From Thermincola ferriacetica (GTDB lineage: Bacteria > Bacillota > Thermincolia > Thermincolales > Thermincolaceae): a stretch of DNA of 64,000 bases. Location of the stretch: assembly GCF_001263415.1 (NCBI RefSeq), contig NZ_LGTE01000016.1, positions 1 to 64,000 of the forward strand. Reading direction: 5' to 3'. The notes below the pieces were generated by a model. It saw only the letters and a list, made by a program, of their open reading frames with translations, had not been told where the DNA came from and did not search any database. Positions 1 to 64,000 of the stretch are shown piece after piece (positions within the stretch are counted from its first letter, which is position 1; each line of letters opens with the position of its first letter). Made by a program: the position numbers and the translations under genes.

Positions 1-260
1 CAATTTCAAGCCCTCACTGTCGTAAACACTGTCTATCCGCCCTCCACTAAGTCGCAACTCATCACTTTAATGTGCAGCGGTTTTTGGATATCCTGCAGAG
101 TAAATGCAGTAGTAAAGCCTCAAAACGGTATTTTCGCCATCTTCGGGCATGCGGGAACTCCCTGCCTGCCCGGCAACGGGTTTGCGGGCGCAGTCGCTCC
201 CAAACGGTAAGCGGAGAACCCTCCCTATCCTGCCGTAGGAGGGGAGAAAGAAAAATAGAA

Positions 261-300
261 GCCGCTGTATAGTGAAGTAACCGTTGCTCCGAGGTTACGG
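261..300 (+). repeat. Dispersed repeat segment b, left copy
   Basis: This is an exact 40-base reverse complement of 26812-26851. It begins GCCGCTGTATAGTG and ends CCGAGGTTACGG. A degenerate relative containing GTTGCTCCGAAGCTACC lies at the 3' end of the ACR3 gene near 60.35 kb. Confidence 0.85.
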
Positions 301-427
301 CCAGCAACCATCTACCACAAAGGACTCAGAGAACACAGAGAAAAACCGAGAAAAAACCGAACAAGAAAATTACTAAGTGGATTCTCTGTGGATTCTGCGG
401 TTTAAATAATTACGTCCTCGGGATTGA

Positions 428-472
428 GGCGTCCGTGCCGGAAACAGCGATTTCAAGCCTTCACTGTCGTTA
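428..472 (+). repeat. Dispersed repeat segment a, left copy
   Basis: This 45-base segment is identical to the reverse complement of 26687-26731. Together with segment b it forms a colinear inverted pair about 26 kb apart. The filler between the two segments differs in each copy. Confidence 0.85.
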
Positions 473-603
473 CGATGCAACGATTATTTCACCGTTACAG
501 ACAGTGAAAATAAGTATTAAAACTAAAAGTTGAGTAAAGGAATTAGCCGCTGGCTGGCGAAATAGTTGAACATTAACGTTTTATTCAAAACAGTATAGGA
601 GAC

Positions 604-1359
604 GTGACAATAGTGGAATTTTTGCTGGCCCTGCAGTTTTTAACCAGAATCCCGGTGACCGTTCGCGGAAATGTGGAAGAAAAAAACCTCGCCCGTTCGA
701 TGGCCTATTATCCGGTAGTGGGGCTGCTATTAGGCATACTCACTGCGGCAGTCTATATTATCCTGTCCCAGTTTTTCAGCCCACCTGTTTGTGACCTTTT
801 CGCCGTGGCTTTTACCGTATTTATAACCGGCAATATGCATACCGACGCGCTGATGGACACAGCCGACGGATTTTTTAGCGGCAAACCTAAAGACCGGATA
901 CTGGAAATTATGAAAGACAGCCGGGTCGGTTCCCATGGCGTAATCGCCGGTTGCCTTGACCTGTTGTTTAAATTCATACTGCTGGGCCAAATTCCGCCTG
1001 ACGCGAAACTGGCCGGCCTTGTCCTTGTTCCGGCCCTGGGGCGCTGGTCCCTGGTTTATGGCTCCGCCGTTTACGATTATGCCCGTTCAGGTGGAGGGAC
1101 GGGCACATTCACCGACCTGGTTGGCAGGCGGGAACTGGCCTGGGCATCTGTAACGGTAATTATAGCGGGCCTTTTTCTGCTCAACCTGCCCGGCTTCATC
1201 CTGACAGCCTGTGCCTTTGCCGGGTCCGTACTTTTAGGACGATATATAAATAAAAAAATCGGGGGCGTCACCGGCGACACCCTTGGAGCCATGAACGAAT
1301 GCATTGAAGTACTTACCCTGGCGCTGATACCCTTGCTCCTAAAGTTAAATTTATTTTAG
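604..1359 (+). CDS. cobS: Adenosylcobinamide-GDP ribazoletransferase (cobalamin synthase)
   Basis: CobS is the membrane enzyme that joins adenosylcobinamide-GDP to alpha-ribazole in the last stage of cobalamin assembly. The 251 residues match the usual length. They start with the typical LLALQFLTRIPV segment, carry the acidic motif HTDALMDTADG (about residues 79-89) and MKDSRVGSHG (about 103-112), and have several membrane spans. The first codon is GTG with an AGGAG only 2 bases upstream. A GTG three codons later (613) has better spacing (11 bases) and may be the true start. No other cobalamin genes adjoin it, but the corrinoid proteins at 46-50 kb would use the product. I saw no cobalamin riboswitch upstream. 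Confidence 0.93.
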   Translation: MTIVEFLLALQFLTRIPVTVRGNVEEKNLARSMAYYPVVGLLLGILTAAVYIILSQFFSPPVCDLFAVAFTVFITGNMHTDALMDTADGFFSGKPKDRILEIMKDSRVGSHGVIAGCLDLLFKFILLGQIPPDAKLAGLVLVPALGRWSLVYGSAVYDYARSGGGTGTFTDLVGRRELAWASVTVIIAGLFLLNLPGFILTACAFAGSVLLGRYINKKIGGVTGDTLGAMNECIEVLTLALIPLLLKLNLF

Positions 1360-1444
1360 CAATAACGAAACGGAATTTATAAGTACTCATTATAAAACTT
1401 ATGGTGAATTCGAATTTCATATTTCATTTTTTCCATGATATACT

Positions 1445-1478
1445 TAGGCCAGATAGTTAAGGCCTATTTTTATTTTTC
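1445..1478 (+). terminator. Rho-independent terminator of cobS
   Basis: A TAGGCC / GGCCTA stem with a 10-base loop is followed by TTTTTATTTTT. It lies about 85 bases after the cobS stop and just before the YeiH-family gene. Confidence 0.75.
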
Positions 1479-1522
1479 CCGACATATTAGTGTTAATTAT
1501 TAATGTTGGAGGTGTTCCGATA

Positions 1523-2563
1523 ATGCAAACATATGAAAACTCCGGGAGAAACAGTATTTCTTTGCTTCAACCCAGACCAACGGGGTACCTGCAGGGCATC
1601 GCATTAACACTGGTATTAAGTGTGGTGGCACAAAAAATTGTGACTTTCCCTTATGTCTCCGTAATGGGGACCATGGTTACCGCCATTTTGCTGGGAATCA
1701 CCTGGCGGGCAGTTATGAACGTACCTCTCGAGGCAAAAACGGGTATCGACTTTACAGCAAAAATAATTCTGCGACTGGGAATAATTCTCATGGGTGTGAG
1801 GTTGAATATCGATGATATCATTTCGGCCGGGCCCCGGATTGTACTGCTGGACATTACTGTAATCACCTTTGCCATAATCTTTATATACTTCCTTGGCAGG
1901 CAAATGCAGGTGGATAAAAAAATGGCTCTGCTCACCGGAGTTGGAACAGGGGTCTGTGGTGCCGCTGCCGTAGCCGCTGCCGCTCCGGTAGTAGATGCAA
2001 CAGAAGAACAAACGGCTATTTCCGTGGCCATTGTAGCCCTGCTGGGCACTATCGGCACGGTGGTATATACTTTTCTGTTAAAAGCCGGAGTAATGGCTGG
2101 GCGTCTGTACGGCATTTTTGCCGGGTCAACTTTGCATGAACTGGCTCACGTAGTTGCCGCTGCCCAACCAGCCGGCGCCACGGCAACGGACATTGCTGTG
2201 TTGGTGAAATTGGGCAGGGTCGCTTTATTGGCCCCCGCCGTCCTGGTTATTGGCCTCCTGTTCAACAGAAAACAAGCCACCGGTCAGAAACCCGGCCTTC
2301 GCAACTTGCCTATTCCCTGGTTCATCTTCGGTTTCCTGGGAGTTAGCATTATCAATACGACAGGTATTCTTCCCCATCAGGTTATAGCTTTCATTTTAAA
2401 CCTAAGTATCTTTTTATTAACCATGGCTATGGCTGCTTTGGGTTTAAATGTGGATATTTCCTCTTTCCGGCGCTTGGGTATAAAATCTTTTGCTATTGGC
2501 TTCTGCGGTTCAGTGGTCCTTTCTGCACTGGGCTTCGTGCTGGTCACCCACTTTAGATTTTAG
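1523..2563 (+). CDS. YeiH/UPF0324 family membrane protein, putative sulfite exporter
   Basis: This is a polytopic membrane protein of 346 residues in the family Cons_hypoth698 (UPF0324, YeiH). About ten hydrophobic spans are visible. The family segments ILRLGIILMGVRLN and TGVGTGVCGAAAVAAAAPVV are present. I chose the ATG at 1523 because GGAGGTG lies 10 bases upstream; the frame also opens 11 codons earlier. In enterobacteria yeiH neighbours the LysR gene yeiE, which is tied to sulfite response. A LysR gene lies convergently next door here too. Export of sulfite is an inference from that family context; the substrate is not shown by the sequence. Confidence 0.85.
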   Translation: MQTYENSGRNSISLLQPRPTGYLQGIALTLVLSVVAQKIVTFPYVSVMGTMVTAILLGITWRAVMNVPLEAKTGIDFTAKIILRLGIILMGVRLNIDDIISAGPRIVLLDITVITFAIIFIYFLGRQMQVDKKMALLTGVGTGVCGAAAVAAAAPVVDATEEQTAISVAIVALLGTIGTVVYTFLLKAGVMAGRLYGIFAGSTLHELAHVVAAAQPAGATATDIAVLVKLGRVALLAPAVLVIGLLFNRKQATGQKPGLRNLPIPWFIFGFLGVSIINTTGILPHQVIAFILNLSIFLLTMAMAALGLNVDISSFRRLGIKSFAIGFCGSVVLSALGFVLVTHFRF

Positions 2564-2593
2564 CCCTTAAAACCCAAATCACCCATCAAAAAA

Positions 2594-3490
2594 TCATGAC
2601 AGGTTGAGCCCGGCAATAAAATTTAGGAAGTGTTCCACCGCAGGGGTGCGATGCCTTTTGGGATTATAGACTACATAAAAATTTCTTATTATTTTCAACC
2701 CATCTATAGCCAGCAGTTTCAGCGAATTTAACTGCAATTCTTTTTGCACTGTACGTTTGGACAGAATAGATATACCCAGGTTTGCTTCCACTGCGGCCTT
2801 AACAGCTTCTGTACTACCCAATTCCAAATTTATCAGCATTTCTTTAGGGTCCCACCCGGCATTGCGCAAGGCTTCCTCCATCACTTCCCGGGTGCCGGAC
2901 CCTTTTTCACGCAGTACAAAAGGAAAACATGCCAATTCCTCCAGAGATACGGAATTTCGTCCGGCCAGCGAATGTTTTTGGCTCACTATAACACAAAGTT
3001 CATCCTCCATTATGGGCTCCACCGATAAGTCATCGTTATTTACCGGCCCTTCCACCAGACCTACATCAATATTTTGTTCCAGCAGGCGGCGTACGATATG
3101 CTTTGTATTAAAAACGTCCAGTATAATCTGAACTTGCGGGTACTCCACCTTAAAAGCGCCAATTATATTAGGCAGCAAATATTCTCCGATCGTCAGGCTG
3201 GCTCCAATCGTCAGCGTCCCTTTCACCACGCCGGTGAATTCGCTAAGGGCCCGTTCTGCATCGTCAAAAAGTTTACAGATCTGAATGGCATATTGGTAAA
3301 GTATTTTGCCTTCTTCGGTCAGGGTTACTTTTCTGGTCGTGCGGTTTAAAAGCTTAACGCCCAGGTACTCTTCAAGGGCATTAATTTGCTGGGAAATGGC
3401 AGGCTGACTAATATGCAAAGCCTCAGACGCCTTGGAAAAGCTCTTTTTCTCAGCGACAGTTTTAAATAATTCCAGGTGCTGGCGGTTCAT
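2594..3490 (-). CDS. LysR family regulator, CysL/YeiE-like
   Basis: This LysR-type transcription factor has 298 residues. The N-terminal winged helix (residues 1-60) contains FSKASEALHISQPAISQQI. The effector domain starts near residue 90 and contains FVLREKGSGTREVMEEAL, a segment typical of the CysL/YeiE branch. That branch is associated with sulfur or sulfite control. The gene is convergent with the YeiH-type exporter, and its start is preceded by AAGGAGGTT. A hairpin terminator separates it from the upstream hydrolase gene, so it is probably transcribed on its own. It is the first of three related LysR genes in the window. Confidence 0.9.
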   Translation of the reverse strand: MNRQHLELFKTVAEKKSFSKASEALHISQPAISQQINALEEYLGVKLLNRTTRKVTLTEEGKILYQYAIQICKLFDDAERALSEFTGVVKGTLTIGASLTIGEYLLPNIIGAFKVEYPQVQIILDVFNTKHIVRRLLEQNIDVGLVEGPVNNDDLSVEPIMEDELCVIVSQKHSLAGRNSVSLEELACFPFVLREKGSGTREVMEEALRNAGWDPKEMLINLELGSTEAVKAAVEANLGISILSKRTVQKELQLNSLKLLAIDGLKIIRNFYVVYNPKRHRTPAVEHFLNFIAGLNLS

Positions 3491-3562
3491 CGGATCATAA
3501 CCTCCTTAAGCAAAGGCCAATCACTTATCATAATACCTAGTTTATCAGAAATGTCAAAGAAA

Positions 3563-3584
3563 AACCACGGTACAAACCGTGGTT
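3563..3584 (-). terminator. Terminator of the acetyl-CoA hydrolase/GNAT gene
   Basis: The perfect stem AACCACGG / CCGTGGTT has a 6-base loop and is followed on the minus strand by TTTCTTTG. It lies directly after the stop at 3601. Confidence 0.75.
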
Positions 3585-3600
3585 CGCCGGCAGGGGAGAA

Positions 3601-5511
3601 TCACTCAACCTCCTCTTGCCCTTTCAAAGCCATTTTCAATTCATATACTCCGTCTGAACTTTTCCGTTCCATATCAAAACCCATTTTTTCAAACAAATGG
3701 AGCATTGGTATATTATCAAGTAATACCTCCGCTGTAAAATAAGCAATACCCTGTTTCTTGGCCAGATAAGTCAGGTAAGACATCAGTTCGGTGCATACCC
3801 CCTGGTTCTGGTATTCGTCCCTAACGACAAAGGCAACTTCTGCCGCAAGAGAATGTTCATCCACACCGTATTGGCCCATACCAACCACTGTTTCTTTATG
3901 CCCCTCTTTCAAAACGGCCAGAATTATCATATCGTTGGTATAATCCACTACCACAAATTGCTGAAGATGTTCATGGGGCATACTTCTGCGCCAGGAAATA
4001 AAACGATTGTACATGCTTTGTTCGGAAAGGGAATAGAAGAATTCCTTCAATAACGGTTCGTCACTTATTTTTACCGGTCTAAGCAACAACGTTAAACCTT
4101 TTTTGGTAGTCCGGTAGGTTTCCAATTCTTCCGGATATTCTCCTCTTTCCCCGGATATAAAGGCCTGGTCTTTATATATCAGGTTTAACTTTTTGGCTTT
4201 TTCGACCAGCCAGGGCCTGAATTTGGGATGAGCAATGGAAATCAGAGCCATAGCCCGCTCACGGATATTTTTGCCGTGCAAATAGGCAATGCCGTACTCT
4301 GTGACTACATAGTGAACATCCCCCCGGGTAGTGGTCACCCCTGCCCCTTCAAATAGAAAAGGAACGATCCTGGATACAGTTCCATTATTCGCTGTAGACT
4401 GCAGCGCTAAAATTGTTTTGCCGCCCGGCGACAAACAAGCACCCCGCATAAAATCGGCCTGTCCCCCAATCCCACTGTAAAAAGTCCGGCCAATGGATTC
4501 CGCAGTAGCTTGTCCCGTTAAATCAATGCCCAAAACACTGTTGATAGCTGTCATTTTATAATTTCTGGCTATCACTAGAGGGTTGTTGGTATAGTCAACG
4601 GTGCGAAACTCAATAGCGGGATTATCGTGGATGTATTCGTAAGTTTCTCTTTTCCCCATGCAAAAAGCGGCCACCGTCTTATTCCGGTCGATTGTCTTCC
4701 TACTGTTATCAATAACTCCGGCTTTCATTAGCTTCACTATCCCGTCTGTCAACAGCTCCGTATGTACGCCCAGGTGTTTTTTATCCCGCAGGCAGGTTAA
4801 GACCGCATTCGGTATGCTGCCGTACCCCACCTGGATGGTGTCACCGTCTTCCACAATACGGGCCACATATTTGCCAATGCGCATGGCAATTTCATCGGAA
4901 ACCCTGGCATTATACTCAAGCAGCGGCTCATTAAACGGGATAATAAAATCCACGTCCCTGATGTGTACAAAGGTATCGCCATGCACTCTGGGCATATAAG
5001 AGTTTACCTGAGCTATTACCACCGAAGCGGCCTTAACAGCTTCCTTGACAATATCCACACTTATTCCGAGACTCATGTACCCGTGTTTGTCGGGCAGGGA
5101 GGTCTGGATCAAGGCCACGTCAATGGGTGTTATCCCGCGCCTGATCAAACCCGGCACTTCCGATAAAAATACCGGCGTATAATCAGCCACCCCCTGGTTA
5201 ACTGCATTTCTGGTATTACTGCCGATAAAAAAGGAGTTATGGCGGAAATAATCCCGGAACTTATTATCTGTATATGGGGCCACGCCGAGAGTCCAGACAT
5301 GCAGCACTTCCGTATCACAAAAGGCCTTGGGATGTTTCTGCACATAACTGACCAAAGCCTGTACCAGGAACTGGGGCTCCCCGCAAGCCGTACCGATAAA
5401 AATCCGGTCTCCGGGGCGGATATGGCTAAATACCTTTTCTTGTGAAACAAACTTTTGGGGATAGACTTTGCGTATTTCTTCGATGATGCCGACAGTCTCT
5501 TCCATACTCAC
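3601..5511 (-). CDS. Bifunctional acetyl-CoA hydrolase/CoA-transferase with C-terminal GNAT acetyltransferase domain
   Basis: The N-terminal part (about residues 20-465) is an acetyl-CoA hydrolase / 4-hydroxybutyrate CoA-transferase type domain. It has HTELLTDG with the likely catalytic Glu near residue 250, YSGIGGQADFMRGA and VTEYGIAYLHGK. The C-terminal part (about 470-636) is a GNAT domain with an acetyl-CoA-binding segment NQGVCTELM. Such fusions are known; the GNAT half may acetylate a protein lysine, possibly to control CoA metabolism, but the target is unknown. Frames open at GTG 5520, GTG 5511 and ATG 5505. AAGGAG lies 8 bases before the GTG at 5511, which I take as the start. The gene is monocistronic, with a terminator at 3563-3584. 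Confidence 0.9.
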   Translation of the reverse strand: MSMEETVGIIEEIRKVYPQKFVSQEKVFSHIRPGDRIFIGTACGEPQFLVQALVSYVQKHPKAFCDTEVLHVWTLGVAPYTDNKFRDYFRHNSFFIGSNTRNAVNQGVADYTPVFLSEVPGLIRRGITPIDVALIQTSLPDKHGYMSLGISVDIVKEAVKAASVVIAQVNSYMPRVHGDTFVHIRDVDFIIPFNEPLLEYNARVSDEIAMRIGKYVARIVEDGDTIQVGYGSIPNAVLTCLRDKKHLGVHTELLTDGIVKLMKAGVIDNSRKTIDRNKTVAAFCMGKRETYEYIHDNPAIEFRTVDYTNNPLVIARNYKMTAINSVLGIDLTGQATAESIGRTFYSGIGGQADFMRGACLSPGGKTILALQSTANNGTVSRIVPFLFEGAGVTTTRGDVHYVVTEYGIAYLHGKNIRERAMALISIAHPKFRPWLVEKAKKLNLIYKDQAFISGERGEYPEELETYRTTKKGLTLLLRPVKISDEPLLKEFFYSLSEQSMYNRFISWRRSMPHEHLQQFVVVDYTNDMIILAVLKEGHKETVVGMGQYGVDEHSLAAEVAFVVRDEYQNQGVCTELMSYLTYLAKKQGIAYFTAEVLLDNIPMLHLFEKMGFDMERKSSDGVYELKMALKGQEEVE

Positions 5512-5625
5512 CCTGGACACTCCTTTCTAAGCTTGTGCATTTTTTCACGTTCTCTCTTATTTTATAATACCATATTTTTATATTCCCGAGCAGCCTATTT
5601 TTCGTAAAAAACGATATTTCATAAA

Positions 5626-5662
5626 AAATAAACACCGCCCCTAAGGACTCAGGAAGCGGTGT
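5626..5662 (-). terminator. Terminator after the first tiny membrane-protein gene
   Basis: An ACACCGC / GCGGTGT stem is followed on the minus strand by TTTATTTTTTAT. It lies about 30 bases after the stop of the 30-residue protein at 5691 and ends the microprotein unit. Confidence 0.75.
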
Positions 5663-5690
5663 CAATTCAGTATTAGCTATGACTTTAATT

Positions 5691-5783
5691 TTACCATACG
5701 CCATCGCCGAAGAAAAGGAGAATCAGAATCAAGAAGAGGATAAAAGCAAAGTTACCCCAAGCAACCTCTTGAGTTCTTATCAT
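5691..5783 (-). CDS. Tiny single-span membrane protein 1 (30 aa)
   Basis: The 30-residue protein has a short polar N-terminus (MIRTQEVAW), one hydrophobic stretch of Phe, Ile and Leu, and the tail FFGDGVW. AGGAGGG lies 9 bases upstream of the ATG. It is nearly the same protein as its neighbours at 5835 and 6091, differing mainly at the N-terminus. Size and layout recall the tiny YjcZ-type sporulation proteins of Firmicutes, but the glycine/tyrosine-rich start of YjcZ is missing. That assignment is therefore only a possibility. Confidence 0.75.
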   Translation of the reverse strand: MIRTQEVAWGNFAFILFLILILLFFGDGVW

Positions 5784-5834
5784 CCGCAGGCCCTCCTTTC
5801 TGTTTGCGGTATCAGGCACAGCTTTGGTTGTTTT

Positions 5835-5930
5835 TTACCAAACCCCATCCCCGAAGAAAAGAAGAATTAAAATCAGGAAAAGAATAAACGCGAAGTTGCC
5901 AAACCATTCCTGAGTTCGTACTTCAGCCAC
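5835..5930 (-). CDS. Tiny single-span membrane protein 2 (31 aa)
   Basis: This is the second of three near-identical microproteins. It is 31 residues long with N-terminus MAEVRTQEWFGNF, a Phe/Ile/Leu membrane span and the tail FFGDGVW. The start is GTG, with AGGAGGG about 7 bases upstream. Conservation of the protein while the intergenic DNA differs suggests selection on the peptide rather than recent duplication alone. The function is unknown; a sporulation or envelope role is a guess from the resemblance to YjcZ-type proteins. Confidence 0.75.
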   Translation of the reverse strand: MAEVRTQEWFGNFAFILFLILILLFFGDGVW

Positions 5931-6021
5931 TCCAAACCCTCCTTTACTCTAGTTTTGCTCCCAAAGGGTACCTAAATTCAGTTAAAAGTTTTTCAAATCT
6001 GTCCAGGGGTCCATACTATTT

Positions 6022-6056
6022 AAATTAAAAATTGTCCGGCCCGTTGCAGGGCCGGA
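6022..6056 (-). terminator. Terminator between tiny membrane-protein genes 3 and 2
   Basis: The perfect stem CCGGCCC / GGGCCGG has a 6-base loop and is followed on the minus strand by ACAATTTTTAATTT. It stops transcription behind the 31-residue protein at 6091, so gene 2 probably has its own promoter. Confidence 0.8.
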
Positions 6057-6090
6057 ACTGTTTCTGCGTTTTTAAAACAATTCGGCTCTT

Positions 6091-6186
6091 TTACCATACT
6101 CCGTCTCCGAAGAAGAGAAGGATCAGAATCAGGAAAAGGATAAACGCAAAGTTAGCAAACCATTCCTGAGTTTTAACGTCTGCCAT
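6091..6186 (-). CDS. Tiny single-span membrane protein 3 (31 aa)
   Basis: This is the third near-identical microprotein: 31 residues, N-terminus MADVKTQEWFANF, a single hydrophobic span and the tail FFGDGVW. The ATG is preceded by AAAGGGGGG. It has its own terminator at 6022-6056. The three copies share TQEWF..NFAFILF, while the flanking DNA does not align well. The function is unknown. Confidence 0.75.
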   Translation of the reverse strand: MADVKTQEWFANFAFILFLILILLFFGDGVW

Positions 6187-6280
6187 TTTATACCCCCCTT
6201 TACTACTGATTTTCAACTAACCTTCATTAAATACTATGTATATTTACTGCTATTGGTGCTTGTTCCTAAAATTATACCCT

Positions 6281-6373
6281 TTACCACCAACCGCCGACAA
6301 AAAAGAAAATAATGATTATGAAGAAAAAGAACCCGAAGCCGAAAATAAATTGCTGCTGCTTAGCTTCCGCCAT
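6281..6373 (-). CDS. Tiny single-span membrane protein 4, divergent (30 aa)
   Basis: This fourth microprotein has 30 residues: MAEAKQQQFIFGF, a long run of Phe and Ile, and the end VGGWW. AGGAGGG lies 8 bases before the ATG. It has the same plan as the other three (charged N-terminus, one span, Gly and Trp at the C-terminus) but a different sequence. It is therefore a more distant relative or a convergent design. The function is unknown. Confidence 0.7.
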   Translation of the reverse strand: MAEAKQQQFIFGFGFFFFIIIIFFFVGGWW

Positions 6374-6500
6374 ATGAAAACCCTCCTTTTCCGTTCCACT
6401 TGAATCTCTGTGCAGTCAAATTTTCGGTCTTATTAAATACTACGCAAAGGGCCTTTTAAGGGTTACAGTTGGCTCGCTCAGTGGTTGATCAACTCCTGTG

Positions 6501-7238
6501 TTATTTTTTTTCAGCTTTTTTAAATGACAGGCAGTACAGATGCCCGTAGTAAATTTCTTTGTACTCCGGTCCTACTATTTCACGGGGAAGCAGGTGCAAA
6601 GGCGCTCCGGTTTTAGCCTGGTCTACTATGGTAATCCGGGCCCCCGGTTTCGCAACCCGTAGCATTTCTCTTATAGCGCCGCCTTTATCATTAAATAGTC
6701 TTAATCCCAAAACATTGAATACCACGTCAAAAACATTGTCTACAAAGGGTAGTTTTTCTGCTGCCGCCATGGCCAGTTCAACGTCAATGCCCTTTCTTTG
6801 CATGGACTTCTTGCATCGCCTCAGCATTTCCCAGGAAATATCAATGCCAAAACATTGTGCTGTTCTTGGAAGGTAAAGCAAATTTGCGCCCGTCCCTATG
6901 GATACTTCCAGGACCTTATCTTTATCGCCTATTCCCAACTCTTTAATATACTCCATGCGCATCAAATGCTCGCCACCCTGTCGGGCAGTTTGCATCCGGT
7001 GCAAAAAGTCGTAAAAAGGGGCCACTAAGTTATAAAACTTCTGTTGTTTGCGGTTATTGCCCGGCATCTGGCTTTTATCGAGAAACAGGGGAATACCCTC
7101 CCGCACAGGGAACTTTGCCCCCGTTTTTTGGCCTACCAGCAGTTCTACCGGCCTACCCCCAGCTCCCTGTTCGACTATTAACTCCAACCTCTCACCTGTG
7201 TGGGGACTGCATAAAAACTGTACATTTTCCGATTTCAT
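6501..7238 (-). CDS. Class I SAM-dependent methyltransferase with Trm112-like N-terminus
   Basis: The 245-residue protein has two parts. Residues 1-60 (CSPHTGERLEL ... FPVREGIPLFL) resemble the small Trm112p-like module often found before methyltransferases. Residues 85-210 form a Methyltransf_11-type domain with motif I VLEVSIGTGANLLYLP and the acidic motif CFGIDISWEML. I chose the ATG at 7238 because GGGAG lies 8 bases upstream; the open frame extends 12 codons further without support. The substrate is unknown, and quinone/lipid-type methylation is only one option. No operon partner is evident. Confidence 0.8.
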   Translation of the reverse strand: MKSENVQFLCSPHTGERLELIVEQGAGGRPVELLVGQKTGAKFPVREGIPLFLDKSQMPGNNRKQQKFYNLVAPFYDFLHRMQTARQGGEHLMRMEYIKELGIGDKDKVLEVSIGTGANLLYLPRTAQCFGIDISWEMLRRCKKSMQRKGIDVELAMAAAEKLPFVDNVFDVVFNVLGLRLFNDKGGAIREMLRVAKPGARITIVDQAKTGAPLHLLPREIVGPEYKEIYYGHLYCLSFKKAEKK

Positions 7239-7420
7239 GGAAATCTCCCTTCGTTTTTTTAAATTGCATAACAATAAATCTTTAAATCATTATACGAAGA
7301 TCAATGCCATTAGGCCTATCTAAAATCAACCGGCCAAAACTTTTTTATTGAAACAACCGTTGCCCTGTGGATGCCGCTGTACTGCCGTCCGTAACTCATG
7401 GCCGGGTTTTAGGCAACTGA

Positions 7421-7450
7421 CAAAAAAAAAAAACAGGACATCAGCCCTGC
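7421..7450 (-). terminator. Terminator after the EntS-type MFS gene
   Basis: A short CAGG / CCTG stem is followed on the minus strand by a run of about 12 T. It lies just after the stop at 7453. The nearby stretch 7345-7415 also contains degenerate fragments of the dispersed repeats. Confidence 0.65.
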
Positions 7451-7452
7451 CA

Positions 7453-8712
7453 TTAGAAGTTAATTTCTTGTTTTAACAGGGACGGTCTCCAAATAACCAA
7501 GGCCACAGTAAAAGCTAAGCTTATCAAAGCCCCTAATCCCAATGCTGCCGGGGCCCCCCAGGCATGGGCCATGGAGCCGCTCAAAAAACTACCAAGCGGG
7601 ACAAGACCGCCAAAAACCAGAGTATATATGCTCATTACCCGGCCCCGCATATTTGGCGGAGATTGTACCTGCAGCAGCGAATTGCAGTTAGTCGTAAAGG
7701 TGATGACCCATAATCCTGTAATCCCCAGTAAAAGGTAGGCCAGGGCGTAACTTTTGGCCGGTACCAGCAATAGCTCAAAAATGCTTACCCCAGCCGCCGC
7801 TATAAAAAGGCTGCGCATTTTCGGCCCGTGCGCGCTCCTAATGGCCAAAATTACAGAACCTATAATAGCGCCGACACCGTTAGCGCCCATCAAAAAACCA
7901 TAGGTTTTCGCCCCCGCATGAAATACGTTCTTCGCATATAAAGGTACCAGGACGTTGAAATTGAAGGCAAAAACATTTATAACGGCCAGCAGCGCCAGGG
8001 GTACGAAAATGCCCGGCGTCTTCCGGACATAATCCAAACCGGCTTTTATTCCCTGCCAAACCCCCTCCTGGCAGCGCCGGCTTGCCGGTTGGACAGGCTT
8101 TGGCAAACGAATCAGCCATATTCCCGTTATGACGGGAAGGAAACTTACCGCATTTATTAAAAAACATAAAGCAATGCCCAACTTGGCAATTACCAGTCCG
8201 GATACCGAAGGACCTACAACCCTCGCAGCATTAAAAATGGAAGAATTGAGCACAATAGCATTCATCAGGTCCGCTTCTCCGACCAATTCTATCATAAAAG
8301 CCTGCCTGGCCGGCATGTCAAAAGTATTCATTACCCCCAAAAGAACGGCCAGGATAAGCACATGCCATAATTTTACCGTGTGCATCCAGGTATCCACTGC
8401 CAGAATAAAAGCCAAAGTCATCAGCCCGGCCTGAGTAAAAATGAGCATTTTCTTTTTGGGAAACCGGTCTATCAGCGTACCGGCATACAGAGAAAACAAC
8501 GTCATAGGCAGAAATTGAAATGTACTTACAACCCCCAACCAAAAAGCAGACCTGGTTAGCTCGAGAACCAACCAGGACTGGGCCACATTTTGCATCCAGG
8601 TGCCGATTAAGGAGATACACTGCCCTCCCCAAAATAAGCGGAAATTTCTATGTTTCAGCGCCGCAACTACCTGGGGAATCTGCAACCTTTTTTTTGACAA
8701 CACCTTTTCCAT
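7453..8712 (-). CDS. MFS transporter, EntS/MFS_3 type
   Basis: The 419-residue major facilitator protein has about 12 membrane spans. It has the loop motif GTLIDRFPKKKML between spans 2 and 3 and the early NFRLFWGGQCISLIGTWMQ typical of the enterobactin-exporter-like MFS_3 group. It lies 36 bases downstream of the EmrB-type pump and is probably cotranscribed with it and the MarR gene. The family exports siderophores or drugs; the substrate here is unknown. A terminator follows directly. Confidence 0.85.
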   Translation of the reverse strand: MEKVLSKKRLQIPQVVAALKHRNFRLFWGGQCISLIGTWMQNVAQSWLVLELTRSAFWLGVVSTFQFLPMTLFSLYAGTLIDRFPKKKMLIFTQAGLMTLAFILAVDTWMHTVKLWHVLILAVLLGVMNTFDMPARQAFMIELVGEADLMNAIVLNSSIFNAARVVGPSVSGLVIAKLGIALCFLINAVSFLPVITGIWLIRLPKPVQPASRRCQEGVWQGIKAGLDYVRKTPGIFVPLALLAVINVFAFNFNVLVPLYAKNVFHAGAKTYGFLMGANGVGAIIGSVILAIRSAHGPKMRSLFIAAAGVSIFELLLVPAKSYALAYLLLGITGLWVITFTTNCNSLLQVQSPPNMRGRVMSIYTLVFGGLVPLGSFLSGSMAHAWGAPAALGLGALISLAFTVALVIWRPSLLKQEINF

Positions 8713-8748
8713 TATTCATCTGTTCCCCCAATAAAACTGATGTAAAAG

Positions 8749-10215
8749 TCAATGCATATTCGGAACATTAGCCGGTCCCCGGACCAGGGAAGTGAAAACA
8801 GCCAACAAGGCAATGCCGCATGCAACAAGAAAGGCGAGCTGTATGGACCCGGTAAAGGCTTGAATTTTCAACGGCGCGCCGGCCATGCCGGCTGCTGCCA
8901 GCTTTTTCATAAGGTAATTCTGCCGGCCGGTAAATACGGCTCCTGATATGGCCACACCCAAAACCATGCCCACATTCCGCATGCCCGCCAGCAGACTGGA
9001 AGCTATACCCCTGCGGTATGGCGGTACCGCCCCCATTATGGCGCTGTTGTTGGGTGTCTGGAATATTCCCGAACCGAGCCCCACCGTAACCAGCGCCAAC
9101 ACCACCGTTAAATTGGAAGACTCGAAATTCAGGTTGCTCAACAACCACATACCCAGAGCCGTGATGGCCATTCCCAGGGAACTGATATAACGGGTATCCA
9201 CCCTGTCGGATAAGGATCCGCTGATAGGCGCAATCAACATGGTGGTTAAGGGCATGGGAATAAGCATCAACCCCGCTTTGGAAGGAGGCATACCCCGCAG
9301 TTGCTGCAGATAAAAGGGCATCAGCAAAACAACCGAAAACATGGCCACATAATTCAACAGCGCTGATAAATTGGACATGGAAAAAAGCCTGTTCTTAAAG
9401 AGGGAAAGGTCAACCATGGGATGGGCCAGCCGCTTTTCCAGGAACAGGAATGCAACAAACAATAATATCCCCACCGCCAGCGAAGTAATGATATAAGGAT
9501 TGCTCCAACCTACTTTTTCGGCATAACTCAAAGGGAGCAGAATAGCAACCAGGGCAAGGAAAACCAAGGCCGCTCCTTTAATGTCAAAAGGCTGGGCCCC
9601 TTGCCCCCCGGAATCAGGGATAACCTGTTGGGCTAAAATGATAGACAAGATACCAACTGGAACGTTAATATAAAAAATGCTCGGCCAGCCAAACTTGGCA
9701 GTCAGGAACCCACCAAGTACAGGCCCTGTGGAAAGGGCAATGGATACTGAAACAGCAATCACTCCCATGTATTTCCCCCGTTCTTGGGGTGGAGCAACAT
9801 CAGTAACTATAGCCGGCCCCATTGACATTAGCATGCCGGCCCCAATGGCCTGCAGAACGCGGAAAGCGATTAGAAAGCCGATGGACGGGGCCAGGCCGCA
9901 GAGCAATGAGCCGATGGTGAAAACAACAAAACCCCAGATATAAATGCGTTTATGTCCATAAAGGTCTCCCAACCGGCCAAAAGTAAGCAGGAGACTGCTG
10001 ATGATAAGTAAATAGGCCATAACAACCCATTCCACAGAGGAAAATGAAACCTGGAAATAGGAACGGATGCTCGGCAGAGCTATATTGACTACGCTGGAAT
10101 CCAACGGTCCCATAAAGGTGCCCACTGCTACCGCTATGAGGACTTGAAACCGGCGACTTGGAGTTAACTGCTCATGTAAAGTCGGTAATGGTTTTATAAT
10201 TTGGTCAGCCTTCAT
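8749..10215 (-). CDS. MFS drug efflux transporter, EmrB/QacA (DHA2) type
   Basis: The 488-residue protein fits the 14-span DHA2 class. It begins FMGPLDSSVVNIALPSI, has motif A GRLGDLYGHKRI and motif C TGPVLGGFL. The ATG at 10215 overlaps the 3' end of the MarR gene by 11 bases, and its binding site GGGAGGA lies inside that gene, which points to translational coupling. A MarR repressor next to an EmrB pump is the classical layout for inducible multidrug efflux; the inducer is not known. Confidence 0.9.
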   Translation of the reverse strand: MKADQIIKPLPTLHEQLTPSRRFQVLIAVAVGTFMGPLDSSVVNIALPSIRSYFQVSFSSVEWVVMAYLLIISSLLLTFGRLGDLYGHKRIYIWGFVVFTIGSLLCGLAPSIGFLIAFRVLQAIGAGMLMSMGPAIVTDVAPPQERGKYMGVIAVSVSIALSTGPVLGGFLTAKFGWPSIFYINVPVGILSIILAQQVIPDSGGQGAQPFDIKGAALVFLALVAILLPLSYAEKVGWSNPYIITSLAVGILLFVAFLFLEKRLAHPMVDLSLFKNRLFSMSNLSALLNYVAMFSVVLLMPFYLQQLRGMPPSKAGLMLIPMPLTTMLIAPISGSLSDRVDTRYISSLGMAITALGMWLLSNLNFESSNLTVVLALVTVGLGSGIFQTPNNSAIMGAVPPYRRGIASSLLAGMRNVGMVLGVAISGAVFTGRQNYLMKKLAAAGMAGAPLKIQAFTGSIQLAFLVACGIALLAVFTSLVRGPANVPNMH

Positions 10216-10654
10216 GTTCTTCCTCCCTGTCAGTTAAATTAGTAAAGATTTTTTCCAATAAGTTTTTCAATTGTTGAATTTCCCCGGTGTCAAACCCCTG
10301 TAACGCCTCATCAAGCGCTTTTGTTGCCGCAGTCACTAACACACCTTTGAGTCCATACCCCTTTTCGGTAAGAAATACAGAAAAGGCTCGCCTGTCATCA
10401 GGATTCTCCTGCCTTTTAATAAGGCCTTTTTCCTCGAGTTTATCCAGGATTCTGGTAACATTGGGCTGGTCCTTAAAACTCTTTTCCGATAGCTCCTTTT
10501 GAGAAATTCCTTCCTTTTCCCATAGCCAGTTCAAGATTCCCCACTGTTCAGGCGTAATTTCATATGGCTTGAGATGTCGGGCCAGATTATTTTTCATCTT
10601 TAAAGCAGTTTTATTGATAATAAATCCCAAAGAATCTTCCATTTTAAATTCCAT
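10205..10654 (-). CDS. MarR family transcriptional regulator
   Basis: The 149-residue winged-helix repressor has the MarR core LSEKSFKDQPNVTRILDKLE and the wing ENPDDRRAFSVFLTEKG. AGAGGAG lies 5 bases before the ATG at 10654, so I prefer this start to the longer open frame. The gene is first in a unit with two MFS pumps and overlaps the next gene by 11 bases. A perfect inverted repeat at 10726-10747, within the presumed promoter, is a good candidate operator for autoregulation. Confidence 0.9.
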   Translation of the reverse strand: MEFKMEDSLGFIINKTALKMKNNLARHLKPYEITPEQWGILNWLWEKEGISQKELSEKSFKDQPNVTRILDKLEEKGLIKRQENPDDRRAFSVFLTEKGYGLKGVLVTAATKALDEALQGFDTGEIQQLKNLLEKIFTNLTDREEEHEG

Positions 10655-10725
10655 AAGAACTCCTCTTATATCTTTGCCGATACAAATTCCCAAACCCAAC
10701 AACAACATTAAATCATTGCCGAAAC

Positions 10726-10747
10726 AATAATTGCTATGACAATTATT
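10726..10747 (-). promoter_or_regulatory. Candidate MarR operator overlapping a promoter
   Basis: A perfect inverted repeat AATAATTG-CTATGA-CAATTATT overlaps a minus-strand TATAAT at 10745-10750. It lies about 70-90 bases upstream of the MarR start. Size and placement fit a MarR dimer site that blocks transcription of the efflux operon. Confidence 0.6.
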
Positions 10748-10764
10748 ATAGCAAAAATTTTACT

Positions 10765-12036
10765 CTAATAATACTGTTTTTTATACCTTATAGTTTGCAA
10801 CGCCAAAATGCAGCCGGCCAGCCAAAATCCCCCGCCTGCCCAGCCGGCCAGGACATCGCTGGGGTAATGAGCGCCTAAATAAATCCGGCTAATTCCGATC
10901 AAAACAACTAACAGGGTCAGTCCAGCAACTACCAAAACCCTAAACCGGGAATGGCGAAGGTACAACCAGGTCAGAAAAGCCAAAAAACCATAAAAGGCAG
11001 CGCTGGTCATGGTATGGCCGCTGGGGAAACTGTAGCCGCTAACCTCCACCAACGGAGTAAGTTCCGGCCTGGGCCTTTGAAAAATCATCTTCAGAGCTTC
11101 ATTGAGTAGCCACCCGCCCAAAAGTGATATAACCACCATAGCAGAATCCCAATAATGTTTTTTCTGTCTGATCAAAATAAATACAACCAGCAAAGCAATT
11201 ATCGCCAAAACTCCTGCTGAGCCAAAATTGGTAATTAATTTCATAGTTTCAGTGAGGGCCGGGCTGCTCAAACCGGTGATAAAGTTCGTCACTACAGTGT
11301 CGAAGAGTCTTAACTCGTTAAATATCAGGTCTTCAGCCAGTTTAGCAAAGATTAAAAGAGACATGGCCGCCAGGATGCTTCCGGAAACAAGATATGTTCC
11401 AAATTCCCCTAGCGGGCTCAATTTCTTTTCAATCAGTAATTCTATTTTCTTTGTCCAGACAGCAAAAATACCGCCGGCCGGTACACCTTGATGCCTAACT
11501 TTGTAAAGCAGATAAATAAGCAGAACTACTGCAGCCACAACCAGTGTCCCCGCACCAAGGTACTTGTTCAGGAATTGTTCCGCTGCCCGGCCCAACAGCA
11601 TAATAATAAGTCCCTCCAAAAAAAACCGGGCGCCGCGGCCCAACAAGGAAGCCAATAAAAATGTATTCTTATTTACCTTAAACACTCCAGAAGCAATGGT
11701 AAAGACTTTAAAGGGTATGGGGGTAAAAGCCGAAATAGCCACTGCCCAGCCGCCGTATTTTCCAAACATCTCCTCAACCTTATGTATTCTGGCCCCGGAA
11801 ACAAACCTATCCAGAACAGGCCGCCCCGCCCGCCAACCGATGAAATAGCCGAATACGGCTCCCGCCACCGAAGCCACAGTGGTGATCAAAGCCAGGAGCA
11901 AAGCTGAAGATGGATTTTTTATCGCCAGCGGTATTAAGAGCACATCCGGAGGTACAGGAAAAAAAGATGATTCCGCAAATGAAACCAAAAACAAACCCAA
12001 AGCACCGTATTGTAGAAAATAAGACGTGATATTCAT
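10765..12036 (-). CDS. DedA-PAP2 fusion membrane protein
   Basis: The 423-residue protein joins two lipid-handling modules. Residues 1-170 form a DedA/VTT domain with FPVPPDVLLIPLAI and SAFTPIPFKVFTIASG. Residues 215-423 form a PAP2 phosphatase with the three motifs KMIFQRPRP, SGHTMTS and SRIYLGAHYPSDVLAG. A charged linker (about 190-212) separates them. DedA proteins move or scramble phospholipid and undecaprenyl phosphate; PAP2 enzymes dephosphorylate lipid pyrophosphates. One chain could do both for undecaprenyl-PP recycling, which is an inference. Confidence 0.88.
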   Translation of the reverse strand: MNITSYFLQYGALGLFLVSFAESSFFPVPPDVLLIPLAIKNPSSALLLALITTVASVAGAVFGYFIGWRAGRPVLDRFVSGARIHKVEEMFGKYGGWAVAISAFTPIPFKVFTIASGVFKVNKNTFLLASLLGRGARFFLEGLIIMLLGRAAEQFLNKYLGAGTLVVAAVVLLIYLLYKVRHQGVPAGGIFAVWTKKIELLIEKKLSPLGEFGTYLVSGSILAAMSLLIFAKLAEDLIFNELRLFDTVVTNFITGLSSPALTETMKLITNFGSAGVLAIIALLVVFILIRQKKHYWDSAMVVISLLGGWLLNEALKMIFQRPRPELTPLVEVSGYSFPSGHTMTSAAFYGFLAFLTWLYLRHSRFRVLVVAGLTLLVVLIGISRIYLGAHYPSDVLAGWAGGGFWLAGCILALQTIRYKKQYY

Positions 12037-12059
12037 TTACATTTCACCAACTCGTTAAC

Positions 12060-12494
12060 CTACTTGCTCATAAGTCTTACACCAAGGAGCAGGAGCAGGG
12101 CGCCCATACCACGCACCCAATTCAGGCTATGTTTGGCCACGCCGAACCAGCCAAAGTGGTCTATCGCCATAGCCAACAGCAACTGCCCGGCAATAACTCC
12201 GGCTGAAGCGCTGCTTACCCCGATACGTGGAACCAATTTTATCATACCAAAAACAAACATAGCTCCGAACATACCGCCAATAAGCAGGTAGGGGGCAACC
12301 CTGGTTACGCCTTTTAAGCCTCCTTCACCCGAAAACAGATAAAAAACAACCAAAGTAGTTGTCCCAACGGTAAAGCTAACCAGGGCAGCCGCCACACCGC
12401 CAATGTATTTGCCCAATTCAGAATTAACGGCTGATTGAATGGAGGTCAAAGCTCCAATAACAACTGCCAGGCCCACCGCGAAAAAGTTGCTCAT
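12060..12494 (-). CDS. DMT family membrane protein, YdcZ/DUF606 type
   Basis: The 144-residue protein has five hydrophobic spans and the family segments GALTSIQSAVNSELGKYIGG and ASAGVIAGQLLLAMAIDHFGWFG. These match the half-size DMT group DUF606 (YdcZ). I chose the ATG at 12494 because GGGGTGA lies upstream; the open frame starts earlier. Substrate and partner are unknown. It lies just upstream of the DedA-PAP2 gene (23 bases apart), so the two may be cotranscribed. Confidence 0.8.
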   Translation of the reverse strand: MSNFFAVGLAVVIGALTSIQSAVNSELGKYIGGVAAALVSFTVGTTTLVVFYLFSGEGGLKGVTRVAPYLLIGGMFGAMFVFGMIKLVPRIGVSSASAGVIAGQLLLAMAIDHFGWFGVAKHSLNWVRGMGALLLLLGVRLMSK

Positions 12495-12577
12495 ATTTTC
12501 ACCCCGTAAGACACGGAATTCGTAACACCGACTTAATTTTACCATATTTCCGCTTGGGACTACAAACCAAAAAACAG

Positions 12578-13489
12578 CTAGCAGAACAGCGGGTCACCGG
12601 GCCCGGCCAGAAACCGGATAAACCTCTTACCTGTTATATTAAAGGGTTTCTTCGTCTTAAACACTAACTGGTAATTAATCTTAATGGATTTGCCCTCAAT
12701 GGTCAGCGGGTGAATCAACCCGGCCCGAATAGCTGTCCGGCAGGCAATGCGGCTGCTGATGGACAAACCAAGTCCGGCCTCAACGGTGGATTTAATGGCA
12801 TTGATACTGCTCATTTCCGCTTTTACGTTAAATTCGTCCAGCTTCAGCCCCCAGGAAGCCAGCGCTTCCTCAAAAATACGCCGGATGCCGGAACCTTTCT
12901 CCCGCATAATTAACGGCGCCTTTTTCAATTCATGTAGCGTGATCGTGGTACGGTTTATCCAGGGCTCACGGGGAGGAGCAATGACCAGCAATTCATCGTT
13001 GGAAACCGTCCGGGTAACGAAATCGTCTGTAAAATTGGACATGGGTTCTTCCAGAATAGCTATGTCTATTTGATCGTTTTTTAACATGTTCAGTATAGTG
13101 TCCGTATTATTTACCACCTGCTGAATTTCAGCTGAAGGATATTTTTCCTTAAAAGTCCAGATAGTACAGGGTAAAGCATAATTACCCACATTAGAACTGG
13201 CCCCGATGACCAGCTTCTGGTTTTCCGTTCTTAACAGAGCATCAACTTCTTTTTCCAACGCTTCGTGCAGTTTCAGAATTTCCTTGGCATAACTATAAAC
13301 GATTTTTCCCGCTTCCGTCAGGGTAACACCGCTGCTGCTCCGTTCAAAAAGCTGGGTGCCGTAAAAGTCTTCAATAGAGTTAATCTGGGCGCTGACTGCC
13401 GGCTGGCTTAAGTGCAGGAGCTTGGCCGCTTTGGAAAAACTCTTGACCCGGGCAACCTCGCAAAGCAATTCGAACTGGCTCAGGTTCAT
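12578..13489 (-). CDS. LysR family regulator, second of the window
   Basis: The 303-residue LysR-type regulator has HTH segment FSKAAKLLHLSQPAVSAQI, and MREKGSGIRRIFEEAL marks the effector domain. It resembles the LysR proteins at 2594 and 17063, in keeping with the CysL/YeiE-like branch. It lies between the DMT gene and the multiheme cytochrome gene. The 460 bases upstream hold repeats, so its target is not obvious. Sulfur-compound control is inferred from the neighbouring YeeE/YedE and cytochrome genes. Confidence 0.88.
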   Translation of the reverse strand: MNLSQFELLCEVARVKSFSKAAKLLHLSQPAVSAQINSIEDFYGTQLFERSSSGVTLTEAGKIVYSYAKEILKLHEALEKEVDALLRTENQKLVIGASSNVGNYALPCTIWTFKEKYPSAEIQQVVNNTDTILNMLKNDQIDIAILEEPMSNFTDDFVTRTVSNDELLVIAPPREPWINRTTITLHELKKAPLIMREKGSGIRRIFEEALASWGLKLDEFNVKAEMSSINAIKSTVEAGLGLSISSRIACRTAIRAGLIHPLTIEGKSIKINYQLVFKTKKPFNITGKRFIRFLAGPGDPLFC

Positions 13490-13952
13490 AATAAAACCCC
13501 TTTATAATTAAATATTACTTTTATTATAGACTAAGAGACAAAGATATACAATCGGTTACCGCCGCAACGATGAATCATCACTTGCTTCAAAGCTACGGGC
13601 GAAAACCGTTTGCCACAGAGAGTTCGTTACACTAAAATGTTCTTTTTACCGCAATTTACGGTTTAAAAAAAATCACCACAGAGGGCCCAGAGAGCACAGA
13701 GCTTTTCCAATTAATTCTCCGTGTCCTCTGTGTACTCCGTGGTTCTGACAAATATTCAAAAAACCCCTCTCGCTGCGCTCGGGGGTGCAAAGGTTGGTTT
13801 GCCCGGCAAACCTCACATCAAGAGGGCATATTATTCTGGAGCGGAAACTAAAATCGTCCTCCGGCCCGCAATCCACACAGTGGGAGCGGCTGCCGGAGGA
13901 GATTTCGTCCGTTGAGCGGAAGAATAATATGCCCTCCTATTTTCCTACCTAC
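13490..13952. repeat. Intergenic region with dispersed repeats and a long hairpin
   Basis: No gene is seen. 13560-13610 resembles the GTTGCTCCGAGG-type repeat in a degenerate form. 13611-13745 holds the palindromic element with arms ACCACAGAGG and CCTCTGTG, akin to 311-405. A separate long hairpin occupies 13820-13939. Confidence 0.7.
13820..13939. repeat. Long nested inverted repeat (hairpin about 120 bases)
   Basis: The outer arms GAGGGCATATTATTCT and AGAATAATATGCCCTC are perfect reverse complements. An inner pair CCTCCGGC / GCCGGAGG encloses a loop of about 25 bases. The arms are close enough for an RNA stem-loop. It lies just after the stop of the multiheme cytochrome gene, so it may protect or terminate that mRNA, or be a small non-autonomous element. 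Confidence 0.7.
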
Positions 13953-14465
13953 TTATTTACTGGCTGTTTTTTGGGCTAAATGACAGGCTTTACAGGAATC
14001 AATAAATCCAACGAAGCCCTCTTTGGTATGCCCCACCGTTCTGTGGCAGGTTAAACAATCAAACTTATACTCCTTGTGCTGGGCATGGAATGCTGCGATT
14101 CTTTGTCCCGGCACAGTATTTTTGTACTTATCACCTGTAAAGTCATGGCACTTAGCGCACCTGCGGTCAGGAACATCGGCAACTACTTTGTCCATGTTTA
14201 CTTCCTCAGTTAAGTGGATGTACACTTCGCGCAGACCGTTAACCTTAACTTTTGCTTTAGCAATGATTCCTTCGTCAGTATGACATCCGTAACAGTGCTC
14301 TCCACTATGGATCCCGGTCTGCCAGCCGGCATAAGTTTCATTCATCTCATGACAGCTATTGCAAAACCCCGTCTGTGAAGTATACTCAACTGCTCCTATG
14401 CTTACTGCCGCTATAACAACGGCCGCAATTATAATGATAAGCCGGAGCTTTTTCGGGTTATCCAC
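13953..14465 (-). CDS. NapC/NirT-type membrane-anchored c-type cytochrome, five heme sites
   Basis: The 170-residue protein has one N-terminal membrane span (residues 8-27) and five CXXCH heme sites at about residues 35, 58, 103, 137 and 158 (CNSCH, CYGCH, CAKCH, CLTCH, CKACH). NapC/NrfH proteins usually bind four hemes and pass electrons from menaquinol to outer partners. The gene lies 70 bases downstream of a split-Soret-type cytochrome and is probably cotranscribed, so the two may form a redox chain. The true electron acceptor is unknown. Confidence 0.88.
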   Translation of the reverse strand: MDNPKKLRLIIIIAAVVIAAVSIGAVEYTSQTGFCNSCHEMNETYAGWQTGIHSGEHCYGCHTDEGIIAKAKVKVNGLREVYIHLTEEVNMDKVVADVPDRRCAKCHDFTGDKYKNTVPGQRIAAFHAQHKEYKFDCLTCHRTVGHTKEGFVGFIDSCKACHLAQKTASK

Positions 14466-14535
14466 ACGCTATCCCCCCTCTGCCACAAATTGGTCTTTAT
14501 CTCAACATCAACACAAATGCAAAATTTTTCGCCGA

Positions 14536-15408
14536 TTACTGTTTCTTACCGGTCTTGGTATGATCGCCATGGCAGTACAAACAATCCATCTTTCCTTGTT
14601 CGTTGTCCAGCAAGCTCTTTTCACTCTGGTGACAGGACATACAATGTGAAAACTCATCAGGAACCTTGTATGTGGCCACAATAGCGCCTTTTTCGAGGGC
14701 TTCGTTTAATAATTCCGCTGCCCGCGCCGCAGTATCGCCGGACAGTTTGGCGCAGCGGTCTTTTTTCGCCTTCTCGTTAATCCTGGCGCCGGCCGCAGCG
14801 GCCCATTTGCTGACAGAAACATGGCAAAGAGGAGAATCAGATACGGTAGTAACCTGATTTTTGAAATGGCAGTATGCCTCATGTTTATTGGACGGAAATG
14901 GGAACTTGGTATACCAGCCGATTAATTCGTTTCCGATTTCAGCGTGTTTGGCAGATGCCAGGTTGATAACAGCCAGAGAACCATTGAGCGCACCGCACAG
15001 AGTTCCCCAACCGTATGCGCCAGCCGCTCCGTACTGGAACATATCCAGCGGAATGGTATCCCAGGGAGTCCCGTTATCTTCAGCCAAAGTGGTGAGCAGT
15101 GCGGAAGCTGCGGCATACATGCAGCCATATTTGAAATAGTTTTCGTAACCCCTTTTCCTTACCTTATCAACATCGATCTTCTTGTACTTCCAGGGCAGCG
15201 CCGGGGCCGGACCGTTGGTGTTTGTCTTGGTTTCGGCAGCATCAGTATTGCCGGTAGCGGCAGTTTTCGCCGGCTCCGATGTGCTGCAGCCGGTAATACC
15301 GGTGGCAATAAGCCCTGTAGCCAACGCACCGGCTGTAAGTAAAAACTTCCTCCTTGTGACAACTTTCTCGTTCTCATGCACTTGTTCTTTTTCTTTCTGC
15401 TCCAACAT
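14536..15408 (-). CDS. Split-Soret-like c-type cytochrome, Tat-exported (copy A)
   Basis: The 290-residue protein has a Tat-like leader with RRKFLL and a lipobox-like ITGC near residue 40. The body has the C_GCAxxG_C_C-type segment GWGTLCGALNGS. Two C-terminal heme sites CMSCH and CLYCH follow. This combination matches split-Soret cytochrome c of sulfate reducers. ATG 15408 has GGGGGAT upstream. It is divergent from the YeeE-TusA-YeeE genes and cotranscribed with the five-heme cytochrome. A paralogue at 30396 lies next to another YeeE/YedE pair. A redox role outside the membrane on a sulfur compound is inferred. Confidence 0.85.
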   Translation of the reverse strand: MLEQKEKEQVHENEKVVTRRKFLLTAGALATGLIATGITGCSTSEPAKTAATGNTDAAETKTNTNGPAPALPWKYKKIDVDKVRKRGYENYFKYGCMYAAASALLTTLAEDNGTPWDTIPLDMFQYGAAGAYGWGTLCGALNGSLAVINLASAKHAEIGNELIGWYTKFPFPSNKHEAYCHFKNQVTTVSDSPLCHVSVSKWAAAAGARINEKAKKDRCAKLSGDTAARAAELLNEALEKGAIVATYKVPDEFSHCMSCHQSEKSLLDNEQGKMDCLYCHGDHTKTGKKQ

Positions 15409-15531
15409 AATTATCCCCCTTATCATTATTTTTAGAGTAAAATTTAGTATAAGCGGAAAATCTTTACGAAACCCATAATAATATTTATTAATTCTCGCTT
15501 TAATTATAACACTGTTTATTGGACAGATGCT

Positions 15532-15547
15532 ATAGTATTACTTTATA
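15532..15547. promoter_or_regulatory. Candidate LysR-type site, copy 1
   Basis: ATAGTATTACTTTATA lies in the divergent promoter region between the split-Soret cytochrome and YeeE/YedE genes. A 15-of-16 match lies at 18083-18098 upstream of the LysR gene, and both are followed within a few bases by CCATCA. A shared regulator site is suggested. Confidence 0.45.
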
Positions 15548-15667
15548 CCCCCATCAAAGTTGCTGATAAATATTTTCGTCATATTTCGACAAAAAAGAGG
15601 ATATTTGTACCCAAAAAGCTAATTTATAAAAAGCTACCCTTTCCTCAATTTTTTGGAGGTGGCTTAC

Positions 15668-16318
15668 TTGAAACGGTTTTCACAATCAAAATTAGCTTTG
15701 GCAACCGGTTTGGCGATTTTAGTTTTCGGCATAAAGTTATATTTTGTCCAGCCCAAGCTTGTTTATCTGTGGTTGATTGGAATAGCCCTGGGCTTTGTAT
15801 TGTACCGCTCCGGAATATGCTTCGCCGCCGCGTACCAAAACCTTTTCCTTTTTCGCAATTACAGTTTGGCCAGGGCTGTAATTCTCATGATCATTATTTC
15901 CCTGGCCGGTATCAGTCTGCTGCAGGCTCACGCTCATTTCCACGGTCAGGTCATTCCCGGCCGGTTCCATTCCTTCGGATTGCATACAGTCGTCGGCGGT
16001 TTTCTTTTTGGCCTGGGTATGGTCCTGGCCGGTGGCTGTGCCGCCGGCAGTTTGCAGAGAATTGGCGAAGGTTTTATAATTTTTATTCCCGTGCTTATAG
16101 CCGTAATGGTTGGTTCTACCTTCGGCGCATACCATTTCTCCTGGTGGAAAAGAAATTTTATTACCCATGAGCCAGTGTTTTTGCCTGATGTTTTTGGCTG
16201 GATAAACAGCATACTGGCGGCAATAATAATTCTAACTTCCATTTATTTTATAACCTTAATATTGGAGAAGAAGTTTTTCACGGCAAAGGAGTGGCAAAAA
16301 TGGCGCAAAAAAAGTTAG
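15668..16318 (+). CDS. YeeE/YedE family sulfur transporter half (copy A1)
   Basis: The 216-residue membrane protein has about six spans and the family motifs YRSGICFAAAYQNLF and GGCAAGSLQRIGEG with its conserved Cys. YeeE/YedE (TsuA-like) proteins take up thiosulfate or related sulfur. The likely start is TTG at 15668, with GGAGGTGG 5 bases upstream. The gene overlaps the TusA-like gene that follows, and a second YeeE/YedE gene comes after that. Together they could form a full transporter with a cytosolic sulfur acceptor. Confidence 0.85.
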   Translation: MKRFSQSKLALATGLAILVFGIKLYFVQPKLVYLWLIGIALGFVLYRSGICFAAAYQNLFLFRNYSLARAVILMIIISLAGISLLQAHAHFHGQVIPGRFHSFGLHTVVGGFLFGLGMVLAGGCAAGSLQRIGEGFIIFIPVLIAVMVGSTFGAYHFSWWKRNFITHEPVFLPDVFGWINSILAAIIILTSIYFITLILEKKFFTAKEWQKWRKKS

Positions 16319-16524
16319 ACCTGCTGGGCGAAGTCTGTCCTTTCCCCCTGTTTAAGACCCAGGCCGAATTGGAACAAATGAATTCAGGCGACGTACTGCT
16401 AATAGAAGTTGATTTCAACCAAAGCGTCCGCAACATAATAAAATGGTGCGAAGACCAGGGACATAATTATGAGCTTGACGAAACCGGCCAAGGAATTTGG
16501 TTGGTTACTATTACCAAGAAATAA
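16300..16524 (+). CDS. TusA/SirA family sulfur carrier protein
   Basis: The 74-residue protein has the CPFP active-site motif (CPxP) near the N-terminus in LDLLGEVCPFPLFKTQAELE and the usual alpha-beta layout. TusA proteins carry sulfur as a persulfide on that Cys. AAAGGAG lies 9 bases before the ATG at 16300; the frame also offers GTG at 16291. It overlaps the preceding YeeE/YedE gene by 19 bases. Sandwiched between two YeeE/YedE genes, it most likely receives sulfur from the transporter. YedE-YedF pairs are also linked to selenium metabolism. Confidence 0.9.
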   Translation: MAQKKLDLLGEVCPFPLFKTQAELEQMNSGDVLLIEVDFNQSVRNIIKWCEDQGHNYELDETGQGIWLVTITKK

Positions 16525-16555
16525 CAAAAACCCACTTGTTAGGTAGTGAGCTACT

Positions 16556-17092
16556 ATGAAAAGTAAACAATTCGATTTAAAATGGCTGCTCGGGAGCTTC
16601 TGGCCTGATTGGGTCGGCGGCATACTGCTGGCTTTATTAAATATCCTGCTTACAGCTATTTACAAACCCTGGGGGGTTACCAGCACCATCACCGACTGGG
16701 GAATGCGCATATGGGCTCTCCTGGGAGGGCATCCCGAAAAATGGGTTGATTATTTAAAAGAAGCCGATTATAATTTCCTGTCCAAACATCCGTTTTTTAG
16801 TGAAGAAACAATTCTTAATCTGGGCGTAATCACCGGGGTCCTTTTTGCTTCTGCCCTGGCTGCTCAGTTTCGTATTAAGCTGCCCCGAGGATATCGCCAG
16901 CTTGTATTGGGTTTAACCGGCGGAATTTTGATGGGCTACGGCGCCAGACTGGCAGCCGGCTGCAACATCGGAGCAGTAGTTGGCGGTATCGCCTCACAAT
17001 CGCTGCACGGATGGATTGCTGGAATATTTTTATTCTTCGGCGCCCTGGCCGGAAGCATGGTCCTAAAATATTTCTTTATGCGAACCAGATAA
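16556..17092 (+). CDS. YeeE/YedE family sulfur transporter half (copy A2)
   Basis: The 178-residue membrane protein carries the second-half signature MGYGARLAAGCNIGAVVGGI with the conserved Cys. It starts at ATG 16556, 31 bases after tusA, and probably belongs to the same unit. Its 3' end overlaps the convergent LysR gene by 30 bases. Paired with the protein at 15668 it would make a two-part YeeE/YedE transporter. Confidence 0.85.
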   Translation: MKSKQFDLKWLLGSFWPDWVGGILLALLNILLTAIYKPWGVTSTITDWGMRIWALLGGHPEKWVDYLKEADYNFLSKHPFFSEETILNLGVITGVLFASALAAQFRIKLPRGYRQLVLGLTGGILMGYGARLAAGCNIGAVVGGIASQSLHGWIAGIFLFFGALAGSMVLKYFFMRTR

Positions 17093-18007
17093 CCGGCAGG
17101 AAGGGGGACTGCCCGAATCCATCAACATCCGGATAAACCTCTTGCCGGCGCTGTTCAAAACCGAATCATCACGATAAATCAAAACATAATGAAATTTAAT
17201 GGCCTCTCCTTCTATCCTCAGGGGATGCAGCCGGCGGGTATGGATTTCTTTCCCCACAGCTATCCTGGTACATATGGCTAAACCTACTCCCGCTTCCACT
17301 GCCATCTTGAGTGCGTTCATACTGTCCACTTCTTTTTTCACCACTAACTGATTTAAAGCAATCCCTTTAGAATTCAGTGTATTTTCGAAGACCCTCCTTA
17401 TTCCGGAACCCTCACAGGGAACAATCAGCGCGGCCTTGCTCAATTCTTCCCAACTGATTGAATTTTTTCCGATCCACGGCAGTTCATAAGGAGCTATAAC
17501 CAATAGTTCATCATCAGAAACAGGGTAAATAACGTATTTGTCCATGTCTTCAATTACCGCATCCTCTTCCACAACAGCCAGGTGAATTTTACCCTTTTTT
17601 AATAAGGACAATACTGTTTGGGAATGATGGACCTGCATGTCTACCCGGGTTAACGGGTACTTTTCCTGAAAATTCCATAAAATGCAGGGCAGCACATAAT
17701 TGCTCACCGTATGGCTTGCACCGATAATTATTCTATTATTCTCAGCTTCCTGGTAGCTGTCTATCTTCTTTTCCAGGGCATTATGCATTTTTATGATTTC
17801 CCTGGCATGGCGGACTACTTCCTCTCCTATTTCAGTCAAAACAACCTCGCCGGTATCCCGTTCAAATATCTGAACGCCATAGTAGTTCTCTACGGCAGCT
17901 ATTTGATTCCTCAGGAAAAACTCTCCCAGGTTAAGAAGCTTTGCGGCTTTGGAAAAACTTTTTACCCTTACCACTTCACATAGCAGTTCCAATTGGGAAA
18001 GGTACAT
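17063..18007 (-). CDS. LysR family regulator, third, with unusual HTH
   Basis: The 314-residue regulator is clearly related to the LysR at 12578 (QLELLCEV.RVKSFSKAAKLL at the start; CEGSGIRRVFENTL in the effector domain). The usual recognition helix LSQPAVSxQI is replaced by LGEFFLRNQI, so DNA recognition may differ or be weakened. ATG 18007 has AGAGGTCA upstream. Its 3' end overlaps the convergent YeeE/YedE gene by 30 bases. A candidate LysR site lies at 18083-18098. It probably governs the YeeE/cytochrome genes or the ABC importer upstream. Confidence 0.85.
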   Translation of the reverse strand: MYLSQLELLCEVVRVKSFSKAAKLLNLGEFFLRNQIAAVENYYGVQIFERDTGEVVLTEIGEEVVRHAREIIKMHNALEKKIDSYQEAENNRIIIGASHTVSNYVLPCILWNFQEKYPLTRVDMQVHHSQTVLSLLKKGKIHLAVVEEDAVIEDMDKYVIYPVSDDELLVIAPYELPWIGKNSISWEELSKAALIVPCEGSGIRRVFENTLNSKGIALNQLVVKKEVDSMNALKMAVEAGVGLAICTRIAVGKEIHTRRLHPLRIEGEAIKFHYVLIYRDDSVLNSAGKRFIRMLMDSGSPPSCRLSGSHKEIF

Positions 18008-18082
18008 AAGAAATGACCTCTTTCGCAAACAAATTAACAATTTCCCTCTGTTTATTATAGCACCTGCACCGACTACCCGGTC

Positions 18083-18098
18083 ATAGTATTACATTATA
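18083..18098. promoter_or_regulatory. Candidate LysR-type site, copy 2
   Basis: ATAGTATTACATTATA lies 76 bases upstream of the LysR start at 18007. It matches 15532-15547 at 15 of 16 positions, with GCCATCA following. The position fits autoregulation. Confidence 0.45.
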
Positions 18099-18141
18099 GC
18101 GCCATCATGGATGGTAATATTGCTCATTACCGGGAAACTGA

Positions 18142-18173
18142 AAGGCTGCAAGGTGCAAAACCTTACAGCCTTA
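18142..18173 (-). terminator. Hairpin after the ABC importer operon
   Basis: AAGGCTGTAAGGT pairs with ACCTTGCAGCCTT (one G-T mismatch) across a 5-base loop. It lies just after the ATPase stop on the minus strand. The following T-run is weak (TTTCAGTTTC), so termination may be partial. Confidence 0.6.
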
Positions 18174-18178
18174 GTTTG

Positions 18179-18955
18179 TTATGCCGAAGGCATGATGCGA
18201 TTATAATCCAGCAGGGCATGGAGTTCCTGCCACATTTCGTCAAAACCGGGGTAGCCCACAAATCGCGGTCTGCCCAGTTGGTTGGTAATAATTTTTTTAA
18301 TAGTACCGGGACGCTTGCTCATCACGGCTATCTTACTGCCAAGAATAATTGCTTCCTGAATATTATGGGTAATAAAAATTATGGTGGGACGGAATTTTTC
18401 CCAGATACCGATTAATTCTGTCTGCAAGACAGTCCTGGTTTGCGCATCCAGGCTGGCAAAGGGCTCATCCATCAACAATACTTTTGGTTTTAGAGCCAAC
18501 GCCCGGGCAATGGCGACCCGCTGCTTCATGCCCCCTGACAACTGGTGCGGATAGTTATCTTTAAATTCACTGAGCCCTACAAGTTCCAGAAATTCTGCCG
18601 CCCGTTCCCTTCGTTCCGTAGGAGAACCCAGTTTGTTTACCCTTAATGGGTATTCCACGTTTTCCAGCACCGTTTTCCACGGGAGCAATTGGTCGAAGCC
18701 CTGAAATACCATGGTTCGGTCCGGCCCCGGTTTATCCACGGGCCGACCGCCAACCAGTATTTCCCCTTCTGTCACCTGTTCGAAACCGGCAATACACCGT
18801 AAAAGTGTTGATTTGCCGCATCCCGAGGGCCCCAAAATACACAATAATTCCCCCTCATCAATTTCAAAACTTATTTTATCCAGGGCCACTATCTGTTGCT
18901 GCCTGTTGGTATATACTTTTGTCACGTTTTTTATTTCCAAATGATTTACTGCCAT
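18179..18955 (-). CDS. ABC transporter ATP-binding protein, TauB/SsuB-type
   Basis: The 258-residue nucleotide-binding subunit has Walker A GPSGCGKST, signature LSGGMKQRVAIARAL, Walker B KVLLMDEPFASLDA and the switch His in FITHNIQEA. It is the last gene of a three-gene importer (binding protein, permease, ATPase) of the nitrate/sulfonate/taurine class. The substrate cannot be read from the ATPase. A sulfonate or other organosulfur compound is suggested by the YeeE/TusA and LysR genes next door. Confidence 0.93.
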   Translation of the reverse strand: MAVNHLEIKNVTKVYTNRQQQIVALDKISFEIDEGELLCILGPSGCGKSTLLRCIAGFEQVTEGEILVGGRPVDKPGPDRTMVFQGFDQLLPWKTVLENVEYPLRVNKLGSPTERRERAAEFLELVGLSEFKDNYPHQLSGGMKQRVAIARALALKPKVLLMDEPFASLDAQTRTVLQTELIGIWEKFRPTIIFITHNIQEAIILGSKIAVMSKRPGTIKKIITNQLGRPRFVGYPGFDEMWQELHALLDYNRIMPSA

Positions 18956-18964
18956 ATCTCAACC

Positions 18965-19735
18965 TCACACCGTCATTCCCCATCGTTTGATGGTTTTCTT
19001 TTCAATATAGCCGAATAACAAATCTTCAACAAGTATACCGATTATTACTATTACCACTAACGCAGCAAATACGCCTGAAATATCCATCAGATACCTCTGC
19101 TGATATATGTACCAGCCAAGGCCGCCGCTGACACCGGCCGTACCGAAAACCATTTCCGCCGCTATCAAAGCCCGCCATGCTCTAGACCACCCAATTTTAA
19201 CCCCTGTCAAAAGGTAGGGAAAGGCAGCCGGTACCATAATGCCCAGCACCAACCTGGGCCCTCGCAGGCCGATATTTTCTCCCACTTCTTTATAAATGGG
19301 GGGTACTGTTTTAAAACCGGTAACTGTATTTAATATCATAGGCCATAATGTAGAATGGACAATAATAAATATTATAGCCTTTTGCCCCGTTCCAAACCAT
19401 AGAATGGCCAAGGGGAGAAGGGCGATACCGGGCAAAGGGTCCATTACCGCCACTGCCGTATTAATGAAGTCATCAAAGGTCCTGGACATTATCGCCACAG
19501 TAGATAAAATTATAGTCAGGAACACGGAGATGACCAGACCTATGATAATTAAATACAAGGAAAAACTTGCGTTATCAATTAATTCCCCACCGAAAATCCC
19601 GCTTTTAAAGGCCTGCCAGATGCTGCCCAGGGTAGGGAACATCATCCGGGGAAATATGCCCGTAAGAGCCGTTGCTTCCCACAATCCTAACAAAATGATG
19701 ATAAATAATATCCTTTTCCGAAAAATTTCCCTCAT
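18965..19735 (-). CDS. ABC transporter permease, TauC/SsuC-type
   Basis: The 256-residue inner-membrane subunit has about six spans. The coupling segment includes YKEVGENIGLRGPRLVLGIMVPAAFPYLLTG, matching the EAA loop of BPD_transp_1 importers. It lies 7 bases downstream of the binding-protein gene and 9 bases upstream of the ATPase gene, so the three are one transcript. AGAGGTAG precedes the ATG. Confidence 0.92.
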   Translation of the reverse strand: MREIFRKRILFIIILLGLWEATALTGIFPRMMFPTLGSIWQAFKSGIFGGELIDNASFSLYLIIIGLVISVFLTIILSTVAIMSRTFDDFINTAVAVMDPLPGIALLPLAILWFGTGQKAIIFIIVHSTLWPMILNTVTGFKTVPPIYKEVGENIGLRGPRLVLGIMVPAAFPYLLTGVKIGWSRAWRALIAAEMVFGTAGVSGGLGWYIYQQRYLMDISGVFAALVVIVIIGILVEDLLFGYIEKKTIKRWGMTV

Positions 19736-19742
19736 GCTATTA

Positions 19743-20807
19743 CTACCTCTTATTATTTTTGTTGCTGTCCCGATATTGAGCCTTTTCTACAGGAGATAAG
19801 CCGCCAGACTTTTTGCCGATGGCTGCTGTAACATTCTCCCAGCAAACTTCATCCAAACTTTTGGGCACCTTACTGATATATCCCGCTTTTTTCATAAACT
19901 CGGCAAATCCCAATAACCCGTACGGAGTGGAAGTATAGTTGGTGCCCGGCCAGGTAAGATATTTTTCCACTTTCTCCGCCGGCATCTTGTAGCTAGGGGC
20001 CAGGATCTTGGCTGCTTCCTCGGGACTGTTATTAATGAAGGTAATTGCCTCATCCATGGCCATGACAAAGGCCGCATAAGCCGTAGGATGGTTATCATGA
20101 AAATCCCTGGTTGCCGAACCCACCAAAAAACCAAACTCGCCGCCAAAGGCATCTTCCCCGTTTAAAACAAGTTCCACTCCCGGTGTATCTAACTCCTCAT
20201 ACAAGTACGGCGGAGCAGAAAAATGGGCGGCAATAGCCCTTTTGCTTACCACGGCAGTAGCTGCATCAGGGTGCTGCATAGACACCAGGTTTTTGTCCAT
20301 GGCTTTGGGGTTGCCCAGTTCCTTTTCCGCGGCCATGGCCAACAGCATATGTTGAATACTGCCGGAATAGGGGGTCGCTATCTTATCTCCTATCTTAAAG
20401 TCCTTTAATGACTTTAAATCCTCGCGGTAGGTCACCAGACCCAGGGGCGCAGTCCCGAGGGCTGTACATATCTTCCAGTCAGCGCCTTTATCCCATGCTA
20501 TCCAGAAGGGCGTCTGCCCCGTAAACCCAATATCCAGGTCGCCGGAAACCATAGCCTCTCTGATCATTTCCCCACCCATCTGTTTCCATTCCACCTGAGC
20601 CCCCGGCAGGTACTTTTCAATCAGTTTCTTTTCCTTCACAATTTGCACCGGCGCATAGCCAAGGCCATATTGTATAGCAATGCGAATTTTTTCGCCCGAA
20701 TAGCCGGCTGCCTGATTTTGGCTCCTTTTGGAGGTCGTACATCCCGCAACAAAGAGTACGGACAATATCAAGAGCAGCGCTATCAAAAATCCGGTTATTT
20801 TTTTCAA
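19743..20807 (-). CDS. ABC transporter substrate-binding lipoprotein, NMT1/SsuA-like
   Basis: The 354-residue lipoprotein has a signal peptide ending at the lipobox VAGC (residue 23). Its two lobes come in the normal order: IRIAIQYGLGYAPVQIVKEK opens the first lobe and the GQTPFWIAWDKGADW region follows. It belongs to the NMT1/TauA/SsuA group that binds sulfonates, nitrate or related anions. It is the first gene of the importer operon, and the lipid-sugar genes lie 51 bases upstream in the same direction. Compare the island protein at 40441, whose lobes are in the opposite order. Confidence 0.9.
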   Translation of the reverse strand: MKKITGFLIALLLILSVLFVAGCTTSKRSQNQAAGYSGEKIRIAIQYGLGYAPVQIVKEKKLIEKYLPGAQVEWKQMGGEMIREAMVSGDLDIGFTGQTPFWIAWDKGADWKICTALGTAPLGLVTYREDLKSLKDFKIGDKIATPYSGSIQHMLLAMAAEKELGNPKAMDKNLVSMQHPDAATAVVSKRAIAAHFSAPPYLYEELDTPGVELVLNGEDAFGGEFGFLVGSATRDFHDNHPTAYAAFVMAMDEAITFINNSPEEAAKILAPSYKMPAEKVEKYLTWPGTNYTSTPYGLLGFAEFMKKAGYISKVPKSLDEVCWENVTAAIGKKSGGLSPVEKAQYRDSNKNNKR

Positions 20808-20858
20808 TTTCTATCGCCTCCCTGTAAAATCTTAACTCAACTTTTTAGTCTTCAACAG

Positions 20859-21203
20859 TCAAAGTTGGATGATGCTCAAACCGAGGCATATGCAGGCTAT
20901 CCCAAGATAGTGAAACCTGGTAAGTTTTTCTCCGAAAAAGATTTTCCCGCCCAGGCTGACCAAAAGGTAGTTCAGCCCGGTAAAGGCGAAAGCTATCGAA
21001 AGCTCCAGTTCCCTGAGGGCCAGGATGTAAAAAACCGGGGTAATCAGCACCAATAAAACAGCCGGCACAGTAAACCTGTTGAAAAGCGTCCTGGCAACGG
21101 CTGCCATGTTGCCCTGCCATTGAATTTTGTCGGCGCCTTTTTTCAGCAAAAGCTGCCCGGCTGTAGTAGCCAGGACCATAAAAGCAATATAGACATAGCC
21201 CAT
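20859..21203 (-). CDS. Small EamA/SMR-like membrane protein, possible lipid-sugar flippase subunit 2
   Basis: The 114-residue protein has four spans and the start MGYVYIAFMVLATTAGQLLLKKGADKIQ, like the ArnF/EmrE size class. Its gene begins one base before the stop region of the similar 117-residue protein, as ArnE/ArnF pairs do. ArnE/ArnF flip undecaprenyl-phosphate-linked aminoarabinose. With the glycosyltransferase and ATP-grasp genes upstream, a similar role on a lipid-linked sugar is the best inference. Confidence 0.75.
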   Translation of the reverse strand: MGYVYIAFMVLATTAGQLLLKKGADKIQWQGNMAAVARTLFNRFTVPAVLLVLITPVFYILALRELELSIAFAFTGLNYLLVSLGGKIFFGEKLTRFHYLGIACICLGLSIIQL

Positions 21204-21557
21204 TTAAGACCCTTCTCCCTTAAACCCGCCTAATGAAGTAAAAATAACACCGGCAATGATAAGTAAACTGCCCAGAAGTTTATACAAAGTAATTGTTTCC
21301 CCGAAAACAAAATACGAAGCTACCAGAATTAATACAAAAGAAAGGCTCATCATCGGGTAAGCGAAAGATACAGGCAGTCTTTTCAGGATGAAAAGCCACA
21401 CCAGGCCCCTGAGCAAGAGAGCTGCGTAGCCCAAAACCACAAATACATTAAACAGGGACTCATAAGACGAACCCATTTTTGACATAATCTGCCCAAATAC
21501 CATGAGGAACAAAGGCAGCAATATTAAATAATAACCCTGCTTATTTTGACGGGACAT
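21204..21557 (-). CDS. Small EamA/SMR-like membrane protein, possible lipid-sugar flippase subunit 1
   Basis: The 117-residue protein has four spans (LLPLFLMVFGQIMSKMG; YPMMSLSFVLILVASYFVFGE). I chose ATG 21557 because AAGGA lies 5 bases upstream; the frame opens 5 codons earlier. It lies between the ATP-grasp gene and its partner at 20859 with almost no spacing. The pair resembles ArnE/ArnF-type heteromers. Substrate is inferred only from the neighbours. Confidence 0.75.
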   Translation of the reverse strand: MSRQNKQGYYLILLPLFLMVFGQIMSKMGSSYESLFNVFVVLGYAALLLRGLVWLFILKRLPVSFAYPMMSLSFVLILVASYFVFGETITLYKLLGSLLIIAGVIFTSLGGFKGEGS

Positions 21558-21562
21558 GGTCC

Positions 21563-22822
21563 TTACTCCCATATATTGTGAATTAGAAGGTCTCTGTTAT
21601 TTTTATCATAAAAGGCTAACTCCGCATCAAACCTTTTTATGAACCGGTAATACTCCTCCGGGTTATCGGTATAAAAATCAAAACAGCCCACCCTGGAAGT
21701 AGCGTTTTCTATTTTGGCGATTTGTTTTCCCTCTTTTACAAATATCCGGCCATGATAGCCGGCAAAATCCTGTGGAACTGAAATCTTCTCAACCACCCCG
21801 GGCTGTGCAAACATAAAGAAAATTGAACCTAACCTGGCTTTCTCCCTGACCTGCCCTGGTTCGAATAAATTTTTCCCCTCGGTGACCAGGGTGAAATATA
21901 AATCAAGAATATCAACTCCTGTTACCTGGGGAATAGTTTCCGATTCAAACCCACCTCCTATCCGGTAACCAAATTCAATTATTTTACTTCCCTCAGTGCC
22001 AACTACCATTTGAATATATAAAGGCCCGTCTTTAATTCCAAAAGCATTAACCAGGTTCTGCACAATGCCGTCAATTTCTTTTTGCCGTCCACGGGCTCTT
22101 CTGGATGGATAACGCTGTTGCTTACAGACACCCAAAGCAATGCTGTCGTCAAAATGCAGCCGGTCGGTAATTAACAAATTAAAAGCCTGTCCATCTTTAA
22201 CCCAGCAATTTACCGTAATCTCATCACCGGGATAAAACTCCTCCACAATCACCGTTTTGGTCAGGCTGAACTGCCGGGCAAGAGCGAACTTCTCTTTTAG
22301 CTCTGCCCGGTCTTCTCTTCCTTCGAGAACAAATATCCCCCGCTGGCCCTGACTGTCTACAGGTTTCATCACCAGCGGGTATCGCAAACCGTCCGGCGAA
22401 AATTCGGAAAACCTTGCAAACACTTTAAAACTTGGTGTGGGAATCCCGTGTTCAGCCATTTTTGCTTTCATATAAAGTTTATTGGTTACGCTTTTCCCCT
22501 GTTCTTCCGTGATGGGAAAAGGTAACCCAAGTCGTTCCGAAACAGCCGCCGCAGTATATACCGGTTGGTCTGTGCCGATGGTCATAATGTAGTCAATGTT
22601 TTCTTCCAGGGCATACCTATAGTTGTCCTCAACGGAAAAAGTACTTATTTGCCTGGCGGTATGGCTGTATTTTTTCCCGGGCGGGTCAGGGTAATAGTCA
22701 GAAAGATATACCTGATACCCTTGCTCCCTGGCTTTCAGGATCAGGGGAATTTGCAACAACCCTCCACCCAGTACCAGAACTTTTTTGCCCAAATAGTTTT
22801 CCTCCTTAAAATAATGCGACAT
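21563..22822 (-). CDS. ATP-grasp domain ligase
   Basis: The 419-residue protein has an N-terminal Rossmann-like preATP-grasp part (KVLVLGGGLLQIPLILKARE) and an ATP-grasp fold with VTNKLYMKAKMAEHGIPTP, YPLVMKPVDSQGQRGI and IIEFGYRIGGGFESETIPQ. Such enzymes activate a carboxylate and join it to an amine. The start overlaps the stop of the glycosyltransferase by a few bases (TAATG), so they are coupled. In this amino-sugar locus it may acylate the 4-amino group of the sugar with an amino acid, but this is an inference. Confidence 0.85.
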   Translation of the reverse strand: MSHYFKEENYLGKKVLVLGGGLLQIPLILKAREQGYQVYLSDYYPDPPGKKYSHTARQISTFSVEDNYRYALEENIDYIMTIGTDQPVYTAAAVSERLGLPFPITEEQGKSVTNKLYMKAKMAEHGIPTPSFKVFARFSEFSPDGLRYPLVMKPVDSQGQRGIFVLEGREDRAELKEKFALARQFSLTKTVIVEEFYPGDEITVNCWVKDGQAFNLLITDRLHFDDSIALGVCKQQRYPSRRARGRQKEIDGIVQNLVNAFGIKDGPLYIQMVVGTEGSKIIEFGYRIGGGFESETIPQVTGVDILDLYFTLVTEGKNLFEPGQVREKARLGSIFFMFAQPGVVEKISVPQDFAGYHGRIFVKEGKQIAKIENATSRVGCFDFYTDNPEEYYRFIKRFDAELAFYDKNNRDLLIHNIWE

Positions 22823-23562
22823 TACAAGTTTATCACTTTTTCCACTATATAGGCCGGTTTATCCTTTCTTATCAGTTTCATAATCAACCGGTTGTTAATG
22901 GTCAATTGTCCGGCAAGTTTAAACATCTTATACGCGGAATAATTGCTGGCTCCGTATTTTCGCGGCCGGTGTTCCACATCGGCGTTGACCACATTGGCAG
23001 TTACCCGAAATATAAGCGCCGGTATATAGGGGTATGGAAAATCTATTTCCAGCATCCCGTCAACAACCTGCCTCTTAATTAAACGGAAAGAAGACAGGTA
23101 AAGTCCTTTTGGCTTGTTTATGGCAATTTCCGCTAATTTCCTGTTTAAGTCGCTGGCCAGACGTTTCAACCAACCATGCTTTTTCTCCGTCAGCTTTGCT
23201 ATAACTGCATCTGCTCTGGTTTCCTCCATTTTATTAATAAGTTTTAAAATATCGTCGGGATTGTGTTGAAGGTCGTCATCCATGGTAATGACATACTCCC
23301 CGCGACAGTAATGCAGACCGCATACAATAGCATTATGCTGTCCGAAGTTCCCGGCAAGTTTAACCGCTTTTATCCGGGAGTCCCGGGCCGCCAATTCCAA
23401 AATTTTAGCCCACGAATTATCGAGGCTGTAATCATCTACAAGGATGATTTCATAAGACTTCCTCAATTTATCCTCGAAAAATGTTCCCAACAACTGCAGC
23501 AATTCCGGCAAAGTTTTTTTTGCGTTGTATACAGGAATGACCACAGAGTATGTGACTTCCAT
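22822..23562 (-). CDS. Family 2 glycosyltransferase, DPM1/ArnC-like
   Basis: The 246-residue GT-A enzyme has VIPVYNAKKTLPELLQLL, VDDYSLDNSW and the metal-binding TMDDDLQHNPDD. It lacks the C-terminal membrane spans of many DPM1-like enzymes. Members add a sugar from a nucleotide donor to polyprenyl phosphate. It heads a tight unit with the ATP-grasp ligase and two small flippase-like proteins. The neighbouring wecE suggests a 4-amino-dideoxy sugar as the donor. Confidence 0.85.
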   Translation of the reverse strand: MEVTYSVVIPVYNAKKTLPELLQLLGTFFEDKLRKSYEIILVDDYSLDNSWAKILELAARDSRIKAVKLAGNFGQHNAIVCGLHYCRGEYVITMDDDLQHNPDDILKLINKMEETRADAVIAKLTEKKHGWLKRLASDLNRKLAEIAINKPKGLYLSSFRLIKRQVVDGMLEIDFPYPYIPALIFRVTANVVNADVEHRPRKYGASNYSAYKMFKLAGQLTINNRLIMKLIRKDKPAYIVEKVINL

Positions 23563-23990
23563 AACAAAACCTGCTCCTGCCTAAAAATTCCCGTTGTTTT
23601 AGCCCGGTCCTCAGCCAATATCCACTGTATTTCAACAAAAAATCACGTAATTCCTTTTAAGTTTAAAAATAATTAATTTGTTTTCCTGATTTGTGAGTAA
23701 TTCCTATTACTAATATACTAAGAAATTAAATATTTAGGAAAGTTTTGTCTGGTAGCTTGAAATCACTGTCGTTATCCATTTTATATAAAATAGATCTCAT
23801 TCTGACCAAGGAATATTCCTGTAATTTATTGAAAATTACAACTTTAATTAACTGGCAGGAAATTTTTCCTGCAGTTACTAATAATATTTATAATTGTCGA
23901 ATGCTAAAAGTTGCCAACCCGGAGGTGGTAAACGGGAAAAGGGAAAAACTACCTGTTTTAAAAATCAATTAAAAAACGGAGGGATGAAAG
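23563..23990. other. AT-rich intergenic region upstream of the tetra-rhodanese gene
   Basis: No gene is seen. This lies between the divergent glycosyltransferase and rhodanese genes and should hold both promoters. A short piece near 23755-23775 (TTGAAATCACTGTCGTT) resembles a fragment of repeat segment a. A strong GGAGGG lies before the rhodanese start. Confidence 0.6.
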
Positions 23991-26213
23991 ATGAAAAAAC
24001 GCTACAGCGCCATTTTCCTGGCATTAACTCTGGTATTGTGTCTGACTTTGGCAGCGCCTGCCTTTGCAGAAACGAAAACCATGGTACTGAAAATCGGCGA
24101 CCCAAAATTTACTGTGGGCAATGCCGCTCAGGAAGTTGACCCGGGCAGGGGTACAAAACCCGTTATTGTTAAAGGGAGAACGCTTGTACCAATTAGAGCA
24201 ATTGTCGAAACCATGGGCGGCACAGTTGAATGGGCAGCCGCCGAACAAAAGGTTACTGTCAAGGTACTGGACAAGACCGTTGAACTATGGATTGGCAAAA
24301 CGGCTACCATTGTCAATGGAGCCAGCAAAAACACTGATGTTGCGCCGCAAATTATAAACGGTCGGACAATGCTTCCTGCCAGGTTTGTAGCGGAAAACTT
24401 AGGCGCTACTGTCAGTTGGGACCCGGCTACCCAGTCTATTCCAATAACCTTTGACAGGCCTACTGATTTTGCCCTGATCGCCAAAGCCGCTGACAAAGCC
24501 CTGAATGCGGAAACCTTTGCGGCAACCATTAACCCGGAAACCCTTTACGACGCCATCAAAAAAGGAGATAAGAGCTACTTCCTGCTCAGCATCCAAAGCC
24601 GTGAAGATTACGCCAAAGGACACGTACCCGGCGCCATTAACATTCCTTTTAAGGAAATAGCCAAAAAGGAAAATCTGGCTAAACTACCCAAAGATAAGAA
24701 GATTGTGGTTATCTGCTACACCGGCCATACCGCTAGCTATACCGCTATGTTTTTAAATCAGCTCGGCTACAACGCCACCGTTCTCAAGTACGGTACCGAA
24801 GGCTGGAATGACAAGACTGCCGGGATGGGTACCGTTGCACTTTACCCCGGTTCCAAGGGTTACGAGGTAGAAACAACTCCTGTTGCTGCAACAACCAATG
24901 AACTGCCGGCAACAAAAACAAGTACATCTTCCGTAGATGACATAATCATCAACGCCACTGATACATTCCTTAATTCCGGCAAAGCTGCAACCATTAGTCC
25001 GGAAGCCCTTTACGACGCCATCAAGAAAGGCGACAAGAGCTACTTCCTGCTCAGCATCCAGAGCGCTGAAGATTACGCCAAGGGGCACGTGCCCGGCGCT
25101 ATCAATATTCCTTTCAAAGCAATCGCCAAGGAAGAAAACCTGAAAAAACTGCCCAAAGATAAGAAGATTGTAGTTATTTGCTATACCGGTCATACGGCCA
25201 GCTACACCGCCATGCTGCTCAACCAGCTTGGTTATGATGCTACCGTTCTCAAATACGGTACTGCCGGCTGGAACGATAAGACCGCAGGTTTAGGTACTGT
25301 GAAGCCTTACCCCGGTTCCAAAGGATATGAAGTAAACACCAGCAATGACTTTGCAGTAATTGCCGCCGCTGCCGATAAGTTCTTAAATGCTGCCAACTTT
25401 GTGGCAACCGTTAACCCGGAGGACGTTAAGGCTAATCCTAACAAGTACTTCCTTTTAAGTATCCAGAGCGCTGAAGACTATGCCAAGGGACACGTGCCCG
25501 GCGCTATTAACATTCCTTTTAAGCAGATAGCCAAAAAGGAAAACCTGGCTAAACTGCCGAAAAACAAAAAAATTGTCGTTATCTGCTACACCGGCCACAC
25601 GGCCAGCTATACCGCTATGTTCCTGAACCAGTTGGGTTACGACGCCACTGTACTCAAGTTCGGTACCATGGGCTGGAATGATAAGACTGCCGGTATGGGC
25701 GCCGTTAAGCCTTACGCCGGTTCCAAGGGTTACGAAGTAGAGACTAAGGCCGTTGCGGCAACTGTTAACGAACTTCCCAAGGTAATTACCGGTTATGAAG
25801 CACAAGAGGATATCATCATCGCAGCGACCAACGCTTTCCTCAACTCCGGTAAACCTGCCACTGTTAACCCGGAAGACGTGAAAGCCGATCCCAGCAAATA
25901 TTTCCTGCTCAGTATCCAGAGCCCCGAAGATTATGCCAAGGGACATGTTCCCGGTGCCATTAACATTGGCTTCAAAGCTATTGCAAAAGAAGAAAACCTG
26001 AAAAAACTGCCCAAAGATAAGAAGATTGTCGTTATCTGCTACACCGGCCACACGGCCAGCTATACCGCCATGCTGCTCAACCAGCTCGGCTATGACGCCA
26101 CCGTTCTCAAGTTCGGTACTATGGGCTGGAATGACAAGACAGCCGGTATGGGCGCCGTTAAACCTTATGCCGGTTCCAAAGGTTATGAAGTAAAGCAGGG
26201 CGTTAATCCCTAG
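23991..26213 (+). CDS. Secreted protein with copper-amine-oxidase-like N-domain and four rhodanese domains
   Basis: The 740-residue protein has a signal peptide ending APAFAE (about residue 26). A copper amine oxidase N-terminal-type domain follows (about 30-155; GRTLVPIRAIVETMGGTVEW, GRTMLPARFVAENLGATVSW). Four rhodanese domains each carry VICYTGHTAS; their Cys lie at residues 242, 397, 532 and 683. The domains are very alike, as are their DNA repeats. Rhodaneses move or bind sulfane sulfur, so this is probably an extracytoplasmic sulfur-handling protein. It starts at ATG 23991 with GGAGGG upstream. It interrupts the lipid-sugar locus on the opposite strand. Confidence 0.9.
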   Translation: MKKRYSAIFLALTLVLCLTLAAPAFAETKTMVLKIGDPKFTVGNAAQEVDPGRGTKPVIVKGRTLVPIRAIVETMGGTVEWAAAEQKVTVKVLDKTVELWIGKTATIVNGASKNTDVAPQIINGRTMLPARFVAENLGATVSWDPATQSIPITFDRPTDFALIAKAADKALNAETFAATINPETLYDAIKKGDKSYFLLSIQSREDYAKGHVPGAINIPFKEIAKKENLAKLPKDKKIVVICYTGHTASYTAMFLNQLGYNATVLKYGTEGWNDKTAGMGTVALYPGSKGYEVETTPVAATTNELPATKTSTSSVDDIIINATDTFLNSGKAATISPEALYDAIKKGDKSYFLLSIQSAEDYAKGHVPGAINIPFKAIAKEENLKKLPKDKKIVVICYTGHTASYTAMLLNQLGYDATVLKYGTAGWNDKTAGLGTVKPYPGSKGYEVNTSNDFAVIAAAADKFLNAANFVATVNPEDVKANPNKYFLLSIQSAEDYAKGHVPGAINIPFKQIAKKENLAKLPKNKKIVVICYTGHTASYTAMFLNQLGYDATVLKFGTMGWNDKTAGMGAVKPYAGSKGYEVETKAVAATVNELPKVITGYEAQEDIIIAATNAFLNSGKPATVNPEDVKADPSKYFLLSIQSPEDYAKGHVPGAINIGFKAIAKEENLKKLPKDKKIVVICYTGHTASYTAMLLNQLGYDATVLKFGTMGWNDKTAGMGAVKPYAGSKGYEVKQGVNP

Positions 26214-26258
26214 TCAGAAACGTTAATCCCTAGTCAAAAACTCTGTTAAGTTGAAATT

Positions 26259-26308
26259 GCTGAAACCCGGCCAAATCGTCATCCGAGACTCACGGCCGGG
26301 TTTTCAGC
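26259..26308 (+). terminator. Hairpin after the tetra-rhodanese gene
   Basis: GCTGAAACCCGGCC pairs with GGCCGGGTTTTCAGC around a loop of about 21 bases, 45 bases after the stop. It is related to the repeat hairpin at about 26735-26775, so it may be a repeat element used as a terminator. A T-run after the stem is not obvious. Confidence 0.55.
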
Positions 26309-26686
26309 ATTAGGCCGGAAACAGTGATTTCACGCCCTCACTTTTGTTAAAACAGGCTTGCCGCCCTCCGCCAAGTTGAAACTTATTGTTTTACCTCCAT
26401 AGCGGCTACCTGCAACTACGAAACAACGGTTGCCTCACCGGTACAGCATCTACCTGACAACGGAAGGGTGTAGGGTTCGCAGGCTACCGTTAAGGAGCGA
26501 CTGCGCCCACAAAACCGCAGCCAGACAGGCTGGGGGTTCCCGCATGTTTGAAGATGGCGAAGGCCCACTGGACGATGAAAAATACTGTTTCAAAGCTATA
26601 CCTCTGCACTGTTCTACGAAGTAGCAAAAAGCCGCTGTATAGTAAAGTAATAAGTTGCGACTTGGTGGAGGGTGGATAGACAGTGT

Positions 26687-26731
26687 TAACGACAGTGAAG
26701 GCTTGAAATCGCTGTTTCCGGCACGGACGCC
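26687..26731 (-). repeat. Dispersed repeat segment a, right copy
   Basis: Exact 45-base reverse complement of 428-472. Confidence 0.85.
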
Positions 26732-26811
26732 GGAAACCCGGCCATTGAGTCAGGACGACGATTTGGCCGGGTTCAGCGATTTCAACTGAACGGAGTTTAC
26801 ACTATCTCCGC

Positions 26812-26851
26812 CCGTAACCTCGGAGCAACGGTTACTTCACTATACAGCGGC
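26812..26851 (-). repeat. Dispersed repeat segment b, right copy
   Basis: Exact 40-base reverse complement of 261-300. Colinear with segment a in inverted orientation, separated by different filler (a CCCGGCC hairpin here, an ACAGAG palindrome on the left). Confidence 0.85.
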
Positions 26852-27023
26852 ATTTATAACTACTGACTTTTGAAAATAATATGAGCCATCAAGTTCGGGA
26901 ACACTGCCTGCCTGGCCAGGGTTTGCAGCTTAAAGCTCCTTGGTAGCGGAGAACCCCGCCCGCCCTTCCGTGGTTAAAGGAAGGTGTAGCCTCGGAGCAA
27001 CGGTTGTTTTACCAAGAGCGGCA

Positions 27024-28808
27024 TCATCTGTACGGCGGAGGCGTCAGGATTTCAAAAAAGCTGTTCTGCCATACGGTTTTATACTGCTTTTCCCGGATAA
27101 ACCTTTCCATTGTTTTACGGTTCTCCACGTGATAAACGGTCTGCACCAAAGGTGATTTCGATTTGGGCCAGTCAAAATCTTCCGTATTCCCTTTCGCCCT
27201 AACAATAACAGGTAAATAGGGTCTTTCCTTTTCCGCCTTTTCCAATGCTTCCCTGAACTTATCTGGCCCGTACAGCATGGGCCATGCGCTGTACAGATAC
27301 GGTTTCGTTTTGGTTAAAAAATAAACCAGGGAAATTTGTTCATAAGCCAGTAAATAATCGCCCTCTTTTACGTAATGCGGCAGCTCATCCAGCAGTTCCT
27401 GGACTACTTGGGCCCTCTCCCGGGTGGTAAAAACCCCTTTCAGCCTTTCGTGCTGCACCGGGTAAGCCATTTTAAACCTGTCGCTGGCATCCCGGTAAGT
27501 ATAATAATAGGCAGACTGTAGGGTGAAGAAAACAAAGAGCAGGGTGGCCACCGCTTTGAGCAGGTTTAATTCGCTTTTATTTACCCTTAACCCTAATGGG
27601 CCGGTGCTAATTTTTATTTCTTTTATTCTTGCACAAAAAGCAAAGACCAGTGGAATCGCTAAATACATGCCGTATATGGAATTTCTCAGAGCCACGTTGG
27701 AACCCAGGGGAGCCAAAATCAAAATCAACAGCGCTACCAGGGCTACCGGCCGCAATTCCTGCTGTCCCGCCCCGGTCAAATTCCCTCGCCACAAAAGCAA
27801 AACCAGGCCAAGATTCAAACTCCCCAGCGTAATCATAAGCATGTTCACCCAATCCAGGCAGAAATCATAAAAGTAATAGAGTGTAGCGGCAGCGGCAGCA
27901 AGTATAACCGCAAATTGGAGCAACCTGCTGCCAAGTTTGGCCGTTACAGTCAGTACCAACGCCACAGCAGTAAGGCCCAGGATGATCCAGCCCATTACAT
28001 AGGCCATTGTTTTATGATGGCGCAGGAATATATTTATGAGTTTATCGCTGTTATGGTGTCCCGTAGGGTCCTTCAGCATGGTAAAGGTCCCCTTAAAAGC
28101 AGCAATGTAACCGTCAAGATGTCCCAATAAATAAATGGCCAAAAGCGTCAGCAAAACAGCGGCAATGTACCCCGACAGGAAAAAAAGCGCCTGCTTTACC
28201 TGAGAGGAAATGGGGTCGCGCCTGATATAGCCATAGAAAAAAATAGCTATAACCAGAAAGAACCCTAGTATGTTGGGCAGCCGGATAAATATATTCAGGC
28301 CCAGCACAAAAGCGGCCACAAAAATCTTTAAATTTTCCCTGCTTTTTAATCCGTCTATGAAGAAATAGGCGGCCAAAACATAAAAGAAAGCCGTTAAACT
28401 GTTGTAATTAAACAGGTAACCGGACCTGTTAATGAAGATAAGGGCCAAGAAAAGCCCCCAATACAGGTATCGCCGCTCAATATAGGGCTGTAATATCTTG
28501 AAGGAACAATAAAGGGTGGCATAAACAAGCAGCACGGCAGCAATCCGGTAACCCAAAAGTCCTAGGGTATCACCGAAAAAATAGCCCCAGATGCCTCCCA
28601 GTATGTCTGTTAACCATATCCTGAAACTGGCCTCCACACTTGACGGATCGCTGAATATCAACTGATAATTGGTGATAACATAACCTGTATCGGTAAAGTC
28701 AAGCCCCTGCCAGATAAACAGAAGAGGATAAAAAACCAAGAGAGAAATTATGAAGAAATTATTGACAGCAGACCGGTCGGGGTTTAGAGGAAGCTTTCTA
28801 AACATCAA
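27024..28808 (-). CDS. Polytopic membrane protein, possible GT-C-type glycosyltransferase
   Basis: The 594-residue protein has about ten to twelve hydrophobic spans over residues 15-440 and a soluble C-terminal part. I recognise no exact family. An early segment with FTDTGYVITNYQ after the first span recalls the acidic outside loop of GT-C enzymes that use lipid-linked sugars. It overlaps the 3' end of wecE by 11 bases, so the two are coupled. It may transfer the sugar to an acceptor. It could instead be a polymerase or unrelated membrane protein. Confidence 0.6.
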   Translation of the reverse strand: MMFRKLPLNPDRSAVNNFFIISLLVFYPLLFIWQGLDFTDTGYVITNYQLIFSDPSSVEASFRIWLTDILGGIWGYFFGDTLGLLGYRIAAVLLVYATLYCSFKILQPYIERRYLYWGLFLALIFINRSGYLFNYNSLTAFFYVLAAYFFIDGLKSRENLKIFVAAFVLGLNIFIRLPNILGFFLVIAIFFYGYIRRDPISSQVKQALFFLSGYIAAVLLTLLAIYLLGHLDGYIAAFKGTFTMLKDPTGHHNSDKLINIFLRHHKTMAYVMGWIILGLTAVALVLTVTAKLGSRLLQFAVILAAAAATLYYFYDFCLDWVNMLMITLGSLNLGLVLLLWRGNLTGAGQQELRPVALVALLILILAPLGSNVALRNSIYGMYLAIPLVFAFCARIKEIKISTGPLGLRVNKSELNLLKAVATLLFVFFTLQSAYYYTYRDASDRFKMAYPVQHERLKGVFTTRERAQVVQELLDELPHYVKEGDYLLAYEQISLVYFLTKTKPYLYSAWPMLYGPDKFREALEKAEKERPYLPVIVRAKGNTEDFDWPKSKSPLVQTVYHVENRKTMERFIREKQYKTVWQNSFFEILTPPPYR

Positions 28809-29931
28809 AAAAACTCCTTACCACCTGAATTACATAATCCACTTGACTGCTCTCCATTTTGTAATATAAAGGCAGCCGTACCAATCGTTCACTTTCTCTG
28901 GTAGTGTAAATATCGGCACCGCTGAAAAGACCAAATTTTACCCCAGCCACAGAGCTGTGTAAGGGAACATAATGAAAAGCTCCTTGTACACCATGCTTTC
29001 TCAGGTACTGCAGGAATTCTGTGCGTTCCTGCAGGTCACGGACCTTGATATAAAAGATACTGGCGTTATGTCTGCAATCGTCCGGAATATGGGGCAGTTC
29101 AATGGCACCTCTGTCCCTTAAAGGCTTTAAGCCGATATAATAACGTTCCCAGCTTTTCAGGCGGTCTCTGTTAATGGCCTCAGCTTCTTCCAACTGCGCA
29201 TATAGGAAAGCAGCATTTAACTCACTGGGCAGGTAGGAGGACCCTACATCTATCCAGGAATACTTGTCCACTTCTCCGCGCAAAAAACTGGACCGGTTTG
29301 TCCCTTTTTCCCTGATATATTCAGCCCGGTCAACAAAGCGCCGGTCATTGATTAGAAGGGCTCCCCCCTCGCCGCAGGTATAATTTTTGGTATCATGGAA
29401 ACTATAGCACCCTAAATGGCCTATCGTGCCAAGAGCCTTTCCCTTATAAGTACTCATTACCGCCTGGGCCGCATCCTCGATGACAAGCAAATTGTGTTTC
29501 CCGGCAATTTTCATGATAGTATCCATATCACAGGCTACACCTGCATAATGCACGGGTACAATCGCCTTTGTCCGCTCCGTTACAGCCCTTTCAATCAGTT
29601 TTTCATCCATGTTCATCGTATCCGGACGTATATCTGTAAAAACAATCTTCGCCCCCCTTAGCACAAAAGCATTGGCCGTGGAAACAAAGGTATAAGAGGG
29701 CATGATCACCTCGTCCCCTGGCTGGATGCCGGCCAGTATAGCACTCATTTCCAGCGCATGGGTACACGATGTAGTCAGTAAAGCCTTCAGACAACCACAA
29801 TTCTCTGTCAACCAGGCATGGCACTTGCGGGAAAATTCCCCGTCACCCGACAGTTTATTATTGGCTATGGCCTTTGCAATATAATAAGTTTCTTTGCCTG
29901 TAACAGCCGGTATGTTAAACGGTACTTTCAT
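28798..29931 (-). CDS. wecE: dTDP-4-amino-4,6-dideoxygalactose transaminase
   Basis: The 377-residue PLP enzyme of the DegT/DnrJ/EryC1/StrS family matches WecE/RffA along its length. Seen are GDEVIMPSYTFVSTANAF, VIVPVHYAGVA-type text, VIEDAAQAVMSTYKG and SFHDTKNYTCGEGGALL with the PLP-binding Lys. The enzyme makes TDP-4-amino-4,6-dideoxygalactose (TDP-Fuc4N). Its 3' end overlaps the downstream membrane-protein gene by 11 bases. A broken rmlA-like piece lies just upstream, as if a sugar nucleotide gene has been lost. Confidence 0.93.
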   Translation of the reverse strand: MKVPFNIPAVTGKETYYIAKAIANNKLSGDGEFSRKCHAWLTENCGCLKALLTTSCTHALEMSAILAGIQPGDEVIMPSYTFVSTANAFVLRGAKIVFTDIRPDTMNMDEKLIERAVTERTKAIVPVHYAGVACDMDTIMKIAGKHNLLVIEDAAQAVMSTYKGKALGTIGHLGCYSFHDTKNYTCGEGGALLINDRRFVDRAEYIREKGTNRSSFLRGEVDKYSWIDVGSSYLPSELNAAFLYAQLEEAEAINRDRLKSWERYYIGLKPLRDRGAIELPHIPDDCRHNASIFYIKVRDLQERTEFLQYLRKHGVQGAFHYVPLHSSVAGVKFGLFSGADIYTTRESERLVRLPLYYKMESSQVDYVIQVVRSFFDV

Positions 29932-29967
29932 AACAAGCTCCTTCCGGTTTTTTGAAAAACAGTAAGG

Positions 29968-30110
29968 CTAAAATTTCGAACCAGTCGCCATTTTTGCCCG
30001 TACCAAATCCAACAAGTACTGGCCATACTCGCTGTTTTTCAGCGGTTCAGCCAACTGAAGCAGTTGATGGTTTTGTTCACGAATGCACATTCAATACCGG
30101 CAAATCCTTG
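29968..30110 (-). pseudogene. Remnant of a glucose-1-phosphate thymidylyltransferase (rmlA/rffH-like), 3' end only
   Basis: Reading the minus strand, the last frame gives LLQLAEPLKNSEYGQYLLDL and then RAKMATGSKF before the TAG at 29968-29970. This closely matches the C-terminus of RmlA/RffH enzymes. A few bases upstream the matching text (GIECAFVNKTIN) is in another frame and in-frame stops follow, so the piece is frameshifted. The rest of the gene is absent. RffH makes TDP-glucose for the WecE pathway and the remnant lies directly upstream of wecE in the same orientation. Confidence 0.75.
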
Positions 30111-30368
30111 TCCCCTGCATTACCGGCAGCCCCTTCTATTAATTATAAGCTTAACTTTTGCATTTTGAAAGTCATTGTCGGTCCCTGTAATGGTGATACC
30201 ATTGTTTCGAAACTTTGGCTTCCGTACATATTTCTCTGCCAGGCAGTCATAAGCGTAATTTATATCCTTATCAAAGTTTCTTTCAGTAAAAAAAAACAGC
30301 TTTTCCATATGTTAAAATAAAAGTGAAAAATATAACAAGCCAATGCGCATGGCTGGAACGAGAGTAAC
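30111..30368. other. Intergenic region upstream of the second split-Soret cytochrome
   Basis: A 62-residue minus-strand frame (30120-30308, with KDINYAYDCLAEKYVRK) lacks a ribosome binding site and is not recognised. I treat the stretch as non-coding, with the promoter of the downstream cytochrome gene probably in its right part. Confidence 0.5.
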
Positions 30369-30395
30369 TTGTTAAAAAAAACTGGAGGTGGTCGT

Positions 30396-31265
30396 ATGTC
30401 TGACAAAAACAAGTTTCTGGAAAACCTATCCCGAAGAAGTTTCCTCGTCAACGCCGGGAAATTTGCTGCCGGCGCCATGGTGGGCTTCAGCGGCCTGAGT
30501 CTGGCCGGCTGCGCGGCTTCTCCGAAAGAGTCCGCATCCGAACAGGCGTCTCAAAACGGTCCAGACGTAAAAATTCCCAAGCTGCCCTGGCCGTATAAAA
30601 AACTTGATCCTGAAGTGGTCAGAAGGAAAGCCCACGACAATTACTACCGTGATGATGCTCACTGCATGGAAACAACCTTCAGTACTATTGTGGAAGAATT
30701 GGCCAAAGAAGTCGGGTTTCCATACACTGTTATCCCGGTCGAGATGGCTCATTACGGAGCAGGCGGCGTAATGAACTGGTCTACTTTGTGTGGAGCCTTA
30801 AACGGCTCATGCATGGCCATGAACCTGGTACTCGGCAAAAAAGGCGATGCCCTGGAAAAAGCCGTCAATGAATTGATGGGCTGGTATACCAAAGCAAAGT
30901 TTCCCTCCGATCAAAGCAATAAATTTGACGGACCGAAAGTTAAAGGGCCTCTGCCCCAAAGTATCGGCACCTCGCCATTATGTCATGTTTCAGTATCTAT
31001 GTGGTGCAATGCTTCCGGTATGAAATCATTCAGCCCCGAACGGGCCGAGCGGTGTGCGCGGCTTAGCGGTGATACCGCTGCCAAGGCCGTGGAAATATTA
31101 AACCAATACCTCGAAAAAGGGGAAATCACACCCGTTTATGCAGATCCCGCTTCCATCCAGGAATGCGGCGCCTGCCACGGCAAAGGCGGCTTGATCGAAG
31201 ACTCCCGCGGCAAGATGGATTGTGTCCAATGCCACGAACCACATGAAAAGAAACCGGCAAAATAA
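30396..31265 (+). CDS. Split-Soret-like c-type cytochrome, Tat-exported (copy B)
   Basis: The 289-residue protein parallels the one at 14536. It has a Tat-like SRRSFLV leader with lipobox LAGC, the segment NWSTLCGALNGSCMAMNL, LCHVSVSMWCNASG, and two C-terminal heme sites CGACH and CVQCH. ATG 30396 has GGAGGTGG 4 bases upstream; the frame opens 9 codons earlier. It ends before a hairpin at 31327 and faces a convergent YeeE/YedE pair. The repeated pairing with YeeE/YedE genes suggests a shared sulfur-related job. Confidence 0.85.
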   Translation: MSDKNKFLENLSRRSFLVNAGKFAAGAMVGFSGLSLAGCAASPKESASEQASQNGPDVKIPKLPWPYKKLDPEVVRRKAHDNYYRDDAHCMETTFSTIVEELAKEVGFPYTVIPVEMAHYGAGGVMNWSTLCGALNGSCMAMNLVLGKKGDALEKAVNELMGWYTKAKFPSDQSNKFDGPKVKGPLPQSIGTSPLCHVSVSMWCNASGMKSFSPERAERCARLSGDTAAKAVEILNQYLEKGEITPVYADPASIQECGACHGKGGLIEDSRGKMDCVQCHEPHEKKPAK

Positions 31266-31326
31266 GTTCCACGGCATTTAACAACAAAGCTACCCAGTCA
31301 TCCCCTTATTTCAAAAGTCCCTAAAA

Positions 31327-31366
31327 CCAGGAAAGGAGGCTTCCCGGTGAAGAGCCTCCTTTCTTG
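31327..31366. terminator. Bidirectional terminator between cytochrome copy B and the YeeE/YedE pair
   Basis: CCAGGAAAGGAGGCT pairs with AGCCTCCTTTCTTGG across a loop of about 11 bases. It lies 60 bases after the cytochrome stop and directly before the stop of the convergent gene at 31368, so it can serve both strands. Confidence 0.75.
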
Positions 31367-31367
31367 G

Positions 31368-31967
31368 TTATACGTCTTTGGCAGGTTGTGTATTAACTCC
31401 GGCCGATTCTTTTTTACCGCCGGGCACAAATAACTTGTGGATAAGGAACGCGCCTCCTGCAAATACTGCCACCCAGATTATCAACCCGACTCCGTAGCTG
31501 ACTCCCAGGGCGCTGTACAATGTCATCTTGCCAAGGTTATACGGAGCAATAAAGAGCTTATCCATTACAGGGTAGACATGGGCATACAGCGCGGCGCCCA
31601 GTAAACCTCCCAATATTCCATAGAGGGCATCTTTTTTCCCTTCCCCAAGGGAAACCATTACTGTACCGGGGCAGCCGCCCAGCAAAGCAAAGCCCACGCC
31701 GAATATCAGGCTGCCGACAATCAGTCTCATCCACTGCATCGGCGCTATATAGATTACACTGTCGGTCAGGAAAACACCGATAGACCCGACAGCAACTGCT
31801 ACCATCATAAACTTGAGCACACCAAAATCTTTCAGCAAAAGCATTTTAAGAATCTTATCATAGCGGGACGCACCTATTTTAAAGATAACAAAACCAAAAG
31901 CTATACCTGTAATAAGTCCTAACAACAAAACACTGAAGGGTGTGCCGGTTCTCACAAATTCCGTCAT
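31368..31967 (-). CDS. YeeE/YedE family transporter half (copy B2)
   Basis: The 199-residue membrane protein has about five spans. The motif GFALLGGCPGTVMVSLGEG carries the conserved Cys. It starts within the stop codon of the partner at 31967 (TAATG), so the two are translationally coupled. The paired half-size layout matches two-gene YeeE/YedE transporters of sulfur compounds. No TusA gene accompanies this pair, unlike the set at 15.7-17.1 kb. Confidence 0.85.
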   Translation of the reverse strand: MTEFVRTGTPFSVLLLGLITGIAFGFVIFKIGASRYDKILKMLLLKDFGVLKFMMVAVAVGSIGVFLTDSVIYIAPMQWMRLIVGSLIFGVGFALLGGCPGTVMVSLGEGKKDALYGILGGLLGAALYAHVYPVMDKLFIAPYNLGKMTLYSALGVSYGVGLIIWVAVFAGGAFLIHKLFVPGGKKESAGVNTQPAKDV

Positions 31968-32491
31968 TATACATCCCTCCCTCTATAGAGAAGCTTGGCT
32001 GTAATTACACCTGAAACAAACATTCCGGCAGCAAAAACCAGAGAAGCCAGGGCTAACTGGCTGCCACCGCTCATAAAGAGCCCGCTGGTGCAGCCGCCTG
32101 CCAGCCGGGAACCAAACAGTAAAAATACACCGCCAAGAAATGCGTGCCAGTATCTTCTCCCGGGGCTACGACTGATATGTTGCGCAAACATTTCGGGAAC
32201 ATCCTCTGCTTTCTTGCCTACAACAAAGAAACGTGCGATGAGACCGGCAACTATTAATCCCAAGACAAAGAAAGTCTGCCACTCTGCGACCGGAGCTGCT
32301 TCCCTATAGTAATGAACAGTATTCGCAACATATTCCGGGGAAATGAACTCCAGGATATGACCGGCTACACGTTCATAAGTCGTAGCCGTTCCGACCGGGT
32401 GGCCTGTGGCAAAAGCAAAAGTAATAACCAATCCCAGGGCGATTCCGGCTACAACCCAGTGCCATTCACGATGACTCTGATTTTGACTCAT
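31967..32491 (-). CDS. YeeE/YedE family transporter half (copy B1)
   Basis: The 174-residue membrane protein has the family text FGSRLAGGCTSGLFMSGGSQ with the conserved Cys, preceded by GRRYWHAFLGGVFLLF. It is first in the pair and overlaps the next gene by one base. AAGGAGGGGG precedes the ATG. It probably forms one transporter with the protein at 31368 for thiosulfate or another sulfur or selenium species. Confidence 0.85.
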   Translation of the reverse strand: MSQNQSHREWHWVVAGIALGLVITFAFATGHPVGTATTYERVAGHILEFISPEYVANTVHYYREAAPVAEWQTFFVLGLIVAGLIARFFVVGKKAEDVPEMFAQHISRSPGRRYWHAFLGGVFLLFGSRLAGGCTSGLFMSGGSQLALASLVFAAGMFVSGVITAKLLYRGRDV

Positions 32492-32666
32492 ATTACCCCC
32501 TCCTTTTCAATTTGGTATATATTGTTATATACATTATACCGGTACGGGGTATTATTGTCAAGGGGTTTATTTCAGGAAGGGCTGTTCACAATCATTTTTA
32601 CAGCCACATGGACCGGTCTGTTCTGCAATGGCATTATGGGTTGAGCGGAACGCATGCAAAATCAGG

Positions 32667-32999
32667 TTAATGGGTGTAGTCAATAATTTTAATCCGATCA
32701 CCCAGTTTCTTCGCAATCGCTTCTTTTATTGTTTTAGCATGTGGACAGGCAAACCCAATCGGGTTGCCCCGGGTAATGCATGATGCCAGAACAACGGTAT
32801 CTGCTCCGCGTTTAACCATTTCAACGGCCCTCGTCACAGCTTTTTTACCCGGACATCCGCCACAGGTATTGACTCCGATCAATTCAATATTTTCCTGCAC
32901 ATTTTCAAAAGCACATTTTTTATCTTTCATCACCAGAAAATCTGTAGTAGCCGGGCACATGTCCTCAGTTTGCCTGCATCTGATCAAGCCAACTTTCAT
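32667..32999 (-). CDS. CGGC domain protein
   Basis: The 110-residue protein has the CGGC signature in VNTCGGCPGKKAV and several further Cys (RCRQTEDMCP, ASCITRG, FACPHAK). It matches the CGGC domain family (PF08821), thought to bind a metal or redox cofactor. AGAGGTG precedes the ATG. It follows the YeeE/YedE pair on the same strand but 170 bases apart, so a link is uncertain. Confidence 0.85.
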   Translation of the reverse strand: MKVGLIRCRQTEDMCPATTDFLVMKDKKCAFENVQENIELIGVNTCGGCPGKKAVTRAVEMVKRGADTVVLASCITRGNPIGFACPHAKTIKEAIAKKLGDRIKIIDYTH

Positions 33000-33025
33000 A
33001 TCAACACCTCTTTAAAAAAAACAGA

Positions 33026-33456
33026 TTAAACTTTTTCTCTCTCCCGACAGTGGTTACCCCTGCATGCCCGGGATATACCAATAACCTTCAATTTCAGGCT
33101 GCCTGTTTCTATTTCATCGCCTTCATTTATCAAACAATCTGCCGGTCGCTGTCTGACAGGGGCGCTGATATATGTAGAAATATTTAGGTCCGGGTCTTCC
33201 AGCATGACCGCATCCTGTGAATGAATAAGCCGCTGGCGCACGCTCCTTCCTGTAGCTCCTGGCCGGCTCCGATATGGTCTATATGCCCGTGGGTGTTGAT
33301 GATATATTTTGCCTGCAGCCTCTGTTCGTCCAGATAAGCCAGTATTTTCCCCGCGTCACCTCCGGGATCTATTACCAATGCCTTTCCGGTCTCTTCACAG
33401 ATCACAACATAACAGTTTGCTCCCAACGGCCCCACTGAAAATCTCTTAACCAGCAT
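33026..33456 (-). pseudogene. Decayed metallo-beta-lactamase-fold hydrolase (glyoxalase II-like)
   Basis: The start (MLVKRFSVGPLGANCYVVI) and the motif NTHGHIDHIGAGQE are intact, showing a glyoxalase II-like enzyme. Near 33220-33240 the frame shifts: the text goes on as IHSQDAVMLEDPDLNIS in another frame. Near 33070 it shifts again into PGHAGVTTVGREK, which resembles the usual end of the family. The stretch between, with the second metal-binding motifs, is missing. The gene is about 430 bases instead of about 630 and is not expected to work. Confidence 0.75.
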
Positions 33457-33524
33457 GCAAACTATCCCCTTTTCCGGCCGGCAACACTAACAATTCTGTC
33501 CTTCTGTCCTGCAGAACGGATAAT

Positions 33525-34103
33525 TTATGTCTCATACCGTACCGGGATTAATTCCCTGGCAATAATATAAATAAGCTTCTCTGCCATTTCATTTTCCAAA
33601 CCAAGGCCAATGTTTTGTTTGATACTTTTTATCGAAAAAAATCGGTCAAACACTTCCTGGGCCCATTCTTCAGTCCTTGGCGCATTCGCAAAAACGGTAC
33701 AGTGAAAATCGCTGTCGGTTTCTACTTCAAACTGATAAACATTTTCCCATCCGGATACTAAGTCTGCATATTTTGCTTCATTCCACTCCCAATCCCATAC
33801 GGCAAAAGCAAACTTACCGTAAGGCCTGAGCAGCGCCTCCAGTTTGTCCCGCAAAGCCCGGCAGAATTTTTTTTTAGTTGCAGGAAGCCCGCCGGCCAGA
33901 TTCATCAACTCCCGGTCGAAGTTTTGCTCAAGGTGTTTGCGGAATCGTTCCACAGCCAAATTTTCAAGCCTGTTTATTTCATTTACCAATTGGTTCAAAC
34001 GTTCTTTTTCTTCCGCGGTGAGAAAACTGAGCATCCGAAGTTCCTCTCGTGTTAACCTCTGTTTGTTTAAGAACAATGCTATAACCCCCGTCAGCCCCGG
34101 CAT
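33525..34103 (-). CDS. Hypothetical protein, 192 aa
   Basis: I do not recognise a family. The protein has a Leu/Glu-rich helical stretch (residues 15-65, LSFLTAEEKERLNQLVNEIN) that could form a coiled coil, then a mixed part with KFAFAVWDWEWNEAKY. The region around the start has no strong ribosome binding site. It lies 54 bases downstream of the HdrD-like gene on the same strand and may be the last gene of that operon. Confidence 0.6.
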   Translation of the reverse strand: MPGLTGVIALFLNKQRLTREELRMLSFLTAEEKERLNQLVNEINRLENLAVERFRKHLEQNFDRELMNLAGGLPATKKKFCRALRDKLEALLRPYGKFAFAVWDWEWNEAKYADLVSGWENVYQFEVETDSDFHCTVFANAPRTEEWAQEVFDRFFSIKSIKQNIGLGLENEMAEKLIYIIARELIPVRYET

Positions 34104-34157
34104 AAATCAGCCACTCTTCCCATACCGGCAGCCGTTTGTTTTTAAAAAATTTCCTCA

Positions 34158-35414
34158 CTATAAGTCAGATTTTATTCCCATGGCTTTGGAAACAAGCTCG
34201 GCAAAATGATAGAGCTTTATCGGCGAACCATTTTTCTCCGCTCCTCCTGCCAGACCGGAATAACAGGTCGGGCACGGAGTTGTCAGATAACCTGCTCCCG
34301 TTGCCTCCGCTTCCCTGATCCGGTAAACGGAAGCTGCTTCCTGAAGGTCATGGTTCGCCATTTTAAGTCCGCCACCAACCCCACAGCATCTGGAATATTG
34401 CCGGTTCCTCTCCATTTCGACCAGCTCCAGTTGCGGGATGGCCCGCAGTACTCTGCGGGGCGCTTCGTATATTCCGTTATGTCTGCCCAGCAAACACGGG
34501 TCGTGATATGTTATCTTGCCGGGTATAGGGACATTAAGGCTGATTTTCCCTTCAGCAAGCAAAATATCTATATATTCGGCCAGATGGTAGACCTTAAAAT
34601 TCTGCCTGCCGATTTTGCTGTAGTCCTGTTTTATAGTTTTGTAACAACCGGCACAGGCCGTCACCAGTGTATTTATGCCAAGAGTGTTGAGTTTTTCGAG
34701 ATTGGCCCGGGCCAGACTTTGAAACTCGGGATCCCCGATCCTCCTGAGTTTTCCATAGCAGCAGAATTCATCGGGCCCCAGAATACCGAACGGAATCCCC
34801 GCATAACTGAGGATATTGGCTGCATGCTGGGAAACCAGGTTGATCTTCTCATCAAAACTGGCTGTGCAGCCCAGGAACAGTAAGACCGGCGCCAGGTTAA
34901 CCTGGATAAACTCAGGTCTTGCCAGCAGAGTTCCTTTCGCCAGTCCTTTCTCAATCCAGTCCGTCCTGGCCGATTGTTCCTTCTTATATGGATTGCCATA
35001 CTGTTTTAAGGTCTCACAATATGTTCTGGAATCCGGTGCGGGACCTAACCGTGACACAAACATTGCTTCCCGGATGTTTTCCCATAACTCAACGGTATCA
35101 ATCCTTACCGGGCAGACAAAGTGACACTGGTTGCAACAGGAACAGTCATACAAACGCCTGCTGAAATTATCAAAAATATCAGGATTTATTTCCGGCTTAA
35201 ATAATTTCAGTCCCAAGAAGCCGGAATACTGACTCCGCAAAATATCCTTCAGATATTTCATTTTGGCCCTTGGGGTAACATCTTCCTTATTCTCCAGAGT
35301 ATACACCGGACACCATTTCTGACACTCCCCGCATCTTGTGCAGGCATCCAGACTCATCAACTGTCTTGGGCTCAGTTGGTCAAGAGGCAGCTTTGGTGTT
35401 TGCACTGTCACCAT
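34158..35414 (-). CDS. Heterodisulfide reductase HdrD-like Fe-S protein
   Basis: The 418-residue protein has two ferredoxin clusters (CTRCGECQKWCP at 25-36; CSCCNQCHFVCP at 91-102). Two CCG domains follow, one with FLGCTASF and FCCYGKLRRIGD, the other with SRCCGVGGGLKM and TPCPTCYSGL. This is the HdrD/GlpC layout for electron transfer to a disulfide or a membrane quinone. The ATG at 35414 is 11 bases after GAGGAG. It overlaps the NarI-like cytochrome b gene by 35 bases, so they form a complex. It probably handles electrons of the methyltransferase island. Confidence 0.88.
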   Translation of the reverse strand: MVTVQTPKLPLDQLSPRQLMSLDACTRCGECQKWCPVYTLENKEDVTPRAKMKYLKDILRSQYSGFLGLKLFKPEINPDIFDNFSRRLYDCSCCNQCHFVCPVRIDTVELWENIREAMFVSRLGPAPDSRTYCETLKQYGNPYKKEQSARTDWIEKGLAKGTLLARPEFIQVNLAPVLLFLGCTASFDEKINLVSQHAANILSYAGIPFGILGPDEFCCYGKLRRIGDPEFQSLARANLEKLNTLGINTLVTACAGCYKTIKQDYSKIGRQNFKVYHLAEYIDILLAEGKISLNVPIPGKITYHDPCLLGRHNGIYEAPRRVLRAIPQLELVEMERNRQYSRCCGVGGGLKMANHDLQEAASVYRIREAEATGAGYLTTPCPTCYSGLAGGAEKNGSPIKLYHFAELVSKAMGIKSDL

Positions 35415-36189
35415 AGTATAAATCACTCCTCATTCTTTCCTCGGAAGCATTTAAAACAATTTCCAGCGGGCTGCTTATTATATGAAGCAGTTTGCTGTGC
35501 GGAAGGTAAGCAAACAACAGAGCATTCAGCGTTGAATGACAGACCCACAAGCCCGTTGCCACAGCCTTAATGCCCGGCATCCCGCGCAACAATCCGGCCA
35601 ACTGATACCCGAAAAAAGAATACTGCAGTGCAGGTGTTGGCTCCGCCAGAGCAATTCTGGCCGCCTCCAGCAGAAATCCTGTAAGGACCAGTACAAAGAG
35701 GATTACCAGTGTTACTGAATCATAAAAATCTGTATCCAACTGGCTGTCCCTGAGTATATAACGCCTGATAAAAGCCACAACCAGACCGGTTAAGATGAAC
35801 AGGCCAAATAAATCCCCTGCTGCTTTATAATAATTATGCCCCTGCCCGTAAAGCATGTAAAGACTTAAACCGGAACCCCGGGGAATTACCGTTTCCAGAG
35901 CAACTGCAATTGCTGATAACAACAGCAAACCCATAAATCCGTAAAATATGGCCATATGGGCAAACCAGCGGATGAAACTTTTTTCCGCCAACTGTTTCTG
36001 AAAAAGGACTTCCCGCAAGAATGCCCTCAACATGATCAGATAATCAGGCTTTTTATACAGTGATTTTCTTTGGGCTTTAAAGTAAAAGGATATTTTATAC
36101 GCCATTCCTGATGCAAACAGCAGCAGGCCCAGAGACTGTACGATCCAAAAATATATCCAGGGTTTATAGTAAAGTTCATTCATCTCCAT
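35380..36189 (-). CDS. NarI/HdrE-like membrane cytochrome b subunit
   Basis: The 270-residue protein has five or six membrane spans and resembles the nitrate-reductase-gamma / HdrE group that binds heme b. His residues occur within spans (RWFAHMAIFYGF; LWVCHSTLNALLF). I chose ATG 36189, inside the CobW gene's 3' end, with GGGGAAGG upstream. It overlaps both neighbours (14 bases with the CobW gene, 35 with the HdrD-like gene). It probably anchors that protein and connects it with the quinone pool. Confidence 0.8.
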   Translation of the reverse strand: MEMNELYYKPWIYFWIVQSLGLLLFASGMAYKISFYFKAQRKSLYKKPDYLIMLRAFLREVLFQKQLAEKSFIRWFAHMAIFYGFMGLLLLSAIAVALETVIPRGSGLSLYMLYGQGHNYYKAAGDLFGLFILTGLVVAFIRRYILRDSQLDTDFYDSVTLVILFVLVLTGFLLEAARIALAEPTPALQYSFFGYQLAGLLRGMPGIKAVATGLWVCHSTLNALLFAYLPHSKLLHIISSPLEIVLNASEERMRSDLYYGDSANTKAAS

Positions 36190-37090
36190 GCACCAACCTT
36201 CCCCTGATGGTTTTTTCCAGTCTAGCACGGTCAATTTCACGCCCGATAAACACCAGCCTGTTTTCCCTGTTTTCTCCCATGCTGTCTATTTCCCGGAAAT
36301 TGGTCAGCCCATGCACCCAGTCAAATACCTGTAGACCTTTTTCGGTTCTCACAATTCCTTTGGCCCTGAATATTTCCCCATATTCTTTGCTGTCCAGACC
36401 AGCCAACAGAAATGCCAGCCCGGAACGATGCATGGCACCCGGAAAGATAAAAGACTCCGCCTGAAAATCCGGCGAAAAGTGTATATGCGTAACTTCACCT
36501 TTTGCTGTAATGCCGGGAAGCTCCGTCTGGCAGTAAACTGTCGGGATAATCAGCGCTGCCGGATTGACAGACAAAATCATTTCCTTGCAGCGGTTTATAT
36601 CCTCTTTATCCACCAGGTCTGCCTTGTTAAGCAGGATAATATCCGAATTCAAAATCTGATCCTTAAAAAATTCTCCTATATCGTCCATATCACCAGGAAG
36701 TACTACATCAACAAAGAACACAGAATCAATGATCCCCACTACCGGCGCCAGTTCAATTTCAGCCCGGAAATCAGCATTCTTTAGGGCCAGAATAACAGAA
36801 GAGGGAGAAGCTATTCCCGAGGGCTCAATGAGCAGTTGCCCGGGAGCATATTTTTCCATTATCTCTCTAACCGCATCCACCATGCTTTTTCTGAGGGTAC
36901 AACAGATACAGCCACTCGGCAGTTCCACCACACTGAAGTTGCCTCCTTCAGAAATAACATCTCCATCGATACCGAGTTCCCCCAATTCGTTTACCAGGAC
37001 AACCGTGTCAAAGGCCTGCTGCCGGAGCATTTTTTTCAGGAAAGTAGTTTTCCCTGCTCCCAAGAATCCGCATATCAGTTGTATTTTCAT
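36176..37090 (-). CDS. CobW/COG0523 family GTPase (metallochaperone)
   Basis: The 304-residue GTPase has Walker A GFLGAGKTTF, the metal-binding SGCICCTLR (Cys 61, 63, 64), the guanine motif NKADLVD and a C-terminal CobW domain with HIHFSPDFQ. ATG 37090 follows AGGTGGG. COG0523 proteins deliver metals such as Zn or Co, or act in cobalamin and metalloenzyme maturation. In this operon with corrinoid proteins it may serve a metal- or corrinoid-dependent step; that is an inference. Confidence 0.88.
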   Translation of the reverse strand: MKIQLICGFLGAGKTTFLKKMLRQQAFDTVVLVNELGELGIDGDVISEGGNFSVVELPSGCICCTLRKSMVDAVREIMEKYAPGQLLIEPSGIASPSSVILALKNADFRAEIELAPVVGIIDSVFFVDVVLPGDMDDIGEFFKDQILNSDIILLNKADLVDKEDINRCKEMILSVNPAALIIPTVYCQTELPGITAKGEVTHIHFSPDFQAESFIFPGAMHRSGLAFLLAGLDSKEYGEIFRAKGIVRTEKGLQVFDWVHGLTNFREIDSMGENRENRLVFIGREIDRARLEKTIRGRLVHGDE

Positions 37091-37112
37091 CTGCCCACCT
37101 GCACTTTCTACA

Positions 37113-37460
37113 TTACTCAGAATCCGCACACTCCTGATTAAAAAACCTGATTTTCATGTGTACTTCCTGTTCCACGGCCGCACCGGCCAATACCTGGACA
37201 GATTTTAAAATTGCGCTGGGCACAGGACAATCCACATGCTTCAAGTGTTCAGAACATACCTTATATATGTATGAATCAAGCATTTTGCCAAAGACGCCTT
37301 TTTTCCAGTTCAGACTCTCAAATTTGCCGTTTAATTCCATGACAGGTTTACATGCGCTGTGAAATTTCAGGTTGAGCAGTTTTTGCTCATCAAGTTCTGC
37401 CATTATAAGTACTTTAAAACCGCATGCTCCCGCTTCTACCACTGTTTTGACGGCTTTCAC
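37113..37460 (-). CDS. Small conserved protein of unknown function (paralogue 1)
   Basis: The 115-residue protein shares EAGACGFKVLI, WKKGVFGKM and HVDCPVPSAI with the protein at 49764 (SAGACGYTTVV, WTKGVFNRF, HTDCPVPMAI). It appears to be a conserved small-protein family; I can suggest DUF6951 but cannot confirm it. GTG 37460 with GAGGTGG upstream is the best start. It overlaps the Fe-S protein gene by 47 bases. Both paralogues belong to methyltransferase clusters, so a role close to the corrinoid proteins is likely. Function is not known. Confidence 0.75.
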   Translation of the reverse strand: MKAVKTVVEAGACGFKVLIMAELDEQKLLNLKFHSACKPVMELNGKFESLNWKKGVFGKMLDSYIYKVCSEHLKHVDCPVPSAILKSVQVLAGAAVEQEVHMKIRFFNQECADSE

Positions 37461-38148
37461 CCTTCCCACCTCCCAAAGGGCAGGCAAGCACACAAAGCCC
37501 GCAAATATATTTCTGAAAAACCCTGGCCGTATAACTCAGATATTCCGAACAGGCCTTCACGTTAATAAATACTTCCGCTTTTTCTCCCCGTTTCCAGATG
37601 GCATTTCTTATAGCAGATGCCGGACAGGCATTCACACACCGGGAACAGTTTCCGCACTTACTTTCCACATAGGGCGACCGGCAGACTTGCAGGGGCGCAT
37701 CCGTTAACACAGTGGCCCAACTCAACCGCGCCCCGAACATCGGATTAACCAGCAACCCGCTCTTGCCAATCCAACCCAGACCGGCACATGTGGCAGCAGT
37801 TTTATGGGGAAACAAAGGATAAAGCCTGGATACGAATGTCCCGTCGATTTTGGCCGAATCGGGAGGTATGGCCAAGGTCCGCCATCCCTGCGATTTGAGC
37901 AAGGCCGTAATATTTTTCTGGACCGATTCCAATGTTCTGTCAACTTCCTCATATTGATTAGAATAGGCGGTCATTGACCCGCATCTGTATATTCCACGCC
38001 CGACAGGATGTTTTACTGCCAGAGAAATAGCATTGGGCATATGTTGAAATTCGGATGCCAACCCAATACTCACATCCCCGAACCCAACAAGAGACGCTCC
38101 CCACTCAAGAATTTTTCTTTTTAATTTTTCTGAATCTATGGTTCTCAT
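37414..38148 (-). CDS. QueG-like 4Fe-4S protein
   Basis: The 244-residue protein has GLGWIGKSGLLVNP and SKCGNCSRCVNACP, then ICGLCVLACP, as in epoxyqueuosine-reductase-like ferredoxin proteins. Full-length QueG binds cobalamin and has about 380 residues with HEAT repeats, so this is a shorter relative. Such short relatives also occur with corrinoid methyltransferases. ATG 38148 has AAGGGAG upstream; the longer frame lacks support. It overlaps the small unknown gene, so they are coupled. A redox role toward a corrinoid is inferred. Confidence 0.82.
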   Translation of the reverse strand: MRTIDSEKLKRKILEWGASLVGFGDVSIGLASEFQHMPNAISLAVKHPVGRGIYRCGSMTAYSNQYEEVDRTLESVQKNITALLKSQGWRTLAIPPDSAKIDGTFVSRLYPLFPHKTAATCAGLGWIGKSGLLVNPMFGARLSWATVLTDAPLQVCRSPYVESKCGNCSRCVNACPASAIRNAIWKRGEKAEVFINVKACSEYLSYTARVFQKYICGLCVLACPLGGGKGESRQNSGRSGSMRF

Positions 38149-38249
38149 ATGTCGCTCCCTTCGTTGCAGCGGAAAATTAAGCATAGTCCGGCACCCTCTT
38201 TCCAAAATTTTTGAATATTCTCCGTCAAAAACTACGGTATATCGGGTAA

Positions 38250-38269
38250 GGAGGGGCATACGCCCCTCC
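38250..38269. other. Short hairpin between CMD and QueG-like genes
   Basis: GGAGGGGC and GCCCCTCC form a perfect 8-base stem with a 4-base loop. No T-run follows on either strand. It may act on mRNA stability within the operon. Confidence 0.45.
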
Positions 38270-38289
38270 CGGACCCCGACTGGAAAATT

Positions 38290-38736
38290 TTAATAAACAC
38301 CGTGGTCCCATTTCGGCTTCGGCAGGTATTCCCAGGGCTCGCCTTTATGAGTCTTTTCAACTATCTCAACACATTTTGCCGCATACTCAAATGCATAGGG
38401 TATTCCAGGTCCACCGGGAACAAAACCGGCTGCAATCATGCCGATAGCCGCTGCCTCAAAAGTTTCCTCTACAGTAGCGCCGGCCTTAGCTGCCGGATAT
38501 GCATGAACAATACATCGGGGGGAACAATAAGCTACAGCACATGCCATGAAAATCAATTCTTTTACCTTGCGGCTAAGCGCTCCGTCTTTCCACAAACTGT
38601 TGTAAAAATCAGCAAAAGTCTTGCCTGCTTCAGGATTAATTTGATTTGCCACCTTAAACATCCTGGGTACAAAAAGCATTTGTTCTTCCATGTATTTGTT
38701 AGCTTCTTCCGGAGTCAATTTCTTTTCTTCACTCAT
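38290..38736 (-). CDS. Carboxymuconolactone decarboxylase (AhpD-like) family protein
   Basis: The 148-residue CMD family protein has the AhpD-like redox segment CSPRCIVH (Cys 71, Cys 75, His 78). Its spacing is C-x3-C rather than the usual C-x2-C. The core AGATVEETFEAAAIGM is typical. It lies between the ABC ATPase and the QueG-like gene on the same strand. It may handle thiol or peroxide redox chemistry in the island; the substrate is unknown. Confidence 0.85.
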   Translation of the reverse strand: MSEEKKLTPEEANKYMEEQMLFVPRMFKVANQINPEAGKTFADFYNSLWKDGALSRKVKELIFMACAVAYCSPRCIVHAYPAAKAGATVEETFEAAAIGMIAAGFVPGGPGIPYAFEYAAKCVEIVEKTHKGEPWEYLPKPKWDHGVY

Positions 38737-38846
38737 AATTTTAAATTCGCTCCTTTCAAAAATTAGATTTTTTAGTTTTTTAATCCACCACTCAACGCCG
38801 TCCTTGGTAATTCCACTTCACCTCCTCCTTCTATTGAGCCTCCGCC

Positions 38847-39599
38847 TCATTCAGAAAGGCCTTCAGACATTGCTCCTTCAATCATGGCCAGGATCCTTCG
38901 TCTGAGACGGCAGAACTCAGCACCTGTTCGGTCCCGCGGCCGGGGCAGGTCAAGTTCAAGGATTTGTTTTATCCTCCCCGGTTTGGAGCCCATAACGACT
39001 ATCCGTTCAGCCAGGAATACCGCTTCATCTATGTTATGGGTGACAAATATAACTGTTTTTTTCTCTCTGTGCCATAAATCAACCAGATCAGCCTGGAGCC
39101 TGTTCCGGTTTAAAGCGTCAAGGGAGGCAAAGGGCTCATCCATCAGGAGCAGTCTGGGATTATAAGCCAACACCCGGGCAATGGCTACCCGTTGCTTCAT
39201 CCCGCCGGATAGTTGTTTCGGGTAATAATGCCTGTATTCAGCAAGACCGACTTTCTGCAAAGTATAATCAACGGTCCGGTCCCACAAGTTTTTGTCAATA
39301 TTCCTGGCCCTGAGGGCAAATTTAATATTTTGTTCCACCGTATACCACGGAAAAAGGGTATCTTCCTGAAAAACAAATCCAATCTCACCTTTTTCCAGTG
39401 ACAGAGGCGCTTTGTCCAGTAAAACCCTACCCTCTACAGGCTTATATAGCCCGGAAATAATTCTCAGCAGTGTGCTCTTTCCACATCCGCTGGGCCCGAC
39501 TATGCAACAAAAACAACCCTCCTCCACTTCCAAATCCAGCTTTTCAAAGATCTTTATTTCTTTAAACCGGTGGGTAACACCGCTTAAAACTAACGCCAT
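38847..39599 (-). CDS. ABC transporter ATP-binding protein, TauB/SsuB-type (island importer)
   Basis: The 250-residue subunit has Walker A GPSGCGKST, the signature LSGGMKQRVAIARVL, Walker B RLLLMDEPFASLDA and FVTHNIDEA. It overlaps the permease gene by 10 bases. With the permease and the permuted binding protein it forms the importer of the methyltransferase island. Substrate is unknown; the class takes up small anions such as sulfonates, nitrate or thiamine precursors. Confidence 0.93.
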   Translation of the reverse strand: MALVLSGVTHRFKEIKIFEKLDLEVEEGCFCCIVGPSGCGKSTLLRIISGLYKPVEGRVLLDKAPLSLEKGEIGFVFQEDTLFPWYTVEQNIKFALRARNIDKNLWDRTVDYTLQKVGLAEYRHYYPKQLSGGMKQRVAIARVLAYNPRLLLMDEPFASLDALNRNRLQADLVDLWHREKKTVIFVTHNIDEAVFLAERIVVMGSKPGRIKQILELDLPRPRDRTGAEFCRLRRRILAMIEGAMSEGLSE

Positions 39600-40426
39600 T
39601 GTATCAACCTCTCTTCCAGGAAGAGAACCATTCTGTTTATAGCCGTACCCACCAGCCCGATAGCTATTATGCCGCTGATAATTTCAGCTTCCCGGCCCCC
39701 GATGGAATATGAAGACCAGATATAATATCCGATACCCAGTTTACCCCCAACAAATTCTGCTGCTACAATGCACATCCAGCCAACACCAAAGCCGACACGG
39801 ATCCCGTTAAATATCGACGGCAAAGCCCCGGGTAACATTATCCTTGTTAGGATCTGCCACCGGGATGCTCCCATTGTCATGGCCGCTTCCACGTAGATAC
39901 CGCTGACCATATTAATCCCGTGAATTGTATCAAGCAAAACAGGGAAAAAAGCGCCGATAAAAACCACAAAAACCTGCACACACTCAGTAGGACTGCCTGC
40001 TCTGGCAAAAATAACATATGCCAGCGGTATCCAGGCCAGCGGCGGAATAGGCCTTAACATTTCCAAAACCGAGTCAACATATTGCCTGACCCAGGTTACC
40101 GTTCCCATTAAAATGCCCAGGGGAATCGCTACCGCGAAACTTAACAGACACGCCTTGATAACTATCTGCAAACTTGACCAGACTATCTCCACCAGTGTCT
40201 TGTTAAAAAGCGGGTCTCCATATACAAGTAAATATATAAATGTCTTTATTGTTTCCCATGGCGACGGCAGTTCCAGCAACCGAAGACTGACCAGTACTTG
40301 CCAGAGTCCCAGCACAGTAATAATTGACAGGACTCTTAGGAAAACCCAATTAATCTTTTTACGGAAACAGATACCTTTCAGTTGAACATTTGCAGTTTCT
40401 GCCGGCGGGCAAATAAACCAGTCCAT
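39590..40426 (-). CDS. ABC transporter permease, TauC/SsuC-type (island importer)
   Basis: The 278-residue membrane subunit has about six spans and the EAA loop YVEAAMTMGASRWQILTRIMLPGALPSIFNGI. It overlaps the ATPase gene by 10 bases and lies 14 bases after the binding-protein gene. The N-terminal 25 residues before the first span are polar and the true start might be later. It is the channel part of the island importer. Confidence 0.9.
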   Translation of the reverse strand: MDWFICPPAETANVQLKGICFRKKINWVFLRVLSIITVLGLWQVLVSLRLLELPSPWETIKTFIYLLVYGDPLFNKTLVEIVWSSLQIVIKACLLSFAVAIPLGILMGTVTWVRQYVDSVLEMLRPIPPLAWIPLAYVIFARAGSPTECVQVFVVFIGAFFPVLLDTIHGINMVSGIYVEAAMTMGASRWQILTRIMLPGALPSIFNGIRVGFGVGWMCIVAAEFVGGKLGIGYYIWSSYSIGGREAEIISGIIAIGLVGTAINRMVLFLEERLIQWR

Positions 40427-40440
40427 GAAATATCATCCTT

Positions 40441-41529
40441 TTATTTGATTATTGGCCGCAATCCATTATTCTTCAGCGCTTTGTCCAATAAAGTAAATTG
40501 CACGGTGCCCAATCCGGGAACAGCAATGGTTTTGCCCTTCAGGTCCGCCACCGAATTGATGGCCGTATCGTTTCTGACAATCAGGCCGGACCCTTCATTA
40601 TTAGCCCCGGCAACCACCTCGACGGGAATATTGTCATTGATCCTTTTCAGCGTGGCCGGAGCTCCCCCCAGGTATGCCATATCTATGTCTTTTGCCTTAA
40701 AAGCTTCCATAACAGCGACACCGTTAGGAAAAACCCTGGTTTCCAGGTTTCGTCCCGGCAGCAGACCGACTTTGGCATAGTAACCCTCTTTTTCGGCAAC
40801 ATACATGGCTAACTGATGCAGGTCATAATTCAAATAACCGACCCTCAGCCTGGTATTGTCCGCAACCGGCTCCGGTACCCAATCAGAATTCCTGTCCAGT
40901 CTGTCAGCCACATCCTTATAAACGGATTCCTGCAAAAACGCGGCAAAAAAACTGTCTCTGTCCTGATACCCAAGGTCACTCACCGACCTTTTGATAAGGC
41001 CGCCCTGTTCCAAACTGTTATAATAATCCTGAAATTCTTCCTTGGCGGGATATTCAACATAAGTAATATTGGCCAACGCCTTTTCTGCCACATCGGGACT
41101 CTTCCCGGTGAATTCACTGGCATATTTAATAACCTTATCCCTGTTAGCGGGATCATTAATAAACCTGGTAGCTTTTATATGTGCCCAAACAAAGGCTTCG
41201 ACCGCTTGCTTATCTTGAAAATTACCACTTACAGCAACCACACAACACGGATGATTTTGCCAGACATCCGGTGACTTAAATAAGTATTTGCCCTGACCGG
41301 CTTTAGCGGCCACCGTACAAAACGGTTCCCAGGCCACAAAGCCGTCAATCTCCCCCGCTTTTAGCTGTTCCAACATGTTAGTGGGAGCTGTCTGCACCAG
41401 ATATACAACATTGTCCTTTTTGTCAGCAGCCTGCTGAGAACCGTTATCTTTCTTTTTCGGACCTGAACACCCACTCAGAAGCATAATAACAAGCAAAAAC
41501 GCAATTACAGAAAAAACCCTTACTTTCAT
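40441..41529 (-). CDS. ABC transporter substrate-binding lipoprotein, NMT1/TauA-like, circularly permuted
   Basis: The 362-residue lipoprotein has a signal ending in LSGC (Cys 21). Lobe order is reversed relative to the family. Residues 40-215 match the usual second half (QTAPTNMLEQLKAGEIDGF, VAWEPFCTVAAKAG, NHPCCVVAVSG). Residues 227-362 match the usual first half (LRVGYLNYDLHQLAMYVAEK, AYLGGAPATLKRI, ADLKGKTIAVPGLGTVQFTL), and the protein stops at ALKNNGL, where the normal chain would continue into its second half. ATG 41529 has GGGAGGTAG upstream. The gene is intact and is the first of the importer genes. Confidence 0.88.
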   Translation of the reverse strand: MKVRVFSVIAFLLVIMLLSGCSGPKKKDNGSQQAADKKDNVVYLVQTAPTNMLEQLKAGEIDGFVAWEPFCTVAAKAGQGKYLFKSPDVWQNHPCCVVAVSGNFQDKQAVEAFVWAHIKATRFINDPANRDKVIKYASEFTGKSPDVAEKALANITYVEYPAKEEFQDYYNSLEQGGLIKRSVSDLGYQDRDSFFAAFLQESVYKDVADRLDRNSDWVPEPVADNTRLRVGYLNYDLHQLAMYVAEKEGYYAKVGLLPGRNLETRVFPNGVAVMEAFKAKDIDMAYLGGAPATLKRINDNIPVEVVAGANNEGSGLIVRNDTAINSVADLKGKTIAVPGLGTVQFTLLDKALKNNGLRPIIK

Positions 41530-41573
41530 TATGGCACTACCTCCCACCTGTGTTATTATTTGGTGGTGGAATC

Positions 41574-41605
41574 GGGACCGGTCCGCCCCGTCACCGGACC
41601 GGCCC
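41574..41605. other. Hairpin between methyltransferase and importer genes
   Basis: A strong GC stem (CGGTCCG / CGGACCG extended by GGG / CCC) lies in the 106-base gap before the binding-protein gene. A TTTT follows only on the plus strand. On the minus strand it may be a processing or partial attenuation site. Confidence 0.5.
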
Positions 41606-41635
41606 TTTTCCACTTTATGTTAACGCCAAGATTGT

Positions 41636-42691
41636 TTATCTCTTTTTGCGGGCCCACTTTTCAGCGCCGTATTTTTTGGTAGTTTCCACCATTGCCTTCA
41701 TATTTTCCATGGGAGCTGTGGGCCAGATATCGCAACTGGGCCAGATAGCATCAGCACTGCCTTCGAGAGCCTTGATAACTGCTGCTTCCACATCTGCCGG
41801 GCTGCCAGTAACAAGAACATTATAAGCGTCCACATTGCCGAATAGGAGGGTGTCCCAGCCAATATCATCCCGGCTCATTAACAGATCGTTGCTCTGCTCG
41901 ACAGAAATAGCCGGAGCACCTGTCCCCTTCATGATGGACATAATCGGGTTCGTCTTACCGCACATATGCAGCACAGCCGGGCACTTAATTTCGGCCAGCG
42001 CTTCAAAGACTCTCTTCAGGTGAGGAGCGATTACATTTTTAAATACTTTTGGACTCAGTACATCAGTCGGAGCGCCCATTTCCCTGACGGTAATATAATC
42101 CGCTCCAGCCGCATGGTACGCTTTAGCTATTTCAATGATTACAGTAGCCAACCGGTCCAAAGTGGCATTAACCAGGTCAGGCTTTTTAAAAGACAGCTTC
42201 AACAGGTCGTTAAGGTCCATCAGTTGCCCTGCCAGGGTAAAAGGCCCGAGCACATAAGTGCCTACAGCCACTTCGTTTCCTATATCTGCCTGGAGCAGTT
42301 TAATCGCCTCACATACTACCGGTACCCGGCCACGGGAAGAAATATTGTCAGGGATGGGGAAGGTTGTCATTTCATCTTGCGAATGGCAAACCTTCTCTTT
42401 GATAGTCGGATAAAGAAGATTGGAAACATCCTCATATGGATTCATCACACAGCCGATAGCCTCAGCCTCCACGCAGAGGTCATAAGGAACTACAGCACAC
42501 TCGTAGCCAAAAAGCCGGTAGGAAGTAGCGGCTGTTTCAGCCAGCTTTTTGGCGTCACCATGAACAGTGGCAAATTTGTACCCCAGTTGGTCAAGTCCCG
42601 CAGTAGTAACATTGCCCATTCCGCTGAAGCAAGCCGGCCTGTCAGCTTCTTCGCCCTTTAAAATTTTTAAAACTCTCTCTTTAGAATTCAT
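41636..42691 (-). CDS. MtaA/CmuA-type methyltransferase, uroporphyrinogen decarboxylase family (1)
   Basis: The 351-residue protein is of the URO-D fold family used for methyl transfer from corrinoid proteins. It has MNSKERVLKILKGEEADRPA at the start and LHMCGKTNPIM, which holds the likely zinc-ligand His and Cys. ATG 42691 has GGGGGG upstream. It lies 16 bases after the MtrH-like gene. MtaA/CmuA proteins move methyl groups between corrinoid protein and a C1 carrier such as a pterin or thiol; the direction here cannot be read from sequence. Confidence 0.85.
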   Translation of the reverse strand: MNSKERVLKILKGEEADRPACFSGMGNVTTAGLDQLGYKFATVHGDAKKLAETAATSYRLFGYECAVVPYDLCVEAEAIGCVMNPYEDVSNLLYPTIKEKVCHSQDEMTTFPIPDNISSRGRVPVVCEAIKLLQADIGNEVAVGTYVLGPFTLAGQLMDLNDLLKLSFKKPDLVNATLDRLATVIIEIAKAYHAAGADYITVREMGAPTDVLSPKVFKNVIAPHLKRVFEALAEIKCPAVLHMCGKTNPIMSIMKGTGAPAISVEQSNDLLMSRDDIGWDTLLFGNVDAYNVLVTGSPADVEAAVIKALEGSADAIWPSCDIWPTAPMENMKAMVETTKKYGAEKWARKKR

Positions 42692-42707
42692 AGTTTTCCC
42701 CCCAATA

Positions 42708-43676
42708 TTAGTCATGTACCGGGAGGGCCTGCTGGTCTCCCGACTTCAGCTTCTCAACAAAGTCTCCGAAAAACTTATACAGCGGGTGATTTTCATTTGA
42801 CGGTAATTTCCCTGTTTCATAGAATCCCATAGTGGCTGCCATTACCGCACCGGAAACTACTGCCGGGAACATCTTGGGGGCTGCAACGATGGGGCCGTAG
42901 AAAATAAAGTCGGACCATAACAGCGCCGAGCAGCCCTGCCCCGAAGCATTCATAGCCGCAAAACCGTCTGTTCCAAACAGTTCACGGGCCTGTTTCCACA
43001 TGTACGTACCATTTGAACTGGCTACACCGCAAGGCCACCCGGTAGCTTCTTTAACAATCCGGTTGGCTACTCCGGAAAAGGCTATGGCCGGCAGATTCAT
43101 GACCGAGGTGTCAATGAGGATGGATTCAAAAGTCCCTTCCCCAATCATCTCCATCATCTTATTAAAACTGGTTAATCGGCCGTTCGGAGAAGGATCGGTA
43201 ACATCATAAGCCTGAACAATCACATGCTTTATGCCCATTTCCTTCAATGCCTTGACCTGTCCGGGAATGTCCTTATCCCAGGGGGTAATACTGTTGTAAA
43301 CCAAACGATCCTGCAAACCCTTCTTGGCAATGTATTCTGCTGCTTCCAGCCTGGGTTTTTCCATCCACATGTCAATTGCAAATGCCCGGTCACTGATACT
43401 GATAAACCAGTCCACATACCTGGCCATTTCTTCCGCCGAATTGGCCACCATAGCGGTAATTGCCGGAATACCTGTCTTGTCTTCCAGTTCTTCCTGCCTT
43501 TTTATATATTCCTCTGCTTTGGCCCTGTCCCACTTGCCTTCTTTCCTGCTTTCCAGTATTTTGTCCCCGTTATGGAACATAGAAGAAATCAGAAGTGGGG
43601 GATTTTCACCATACTGTCCGCCAACTTTAAAATGGCCGATCTGGCAAACTTTCTGTGGTTTCTCTAATTTAAACAT
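42708..43676 (-). CDS. MtrH-like methyltransferase
   Basis: The 322-residue protein matches tetrahydromethanopterin S-methyltransferase subunit H along its length. It opens MFKLEKPQKVCQIGHFKVGGQ; GIPAITAMVANSAEEMARY and FESILIDTSVMNLPA are further family segments. In bacteria MtrH relatives transfer methyl between a corrinoid protein and tetrahydrofolate. Here it sits with two MtaA-type genes and corrinoid genes, so it is the likely link to folate. A hairpin at 43726 lies between it and the upstream gene. Confidence 0.85.
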   Translation of the reverse strand: MFKLEKPQKVCQIGHFKVGGQYGENPPLLISSMFHNGDKILESRKEGKWDRAKAEEYIKRQEELEDKTGIPAITAMVANSAEEMARYVDWFISISDRAFAIDMWMEKPRLEAAEYIAKKGLQDRLVYNSITPWDKDIPGQVKALKEMGIKHVIVQAYDVTDPSPNGRLTSFNKMMEMIGEGTFESILIDTSVMNLPAIAFSGVANRIVKEATGWPCGVASSNGTYMWKQARELFGTDGFAAMNASGQGCSALLWSDFIFYGPIVAAPKMFPAVVSGAVMAATMGFYETGKLPSNENHPLYKFFGDFVEKLKSGDQQALPVHD

Positions 43677-43725
43677 TTTTTCACCTCATTTATCAGAATT
43701 GTTGTCATCCATAAATATTTCAGTT

Positions 43726-43770
43726 GATAAAAGGGGAATTGAAGAGAGAACCGGCAATTCCCCTTTTATC
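43726..43770. terminator. Perfect hairpin between MtaA-type gene 2 and mtrH-like gene
   Basis: GATAAAAGGGGAATTG and CAATTCCCCTTTTATC are perfect 16-base arms around a 13-base loop. The arms carry T/A-rich ends on both strands. It lies within the operon and may act as an attenuator or a partial terminator. Confidence 0.65.
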
Positions 43771-43782
43771 TTAAATAAACCG

Positions 43783-44829
43783 TTAGTATTTCCACTCTCT
43801 TCCTGTTTGCAGATATGCATGAATGTTTTCAACCGGCGTTCCGGGCGGAATATCACATCCGGGTAAAAGAACATAACCTCCGTCAAGGCCTGCCTTCTGG
43901 ATACATTCTTTGGCTGATGCAATAATTTCTTCCTTGGTGCCGTTATTTAACACAAACACGGGATGAGAGTTGCCCCCGATGCACATCTTGTCGCCAATTT
44001 TGGCGTGTGCCACAGCTAAGTCTACCTTCATGTCAATGGCAATACACTGAGCTCCCGTCTCCGGGAACAGTTCCAGGCTCTTGGTCGTGTCCCCACAGAT
44101 GTGCAGGAACCGGGCGCATCCCAATTTTTGTACTTTGCCATGGAACTTCTGCAGCCCAGGAAGGGCAAATTTCTTGAACATCCTTGCAGATACAAGGTCA
44201 CCGGACGCTGTTGCATCAGCAACAGCGGTTGCCTCTATAGCCCCTTCTTTAATCATAGGCTCATAGAAATAGTAGACAATTTCAGTGGCAAAATCGATAG
44301 TCCGGGCAACTATATCGCCTTTTTTGAACATATCCTTCATCATTCTTTCCACGCCGTACATCTGGGCAGCCAGAGAAAAGGGGCCCCAGGCCGTAGCCGA
44401 TACCAGGTAATCATCGCCGATAGCCTCATGTACGTACCGGGCAGCTTCCCAGATAGTATTGACCACCGGATCACTGGCCAGAGTGGCGCGGACATCAGGA
44501 TATTTTTCAATCAGCCTGTCCAGGTCTTCATCATTGTTGATCAGCGGTTCTTCCAGGTCAGGAGCGCCGACAGGACGGTATTTTATCCTCCCGCCAAAAG
44601 GCTGTAAATGCACGTTGTTATAACCCGAACCCACATACACCATGTCAGACTGGATTTCCTCATTGACCCTGATAATCATATCCGCCATCTCTCTGGGCTT
44701 CCCAATCAAGCCGTCAAACGTGTTACCGGTATGCTTCATGGTCCACACGCCACCACCGTAAATGATGGCGGGCACCCTCTCCGGTTTCTTGTTTTCAAAG
44801 GCTGTCAGTACACACTCTTTAGGTTTCAT
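43783..44829 (-). CDS. MtaA/CmuA-type methyltransferase, uroporphyrinogen decarboxylase family (2)
   Basis: The 348-residue URO-D-family protein starts MKPKECVLTAFENKKPERVPA and has RFLHICGDTTKSLELF with the likely zinc ligands. ATG 44829 has GGAGGTG upstream; the longer frame lacks support. Paired with the MtaA-type protein at 41636, one may act on the substrate and the other on the folate side, or each may serve a different corrinoid protein. Confidence 0.85.
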   Translation of the reverse strand: MKPKECVLTAFENKKPERVPAIIYGGGVWTMKHTGNTFDGLIGKPREMADMIIRVNEEIQSDMVYVGSGYNNVHLQPFGGRIKYRPVGAPDLEEPLINNDEDLDRLIEKYPDVRATLASDPVVNTIWEAARYVHEAIGDDYLVSATAWGPFSLAAQMYGVERMMKDMFKKGDIVARTIDFATEIVYYFYEPMIKEGAIEATAVADATASGDLVSARMFKKFALPGLQKFHGKVQKLGCARFLHICGDTTKSLELFPETGAQCIAIDMKVDLAVAHAKIGDKMCIGGNSHPVFVLNNGTKEEIIASAKECIQKAGLDGGYVLLPGCDIPPGTPVENIHAYLQTGREWKY

Positions 44830-44869
44830 TTTCGCACCTCCATTTAAAATGAGGCCCTTCACAACCTGT

Positions 44870-46819
44870 TTACTTATATCCGGGAATCCTGTCAAGAATA
44901 TGCTGGATACTGGGGAATGGATCAACAGCATGTGGAAAAGCCATTGCTTCGGCAAAACGCTCCTGGAAGTCAGGTTCGACCGCTGTCTCTACAAACTGGA
45001 CACTGGCCGCCACATCCCGGGCCTCAATCCGCTTGTTTTTGTCAAGCAGCGCTGCCTGAGCGCCGTCACCGGCGGCATTACCGACTGCATGAACCTTTTC
45101 CAGATCACAGTCAGGGAACATGCCAATAACCATGGAAGATTCTTTATCGATAAAACTTCCAAAGGCGCCGGCCAGAGTTACCCGGTCCACCTTCTCAACA
45201 CCCAAGTGGCGCATCAGCATCTTTGCTCCAACATACAGAGCAGCTTTAGCCAATTGTACAGCCCTGATATCACCCTGGGTCACCGTGATATCTTTGCCAA
45301 TACCGCTGTCCTCTGCAAATACCAGGACATATTCCGGCTTGCCGTTTTCATCCTTGCGAATACGGTCTGTCTTGAGCTTGGTGTTAAAACGGCCGGTCTT
45401 GTTAATGATTCCTGCCTTGAAGACTTCTGCCACCATGTCGATGATACCGGACCCGCAGATACCCTTGGCATTACCCTTACTGCCGCGGCCATGCCACTTG
45501 TCGTCACCGATTACCTTGTATGTACACTCCAAGGTTTCCGGATCAATCTTGATTTTTTCAATTGCTCCGGGAGCGGCACGCATACCGAACTTGATCTGCG
45601 CACCCTCCAATGCCGGGCCGGTAGCACAGGAAGTTGACAGCAGTTTCTTTCTGTTACCAAGGTCAATCTCGCCATTGGTACCGATATCGATAATCAGGCG
45701 TATTTCATCATCCTGCTTATATGGTTCTTCAGCTATCAGTACCGCTACGTTGTCAGGTCCCACGAAACCTGCTTCCACCGGTAAGACATGAATGTTGGCA
45801 GCTTTGTTGATCTTGATTCCCAGGTCGCGGGCTTTAACATCGTATGGAGCGCTGATGGCCGGCGCAAACGGGGCCCTGCCCATATATTTGGGTTCCAGGT
45901 TCAGCAGGCAGTGGTGCATCGCCGTGTTGAACACCAAGGTAATTTCCAGCACATCATTGGGCGTCAGGCCGACCTTTTCGGTCATCCGCTGAGCCAGGGT
46001 GTTTATCCCTTCAATTATGGCCTGATGTAGCTTCTCACGACCGTCTTCGTGCATCATGGCGTACGTAATCCGGGACAGTACATCCTCACCGTAACGAACC
46101 TGCGGGTTCATCATCCCATCCTTGACAAGCATTTCACCCGTGCTCAGATCGCACAAGTAGGCTGCCACAGTGGTTGTTCCGACGTCTATGCCAATACCGT
46201 ACCATTTTTGTACAAATCCAGGCCTGACGTCAATTATTTCCCGGTCATACAAAACACTTGCCGTTACCTTCCAGTCGCCGTCTCTGAGGATGTTGGGCAG
46301 TTCCCTCAGCACAAAGTAATCTATGCTCAGATTTTCCAGGCCAAACTGTTCCTTCAAAGCGTCCTGCAGCCGGCGCAGGTCATCCCTGTGGTCTTCCAGA
46401 GTGGCCGGCGGCATTTCGACATAATAGCTTTTCACTGCCGGATCGAGCTTAAAGGTCCTTTCCTTGCCGGTATCCAATACAACCTGGTCTGCTTTGCGGC
46501 TTTCTTCCGGGACAAATACCAGCACATCCCCCTTTATCTCAGCAGCACAGGCCAGGCGATAATTGTTGGCAATTTCGTCTTCTTTGAGCAATTTCTTCTC
46601 TTCTTCGGTTAACGGCGAAAGATGATCCATCTGTGAATCTATGCCGAATTTCTCAAAAAATCCGGTTTCAATTTTTACTTTACACTTGCCGCATACCTTA
46701 TGCGCTCCACAAGGTGCCTCGATATCAACCCCCAGCTCATGGGATGCTGTCAAAAGGGTTTTCCCTTCCGCAACCTTTCCCCGGCGGCCGGAGGGCTGAA
46801 ATATCACATTATACTCCAT
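44870..46819 (-). CDS. Corrinoid activation protein (RACo-like), ferredoxin plus ASKHA domain
   Basis: The 649-residue protein has an N-terminal [2Fe-2S] domain with Cys 37, 43, 46 and 91 (APCGAHKVCGKCKVKI; RLACAAE). The ASKHA ATPase-like domain (from about residue 210) has GIGIDVGTTTVAAYLCDL and IDIGTNGEIDLGNRKK. RACo proteins reduce Co(II) back to Co(I) at the cost of ATP. Its gene lies directly after the corrinoid protein gene (35 bases) and before the methyltransferases. Both corrinoid proteins are likely clients. Confidence 0.92.
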   Translation of the reverse strand: MEYNVIFQPSGRRGKVAEGKTLLTASHELGVDIEAPCGAHKVCGKCKVKIETGFFEKFGIDSQMDHLSPLTEEEKKLLKEDEIANNYRLACAAEIKGDVLVFVPEESRKADQVVLDTGKERTFKLDPAVKSYYVEMPPATLEDHRDDLRRLQDALKEQFGLENLSIDYFVLRELPNILRDGDWKVTASVLYDREIIDVRPGFVQKWYGIGIDVGTTTVAAYLCDLSTGEMLVKDGMMNPQVRYGEDVLSRITYAMMHEDGREKLHQAIIEGINTLAQRMTEKVGLTPNDVLEITLVFNTAMHHCLLNLEPKYMGRAPFAPAISAPYDVKARDLGIKINKAANIHVLPVEAGFVGPDNVAVLIAEEPYKQDDEIRLIIDIGTNGEIDLGNRKKLLSTSCATGPALEGAQIKFGMRAAPGAIEKIKIDPETLECTYKVIGDDKWHGRGSKGNAKGICGSGIIDMVAEVFKAGIINKTGRFNTKLKTDRIRKDENGKPEYVLVFAEDSGIGKDITVTQGDIRAVQLAKAALYVGAKMLMRHLGVEKVDRVTLAGAFGSFIDKESSMVIGMFPDCDLEKVHAVGNAAGDGAQAALLDKNKRIEARDVAASVQFVETAVEPDFQERFAEAMAFPHAVDPFPSIQHILDRIPGYK

Positions 46820-46854
46820 TTGGTATACCTCCTCCAGGGCTGTTGATATATTCT

Positions 46855-47520
46855 TTATTGCATATCTTTCAAGGCCTTAACCATGTTCAGCGCCTCTTTC
46901 AAGGCGTTATTGGCATCCTTGGCAAAACCGTCGGCCCCCCACTTACCGGCCAGGTCTTCAGAAACCGGAGCTCCACCGATCATAATCTTGCATTTGGGGT
47001 TCTTCTCTTTTACTTTTTTAATGATTTCCGGCATCCCAACCATAGTAGTGGTCATCATCGCCGACAAGCAAAGTAAATCCGAGTCGGTCTTTAACTGTTC
47101 TTCTACGAATTTCTCCAGGGGAACGTCACGCCCCAGGTCATGCACCTCAAAGCCAGCCACGTCAAACATCATCTTCACAATATTCTTACCGATGTCGTGC
47201 ACATCACCCTGTACTACGCCCATAACAACTGTTCCTTTTACACCCATATCCTTCTTCTGAATGTGAGGTTTGAGAATCTCAAGGCCGGCATACAGAGCAT
47301 CGGCACACATCAATATCTCAGGTACGAAATATTCCTGCTCTTCATAGAGTCTGCCAACCTCATTCATACCTTCCACAAGACCCTCAAATACAGCCCTGTA
47401 AGCGTCAATACCCTCACCAACAACAGCCTGGGCTGCCTCCCTTACCGCATCTTCATCATAATCAATAACTCCCTGCTTCAATGCTTCAAACAACTCTTTT
47501 TCTCTTTCTGCACTTGCCAT
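46855..47520 (-). CDS. Corrinoid methyl-carrier protein (MtaC/MtbC-like), first copy
   Basis: The 221-residue protein has an N-terminal B12-binding cap helix domain (about 1-90) and a B12-binding domain with GDVHDIGKNIVKMM, in which DxHxxG binds cobalt. VHDLGRDV and IMIGGAPV complete it. ATG 47520 has GGAGGT upstream. It is the first gene of the methyltransferase operon. It accepts the methyl group from the substrate methyltransferase and is reactivated by the RACo-like protein. Confidence 0.92.
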   Translation of the reverse strand: MASAEREKELFEALKQGVIDYDEDAVREAAQAVVGEGIDAYRAVFEGLVEGMNEVGRLYEEQEYFVPEILMCADALYAGLEILKPHIQKKDMGVKGTVVMGVVQGDVHDIGKNIVKMMFDVAGFEVHDLGRDVPLEKFVEEQLKTDSDLLCLSAMMTTTMVGMPEIIKKVKEKNPKCKIMIGGAPVSEDLAGKWGADGFAKDANNALKEALNMVKALKDMQ

Positions 47521-48216
47521 AAATGAAAACCTCCTCCGAAGAATTTTGAATTCTAAACAATTGCCTACCAAATGATATGAAATCTTACTCTGACCCGGAA
47601 AACCGTTTCACCTCCCTTTTACCTGCCAATTTGTTTATAGCGGCCGCAATTAACAATTAGCATTATTTGGTTCATAAATATTTCACTGATGCTAAATACG
47701 GGGATAACAAAAACCCCTTAGCTCGGTTTTTTGTTTTTATCATACCTCTTTTAACTCCCCTTTTTAATTAAACTTCCTTAAACAGTCATTTTGTGCACCC
47801 AAACGGTTTTCTTCCGCCTCTTACTGGTTTTATTGGTTCATTATAATTTTACTTATACTACATAATTAGGCTGTAAAAAACGCCCCTAAACCCTTTATTT
47901 TCATGGTTTTTAGGAACTTTCTTCCATGACTGCATATCTTCTGCAGATCCTGCAAACCTGTCAAAATCACATTGGGAAAAGATATTTTTGGACATACTGA
48001 CAGTGTCGCCCAACGGTTTTATAGTTGTCCCCAACGGTCGAAATCGAACCGCAAATGGTTTATTTGGTTAATCAAAGTTGTGCCTATGCTGAAAAAATTG
48101 CAGTAAACTTTTATTTATTTCTTTCCAAAAGTTATATCTTGTGTTAAAATGTTTTTTAAAAAATATAATTCGTAAATAATAACATATCGGTAAAATCATG
48201 ATTAAGGGGTTTTGTC
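47521..48216. promoter_or_regulatory. Divergent regulatory region between the methyltransferase operon and XRE gene
   Basis: No gene is seen in these 696 bases. They must hold promoters for both directions. CCCAACGGT occurs twice (near 48009 and 48032) with related CAAACGGTT near 47800, a possible operator. A TATAAT lies at about 48162. I found no clear sigma-54 site. Confidence 0.55.
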
Positions 48217-48990
48217 ATGTCTTTAGGCAGTAAAATCAGAGAATTCCGAAAAGAGAGGGGATTAACCGTTACCCAGTTGGCAGAAAAACTGGGCGTGTCT
48301 CCTTCCTATCTGAGCGCAGTCGAGCGTGATATCAAAAAACCGTCGGTTATAATGGTAAAAAAAATCAGTTCGCTTTTAAATATTTCTGTCTCCTATCTGA
48401 TGACTAATTCGGAAAATAATACAGTCACCGGTGAAAAACTCAAAAATATCCGGAAAAGCCGCGGTTTAAGCACTGAAGACCTGGCGGAGCTGAGCCAGAT
48501 ACCGGTTGAGGATATTCAGAACATAGAAAGAAACCTGATCAGGCCTACCCTGGAACAACTGGAAAAACTCTCATCAGCCCTCAATGTAACTTTACGTTAC
48601 TTTGTTGAGAGAAACCCCTATTCAATACAACTGGGCGATAAAATCAGGGATCTCCGGGAAAAACGCGCCATGTCCCAGGCGGATCTGGCCGGTTCCGCAG
48701 ACCTCTCACCCAGTTTAATCAGCCAGATTGAAAATAATATTACCATGCCATCCCTGGAAACGCTGGAACGGATTGCTGAAGTGCTGGATGTGGAAACCTC
48801 GTACTTTCTTCTCGATACAAACTCTACTTCCCAGTTTTTGTCAAGCCTGAGCCCGGAAATTGTTTCCCTTCTTGGCGACCCCAAGGTTGAGGCAATTCTT
48901 CTGGCAGTCAGGGATCTTACTCCTGGCGAACTGAAGTTCTTACTGTATTTTGTGGAATTCTTTAAAATGAACCGCAAATTTTTATCCTGA
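48217..48990 (+). CDS. XRE family regulator with three tandem HTH domains
   Basis: The 257-residue protein holds three helix-turn-helix XRE domains at about residues 5-60, 72-127 and 137-192 (GLTVTQLAEKLGVSPSYLS; GLSTEDLAELSQIPVEDIQ; AMSQADLAGSADLSPSLIS). The rest is a short C-terminal tail ending in LKFLLYFVEFFKMNRKFLS. Most XRE regulators have one HTH, some with a sensor domain. It lies between the two corrinoid gene units and probably controls both. No ligand-binding domain is obvious. Confidence 0.88.
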   Translation: MSLGSKIREFRKERGLTVTQLAEKLGVSPSYLSAVERDIKKPSVIMVKKISSLLNISVSYLMTNSENNTVTGEKLKNIRKSRGLSTEDLAELSQIPVEDIQNIERNLIRPTLEQLEKLSSALNVTLRYFVERNPYSIQLGDKIRDLREKRAMSQADLAGSADLSPSLISQIENNITMPSLETLERIAEVLDVETSYFLLDTNSTSQFLSSLSPEIVSLLGDPKVEAILLAVRDLTPGELKFLLYFVEFFKMNRKFLS

Positions 48991-49038
48991 GTTATTAGCC
49001 GAAAACATCAAAATATAAAATTAGGGGGGAACCGTTAA

Positions 49039-49722
49039 ATGGCACAGGAAAAAGAAAGCCCTCTTCTGGAAGCACTTAAAAAAGCAGTAATTGATTTTGA
49101 TACGGAAAACATAGAAGCCTTGTGCCATGAGTATCTGGACCTTGGCCTGGATGCCAACAAGGCTGTTTTCGAAGGACTTATCCCCGGCATGCTGGAAGTT
49201 GGCCGATTATACGAAGAACAGGTCTACTTTATCCCGGAAATGCTAATGTGTGCCGAAACCCTGTACAAAGGACTGGAAATATTTCAGCCCCACATGACCT
49301 CAAGTGTACAGAATGCGTGCGGCAAAATACTTATCGGGGTAGTTGAAGGAGATGTCCATGATATTGGGAAAAACCTAGTCAAGCTGATGTTCGAGATATC
49401 CGGTTATGAAGTGACCGACCTGGGCAGGGATGTTCCAGTAGAGGTATTCCTGAAAACAGCTCTGAAAAACGATTTTGACCTGGTATGCATGTCTTCTATG
49501 ATGTCTACTACAATGTACGAAATGAAAGGACTGATTCAAAAACTCAAAGAAAAGAAACCTGATCTAAAAGTCATGATTGGCGGTTCACCGGTCACAAAAC
49601 TGCATGCTATAAAATGGCGCGCTGACGGATACGCCCCCGACGCCCACAAGGCCCTGTCAGTGGTTCAACAGATGCTTAATACAGCTAAATTAATCGATGA
49701 ACAGAGAAAACAGAAAACTTAA
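49039..49722 (+). CDS. Corrinoid methyl-carrier protein, second copy
   Basis: The 227-residue protein is a paralogue of the one at 46855. It has the B12 motif GDVHDIGKNLVKLMFEISG, VTDLGRDVPVEVF and VMIGGSPV. GGGGGG precedes the ATG. It lies 49 bases after the XRE gene and is followed by a small protein of unknown function. Two corrinoid proteins may serve two substrates or two steps of one pathway. Confidence 0.92.
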   Translation: MAQEKESPLLEALKKAVIDFDTENIEALCHEYLDLGLDANKAVFEGLIPGMLEVGRLYEEQVYFIPEMLMCAETLYKGLEIFQPHMTSSVQNACGKILIGVVEGDVHDIGKNLVKLMFEISGYEVTDLGRDVPVEVFLKTALKNDFDLVCMSSMMSTTMYEMKGLIQKLKEKKPDLKVMIGGSPVTKLHAIKWRADGYAPDAHKALSVVQQMLNTAKLIDEQRKQKT

Positions 49723-49763
49723 ATTTACTACCATTTCAGGTTTGAAGGAGGAGAAACATAATC

Positions 49764-50114
49764 GTGACCAAAGTGCGCATTAGCGCTGGCGCCTGTGGCT
49801 ATACTACCGTCGTAAAGGTACAGGCCCTTGACAAAAAAAAAGTGCATATAAACATAATTACCGCCTGCCGTATGCTTCAGTCACTCAATGAAGAATTAGG
49901 CGTAATAGATTGGACCAAAGGGGTTTTTAACCGGTTTTGCGATTCTATAATATATAAAACAGCCCACCAAAAGCTGAAACACACGGACTGTCCTGTTCCA
50001 ATGGCCATAATTAAAGCTATTCAGGTAGAAATAAACGGTGCGACCCCCAAAAATGTAACAATGACCTTTGAAAGTACCGAGACAGGTGCAAAAAAAAGAA
50101 TAGCCGAATCATGA
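49764..50114 (+). CDS. Small conserved protein of unknown function (paralogue 2)
   Basis: The 116-residue protein is the paralogue of 37113. Shared text includes SAGACGYTTVVKV, WTKGVFNRF and HTDCPVPMAIIKAIQVE. The start is GTG with GGAGGAG 11 bases upstream. The stop TGA lies at the very edge of the IS200-type element, whose left hairpin begins at 50114, so the end of the gene may have been shaped by the insertion. The function is unknown; both copies lie in corrinoid gene units. Confidence 0.75.
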   Translation: MTKVRISAGACGYTTVVKVQALDKKKVHINIITACRMLQSLNEELGVIDWTKGVFNRFCDSIIYKTAHQKLKHTDCPVPMAIIKAIQVEINGATPKNVTMTFESTETGAKKRIAES

Positions 50115-50826
50115 CCACCCGCTCAGCGGGTGGTGCTCTAGCCCTATAAGGGCATGTTACAGGCTGAGCCTAAAGGCTCACTGAACGGTCCGCCAACCGC
50201 ACACCTTCTCAAACTACCCCTAAAGGGGTTTTATTTTTTCTTGTTTTTTTCTACTGGCTCACCCGTATACGGGTCAATATATTCTTTCAAAGTCATTTGG
50301 TCTGCGGCGATATTCTCTTGCAATTGCTTCCGGATGTGCTGTTCTATCGCCTTCTTGTTCCGGCCAACTGTGTCCACATAATACCCTCTACACCAAAAAT
50401 GTCTGTTACCATGCTTGTATTTCAGGTTGGCGTGCCGGTCGAATATCATCAATGAACTTTTGCCTTTCAAATATCCCATGAAGCTCGACACACTTATCAT
50501 TGGCGGTATCGAAACCAACATGTGTATATGATCCGGGCAGGCGTTGGCCTCAATTATTTCTACCTTCTTGTATTCACACAATGTTCGTAATATCTTTCCG
50601 ATATCGCTCTTAATTTTATTGTATATCACCTGCCTCCTATACTTCGGGGCAAATACTATGTGATATTTACAATTCCACTGTGTATGTGCTAAACTTGCAG
50701 TATCCATATTGAATATCTACCTCCTTTTGTTACGGTACGGTTGGCGAACCTGTACCATTTTGCCACATGGAGGTAGATTTTTCTCATAGCTAAAGCTTTT
50801 TGGAACCACCTGCAAAGCAGGTGGTT
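50114..50826. mobile_element. IS200/IS605-type insertion sequence
   Basis: The element is framed by subterminal hairpins: 50114-50134 (ACCACCCGCTC / GCGGGTGGT) and 50804-50826 (AACCACCTGC / GCAGGTGGTT). It holds one transposase gene on the minus strand. A plus-strand terminator-like hairpin (CCCCTAAAGGGG then TTTTATTTTTT) lies at about 50216-50238, inside the left end. The exact ends cannot be fixed without an empty site. No tnpB is present. Confidence 0.85.
50231..50707 (-). CDS. tnpA: IS200/IS605 family transposase, TnpA (Y1)
   Basis: The 158-residue HUH transposase has the metal-binding HIH in CPDHIHMLVSIPP and a C-terminal catalytic Tyr in the segment RGYYVDTVGRN. The length is typical and the frame is intact, so it may be active. 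These enzymes move single-stranded DNA using hairpins at the ends, which are present here. Confidence 0.95.
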   Translation of the reverse strand: MDTASLAHTQWNCKYHIVFAPKYRRQVIYNKIKSDIGKILRTLCEYKKVEIIEANACPDHIHMLVSIPPMISVSSFMGYLKGKSSLMIFDRHANLKYKHGNRHFWCRGYYVDTVGRNKKAIEQHIRKQLQENIAADQMTLKEYIDPYTGEPVEKNKKK

Positions 50827-50845
50827 TTCGTTTATACAACAAAAA

Positions 50846-50880
50846 GGTAGTTCCAAAAATCTGTTGGAACTACCCCTTTT
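50846..50880 (-). terminator. Terminator of the DUF1992 gene
   Basis: GGTAGTTCCAA pairs with TTGGAACTACC across a 7-base loop. On the minus strand it is followed by TTTTTTG, just after the stop at 50883. It also separates this unit from the IS element. Confidence 0.8.
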
Positions 50881-50882
50881 CC

Positions 50883-51251
50883 TTAACCCAATTTATTATA
50901 AATTTTATCTTTGTAAATACCTAATGCAGAACCGCTGCCCTTTCTTTTTTCCATAAGAATGTTGAACCGCAATATTTTTGCATTTAATTCCCTTTTTAAC
51001 GACTTCCTGTCTTCTTCATCATAGCAACAGTCAACCAGCGTCTGCAAAGAAATAATTTCCTTTCTTAATTCCAGTTCTTCCGGCAGTACCCCGGCATTTT
51101 TCAGCAGGATGTAACCGGCCCTGAGCTCTGCTGGAACGTTGGATAAATCCTGGATTTTCAAAGGCTTGCCCTGTCCCGGCAGGTTTTCCAGTTCACCGTT
51201 TTTTATTGCTTGCAAGATTTTCTCTTCGGCAATCACGGCAACAACATCCAT
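50883..51251 (-). CDS. DUF1992 (DnaJ-C28-like) family protein
   Basis: The 122-residue protein starts with IAEEKILQAIKNGELENLPG and continues GQGKPLKIQDLSNVPAELRA, which matches the DUF1992 family. No J-domain is present. The biochemical role is not known. It follows the CMD-like gene by 11 bases on the same strand and has its own terminator. Confidence 0.88.
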   Translation of the reverse strand: MDVVAVIAEEKILQAIKNGELENLPGQGKPLKIQDLSNVPAELRAGYILLKNAGVLPEELELRKEIISLQTLVDCCYDEEDRKSLKRELNAKILRFNILMEKRKGSGSALGIYKDKIYNKLG

Positions 51252-51262
51252 TGTCTTTCTCC

Positions 51263-51559
51263 CTACTTTTCAAAAGCGGCCATAGAAGTAACCAGCGTAG
51301 AGTTTGCTTTGGTGAAATAAGTGATCCGCAAAACCTCGGCAATTTGTTCGTCAGTTACTCCCATTTGCCGCAGAATATTTGATATGGACTTTACCCCCTC
51401 GTCAGCTCCCATAGCTGCGTCGACGGCCAACGAAATCATCAGCTTGGTTTTCATATCCAGGCTGCTATCGGAATAAACCAGCTCCTGCAGCCCCTTCATC
51501 AGTTCATAAAACTTTTCATCCCTGTCTTTAATAGCAGCAATAAAGGGCAGTACATTCAT
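51263..51559 (-). CDS. Carboxymuconolactone decarboxylase family protein lacking the Cys pair
   Basis: The 98-residue protein has the CMD core (KTKLMISLAVDAAMGADEGV; MGVTDEQIAEVLRIT). In place of the usual redox Cys pair it has no Cys at all. It therefore cannot be an AhpD-type thiol enzyme and may have a structural or other role. It probably forms one transcript with the DUF1992 gene. Confidence 0.8.
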   Translation of the reverse strand: MNVLPFIAAIKDRDEKFYELMKGLQELVYSDSSLDMKTKLMISLAVDAAMGADEGVKSISNILRQMGVTDEQIAEVLRITYFTKANSTLVTSMAAFEK

Positions 51560-51781
51560 CCAAAATCAATCCTCCTCAGTCAACTTTTTTACCTGATTCT
51601 TATTCTCTGACCATTGAAAAATTTCCTGCTATGATAATCCCAATTACAAAATATAACCGTAAACCATCAAATTCATAAGTATTTCGGCAAAATTTTTACG
51701 CCGTGTCATTCTTTTTTCGCTATAACTTTTTTGCCAAAATACGTTACAATAACAGGGAGTCCTTATCCGGAGGGAATGCAG

Positions 51782-52468
51782 ATGGCTTCCGAAATAAAGT
51801 ACAGGCAAAGCGTAACGAAAAGCGACATTGTCAGATTTGTTTATGACAGTCTTCTTAAAAACGGCTGGCAAACCACCTTCGAGTACACCAAATACTCACC
51901 CAGATTGTTTTATGAAAAACCCCTTGCCATTCCTGAGGTAAGCCGTATAGACTTCGCCAAATATACTTATTACTGCTTTTTATTGTCCCATAACTTTGTG
52001 GAAAAGGACGAGGCCGCCAGATATAAAGCATGCGGGGTAAGCATTTATTGTTCTGTGGTGCTGTACTGGCTTTTGGTCCAATACGGGGTAGTCAGCGAAA
52101 AAAGGCTGAAGTTTTGCCAGGGATACTTTAAGTACCAAACACGGGCAGACACCCCGCCGCAAAGCCGCTACCGGGTGGATATACACGCCTGGCTTTGTTA
52201 TGACGGTTCTGTAATTGATATAACTATTTGGCAGCAACAGGAAGGGTTTGACTTTTTAAAAAAAGGGTTCGAAATCCCGGTAATTATGGGAAAAATCCCC
52301 GCCGGATTAAGCCTTTTTGGCTATGAGGAAGAAAAAAGCCTGGCCAAGGAATATGCCCGGCGGTTCGCGAAAGAATCGGAGTTGACCTTTTCCGAATGGA
52401 TAAACTACCATAAAATGCAGGCAGACTTCCTCTTTGATGTCCGGGCGCAGGAAACAGGCCCAAGTTAG
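51782..52468 (+). CDS. Unrecognised protein, possible transglutaminase-fold cysteine enzyme
   Basis: The 228-residue protein shows Cys 84 or Cys 90 at the start of a helix (KACGVSIYCSVVLYWLL), then VDIHAWLCYDGSVIDIT with His 135 and Asp 146. That order and spacing resembles the Cys-His-Asp triad of transglutaminase-like and lasso-peptide B2-like proteins, which is an inference. I chose ATG 51782 because GGAGGG lies 7 bases upstream; the frame opens 17 codons earlier. No neighbour explains its job. Its 3' end overlaps the convergent DedA gene by 4 bases. Confidence 0.6.
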   Translation: MASEIKYRQSVTKSDIVRFVYDSLLKNGWQTTFEYTKYSPRLFYEKPLAIPEVSRIDFAKYTYYCFLLSHNFVEKDEAARYKACGVSIYCSVVLYWLLVQYGVVSEKRLKFCQGYFKYQTRADTPPQSRYRVDIHAWLCYDGSVIDITIWQQQEGFDFLKKGFEIPVIMGKIPAGLSLFGYEEEKSLAKEYARRFAKESELTFSEWINYHKMQADFLFDVRAQETGPS

Positions 52469-53061
52469 GCTTCTGTCCGTGACCAACCATAAACTATAAG
52501 AAACACCAGTACAGCGACGAATAACCAAATTGTATACCTGTGCAGCAAAGGATCGAGCGCCCTCCAGTGCTCACCCAGATAGGCGCCTAAATTGATGAAA
52601 ACTGTAGTCCACAGGGCAGCCCCAATGTAAGCCATTAACGCGAAACCCTGATAGGGCAGACGGGTAATTCCCGCCGAATAAGCCGTAATTTGCCGTAAGC
52701 CGGGTACAAAATAACCGATAGCCAGTGTCCATTTCCCATATTTTTTAAACCACTTTTCCGTTTTGGCCAGTCTTTCAGGAGTGATACCGACCCTTTTACC
52801 ATATTTTCTTATAATAGGCGTTCCTAACCGCCGGCCGATCAGATAAGCTGCTGTCATGCCTGATGTTGTGCCAAGAAATGCAAAAACAATACTCCATCCC
52901 AAGCTAAGATTTCCCCTGGAAACGAGAAAACCGATAAACACCATCGAAGTTTCCTCAGGAACAGGCAAAATGCCAAGCATGCCGACCATCAGCGCCAAAA
53001 AAACCGCATAGTATCCGTAAGTTTCGATAAAGGACAAAAATGTTTCTGCTGACAAATGCAA
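52465..53061 (-). CDS. DedA family membrane protein
   Basis: The 198-residue protein has five or six spans, with LPVPEETSMVFIGFLVSRG and GYFVPGLRQITAYSAGITR. These match the DedA/VTT family, which moves phospholipid or undecaprenyl phosphate. The terminal four bases overlap the convergent gene. It is next to the bactofilin-like gene of the ECF operon. Confidence 0.88.
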   Translation of the reverse strand: MHLSAETFLSFIETYGYYAVFLALMVGMLGILPVPEETSMVFIGFLVSRGNLSLGWSIVFAFLGTTSGMTAAYLIGRRLGTPIIRKYGKRVGITPERLAKTEKWFKKYGKWTLAIGYFVPGLRQITAYSAGITRLPYQGFALMAYIGAALWTTVFINLGAYLGEHWRALDPLLHRYTIWLFVAVLVFLIVYGWSRTEA

Positions 53062-53103
53062 TCCTCCCAGCTAAAACAGCATATAGCTTTTGTGCCGTAC
53101 AAT

Positions 53104-53946
53104 TTAATCGGCGGCTTTTTTCTTAAACAATATCTGAATGGTTGCACCCAAAGCAAAAATAATTACAATTACGGCCCATATAGGCCCTACTATGGGTAAG
53201 TTAAGCATGGCCACAAGCAAGAGACTCCCTATAGCAGTGATGATTAACGGTGATTGCAAGGAAGAGTCCAACCCTTTTTTAAATAGCTCGCCAAAAACCA
53301 AACTCATACCGGTATAGCCAATAATTATCAAAACAATAAGCAGAAGCAGTATGGATACGGCCAGGGGAATACCCCAGAGTAATTTCGTTAAAACCGCAAT
53401 CAATAAACCAAAGCAGATTAATCCTAGTATCCCCAAAATAGCCGACTTGAACATTGCCCCTTTTAACTTGGCCGCTGAATTTTCAGCAGCGGCAGGGGCC
53501 ACAAGAATTACAATTAAAGCCGCCAGAATAAGGCTCCCGCTTAACACCAGTTTGATTAATTCAATACCGGCAAAAGTAACCAATCCCAACATAAATGAAT
53601 TAACTGTAGCGTTAGAAGTGCTGATATTAAAAACACCTTTACCTACTTGGGCGCCGGGCTCCTGCTTAATATCCCCACCTATAACAAAGACACGGTCAGC
53701 CACTTTGGCACTGCTTTTAAGCGTTAAACTGCCCTTAATAACTATTACTTCATCATTAACTTGGCCGGCAATTATACCGTCTTTACCCACCAATAAAACA
53801 TTTTTTACAATTTGCCCTTCGGGCACGAGGGTTTCCTGATATGCGACGATCTTTTGGCCTAAACCGGGCCCGGCAGCAAATACGGCAACAGGCAGGGAAA
53901 ATAATAAACCTACTAATAATACTATTATCACAATAGTTTTATTCAT
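53104..53946 (-). CDS. Bactofilin-like secreted domain with membrane spans
   Basis: The 280-residue protein has a signal peptide (LLVGLLFSLPVAVFAAG) and a small beta-repeat stretch (residues 45-105) of bactofilin-like type (VLLVGKDGIIAGQVNDEVIV). Several spans follow at residues 115-275. It overlaps the anti-sigma gene by 8 bases and lies in an ECF operon. It is likely an envelope-stress effector, but its exact action is unknown. Confidence 0.75.
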   Translation of the reverse strand: MNKTIVIIVLLVGLLFSLPVAVFAAGPGLGQKIVAYQETLVPEGQIVKNVLLVGKDGIIAGQVNDEVIVIKGSLTLKSSAKVADRVFVIGGDIKQEPGAQVGKGVFNISTSNATVNSFMLGLVTFAGIELIKLVLSGSLILAALIVILVAPAAAENSAAKLKGAMFKSAILGILGLICFGLLIAVLTKLLWGIPLAVSILLLLIVLIIIGYTGMSLVFGELFKKGLDSSLQSPLIITAIGSLLLVAMLNLPIVGPIWAVIVIIFALGATIQILFKKKAAD

Positions 53947-54460
53947 GAAGCGGACCTCCCAAATTTGAATCCTTCAGGATCTTGCGCAATATCCAAAAGG
54001 TAAATATAAAACCCAGAAACAAGGTCAAAGTAATCGACCAGTCCTGACTTCCCATAGGTGACCTGGCAGAAACCCTTACCATGAGCATCGTTACTTCAAA
54101 TATATTCCTGAAAAAGGCCCTTATCAAACCCAGCAGCGCCTGCCCCAAAGGTGAAAGGGAAACCAAAGCTGCTATCCCGGCCGTCAAGACGGCGAATATT
54201 CCAAGCATCGCGTTAAAGACATAATATGATTGAACAGCTTCTTTCCGGTTAATTGAGGCCATTACCAAAGCCGATAAATCTGTTTTCAGCAAGGGCAGGT
54301 CCATATTTTGTACCAGGCTGATGGTACCGGCCAACCGGGCTTTTTCGGCCATACAGGCCGGGCATTGTGCCAAATGCCCATTAATAATTTCCTCCAAATC
54401 ACCGGACAGTTCTTTGTCTAAATAAGCTGACAGGTGCTTTTTTACATCGTCACAGGTCAT
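53939..54460 (-). CDS. Anti-sigma factor with zinc-finger HC2 domain
   Basis: The 173-residue protein has a zf-HC2 domain at the N-terminus (HLSAYLDKELSG ... HLAQCPACMAEKA: zinc-ligand His-x3-Cys-x2-Cys). One or two membrane spans follow (near 85-130). Its start overlaps the sigma-factor gene by 4 bases. It presumably holds the ECF factor inactive at the membrane. Confidence 0.88.
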   Translation of the reverse strand: MTCDDVKKHLSAYLDKELSGDLEEIINGHLAQCPACMAEKARLAGTISLVQNMDLPLLKTDLSALVMASINRKEAVQSYYVFNAMLGIFAVLTAGIAALVSLSPLGQALLGLIRAFFRNIFEVTMLMVRVSARSPMGSQDWSITLTLFLGFIFTFWILRKILKDSNLGGPLHE

Positions 54461-55029
54461 CGTTTGTTTCCCCCTTCACCTGCAGGTGGTTGCAGAAGGC
54501 CTGCTAACATTGTTCTGGCCTGATGTATTCTCGATTTTACCGTTCCCGTTGGAATGTTGAGAATTTCGGCTATTTCCTTATAAGAATATCCCTGTAAGTC
54601 ACGCAGTACTAAAGTTACTCTATATTCCACAGGAAGTTTCAACAGCGCCTTATGAACATCCTGTTTAGTTTCCAGCGCCAAATATTCATCTTCTGAACTC
54701 AGGCCGCTCATTTCCCGCCCTTCGCATGCATCCAGTGGTACTATTGCCTTTTTGTTATTTGCCTGTATCTTTTTCAGGCAAAAATTCGTAATTATTCTGC
54801 CCAGCCAGGTAGGAAATGCCTCCGCACGCCGGAGACTTTTAATTTGGTAGTATACGGTTATGAATGCCTCCTGGACTATATCTTCTGCGTCACGGTCATG
54901 GCCAACAATTCCGTAAGCTATTTTAAAAGCGTATTGCTGATAGTTCTTGACCACCTGTTCAAAAGCACCTTTTGAACCCTGTTTACATTTTTGGATTAAT
55001 TCTACGTCTGATATTTCCACCAGGGCCAT
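54457..55029 (-). CDS. ECF RNA polymerase sigma factor, SigW-like
   Basis: The 190-residue sigma-70 family protein has region 2 (AFKIAYGIVGHDRDAEDIVQ) and region 4 (GYSKEIAEILNIPTGTVKSR, written without one residue here as GYSYKEIAEILN). The anti-sigma gene overlaps by 4 bases. AAGGTGGG lies almost at the ATG, so the exact start is uncertain. The unit sigma, anti-sigma and bactofilin-like protein suggests an envelope-stress response. Confidence 0.88.
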   Translation of the reverse strand: MALVEISDVELIQKCKQGSKGAFEQVVKNYQQYAFKIAYGIVGHDRDAEDIVQEAFITVYYQIKSLRRAEAFPTWLGRIITNFCLKKIQANNKKAIVPLDACEGREMSGLSSEDEYLALETKQDVHKALLKLPVEYRVTLVLRDLQGYSYKEIAEILNIPTGTVKSRIHQARTMLAGLLQPPAGEGGNKR

Positions 55030-55093
55030 CCCACCTTAAAACAGGCCTCTATGAGAACCTATTTCTATTCCGGAATCCATTCATCCTTATCTG

Positions 55094-56695
55094 TTAACCA
55101 TAACTGCGTTTAAACCTTTTTAATAAAATACCAAACACAATATCGACCTCTTCCATTTTCAACAGTTTGGCCAAGCCAAAATATACACCCGCAGCAATAC
55201 TAACTACCGTTAAAACCTCTGCTAACTGGACCAATTTTCTTTGGACCGAAACCGTAACTTCGAAATAACTTGCAATGAAATAAGCTGTGAGCCCCATTAT
55301 TGCAGCAGCAACCAGGGTTTTCAGTGCTGAAATAAGGATTTTTCTGATACCCAAAGGTCCAATCTTCCGTCTTAATAAAAATAAAAGCGCGGTCATATCA
55401 ACAAAACCTGTTAAAGAATAAGCCAAGGCCAGCCCCCGGGCTCCTAAATATACTATTAATAAGTGGCTTAATATATAATTTCCCGTTATAGTCAAGAGTC
55501 CTAATTTCAAAGGTGTTTTTGTATCATGGAGCGCATAGAAACCACGAATAATAATAAATACCGCCGACTGAGCAAAGAGGCCGATGGCATAATAAATCAG
55601 GACAGATGCCGTAGCCACTGTATCATTATGTTGAAATTTCCCCTGTTCGAAGAGTAACCGAATAATGGGCATTCCCAAAACCATCATGCCAACGGCGGCG
55701 GGTATAGTGATAAAAGCTATAGTCCGTATTCCCAAAGAGAAGGTCTTTTTATAATCGTCCATGCGCTTAGTAGCAACATAGGCCGTAAGGGTTGGAAATA
55801 TAGCCATACTAATGGAATAAGCAAAAATCCCGAGCGGTACAAGCATTATCCGGTTGGCCATCCTGAGAGCGGTAATACTTCCCGACGACAGGCCGGAAGC
55901 CAGGTTTTGATTAATCAGCAAATTGATCTGACTTACCGCCAAACCCAATACAGTGGGTATCATTAGCAAACCTATCTTTTTTACCCCAGGATGCCTTAAT
56001 TTTAAAACCGGCCGGTATTTCATTTTACGCATTCGTTTTAGAGAAGGAAATTGAATTAAAAAGTTTCCAATTACACCTACAATAACTCCTATGGAAAATC
56101 CGGCAATACCCAAATGCGGCCCCAGTAATACACCCATGGCGATGATACCCACATTATAAACAACAGATCCAATGGCCGGGTAGGTAAAATCATTGTAAGA
56201 ATTCAGAATCCCCATCATCAAGCCGTTTAGACCCGTAAAAAGTACAGCCGGAAACATAATCCGGGTCAGTTTAATAGTCAAATCCAACTTCGCACCTTGA
56301 AACTTACTGGCTACAAGAGGGATTAAAAAGGGAGTAAAGTACTCTCCAAAAATGATACCAATCGTTAGGCCTATGACCGCAATGTTGATTACTGTGCTGG
56401 CCACTTCCCAGCCTTCGTCCTCTTTGTCCTGAGCCAAATAGCTTGAAAACACCGGAATAAAGGCCGAGCTAAGAGCCCCTCCTACCAGTAGGTTATATAG
56501 TAAATCGGGAATTGAAAAAGCAGCAATATAGGCATCTGTGATATAGGTCCGGCCAAATTGGCTGGTCATGGCCTGGTCCCGTACAAAACCGAGAATACGG
56601 GACAAAAACATGGCAATCATAATAACTCCGGCAGCCTTGGCTACCCCTTTGTTACTGTCCACCTTTTTCGCCGTTGCTTCACTATTTGTTACCAC
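55094..56695 (-). CDS. murJ: Lipid II flippase MurJ
   Basis: The 533-residue MVF/MviN protein has about 14 spans and the family segments FLSRILGFVRDQAMTSQFG and LLVGGALSSAFIPVFSSYL. MurJ flips lipid II to the outer face for cell-wall synthesis. It lies downstream of the DedA and PAP2 genes on the same strand with 110 bases between. The gene is intact. Confidence 0.93.
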   Translation of the reverse strand: MVTNSEATAKKVDSNKGVAKAAGVIMIAMFLSRILGFVRDQAMTSQFGRTYITDAYIAAFSIPDLLYNLLVGGALSSAFIPVFSSYLAQDKEDEGWEVASTVINIAVIGLTIGIIFGEYFTPFLIPLVASKFQGAKLDLTIKLTRIMFPAVLFTGLNGLMMGILNSYNDFTYPAIGSVVYNVGIIAMGVLLGPHLGIAGFSIGVIVGVIGNFLIQFPSLKRMRKMKYRPVLKLRHPGVKKIGLLMIPTVLGLAVSQINLLINQNLASGLSSGSITALRMANRIMLVPLGIFAYSISMAIFPTLTAYVATKRMDDYKKTFSLGIRTIAFITIPAAVGMMVLGMPIIRLLFEQGKFQHNDTVATASVLIYYAIGLFAQSAVFIIIRGFYALHDTKTPLKLGLLTITGNYILSHLLIVYLGARGLALAYSLTGFVDMTALLFLLRRKIGPLGIRKILISALKTLVAAAIMGLTAYFIASYFEVTVSVQRKLVQLAEVLTVVSIAAGVYFGLAKLLKMEEVDIVFGILLKRFKRSYG

Positions 56696-56805
56696 TGGTG
56701 AAACCTCTTTTTATAATTAATTTTTTCAAATAAAATATAATTTTATTTTTTGGGCTTTATCCGTCCATATGCCGTTAGGGGACCCCGATCTTTACTATGC
56801 TGCAT

Positions 56806-57450
56806 TTATTTAGAATAACTGCTTTTTGTCTTAATAAAATTAATTATTACCGGTAATATAGAAACGAAAATGATAGCCATTATAACTATTGTAAAATTAT
56901 TTCGTACTACCGGGATATTACCAAATAGGTATCCGCCGAACAGCAAAACTGATACCCAGGCAACTGCTCCTATGATGTTATAAGATAAAAAACGCCCGTA
57001 ATTCATGCTCCCTATCCCGGCAACAAAAGGAGCATAAGTCCGGATTACCGGTATAAATCTAGCCAAGATAATAGTTTTGCCACCATGTTTTTCGTAGAAT
57101 TGATGCGCATGTTCTAAGTGTTCCTTGTTTAGCAACCTGCCATTCTCTTTATGAAATACTTTCGGCCCGATAAAATGACCAACTTGATAATTCGAAGTGT
57201 CTCCTAAAATTGCCGCAAGACAGAGAAGAATATATAACCATTCCAGCTTCAGAGCCCGGTGGGCTGCCAAAGCACCTGCAACAAAAAGCAACGAATCACC
57301 GGGAAGAAAAGGTGTGATAACTATACCTGTTTCCAAAAAGACAATCAGAAAAAGGAATAAATAAGTCCAGGTACCATAATTTTTAATAACTAACACTAAA
57401 TTTTTATCAAGCTTTAAAAAAAATTCTATCACATTCATCATCAGTTCCAT
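56806..57450 (-). CDS. DedA family membrane protein (second copy)
   Basis: The 214-residue protein has TPFLPGDSLLFVAGALAA and ARFIPVIRTYAPFVAGIGS, as in DedA proteins. I chose ATG 57450 because GGAGGAG lies upstream. It overlaps the PAP2 gene by 44 bases, so both are coupled. In this lipid operon it may move undecaprenyl phosphate or another phospholipid. Confidence 0.9.
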   Translation of the reverse strand: MELMMNVIEFFLKLDKNLVLVIKNYGTWTYLFLFLIVFLETGIVITPFLPGDSLLFVAGALAAHRALKLEWLYILLCLAAILGDTSNYQVGHFIGPKVFHKENGRLLNKEHLEHAHQFYEKHGGKTIILARFIPVIRTYAPFVAGIGSMNYGRFLSYNIIGAVAWVSVLLFGGYLFGNIPVVRNNFTIVIMAIIFVSILPVIINFIKTKSSYSK

Positions 57451-58246
57451 AGCTCCTCCATAAAAAAATTTTTGATTTCCCTTCAACCCAAACAACAGCT
57501 ATGTTTACAACAATTAACGCTACCACTATACCTCCCAGCACATCATTCAGCCAATGGATACCCAAATATATTGTTGAAAAAATTATTACAAGAGAGCTGA
57601 ATACAGCAACCCGAGCCATCCTTTTGTAACCAGAATGAATGCTTAACAAAGCCAGGGAAGCGGAAAGGGAAGTGTGTAAACTCGGAAAACAATTATTCAA
57701 ACCACTTAAAGCCCTGTATTGTACATTAAAAGCGGGATAAACCTCAGTTATCAAGAGATGTACTCCTTTATTTGTATACCAGACTTCATTTACGGGAAAG
57801 AATAAATAAAATGGGAGAGCAATAGCATAGTTTAAAATAAAAGTCAACAAAAGCTCCTTCATCAAGAATTGGTCATTGTGCCTGTTAAACACAGCCATAG
57901 CAACCCAGACTAATGCAGGAAATACAAAAACATAAAAATAACTGGTAATATATGTTAGCAGAGTACTGTGAAATGTTCTCTGAATAAACTGGGTTATATT
58001 CCCTTCATACCGGTATATTGCAGGAGTCAGATCCCACCTGATCAAGGGATTTATGATATTTTCAAAGTTCAACTCAATAAGGTCAATGCCTATAACCATT
58101 AGCATAATAACTAAATAAAAAACAAAGGTTTTGCTTGAAAACATTTTTCGGAGAACGGGAATTGGATTGCCTTCAAATAACAAACATAAAACCACGAGGG
58201 TAACTATAAATGTAAGCGCCATCTGCCCTGCCCCGTTGTACATCAA
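57407..58246 (-). CDS. PAP2 superfamily membrane phosphatase, Aur1/PAP2_3-like
   Basis: The 279-residue protein has about six spans and the PAP2 motifs FPSLHTSLSASLALLS and STIYLGIHWLNDVLGG with the catalytic His residues. The first motif KxxxxxxRP is not clear, as is usual in the PAP2_3 group. It lies 19 bases after the UgtP-like gene. It may release phosphate from, or transfer head groups to, membrane lipid. Confidence 0.82.
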   Translation of the reverse strand: MMYNGAGQMALTFIVTLVVLCLLFEGNPIPVLRKMFSSKTFVFYLVIMLMVIGIDLIELNFENIINPLIRWDLTPAIYRYEGNITQFIQRTFHSTLLTYITSYFYVFVFPALVWVAMAVFNRHNDQFLMKELLLTFILNYAIALPFYLFFPVNEVWYTNKGVHLLITEVYPAFNVQYRALSGLNNCFPSLHTSLSASLALLSIHSGYKRMARVAVFSSLVIIFSTIYLGIHWLNDVLGGIVVALIVVNIAVVWVEGKSKIFLWRSYGTDDECDRIFFKA

Positions 58247-58265
58247 AAAGCCTCCTAAAATAAAG

Positions 58266-59399
58266 TTAACCTTGAATCAAAGAAAACTTTAAAAACACTT
58301 CGCTTTTTAATTGATCGATTAGATCTCTTGCAGCGTAGGGCCTGCCAAGCGCAAAAGCCGAATCTTTTATTTGTTTTAGCCGGATTTCGTTTGACGTCAG
58401 TTCTTTGAGCTGGGGAATTAAATGTTGAATTTTTCTCAACTTGATCGCAGCACCGTTATTGAGTAGAAAATCCGCATTTCTTTCCTCCTGGCCCGGTAAA
58501 AAGTTAATCATTATCATGGGCAACCCTACAGCTAAAACTTCAGCGGCAGTAAGTCCACCCGGTTTAGTAACAATAACATCGGATGCCGCCATGATTAACG
58601 ACATGTTTTCAACATAGCCAAACACCTTGACTTTGTTTTTACCGGTGACCTGCCGGAGTTTCATCTGTAATTTTTCATTTTTACCTGTTACTGTAACTAT
58701 CTGCAAATCAAGCCCGGAATCGGCTAAAGTCTTGACTATAAGCTCGATCTTTCCTAATCCCAGACCGCCACCCATCACCAAAACTGTTGTTTTGTTTTCC
58801 AAACCGAGCCTATTACGTGCTTCTGTCTTACTTGGCTGTTCAATAAACTGTCGCCGGATCGGAATTCCGGTTGGAATAATCCTTTCTTCGGGAATATCAA
58901 ATTGCATAATTTCGTATTTTAAGCTATCGGCAGGAATCACATATTTGTCTATATTTTTGTGAATCCAAAAGGGATGTATTGTAAAATCTGTTATGACTGC
59001 TATTAAAGGCGCCTGACTGATTTTTCGGGCTTTAAGTTCAGATACAATCCCCGCAGAAAAAGGATGCGTACAGATTATTGCCTGCGGTTTAAATTCCTGA
59101 ATAAGCTCCGCCATCTTATTAATTGACCTGGTTCTAAGTATCAGTTGCCCTAAGTTTAAAAATTTAGTTCCTTCTTCTGCCTGTCCATATAAATAGCCCC
59201 AAATTTTAGGATTAAAATTCAGGCAGCCCATATAACCGGCCACCATAATTTTATTTAAAATGGGGTTAATATAAGCAATGGTATCGACCAGCTTTGTTTT
59301 GCACCTGGGATAACGGTATTCTATTTCCTGTATCAATGCTTGGGCTGCCTGATCATGTCCCGCCCCTATAGACACCGATAAAAATAAAACATTTTTCAT
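58266..59399 (-). CDS. Diacylglycerol glucosyltransferase-like (MGDG synthase/UgtP family)
   Basis: The 377-residue GT28-type enzyme has an N-terminal MGDG-synthase domain (LFLSVSIGAGHDQAAQALIQ) and a C-terminal nucleotide-sugar domain (VLVMGGGLGLGKIE, TKPGGLTAAEVLAVGLPMI). Such enzymes add sugars to diacylglycerol for glycolipids and lipoteichoic acid anchors. It heads a lipid operon with the PAP2 and DedA genes. Donor sugar is not shown. Confidence 0.88.
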   Translation of the reverse strand: MKNVLFLSVSIGAGHDQAAQALIQEIEYRYPRCKTKLVDTIAYINPILNKIMVAGYMGCLNFNPKIWGYLYGQAEEGTKFLNLGQLILRTRSINKMAELIQEFKPQAIICTHPFSAGIVSELKARKISQAPLIAVITDFTIHPFWIHKNIDKYVIPADSLKYEIMQFDIPEERIIPTGIPIRRQFIEQPSKTEARNRLGLENKTTVLVMGGGLGLGKIELIVKTLADSGLDLQIVTVTGKNEKLQMKLRQVTGKNKVKVFGYVENMSLIMAASDVIVTKPGGLTAAEVLAVGLPMIMINFLPGQEERNADFLLNNGAAIKLRKIQHLIPQLKELTSNEIRLKQIKDSAFALGRPYAARDLIDQLKSEVFLKFSLIQG

Positions 59400-59480
59400 G
59401 CTAACTTCACCTTAAAATACCTTTTATTCGTACAGATACAATAAAGGGTAAAAAAGTTCGTAACAATGCATTAAAAATTT

Positions 59481-59522
59481 AAAACCATGGATTGAAGTAA
59501 ACAACTCAAAAATCCATGGTTT
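59481..59522 (-). terminator. Terminator of the YfcE-type phosphodiesterase gene
   Basis: AAACCATGGATT pairs with AATCCATGGTTT across a loop of about 16 bases, followed on the minus strand by TAAATTTTTAAT. It ends the unit at 59556 and separates it from the UgtP-like gene. Confidence 0.75.
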
Positions 59523-59555
59523 CATTATGCCCTCTTTTTCAATGCGGGAGGCCTC

Positions 59556-60272
59556 TTATGCTATTCCCCGGCGAATCAACCCGGCAAACTCAGGGGGCAG
59601 ACCCGACTGTTCAATAGCTCTGGCTGTAGCTTCAAAATCATATGCTACTTTTCTGATCTCTACGGCAACGTCCTCCGCAAAGGAGATAATTACATAAGCA
59701 GCCTTTGGATCGCCATGTTTGGGTTTGCCGACACTTCCGGCGTTAATTATATGTTTTCCCTGAATTGTCAAATGAAAAGGTTTGTGGGTATGGCCGCAAA
59801 CGAGCACATCGGTATCTGCCTTTTCCATAAGTTCCTGCAAATAGTCTGCCGGCGTATCTTCATAAATATATTCATTCAACCGGTGCGGGCTGCCATGGAC
59901 AAGCAGAACTCTTCTCTCACCGGCAGTAAAACTTATTTCCGCCGGCAGATTTCTCAAAAATTCTTTGTTCTCTTCAGTTGTATGTTCTTTCGTCCACATG
60001 ATGGACTTTTCTCCTAAAGCCTGCGCCTTTTCATCCTTGTAATCACAACCACAGATAAAACGCATAAAACCTACTGCGTCATCGTAGTTCCCCATAACGG
60101 TAGATATCCGCTTTTCCCTGATCAGGTCAATTACTTCATTGGGGAAGGGACCGTATCCGACTAAATCACCGGTACAGTATATCTTATCCACCTTTTGACG
60201 GACAATATCCGCCAAAACCGCACGTAAAGCTTCTAAATTTGCATGAATGTCTGAAATTACCGCTACTCTCAC
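59556..60272 (-). CDS. Metallophosphoesterase, YfcE/MJ0936-like
   Basis: The 238-residue enzyme has all calcineurin-type motifs: SDIHANLEAL, GDLVGYGPFP, GNYDDAV, VHGSPH and CGHTHKP, with NAGSVGKPKHGDP near the end. The start is GTG at 60272 with GGAGGCA upstream. It hydrolyses a phosphodiester or phosphomonoester; the substrate is unknown. It lies 70 bases after the ACR3 gene on the same strand. Confidence 0.9.
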   Translation of the reverse strand: MRVAVISDIHANLEALRAVLADIVRQKVDKIYCTGDLVGYGPFPNEVIDLIREKRISTVMGNYDDAVGFMRFICGCDYKDEKAQALGEKSIMWTKEHTTEENKEFLRNLPAEISFTAGERRVLLVHGSPHRLNEYIYEDTPADYLQELMEKADTDVLVCGHTHKPFHLTIQGKHIINAGSVGKPKHGDPKAAYVIISFAEDVAVEIRKVAYDFEATARAIEQSGLPPEFAGLIRRGIA

Positions 60273-60340
60273 TTTATCTGCCTCCTGTTCTTCTGCCTGT
60301 AGTCGGCCAACAGTTAACGGCGCACAGCAACAACATTCCG

Positions 60341-60396
60341 AAGCTACGGGTTGCCGTTGTATCGGTGAAACAATCGTTGCTCCGAAGCTACCGAAC
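60341..60396. repeat. Degenerate dispersed repeat inside the end of the ACR3 gene
   Basis: CCGAAGCTAC occurs twice (60339 and 60381) and the sequence GTTGCTCCGAAGC resembles segment b (GTTGCTCCGAGG). It encodes the last residues of ACR3 ([13 protein letters not shown]), like the SEQRLLHYTA frame inside the repeat at 261-300. Confidence 0.65.
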
Positions 60397-61453
60397 CTTT
60401 TGGCAACCCTTCTTTGTTAAAGTATTTCGAGCTCCAACGCAAAGCAACATTAACTAAACCGATCATTACCGGCACTTCAATCAGGGGACCGATTACCGCC
60501 GCAAAGGCCTGCCCTGACTCAATCCCGAATACTGCCACGGCCACGGCGATGGCCAATTCAAAGTTATTGCTGGCAGCAGTGAAGGAAAGACTGGTAGTCT
60601 GCGCATAATTTATGCCGACTTTCCTGCTGATAAAGAAGGAAGCAACAAACATAAACACAAAGTAAATCAGCAGAGGAATGGCAATGCGTACTACATCCAT
60701 CGGTAGTTGAACAATGAGGTTTCCTTTGTAGGAAAACATTACCACGATGGTAAACAAAAGGGCAATCAAAGCCAGCGGGCTGATCTTGGGCACAAAGGTT
60801 TTTTCATACCATTCCTTCCCCTTCGCCGGTTCCAGGAATAACCTCGTCAACAAACCGGCAGCGAAGGGTATCCCCAGGTAGATAGCCACACTCTTGGCCA
60901 CTTCACCCATAGAGACATCAACAGTCATACCCTTTAGCCCAAATAACCCCGGCAACACCGTGATAAACACATAGGCGTAAACAGAATAGAAAATTACCTG
61001 GAAAATTGAGTTGAAGGCCACCAGGGCAGCCGCGTATTCCGAATCACCTTTGGCCAGGCTGTTCCAAACAATGACCATGGCAATACACCGAGCCAAACCT
61101 ATTAAAATAAGACCAACCATGTACTCAGGGTAATCACGCAAAAACGTTATAGCTAATATAAACATAAGGATAGGGCCGATGACCCAGTTCTGAACCAACG
61201 ACAACCCAAGGACTCTCGTATTCTTGAACACCTTACCCAATTCCCGGTAGTTTACCTTGGCCAGCGGCGGGTACATCATCACGATCAGCCCGATGGCAAT
61301 AGGTATGGATGTGGTGCCCACCGATAACCTGTCAAGCAGGTCAGCCACACCGGGAAACAGAAAACCAATACCGACTCCCAGGGCCATAGCGAGGAAAATC
61401 CAGAGAGTCAGAAATCTATCTAAAAAGGATAATCTTGCTGCTTTTTGTGCCAT
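60344..61453 (-). CDS. ACR3 family arsenite efflux permease
   Basis: The 369-residue protein has ten spans and the ACR3 Cys motif [19 protein letters not shown] (Cys about residue 122). It exports arsenite. It lies 57 bases downstream of an ArsR repressor gene, the usual metalloid resistance layout. The last about 15 residues come from a dispersed repeat and are unlike normal ACR3 ends, which finish after the last span. Confidence 0.93.
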
Positions 61454-61510
61454 AGTTTAACCTCCTTCATGTTTTAAAAAACATTTACCTCTTTACTTTA
61501 CAAAAATTTG

Positions 61511-61906
61511 TTACTTTTTGCTGGCTGCTTTTTTCATAGTGAGTTTTTCGCAGATTGACGGGTCTGTCCTGACCGGGGACGGCTGTAAATTGTTTAACTT
61601 CCTTTTGATTGGTTCCGCATAGGCTTCCACTACACCCACTTCTTCGCCTTCAAACACTTCCTTGAAAACATCTCCGTTGAGAGAGTAGTATATCCATTTT
61701 CCGTCCCGGCTGTCCTTTACTAACCCAGCCTGCCTGAGAATCTTCAGGTGATGAGAAACGGCCGGCTGAGACATATCCAATTTGTCAAGGATTTCACAAA
61801 CACACATTTCCTGTTCCGCCAACATATTTATGATTTTTAACCTTGTTTCATCCCCAAGAGCTTTAAAAAATTCCGCAATTTTTTTCATGGGGCTACGTAA
61901 TTCCAC
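61511..61906 (-). CDS. arsR: ArsR family metalloid-responsive repressor
   Basis: The 131-residue winged-helix repressor has EMCVCEILDKLDMSQPAVSHHL with the As(III)-binding CVC. The start is uncertain: GTG 61906 touches GAGGAAG, while ATG 61888 has poorer spacing. A perfect inverted repeat at 61912-61941 is a likely operator. It presumably controls itself and the ACR3 pump. Confidence 0.9.
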   Translation of the reverse strand: MELRSPMKKIAEFFKALGDETRLKIINMLAEQEMCVCEILDKLDMSQPAVSHHLKILRQAGLVKDSRDGKWIYYSLNGDVFKEVFEGEEVGVVEAYAEPIKRKLNNLQPSPVRTDPSICEKLTMKKAASKK

Positions 61907-61911
61907 TTCCT

Positions 61912-61941
61912 CATATAAACATATTCAATATTATTTATATG
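61912..61941. promoter_or_regulatory. Candidate ArsR operator for arsR-ACR3
   Basis: Perfect 8-base arms CATATAAA and TTTATATG around a 14-base centre lie just upstream of the ArsR gene. This AT-rich, inverted repeat layout is typical for ArsR sites. Confidence 0.5.
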
Positions 61942-61969
61942 ATTACAATACCATAATTTATGCATTTTT

Positions 61970-62018
61970 TGCAAAAAATTTTAGGGGGGTTAAATGATTT
62001 TAACATTTAACCTCCCCT
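61970..62018 (-). terminator. Terminator of the ArsR/thioredoxin/permease operon
   Basis: AGGGGGGTTAAATG pairs with CATTTAACCTCCCCT across a 7-base loop; on the minus strand TAAAATTTTTTGC follows. It lies 60 bases after the permease stop. Confidence 0.75.
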
Positions 62019-62053
62019 TGTCCTATTATGTTATTTTGTCTTCTATCTGGTAG

Positions 62054-62071
62054 GAAGACAAATTTGTCTTC
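62054..62071. promoter_or_regulatory. Perfect 18-base palindrome
   Basis: GAAGACAAATTTGTCTTC is a perfect palindrome right after the permease stop. It may be a protein site or part of the terminator region. No match was found elsewhere by eye. Confidence 0.5.
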
Positions 62072-62075
62072 TCAT

Positions 62076-63035
62076 CTAAAGTATTATATTGAACAGGTAC
62101 CCTGTGCCGATAATGGCCAGACCTACTATACCGAAGTAAATCACAAGCAGCTTTGGTTTCAGCACCTGTTTAAGAATAATAGCTTCAGGCAGGGATAATG
62201 CCGTTACGGACATCATAAATGCAAGCGCCGTACCCATGGCCATCCCGTTTCTAACCAACTCTTTAACAACCGGAATAGTACCTGCGGCATTTGAATATAA
62301 GGGTATTCCTATAATTACTGCCAGCGGTACCGCAAAGGGATTTCCCCGCCCGGCGTATTTGGCCAGGAAGTTTTCCGGGGCATAACCGTGAATTGCAGCA
62401 CCTACCGCTATACCAATTACCACATAGGGCCACACTTTTTTCAGAATCTGGGCTACGTATGATCTAGCATAATCAACCCGGTCACGCCAGGTCTGCTCCG
62501 GTAATTCCCCCTCACACCCACACTGGGCAGATTTAATCTGGTAAACGTAATCTTCCACCAGGTGTTCCAGTTTCAGACGGCCTATAACCATACCGCCAAT
62601 GATGGCAACAGTCAGGCCGCTGACAATATAAATCACGGCTATCTTCCAACCAAACATGACCCACAACAGGCCCAGAGCCACTTCATTAACCATTGGCGAA
62701 GAGATCAAAAAGGAAAAAGTTACTCCCAGCGGGACCCCCGCTTCCACGAAGCCGATAAATACCGGCACCGCCGAACAGCTTCAGAAGGGTGTGACTGTAC
62801 CCATCAGGGCTGCTGTAAAGTTGCCTGCCAGCTCGCGTTTGTGGCTCAGTATCTTTTTAGTTTTTTCGGGTGGAAAATAACTGCGTATAATGGCAACAAT
62901 AAAAATAATCAGGGACAATAAAAAGAGAATTTTCACTGTATCATAGATGAAAAAGTTTACAGCAGAACCTAAGTGAGTTTCTGGGGATAACCCCATCAAA
63001 TCATAAACCAGGTAGTCTACAAATCTCTGCCACAT
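62076..63035 (-). CDS. YraQ/DUF318 family permease with an in-frame TGA (candidate selenoprotein)
   Basis: Two frames, 62781-63035 and 62076-62768, form a single in-frame unit of 319 codons with one interruption, TGA at 62781-62783. The normal family text TPFCSCSAVP reads TPF-TGA-SCSAVP, so the TGA replaces the first Cys of CSCS (codon 85). No other frameshift is present. About eight spans are visible, and SSPMVNEVALGLL and GIPLYSNAAGTIP fit the family. It lies 6 bases after the thioredoxin-like gene. TGA may be selenocysteine or a nonsense mutation; see findings. The substrate could be a metal or metalloid. Confidence 0.75.
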
Positions 63036-63041
63036 ACCCGA

Positions 63042-63299
63042 CTACCCCCTTTTGGCAGCTTCCATGATTACTTCCGCCAATTTTGCCTTGGAAGGAACCA
63101 CTCCGGAGAATTTAACCTGGCCGTCAATAACCAGGGCCGGAGTTGACATAACACCATATGAAGCTATGTCCTTAAAATCCCTTACATGAGTTACACTGGC
63201 ATCGATATTTTGCTCCGCCAGCACATCAAAAACCATTTGTTCCAGTTTATTACAGTTGGCACAACCTGCCCCCAGTACTTTTATATCCAACTTATTCAC
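63042..63299 (-). CDS. Small thioredoxin-like redox protein
   Basis: The 85-residue protein has the redox motif GAGCANCNKLEQ and TPALVIDGQVKFSG with cis-Pro, as in the small archaeal-type thioredoxins. It lies between an ArsR gene (8-base overlap) and the YraQ-type permease (6 bases). It may reduce the CSCS or USCS site of that permease or an incoming metal-thiol compound. This is an inference. Confidence 0.9.
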   Translation of the reverse strand: MNKLDIKVLGAGCANCNKLEQMVFDVLAEQNIDASVTHVRDFKDIASYGVMSTPALVIDGQVKFSGVVPSKAKLAEVIMEAAKRG

Positions 63300-63630
63300 C
63301 CCCCTTTCCTTTATTCCTTTTATTCAGTAAACTCAAAGTTTCGTTAACCTGGGAAACCAATATATCCTCTACCAGGTTAAGAATTTCATAAATTTGCGGG
63401 TAATTCACCTTATATATTACTTTTAAACCTTCTTTACGGCATCCTACAATATTCTGCTTACGTAAAATTGCCAGGTGCTGAGACATGTTGGATTGTTCAA
63501 TATCCAGGTCCTCCGTAAACTCGCAAACACATTTTTCGCCCTCTTTAAGATGTTTTAAAATCCGCACCCTGGTGGGATGGGCCAAAGCCTTGAAAAACTC
63601 GGCCTCCATCGAGCACAGCCTTTCATCCAT
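63292..63630 (-). CDS. ArsR family metal-responsive repressor (second)
   Basis: The 112-residue repressor has GEKCVCEFTEDLDIEQSNMSQHL, with a CVC metal site, and further Cys residues (MDERLCSM; IVGCRKEG). AGGGAAG lies upstream of the ATG. It overlaps the thioredoxin gene by 8 bases. A candidate operator lies at 63688-63708. The ligand could be arsenite, antimonite or another thiophilic metal. Confidence 0.88.
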   Translation of the reverse strand: MDERLCSMEAEFFKALAHPTRVRILKHLKEGEKCVCEFTEDLDIEQSNMSQHLAILRKQNIVGCRKEGLKVIYKVNYPQIYEILNLVEDILVSQVNETLSLLNKRNKGKGGE

Positions 63631-63687
63631 ATATTCTTCCCTCCATTTCCTCAGGCAGTCCAGGTAAAATAAAATCCAATAGCTATT

Positions 63688-63708
63688 ATTATATTAGTAA
63701 ATTATAAT
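63688..63708. promoter_or_regulatory. Candidate ArsR operator for the permease operon
   Basis: ATTATA-N9-TATAAT is a perfect inverted repeat about 60 bases upstream of the second ArsR gene, and TATAAT is also a -10-like element. The surrounding AT-rich DNA fits a repressor-promoter overlap. Confidence 0.45.
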
Positions 63709-63800
63709 ATTATTTTAATTCTTTTACTTTATTTTGTCAATATATTGTATATAAAAAGAAATTAGCCAGACTTTACGCCCGGCCGTTCAAAATTCTCCTT

Positions 63801-64000
63801 TTATTTTACCTTCACCTGTTGCGGAGCAGGCCCACTGCCCGTTTCACATTTAATGAGTACACCCGCCAAAAAGATTAGGATAAACAAGGCCATTCGCCCG
63901 CCGATTACTGCCATTATACCGAAAGCCGTCATAATAAAACCTATAGTAAGGTAATTGTACTGGTACAGATTTTCAATAAATGCCCCCAGATATGAAAAGG
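63801..64000 (-). CDS. C-terminal end of a membrane protein, probably a transporter (cut by window edge)
   Basis: Reading the minus strand from the window edge gives YLGAFIENLYQYNYLTIGF, FGIMAVIGGRMALFIILIF-like spans and the tail GPAPQQVKVK before the TAA at 63801. Two hydrophobic spans and a short hydrophilic tail are visible. It may be the end of an MFS transporter, but too little is present to be sure. Confidence 0.6.
   Translation of the reverse strand, partial: FSYLGAFIENLYQYNYLTIGFIMTAFGIMAVIGGRMALFILIFLAGVLIKCETGSGPAPQQVKVK

Follow-up and report, generated by a model that had tools for sequence, protein, structure and literature searches.

The gene at positions 40441-41529 of the window (the whole 64,000-nucleotide stretch of Thermincola ferriacetica DNA analysed here) encodes a circularly permuted substrate-binding lipoprotein, and only one origin of the permutation is observed. 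The swapped order is a real rearrangement, not a sequencing error, and the protein belongs to an old, conserved family. The protein is probably working and most likely binds substrate for the importer encoded next to it. We put at about 92% the probability of the proposal as a whole, namely that a cluster-F lipoprotein was rearranged once, refolded and now serves that importer. The gene is divided as follows.

40441-41529, reverse strand: circularly permuted substrate-binding lipoprotein, 362 amino acids (profile and PDB sequence matches, model, half-profiles)
41416-41529, reverse strand: residues 1-38, signal peptide with the lipobox LLSGC (Cys21), then a short linker (sequence)
40882-41415, reverse strand: residues 39-216, normally the second segment in SsuA/TauA-type proteins (AGEIDGFVAWEPF, NHPCC), which opens with the strand that follows the cut and closes with the C-terminal helices (profiles, alignment)
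40849-40881, reverse strand: residues 217-227, new linker from the old C-terminus to the old N-terminus (alignment)
40444-40848, reverse strand: residues 228-362, normally the first segment (RVGYLNYDLHQLA ... GKTIAVPGLGTVQFTLLDKALKNNGLRPIIK) (profiles, alignment)

The first-pass annotation had described a good start and an intact frame, and both hold: a GGGAGG ribosome-binding site lies just 5' of the ATG at 41529, and the 362 codons are unbroken by a stop or a frameshift. The lipobox cysteine, Cys21, is invariant in all 12 aligned permuted proteins. The end of the chain, previously placed at ALKNNGL, needs a small correction, the true C-terminal end being ALKNNGLRPIIK.

The same annotation had also proposed that the halves are swapped, which is borne out by independent matches. 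In Pfam, NMT1_2 positions 151-250 correspond to residues 39-136 of the permuted protein and NMT1 positions 6-119 to residues 241-359; in NCBIfam, SsuA_fam positions 1-127 correspond to residues 228-357. Sequence alignment with Escherichia coli TauA (6ssy) gave the same order, with TauA 18-127 on residues 245-359 and 129-211 on residues 41-121. The first part (approximately 39-215) is therefore the second half of SsuA/TauA/NMT1-type proteins and the last part (approximately 228-362) the first half. Since the two TauA pieces abut in the normal protein, the chain does end where a normal protein continues into the segment that opens this one, as had been suggested. None of the alignments with TauA/SsuA-type proteins puts both halves in normal order. 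Homology to the SsuA/TauA/NMT1 family (cluster F) extends across both lobes, but the normal sequence of parts is lost. The SsuA_fam score of the permuted protein, 131 bits in two swapped stretches, does not reach the curated cut-off of 163.5. The binding protein of the other importer (19743-20807) has the normal order already noted for it, with SsuA_fam 1-278 on residues 41-315.

Normal proteins can be read straight through the junction, for example VQDFLLKKALIRNGIGLKEVKIIVVKPPEMI; permuted proteins end at ...LLDKALKNNGLRPIIK and start, past the signal peptide, at ...VVYLVQTAPTNML. At the other join, the old C-terminal helix VYKDVADRL (compare ILKEILQR, which ends normal proteins) leads through a W/P linker, in which W217 and P219 are invariant in the alignment of permuted proteins, to the old first strand RLRVGYL. 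The permuted homologues align end to end, the C-terminal GLRPxIK included. Both segments are thus homologous to one protein but swapped, with the old ends joined and the new ends at one site, which places the protein among natural circular permutants. Classification of all fetched open reading frames by half-profiles gave 18 permuted proteins (17 full-length, one partial), 48 normal and none ambiguous. This clean split, together with permuted homologues at 43-79% identity, indicates that the swapped order is not due to chance.

Homologues were sought in 61 related genomes, then in 399 genomes of the same phylum, and in further searches, which added G1067, G1070 and a copy split across two contigs in G1084. 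Full-length permuted homologues numbered 19, spread over 14 genomes and seven families (f1, f2, f5, f14, f39, f48 and f108) of one phylum. Partial permuted copies lie at contig ends in G005, G007 and G1084. One copy in G005 (L049:3-975) is seemingly broken near its start, with a stop and a change of frame, and runs off the contig end; L053 carries another partial copy. The contigs of the T. ferriacetica genome hold one permuted locus and four normal ones. No permutant turned up in two other phyla, that of a Syntrophaceae bacterium (395 genomes) and that of an Actinomycetota one (247 genomes): matches outside the phylum at E≤1e-25 cover halves only, whereas full-length permutants match at E 1e-120 or below over nearly their full length. 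In the plasmid search all matches were below 60% identity, the best, from Methylocystis iwaonis, having the normal order.

In five close pairs of permuted genes dN/dS was 0.08-0.24, indicating purifying selection. The earlier impression that the gene looks functional is supported by these values and by the conserved importer partners. The unusual order is in itself the sole feature to suggest an assembly error or a functionless pseudogene, and we regard either as having a negligible probability in view of the intact frames, low dN/dS, good start and lipobox; an assembly artefact was rejected because the same order is kept in 14 genomes.

The closest normal-order relatives found belong to two other phyla and share the motifs DLHQ, WEP and HPCC with the permuted proteins. 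Against these relatives the two halves score a mean of 98 and 97 bits, compared with 42 and 43 against other normal proteins. In trees of the separate halves a single branch sets the permuted proteins apart, with support of 99 and 59, the weak value being that of half B alone. When the halves were rejoined in normal order, the permuted proteins formed one clade (support 100/97), with one change of order in 100% of bootstrap trees. The rejoined tree includes one long outgroup branch (N_L024) and was rooted at the midpoint; for the direction from normal to permuted we therefore rely on the wider family having the normal order. No intermediate stage of a duplication was seen, and no remnants of a missing second copy were found near the gene.

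It could be argued that a deletion between the tandem genes of two different binding proteins left a truncated half of each, fused into one. Exactly the swapped order would result, and in related genomes (G001 and G002) the whole island does occur in tandem. We consider such an origin very unlikely. The normal-order proteins closest to one half are also closest to the other, at equal scores, and the half trees agree; HPCC and DLHQ, motifs carried by the halves, occur together in those proteins. A chimera of unrelated fragments was rejected on these grounds, and fusion of two fragments, raised earlier as a possible objection, is likewise unlikely. Moreover, if the tandem copies were nearly identical, such a deletion would simply be circular permutation by duplication and truncation.

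Structure prediction agrees with a permuted bilobed fold. The AlphaFold model of the permuted protein (pLDDT 85, pTM 0.81) is less confident than that of the normal-order relative L077 (pLDDT 92, pTM 0.85). The normal string of elements, E H H E H E H E E H E H followed by E H E H E H E H...H, is predicted to appear in the permuted protein as the second block and then the first, so that its elements would be a circular shift of those of L077, consistent with the bilobed fold of cluster F. Foldseek keeps chain order, and the normal-order model served as the control. This model gave 1284 PDB matches at E≤0.001, headed by a zinc-bound Staphylococcus aureus binding protein, CmpABCD regulatory domains, TauA and SsuA (for SsuA/TauA/CmpA, E 1e-22 to 1e-17 and rmsd mostly 2.6-4.8 Å); the permuted model gave 34. 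Its best match was OpuAC (E 1e-5, rmsd 14 Å, TM 0.33/0.42), and no SsuA, TauA or CmpA crystal structure in the PDB was matched in the manner of the normal model.

The neighbouring genes, all on the reverse strand, are listed below.

34158-35426, reverse strand: HdrD-like Fe-S protein (resemblance)
35380-36240, reverse strand: NarI-like membrane subunit (Pfam Nitrate_red_gam)
38847-39599, reverse strand: ABC importer ATPase, ABC_tran (profile)
39590-40426, reverse strand: ABC importer permease, BPD_transp_1, 14 bases downstream of the permuted gene (profile)
41636-42715, reverse strand: URO-D family methyltransferase-like protein of the same island, kept beside most permuted genes (profile, synteny)
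42708-43676, reverse strand: MtrH-family methyltransferase (profile)
43783-44955, reverse strand: second URO-D family protein (profile)
44870-46819, reverse strand: RACo-type corrinoid activation protein (profile)
46855-47571, reverse strand: corrinoid protein (sequence resemblance; conserved in syntenic islands)

The importer partners reported earlier are indeed present, and with its export signal, lipobox and adjoining permease and ATPase genes the protein has the hallmarks of an ABC-importer binding protein. Flanks were read for 17 full-length permuted genes, and in 15 cases the permease and ATPase genes come immediately after. The two exceptions, which lack ABC partners, are paralogues in G001 and G003 (L051:5253-6326 and L052:7420-8493) about 45% identical to the 40441-41529 protein. 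These paralogues, and the new anchor that would sit on the other lobe, leave some room for a protein that has given up its role in the neighbouring importer and acts, for instance, as a tethered sensor or scavenger. Given the arrangement at the other 15 genes, we judge this improbable, and service to the importer is the reading that we prefer.

The island around most permuted genes encodes a corrinoid protein, RACo, two URO-D proteins, MtrH, CMD, an Fe-S protein, DUF6951, CobW, and NarI- and HdrD-like proteins. On contig 17 of G001 (L044/L046) and of G002 (L047/L048) the methyltransferase-importer island occurs as two complete tandem copies, and a separate permuted binding protein is encoded in each. 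Normal-order relatives at L136, L137, L138, L139 and L141 lie near genes that by eye resemble tungsten aldehyde oxidoreductases (AOR-like), L136 and L137 also near methylmalonyl-CoA-mutase-like ones. Many normal-order relatives, too, have NarI- and HdrD-like neighbours, and AOR-like ones, so context does not fix the cargo; our guess is a methylated substrate of the corrinoid methyltransferase island. Elsewhere in the window, 23991-26213 (forward strand) encodes a 740-residue protein with, by eye, a stalk of repeated rhodanese-like units (YFLLSIQSxEDYAKGHVPGAINI four times).

We propose that an ordinary cluster-F (SsuA/TauA/NMT1/CmpA-type) binding-protein gene in a Bacillota ancestor was rearranged once, presumably by duplication and then truncation. 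A short linker, D-x-x-W-x-P, would have come to connect the old C-terminal helices with the old first strand, and the new ends would have arisen in the loop where the helix that finishes in ALKNNGL gives way to the strand starting VVYLVQ. The chain is predicted to refold to the same two-lobed clamp. Its new N-terminus would act as a tether, and the small molecule caught outside the cell would be passed to the permease and ATPase encoded downstream; at this locus that molecule is probably a methylated compound, or some other ligand that the corrinoid methyltransferase island uses. Mapped on the cluster-F fold as known, the cut falls within the second lobe, which the lipid anchor would therefore now hold. 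It is conceivable, if rather doubtful, that the permutation is adaptive, the shift of the anchor from the first lobe to the second, which is free in normal members, altering clamp opening or importer docking, and that it was for this reason fixed once and then retained throughout a phylum.

The nearest known relatives are normal-order SsuA_fam (TIGR01728) proteins such as L077, L081 and L107, which share homology in both halves, the HPCC, DLHQ and WEP motifs, and permease and ATPase genes next door, in many cases along with HdrD- and NarI-like ones. They differ in having the normal order, in scoring 177-201 bits (three tested) against 131 for the permuted protein at the cut-off of 163.5, and in other surroundings, such as genes AOR-like by resemblance. 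The shortfall means that curated profiles undercall such genes, and further permutants may lie unrecognised among binding proteins. Sequence alignment covers parts of both halves of E. coli TauA (6ssy) and, in SsuA (2x26), the N-terminal half, but these proteins differ in the order of halves and give no good sequential superposition of the permuted model. In open-licence papers we found no permuted SsuA/TauA-type protein and nothing useful on the corrinoid methyltransferase island.

Laboratories produce circularly permuted binding proteins as scaffolds for biosensors, but natural examples on record are few, to our knowledge. In Treponema pallidum, TpMglB-2 (Tp0684) is a natural circularly permuted ABC-importer binding lipoprotein, tethered and clade-conserved, with a Type I / cluster B fold that binds glucose, as established by a crystal structure and binding data; strands 1-3 of its N-lobe have moved to the C-terminus, and it has a fourth lobe crossover (PMC4990184). 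Although both are permuted tethered lipoproteins, the events are unrelated and the folds different: the profile matches of the 40441-41529 protein are to NMT1/SsuA, not to cluster B sugar-binding proteins, which sets it apart from the TpMglB-2-like Type Ic / cluster Bc. OpuAC on the one hand and ProX and molybdate-binding proteins on the other form a circular-permutation family according to CPSARST, inferred from structure alone at below 24% identity (PMC2395249). That case is similar as a structural permutation among binding proteins, whereas here homology is evident in sequence; the superposition of OpuAC on the permuted model is too poor to claim the same topology. Natural permuted binding proteins were thus already known, and the SsuA/TauA-type case is a new variant. 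Its cut and linker are readable residue by residue, and its closest normal-order relatives found adjoin similar importers. Plain sequence homology and a legible cut and linker would permit a direct test of how moved ends and a moved anchor affect folding, ligand closure and docking.
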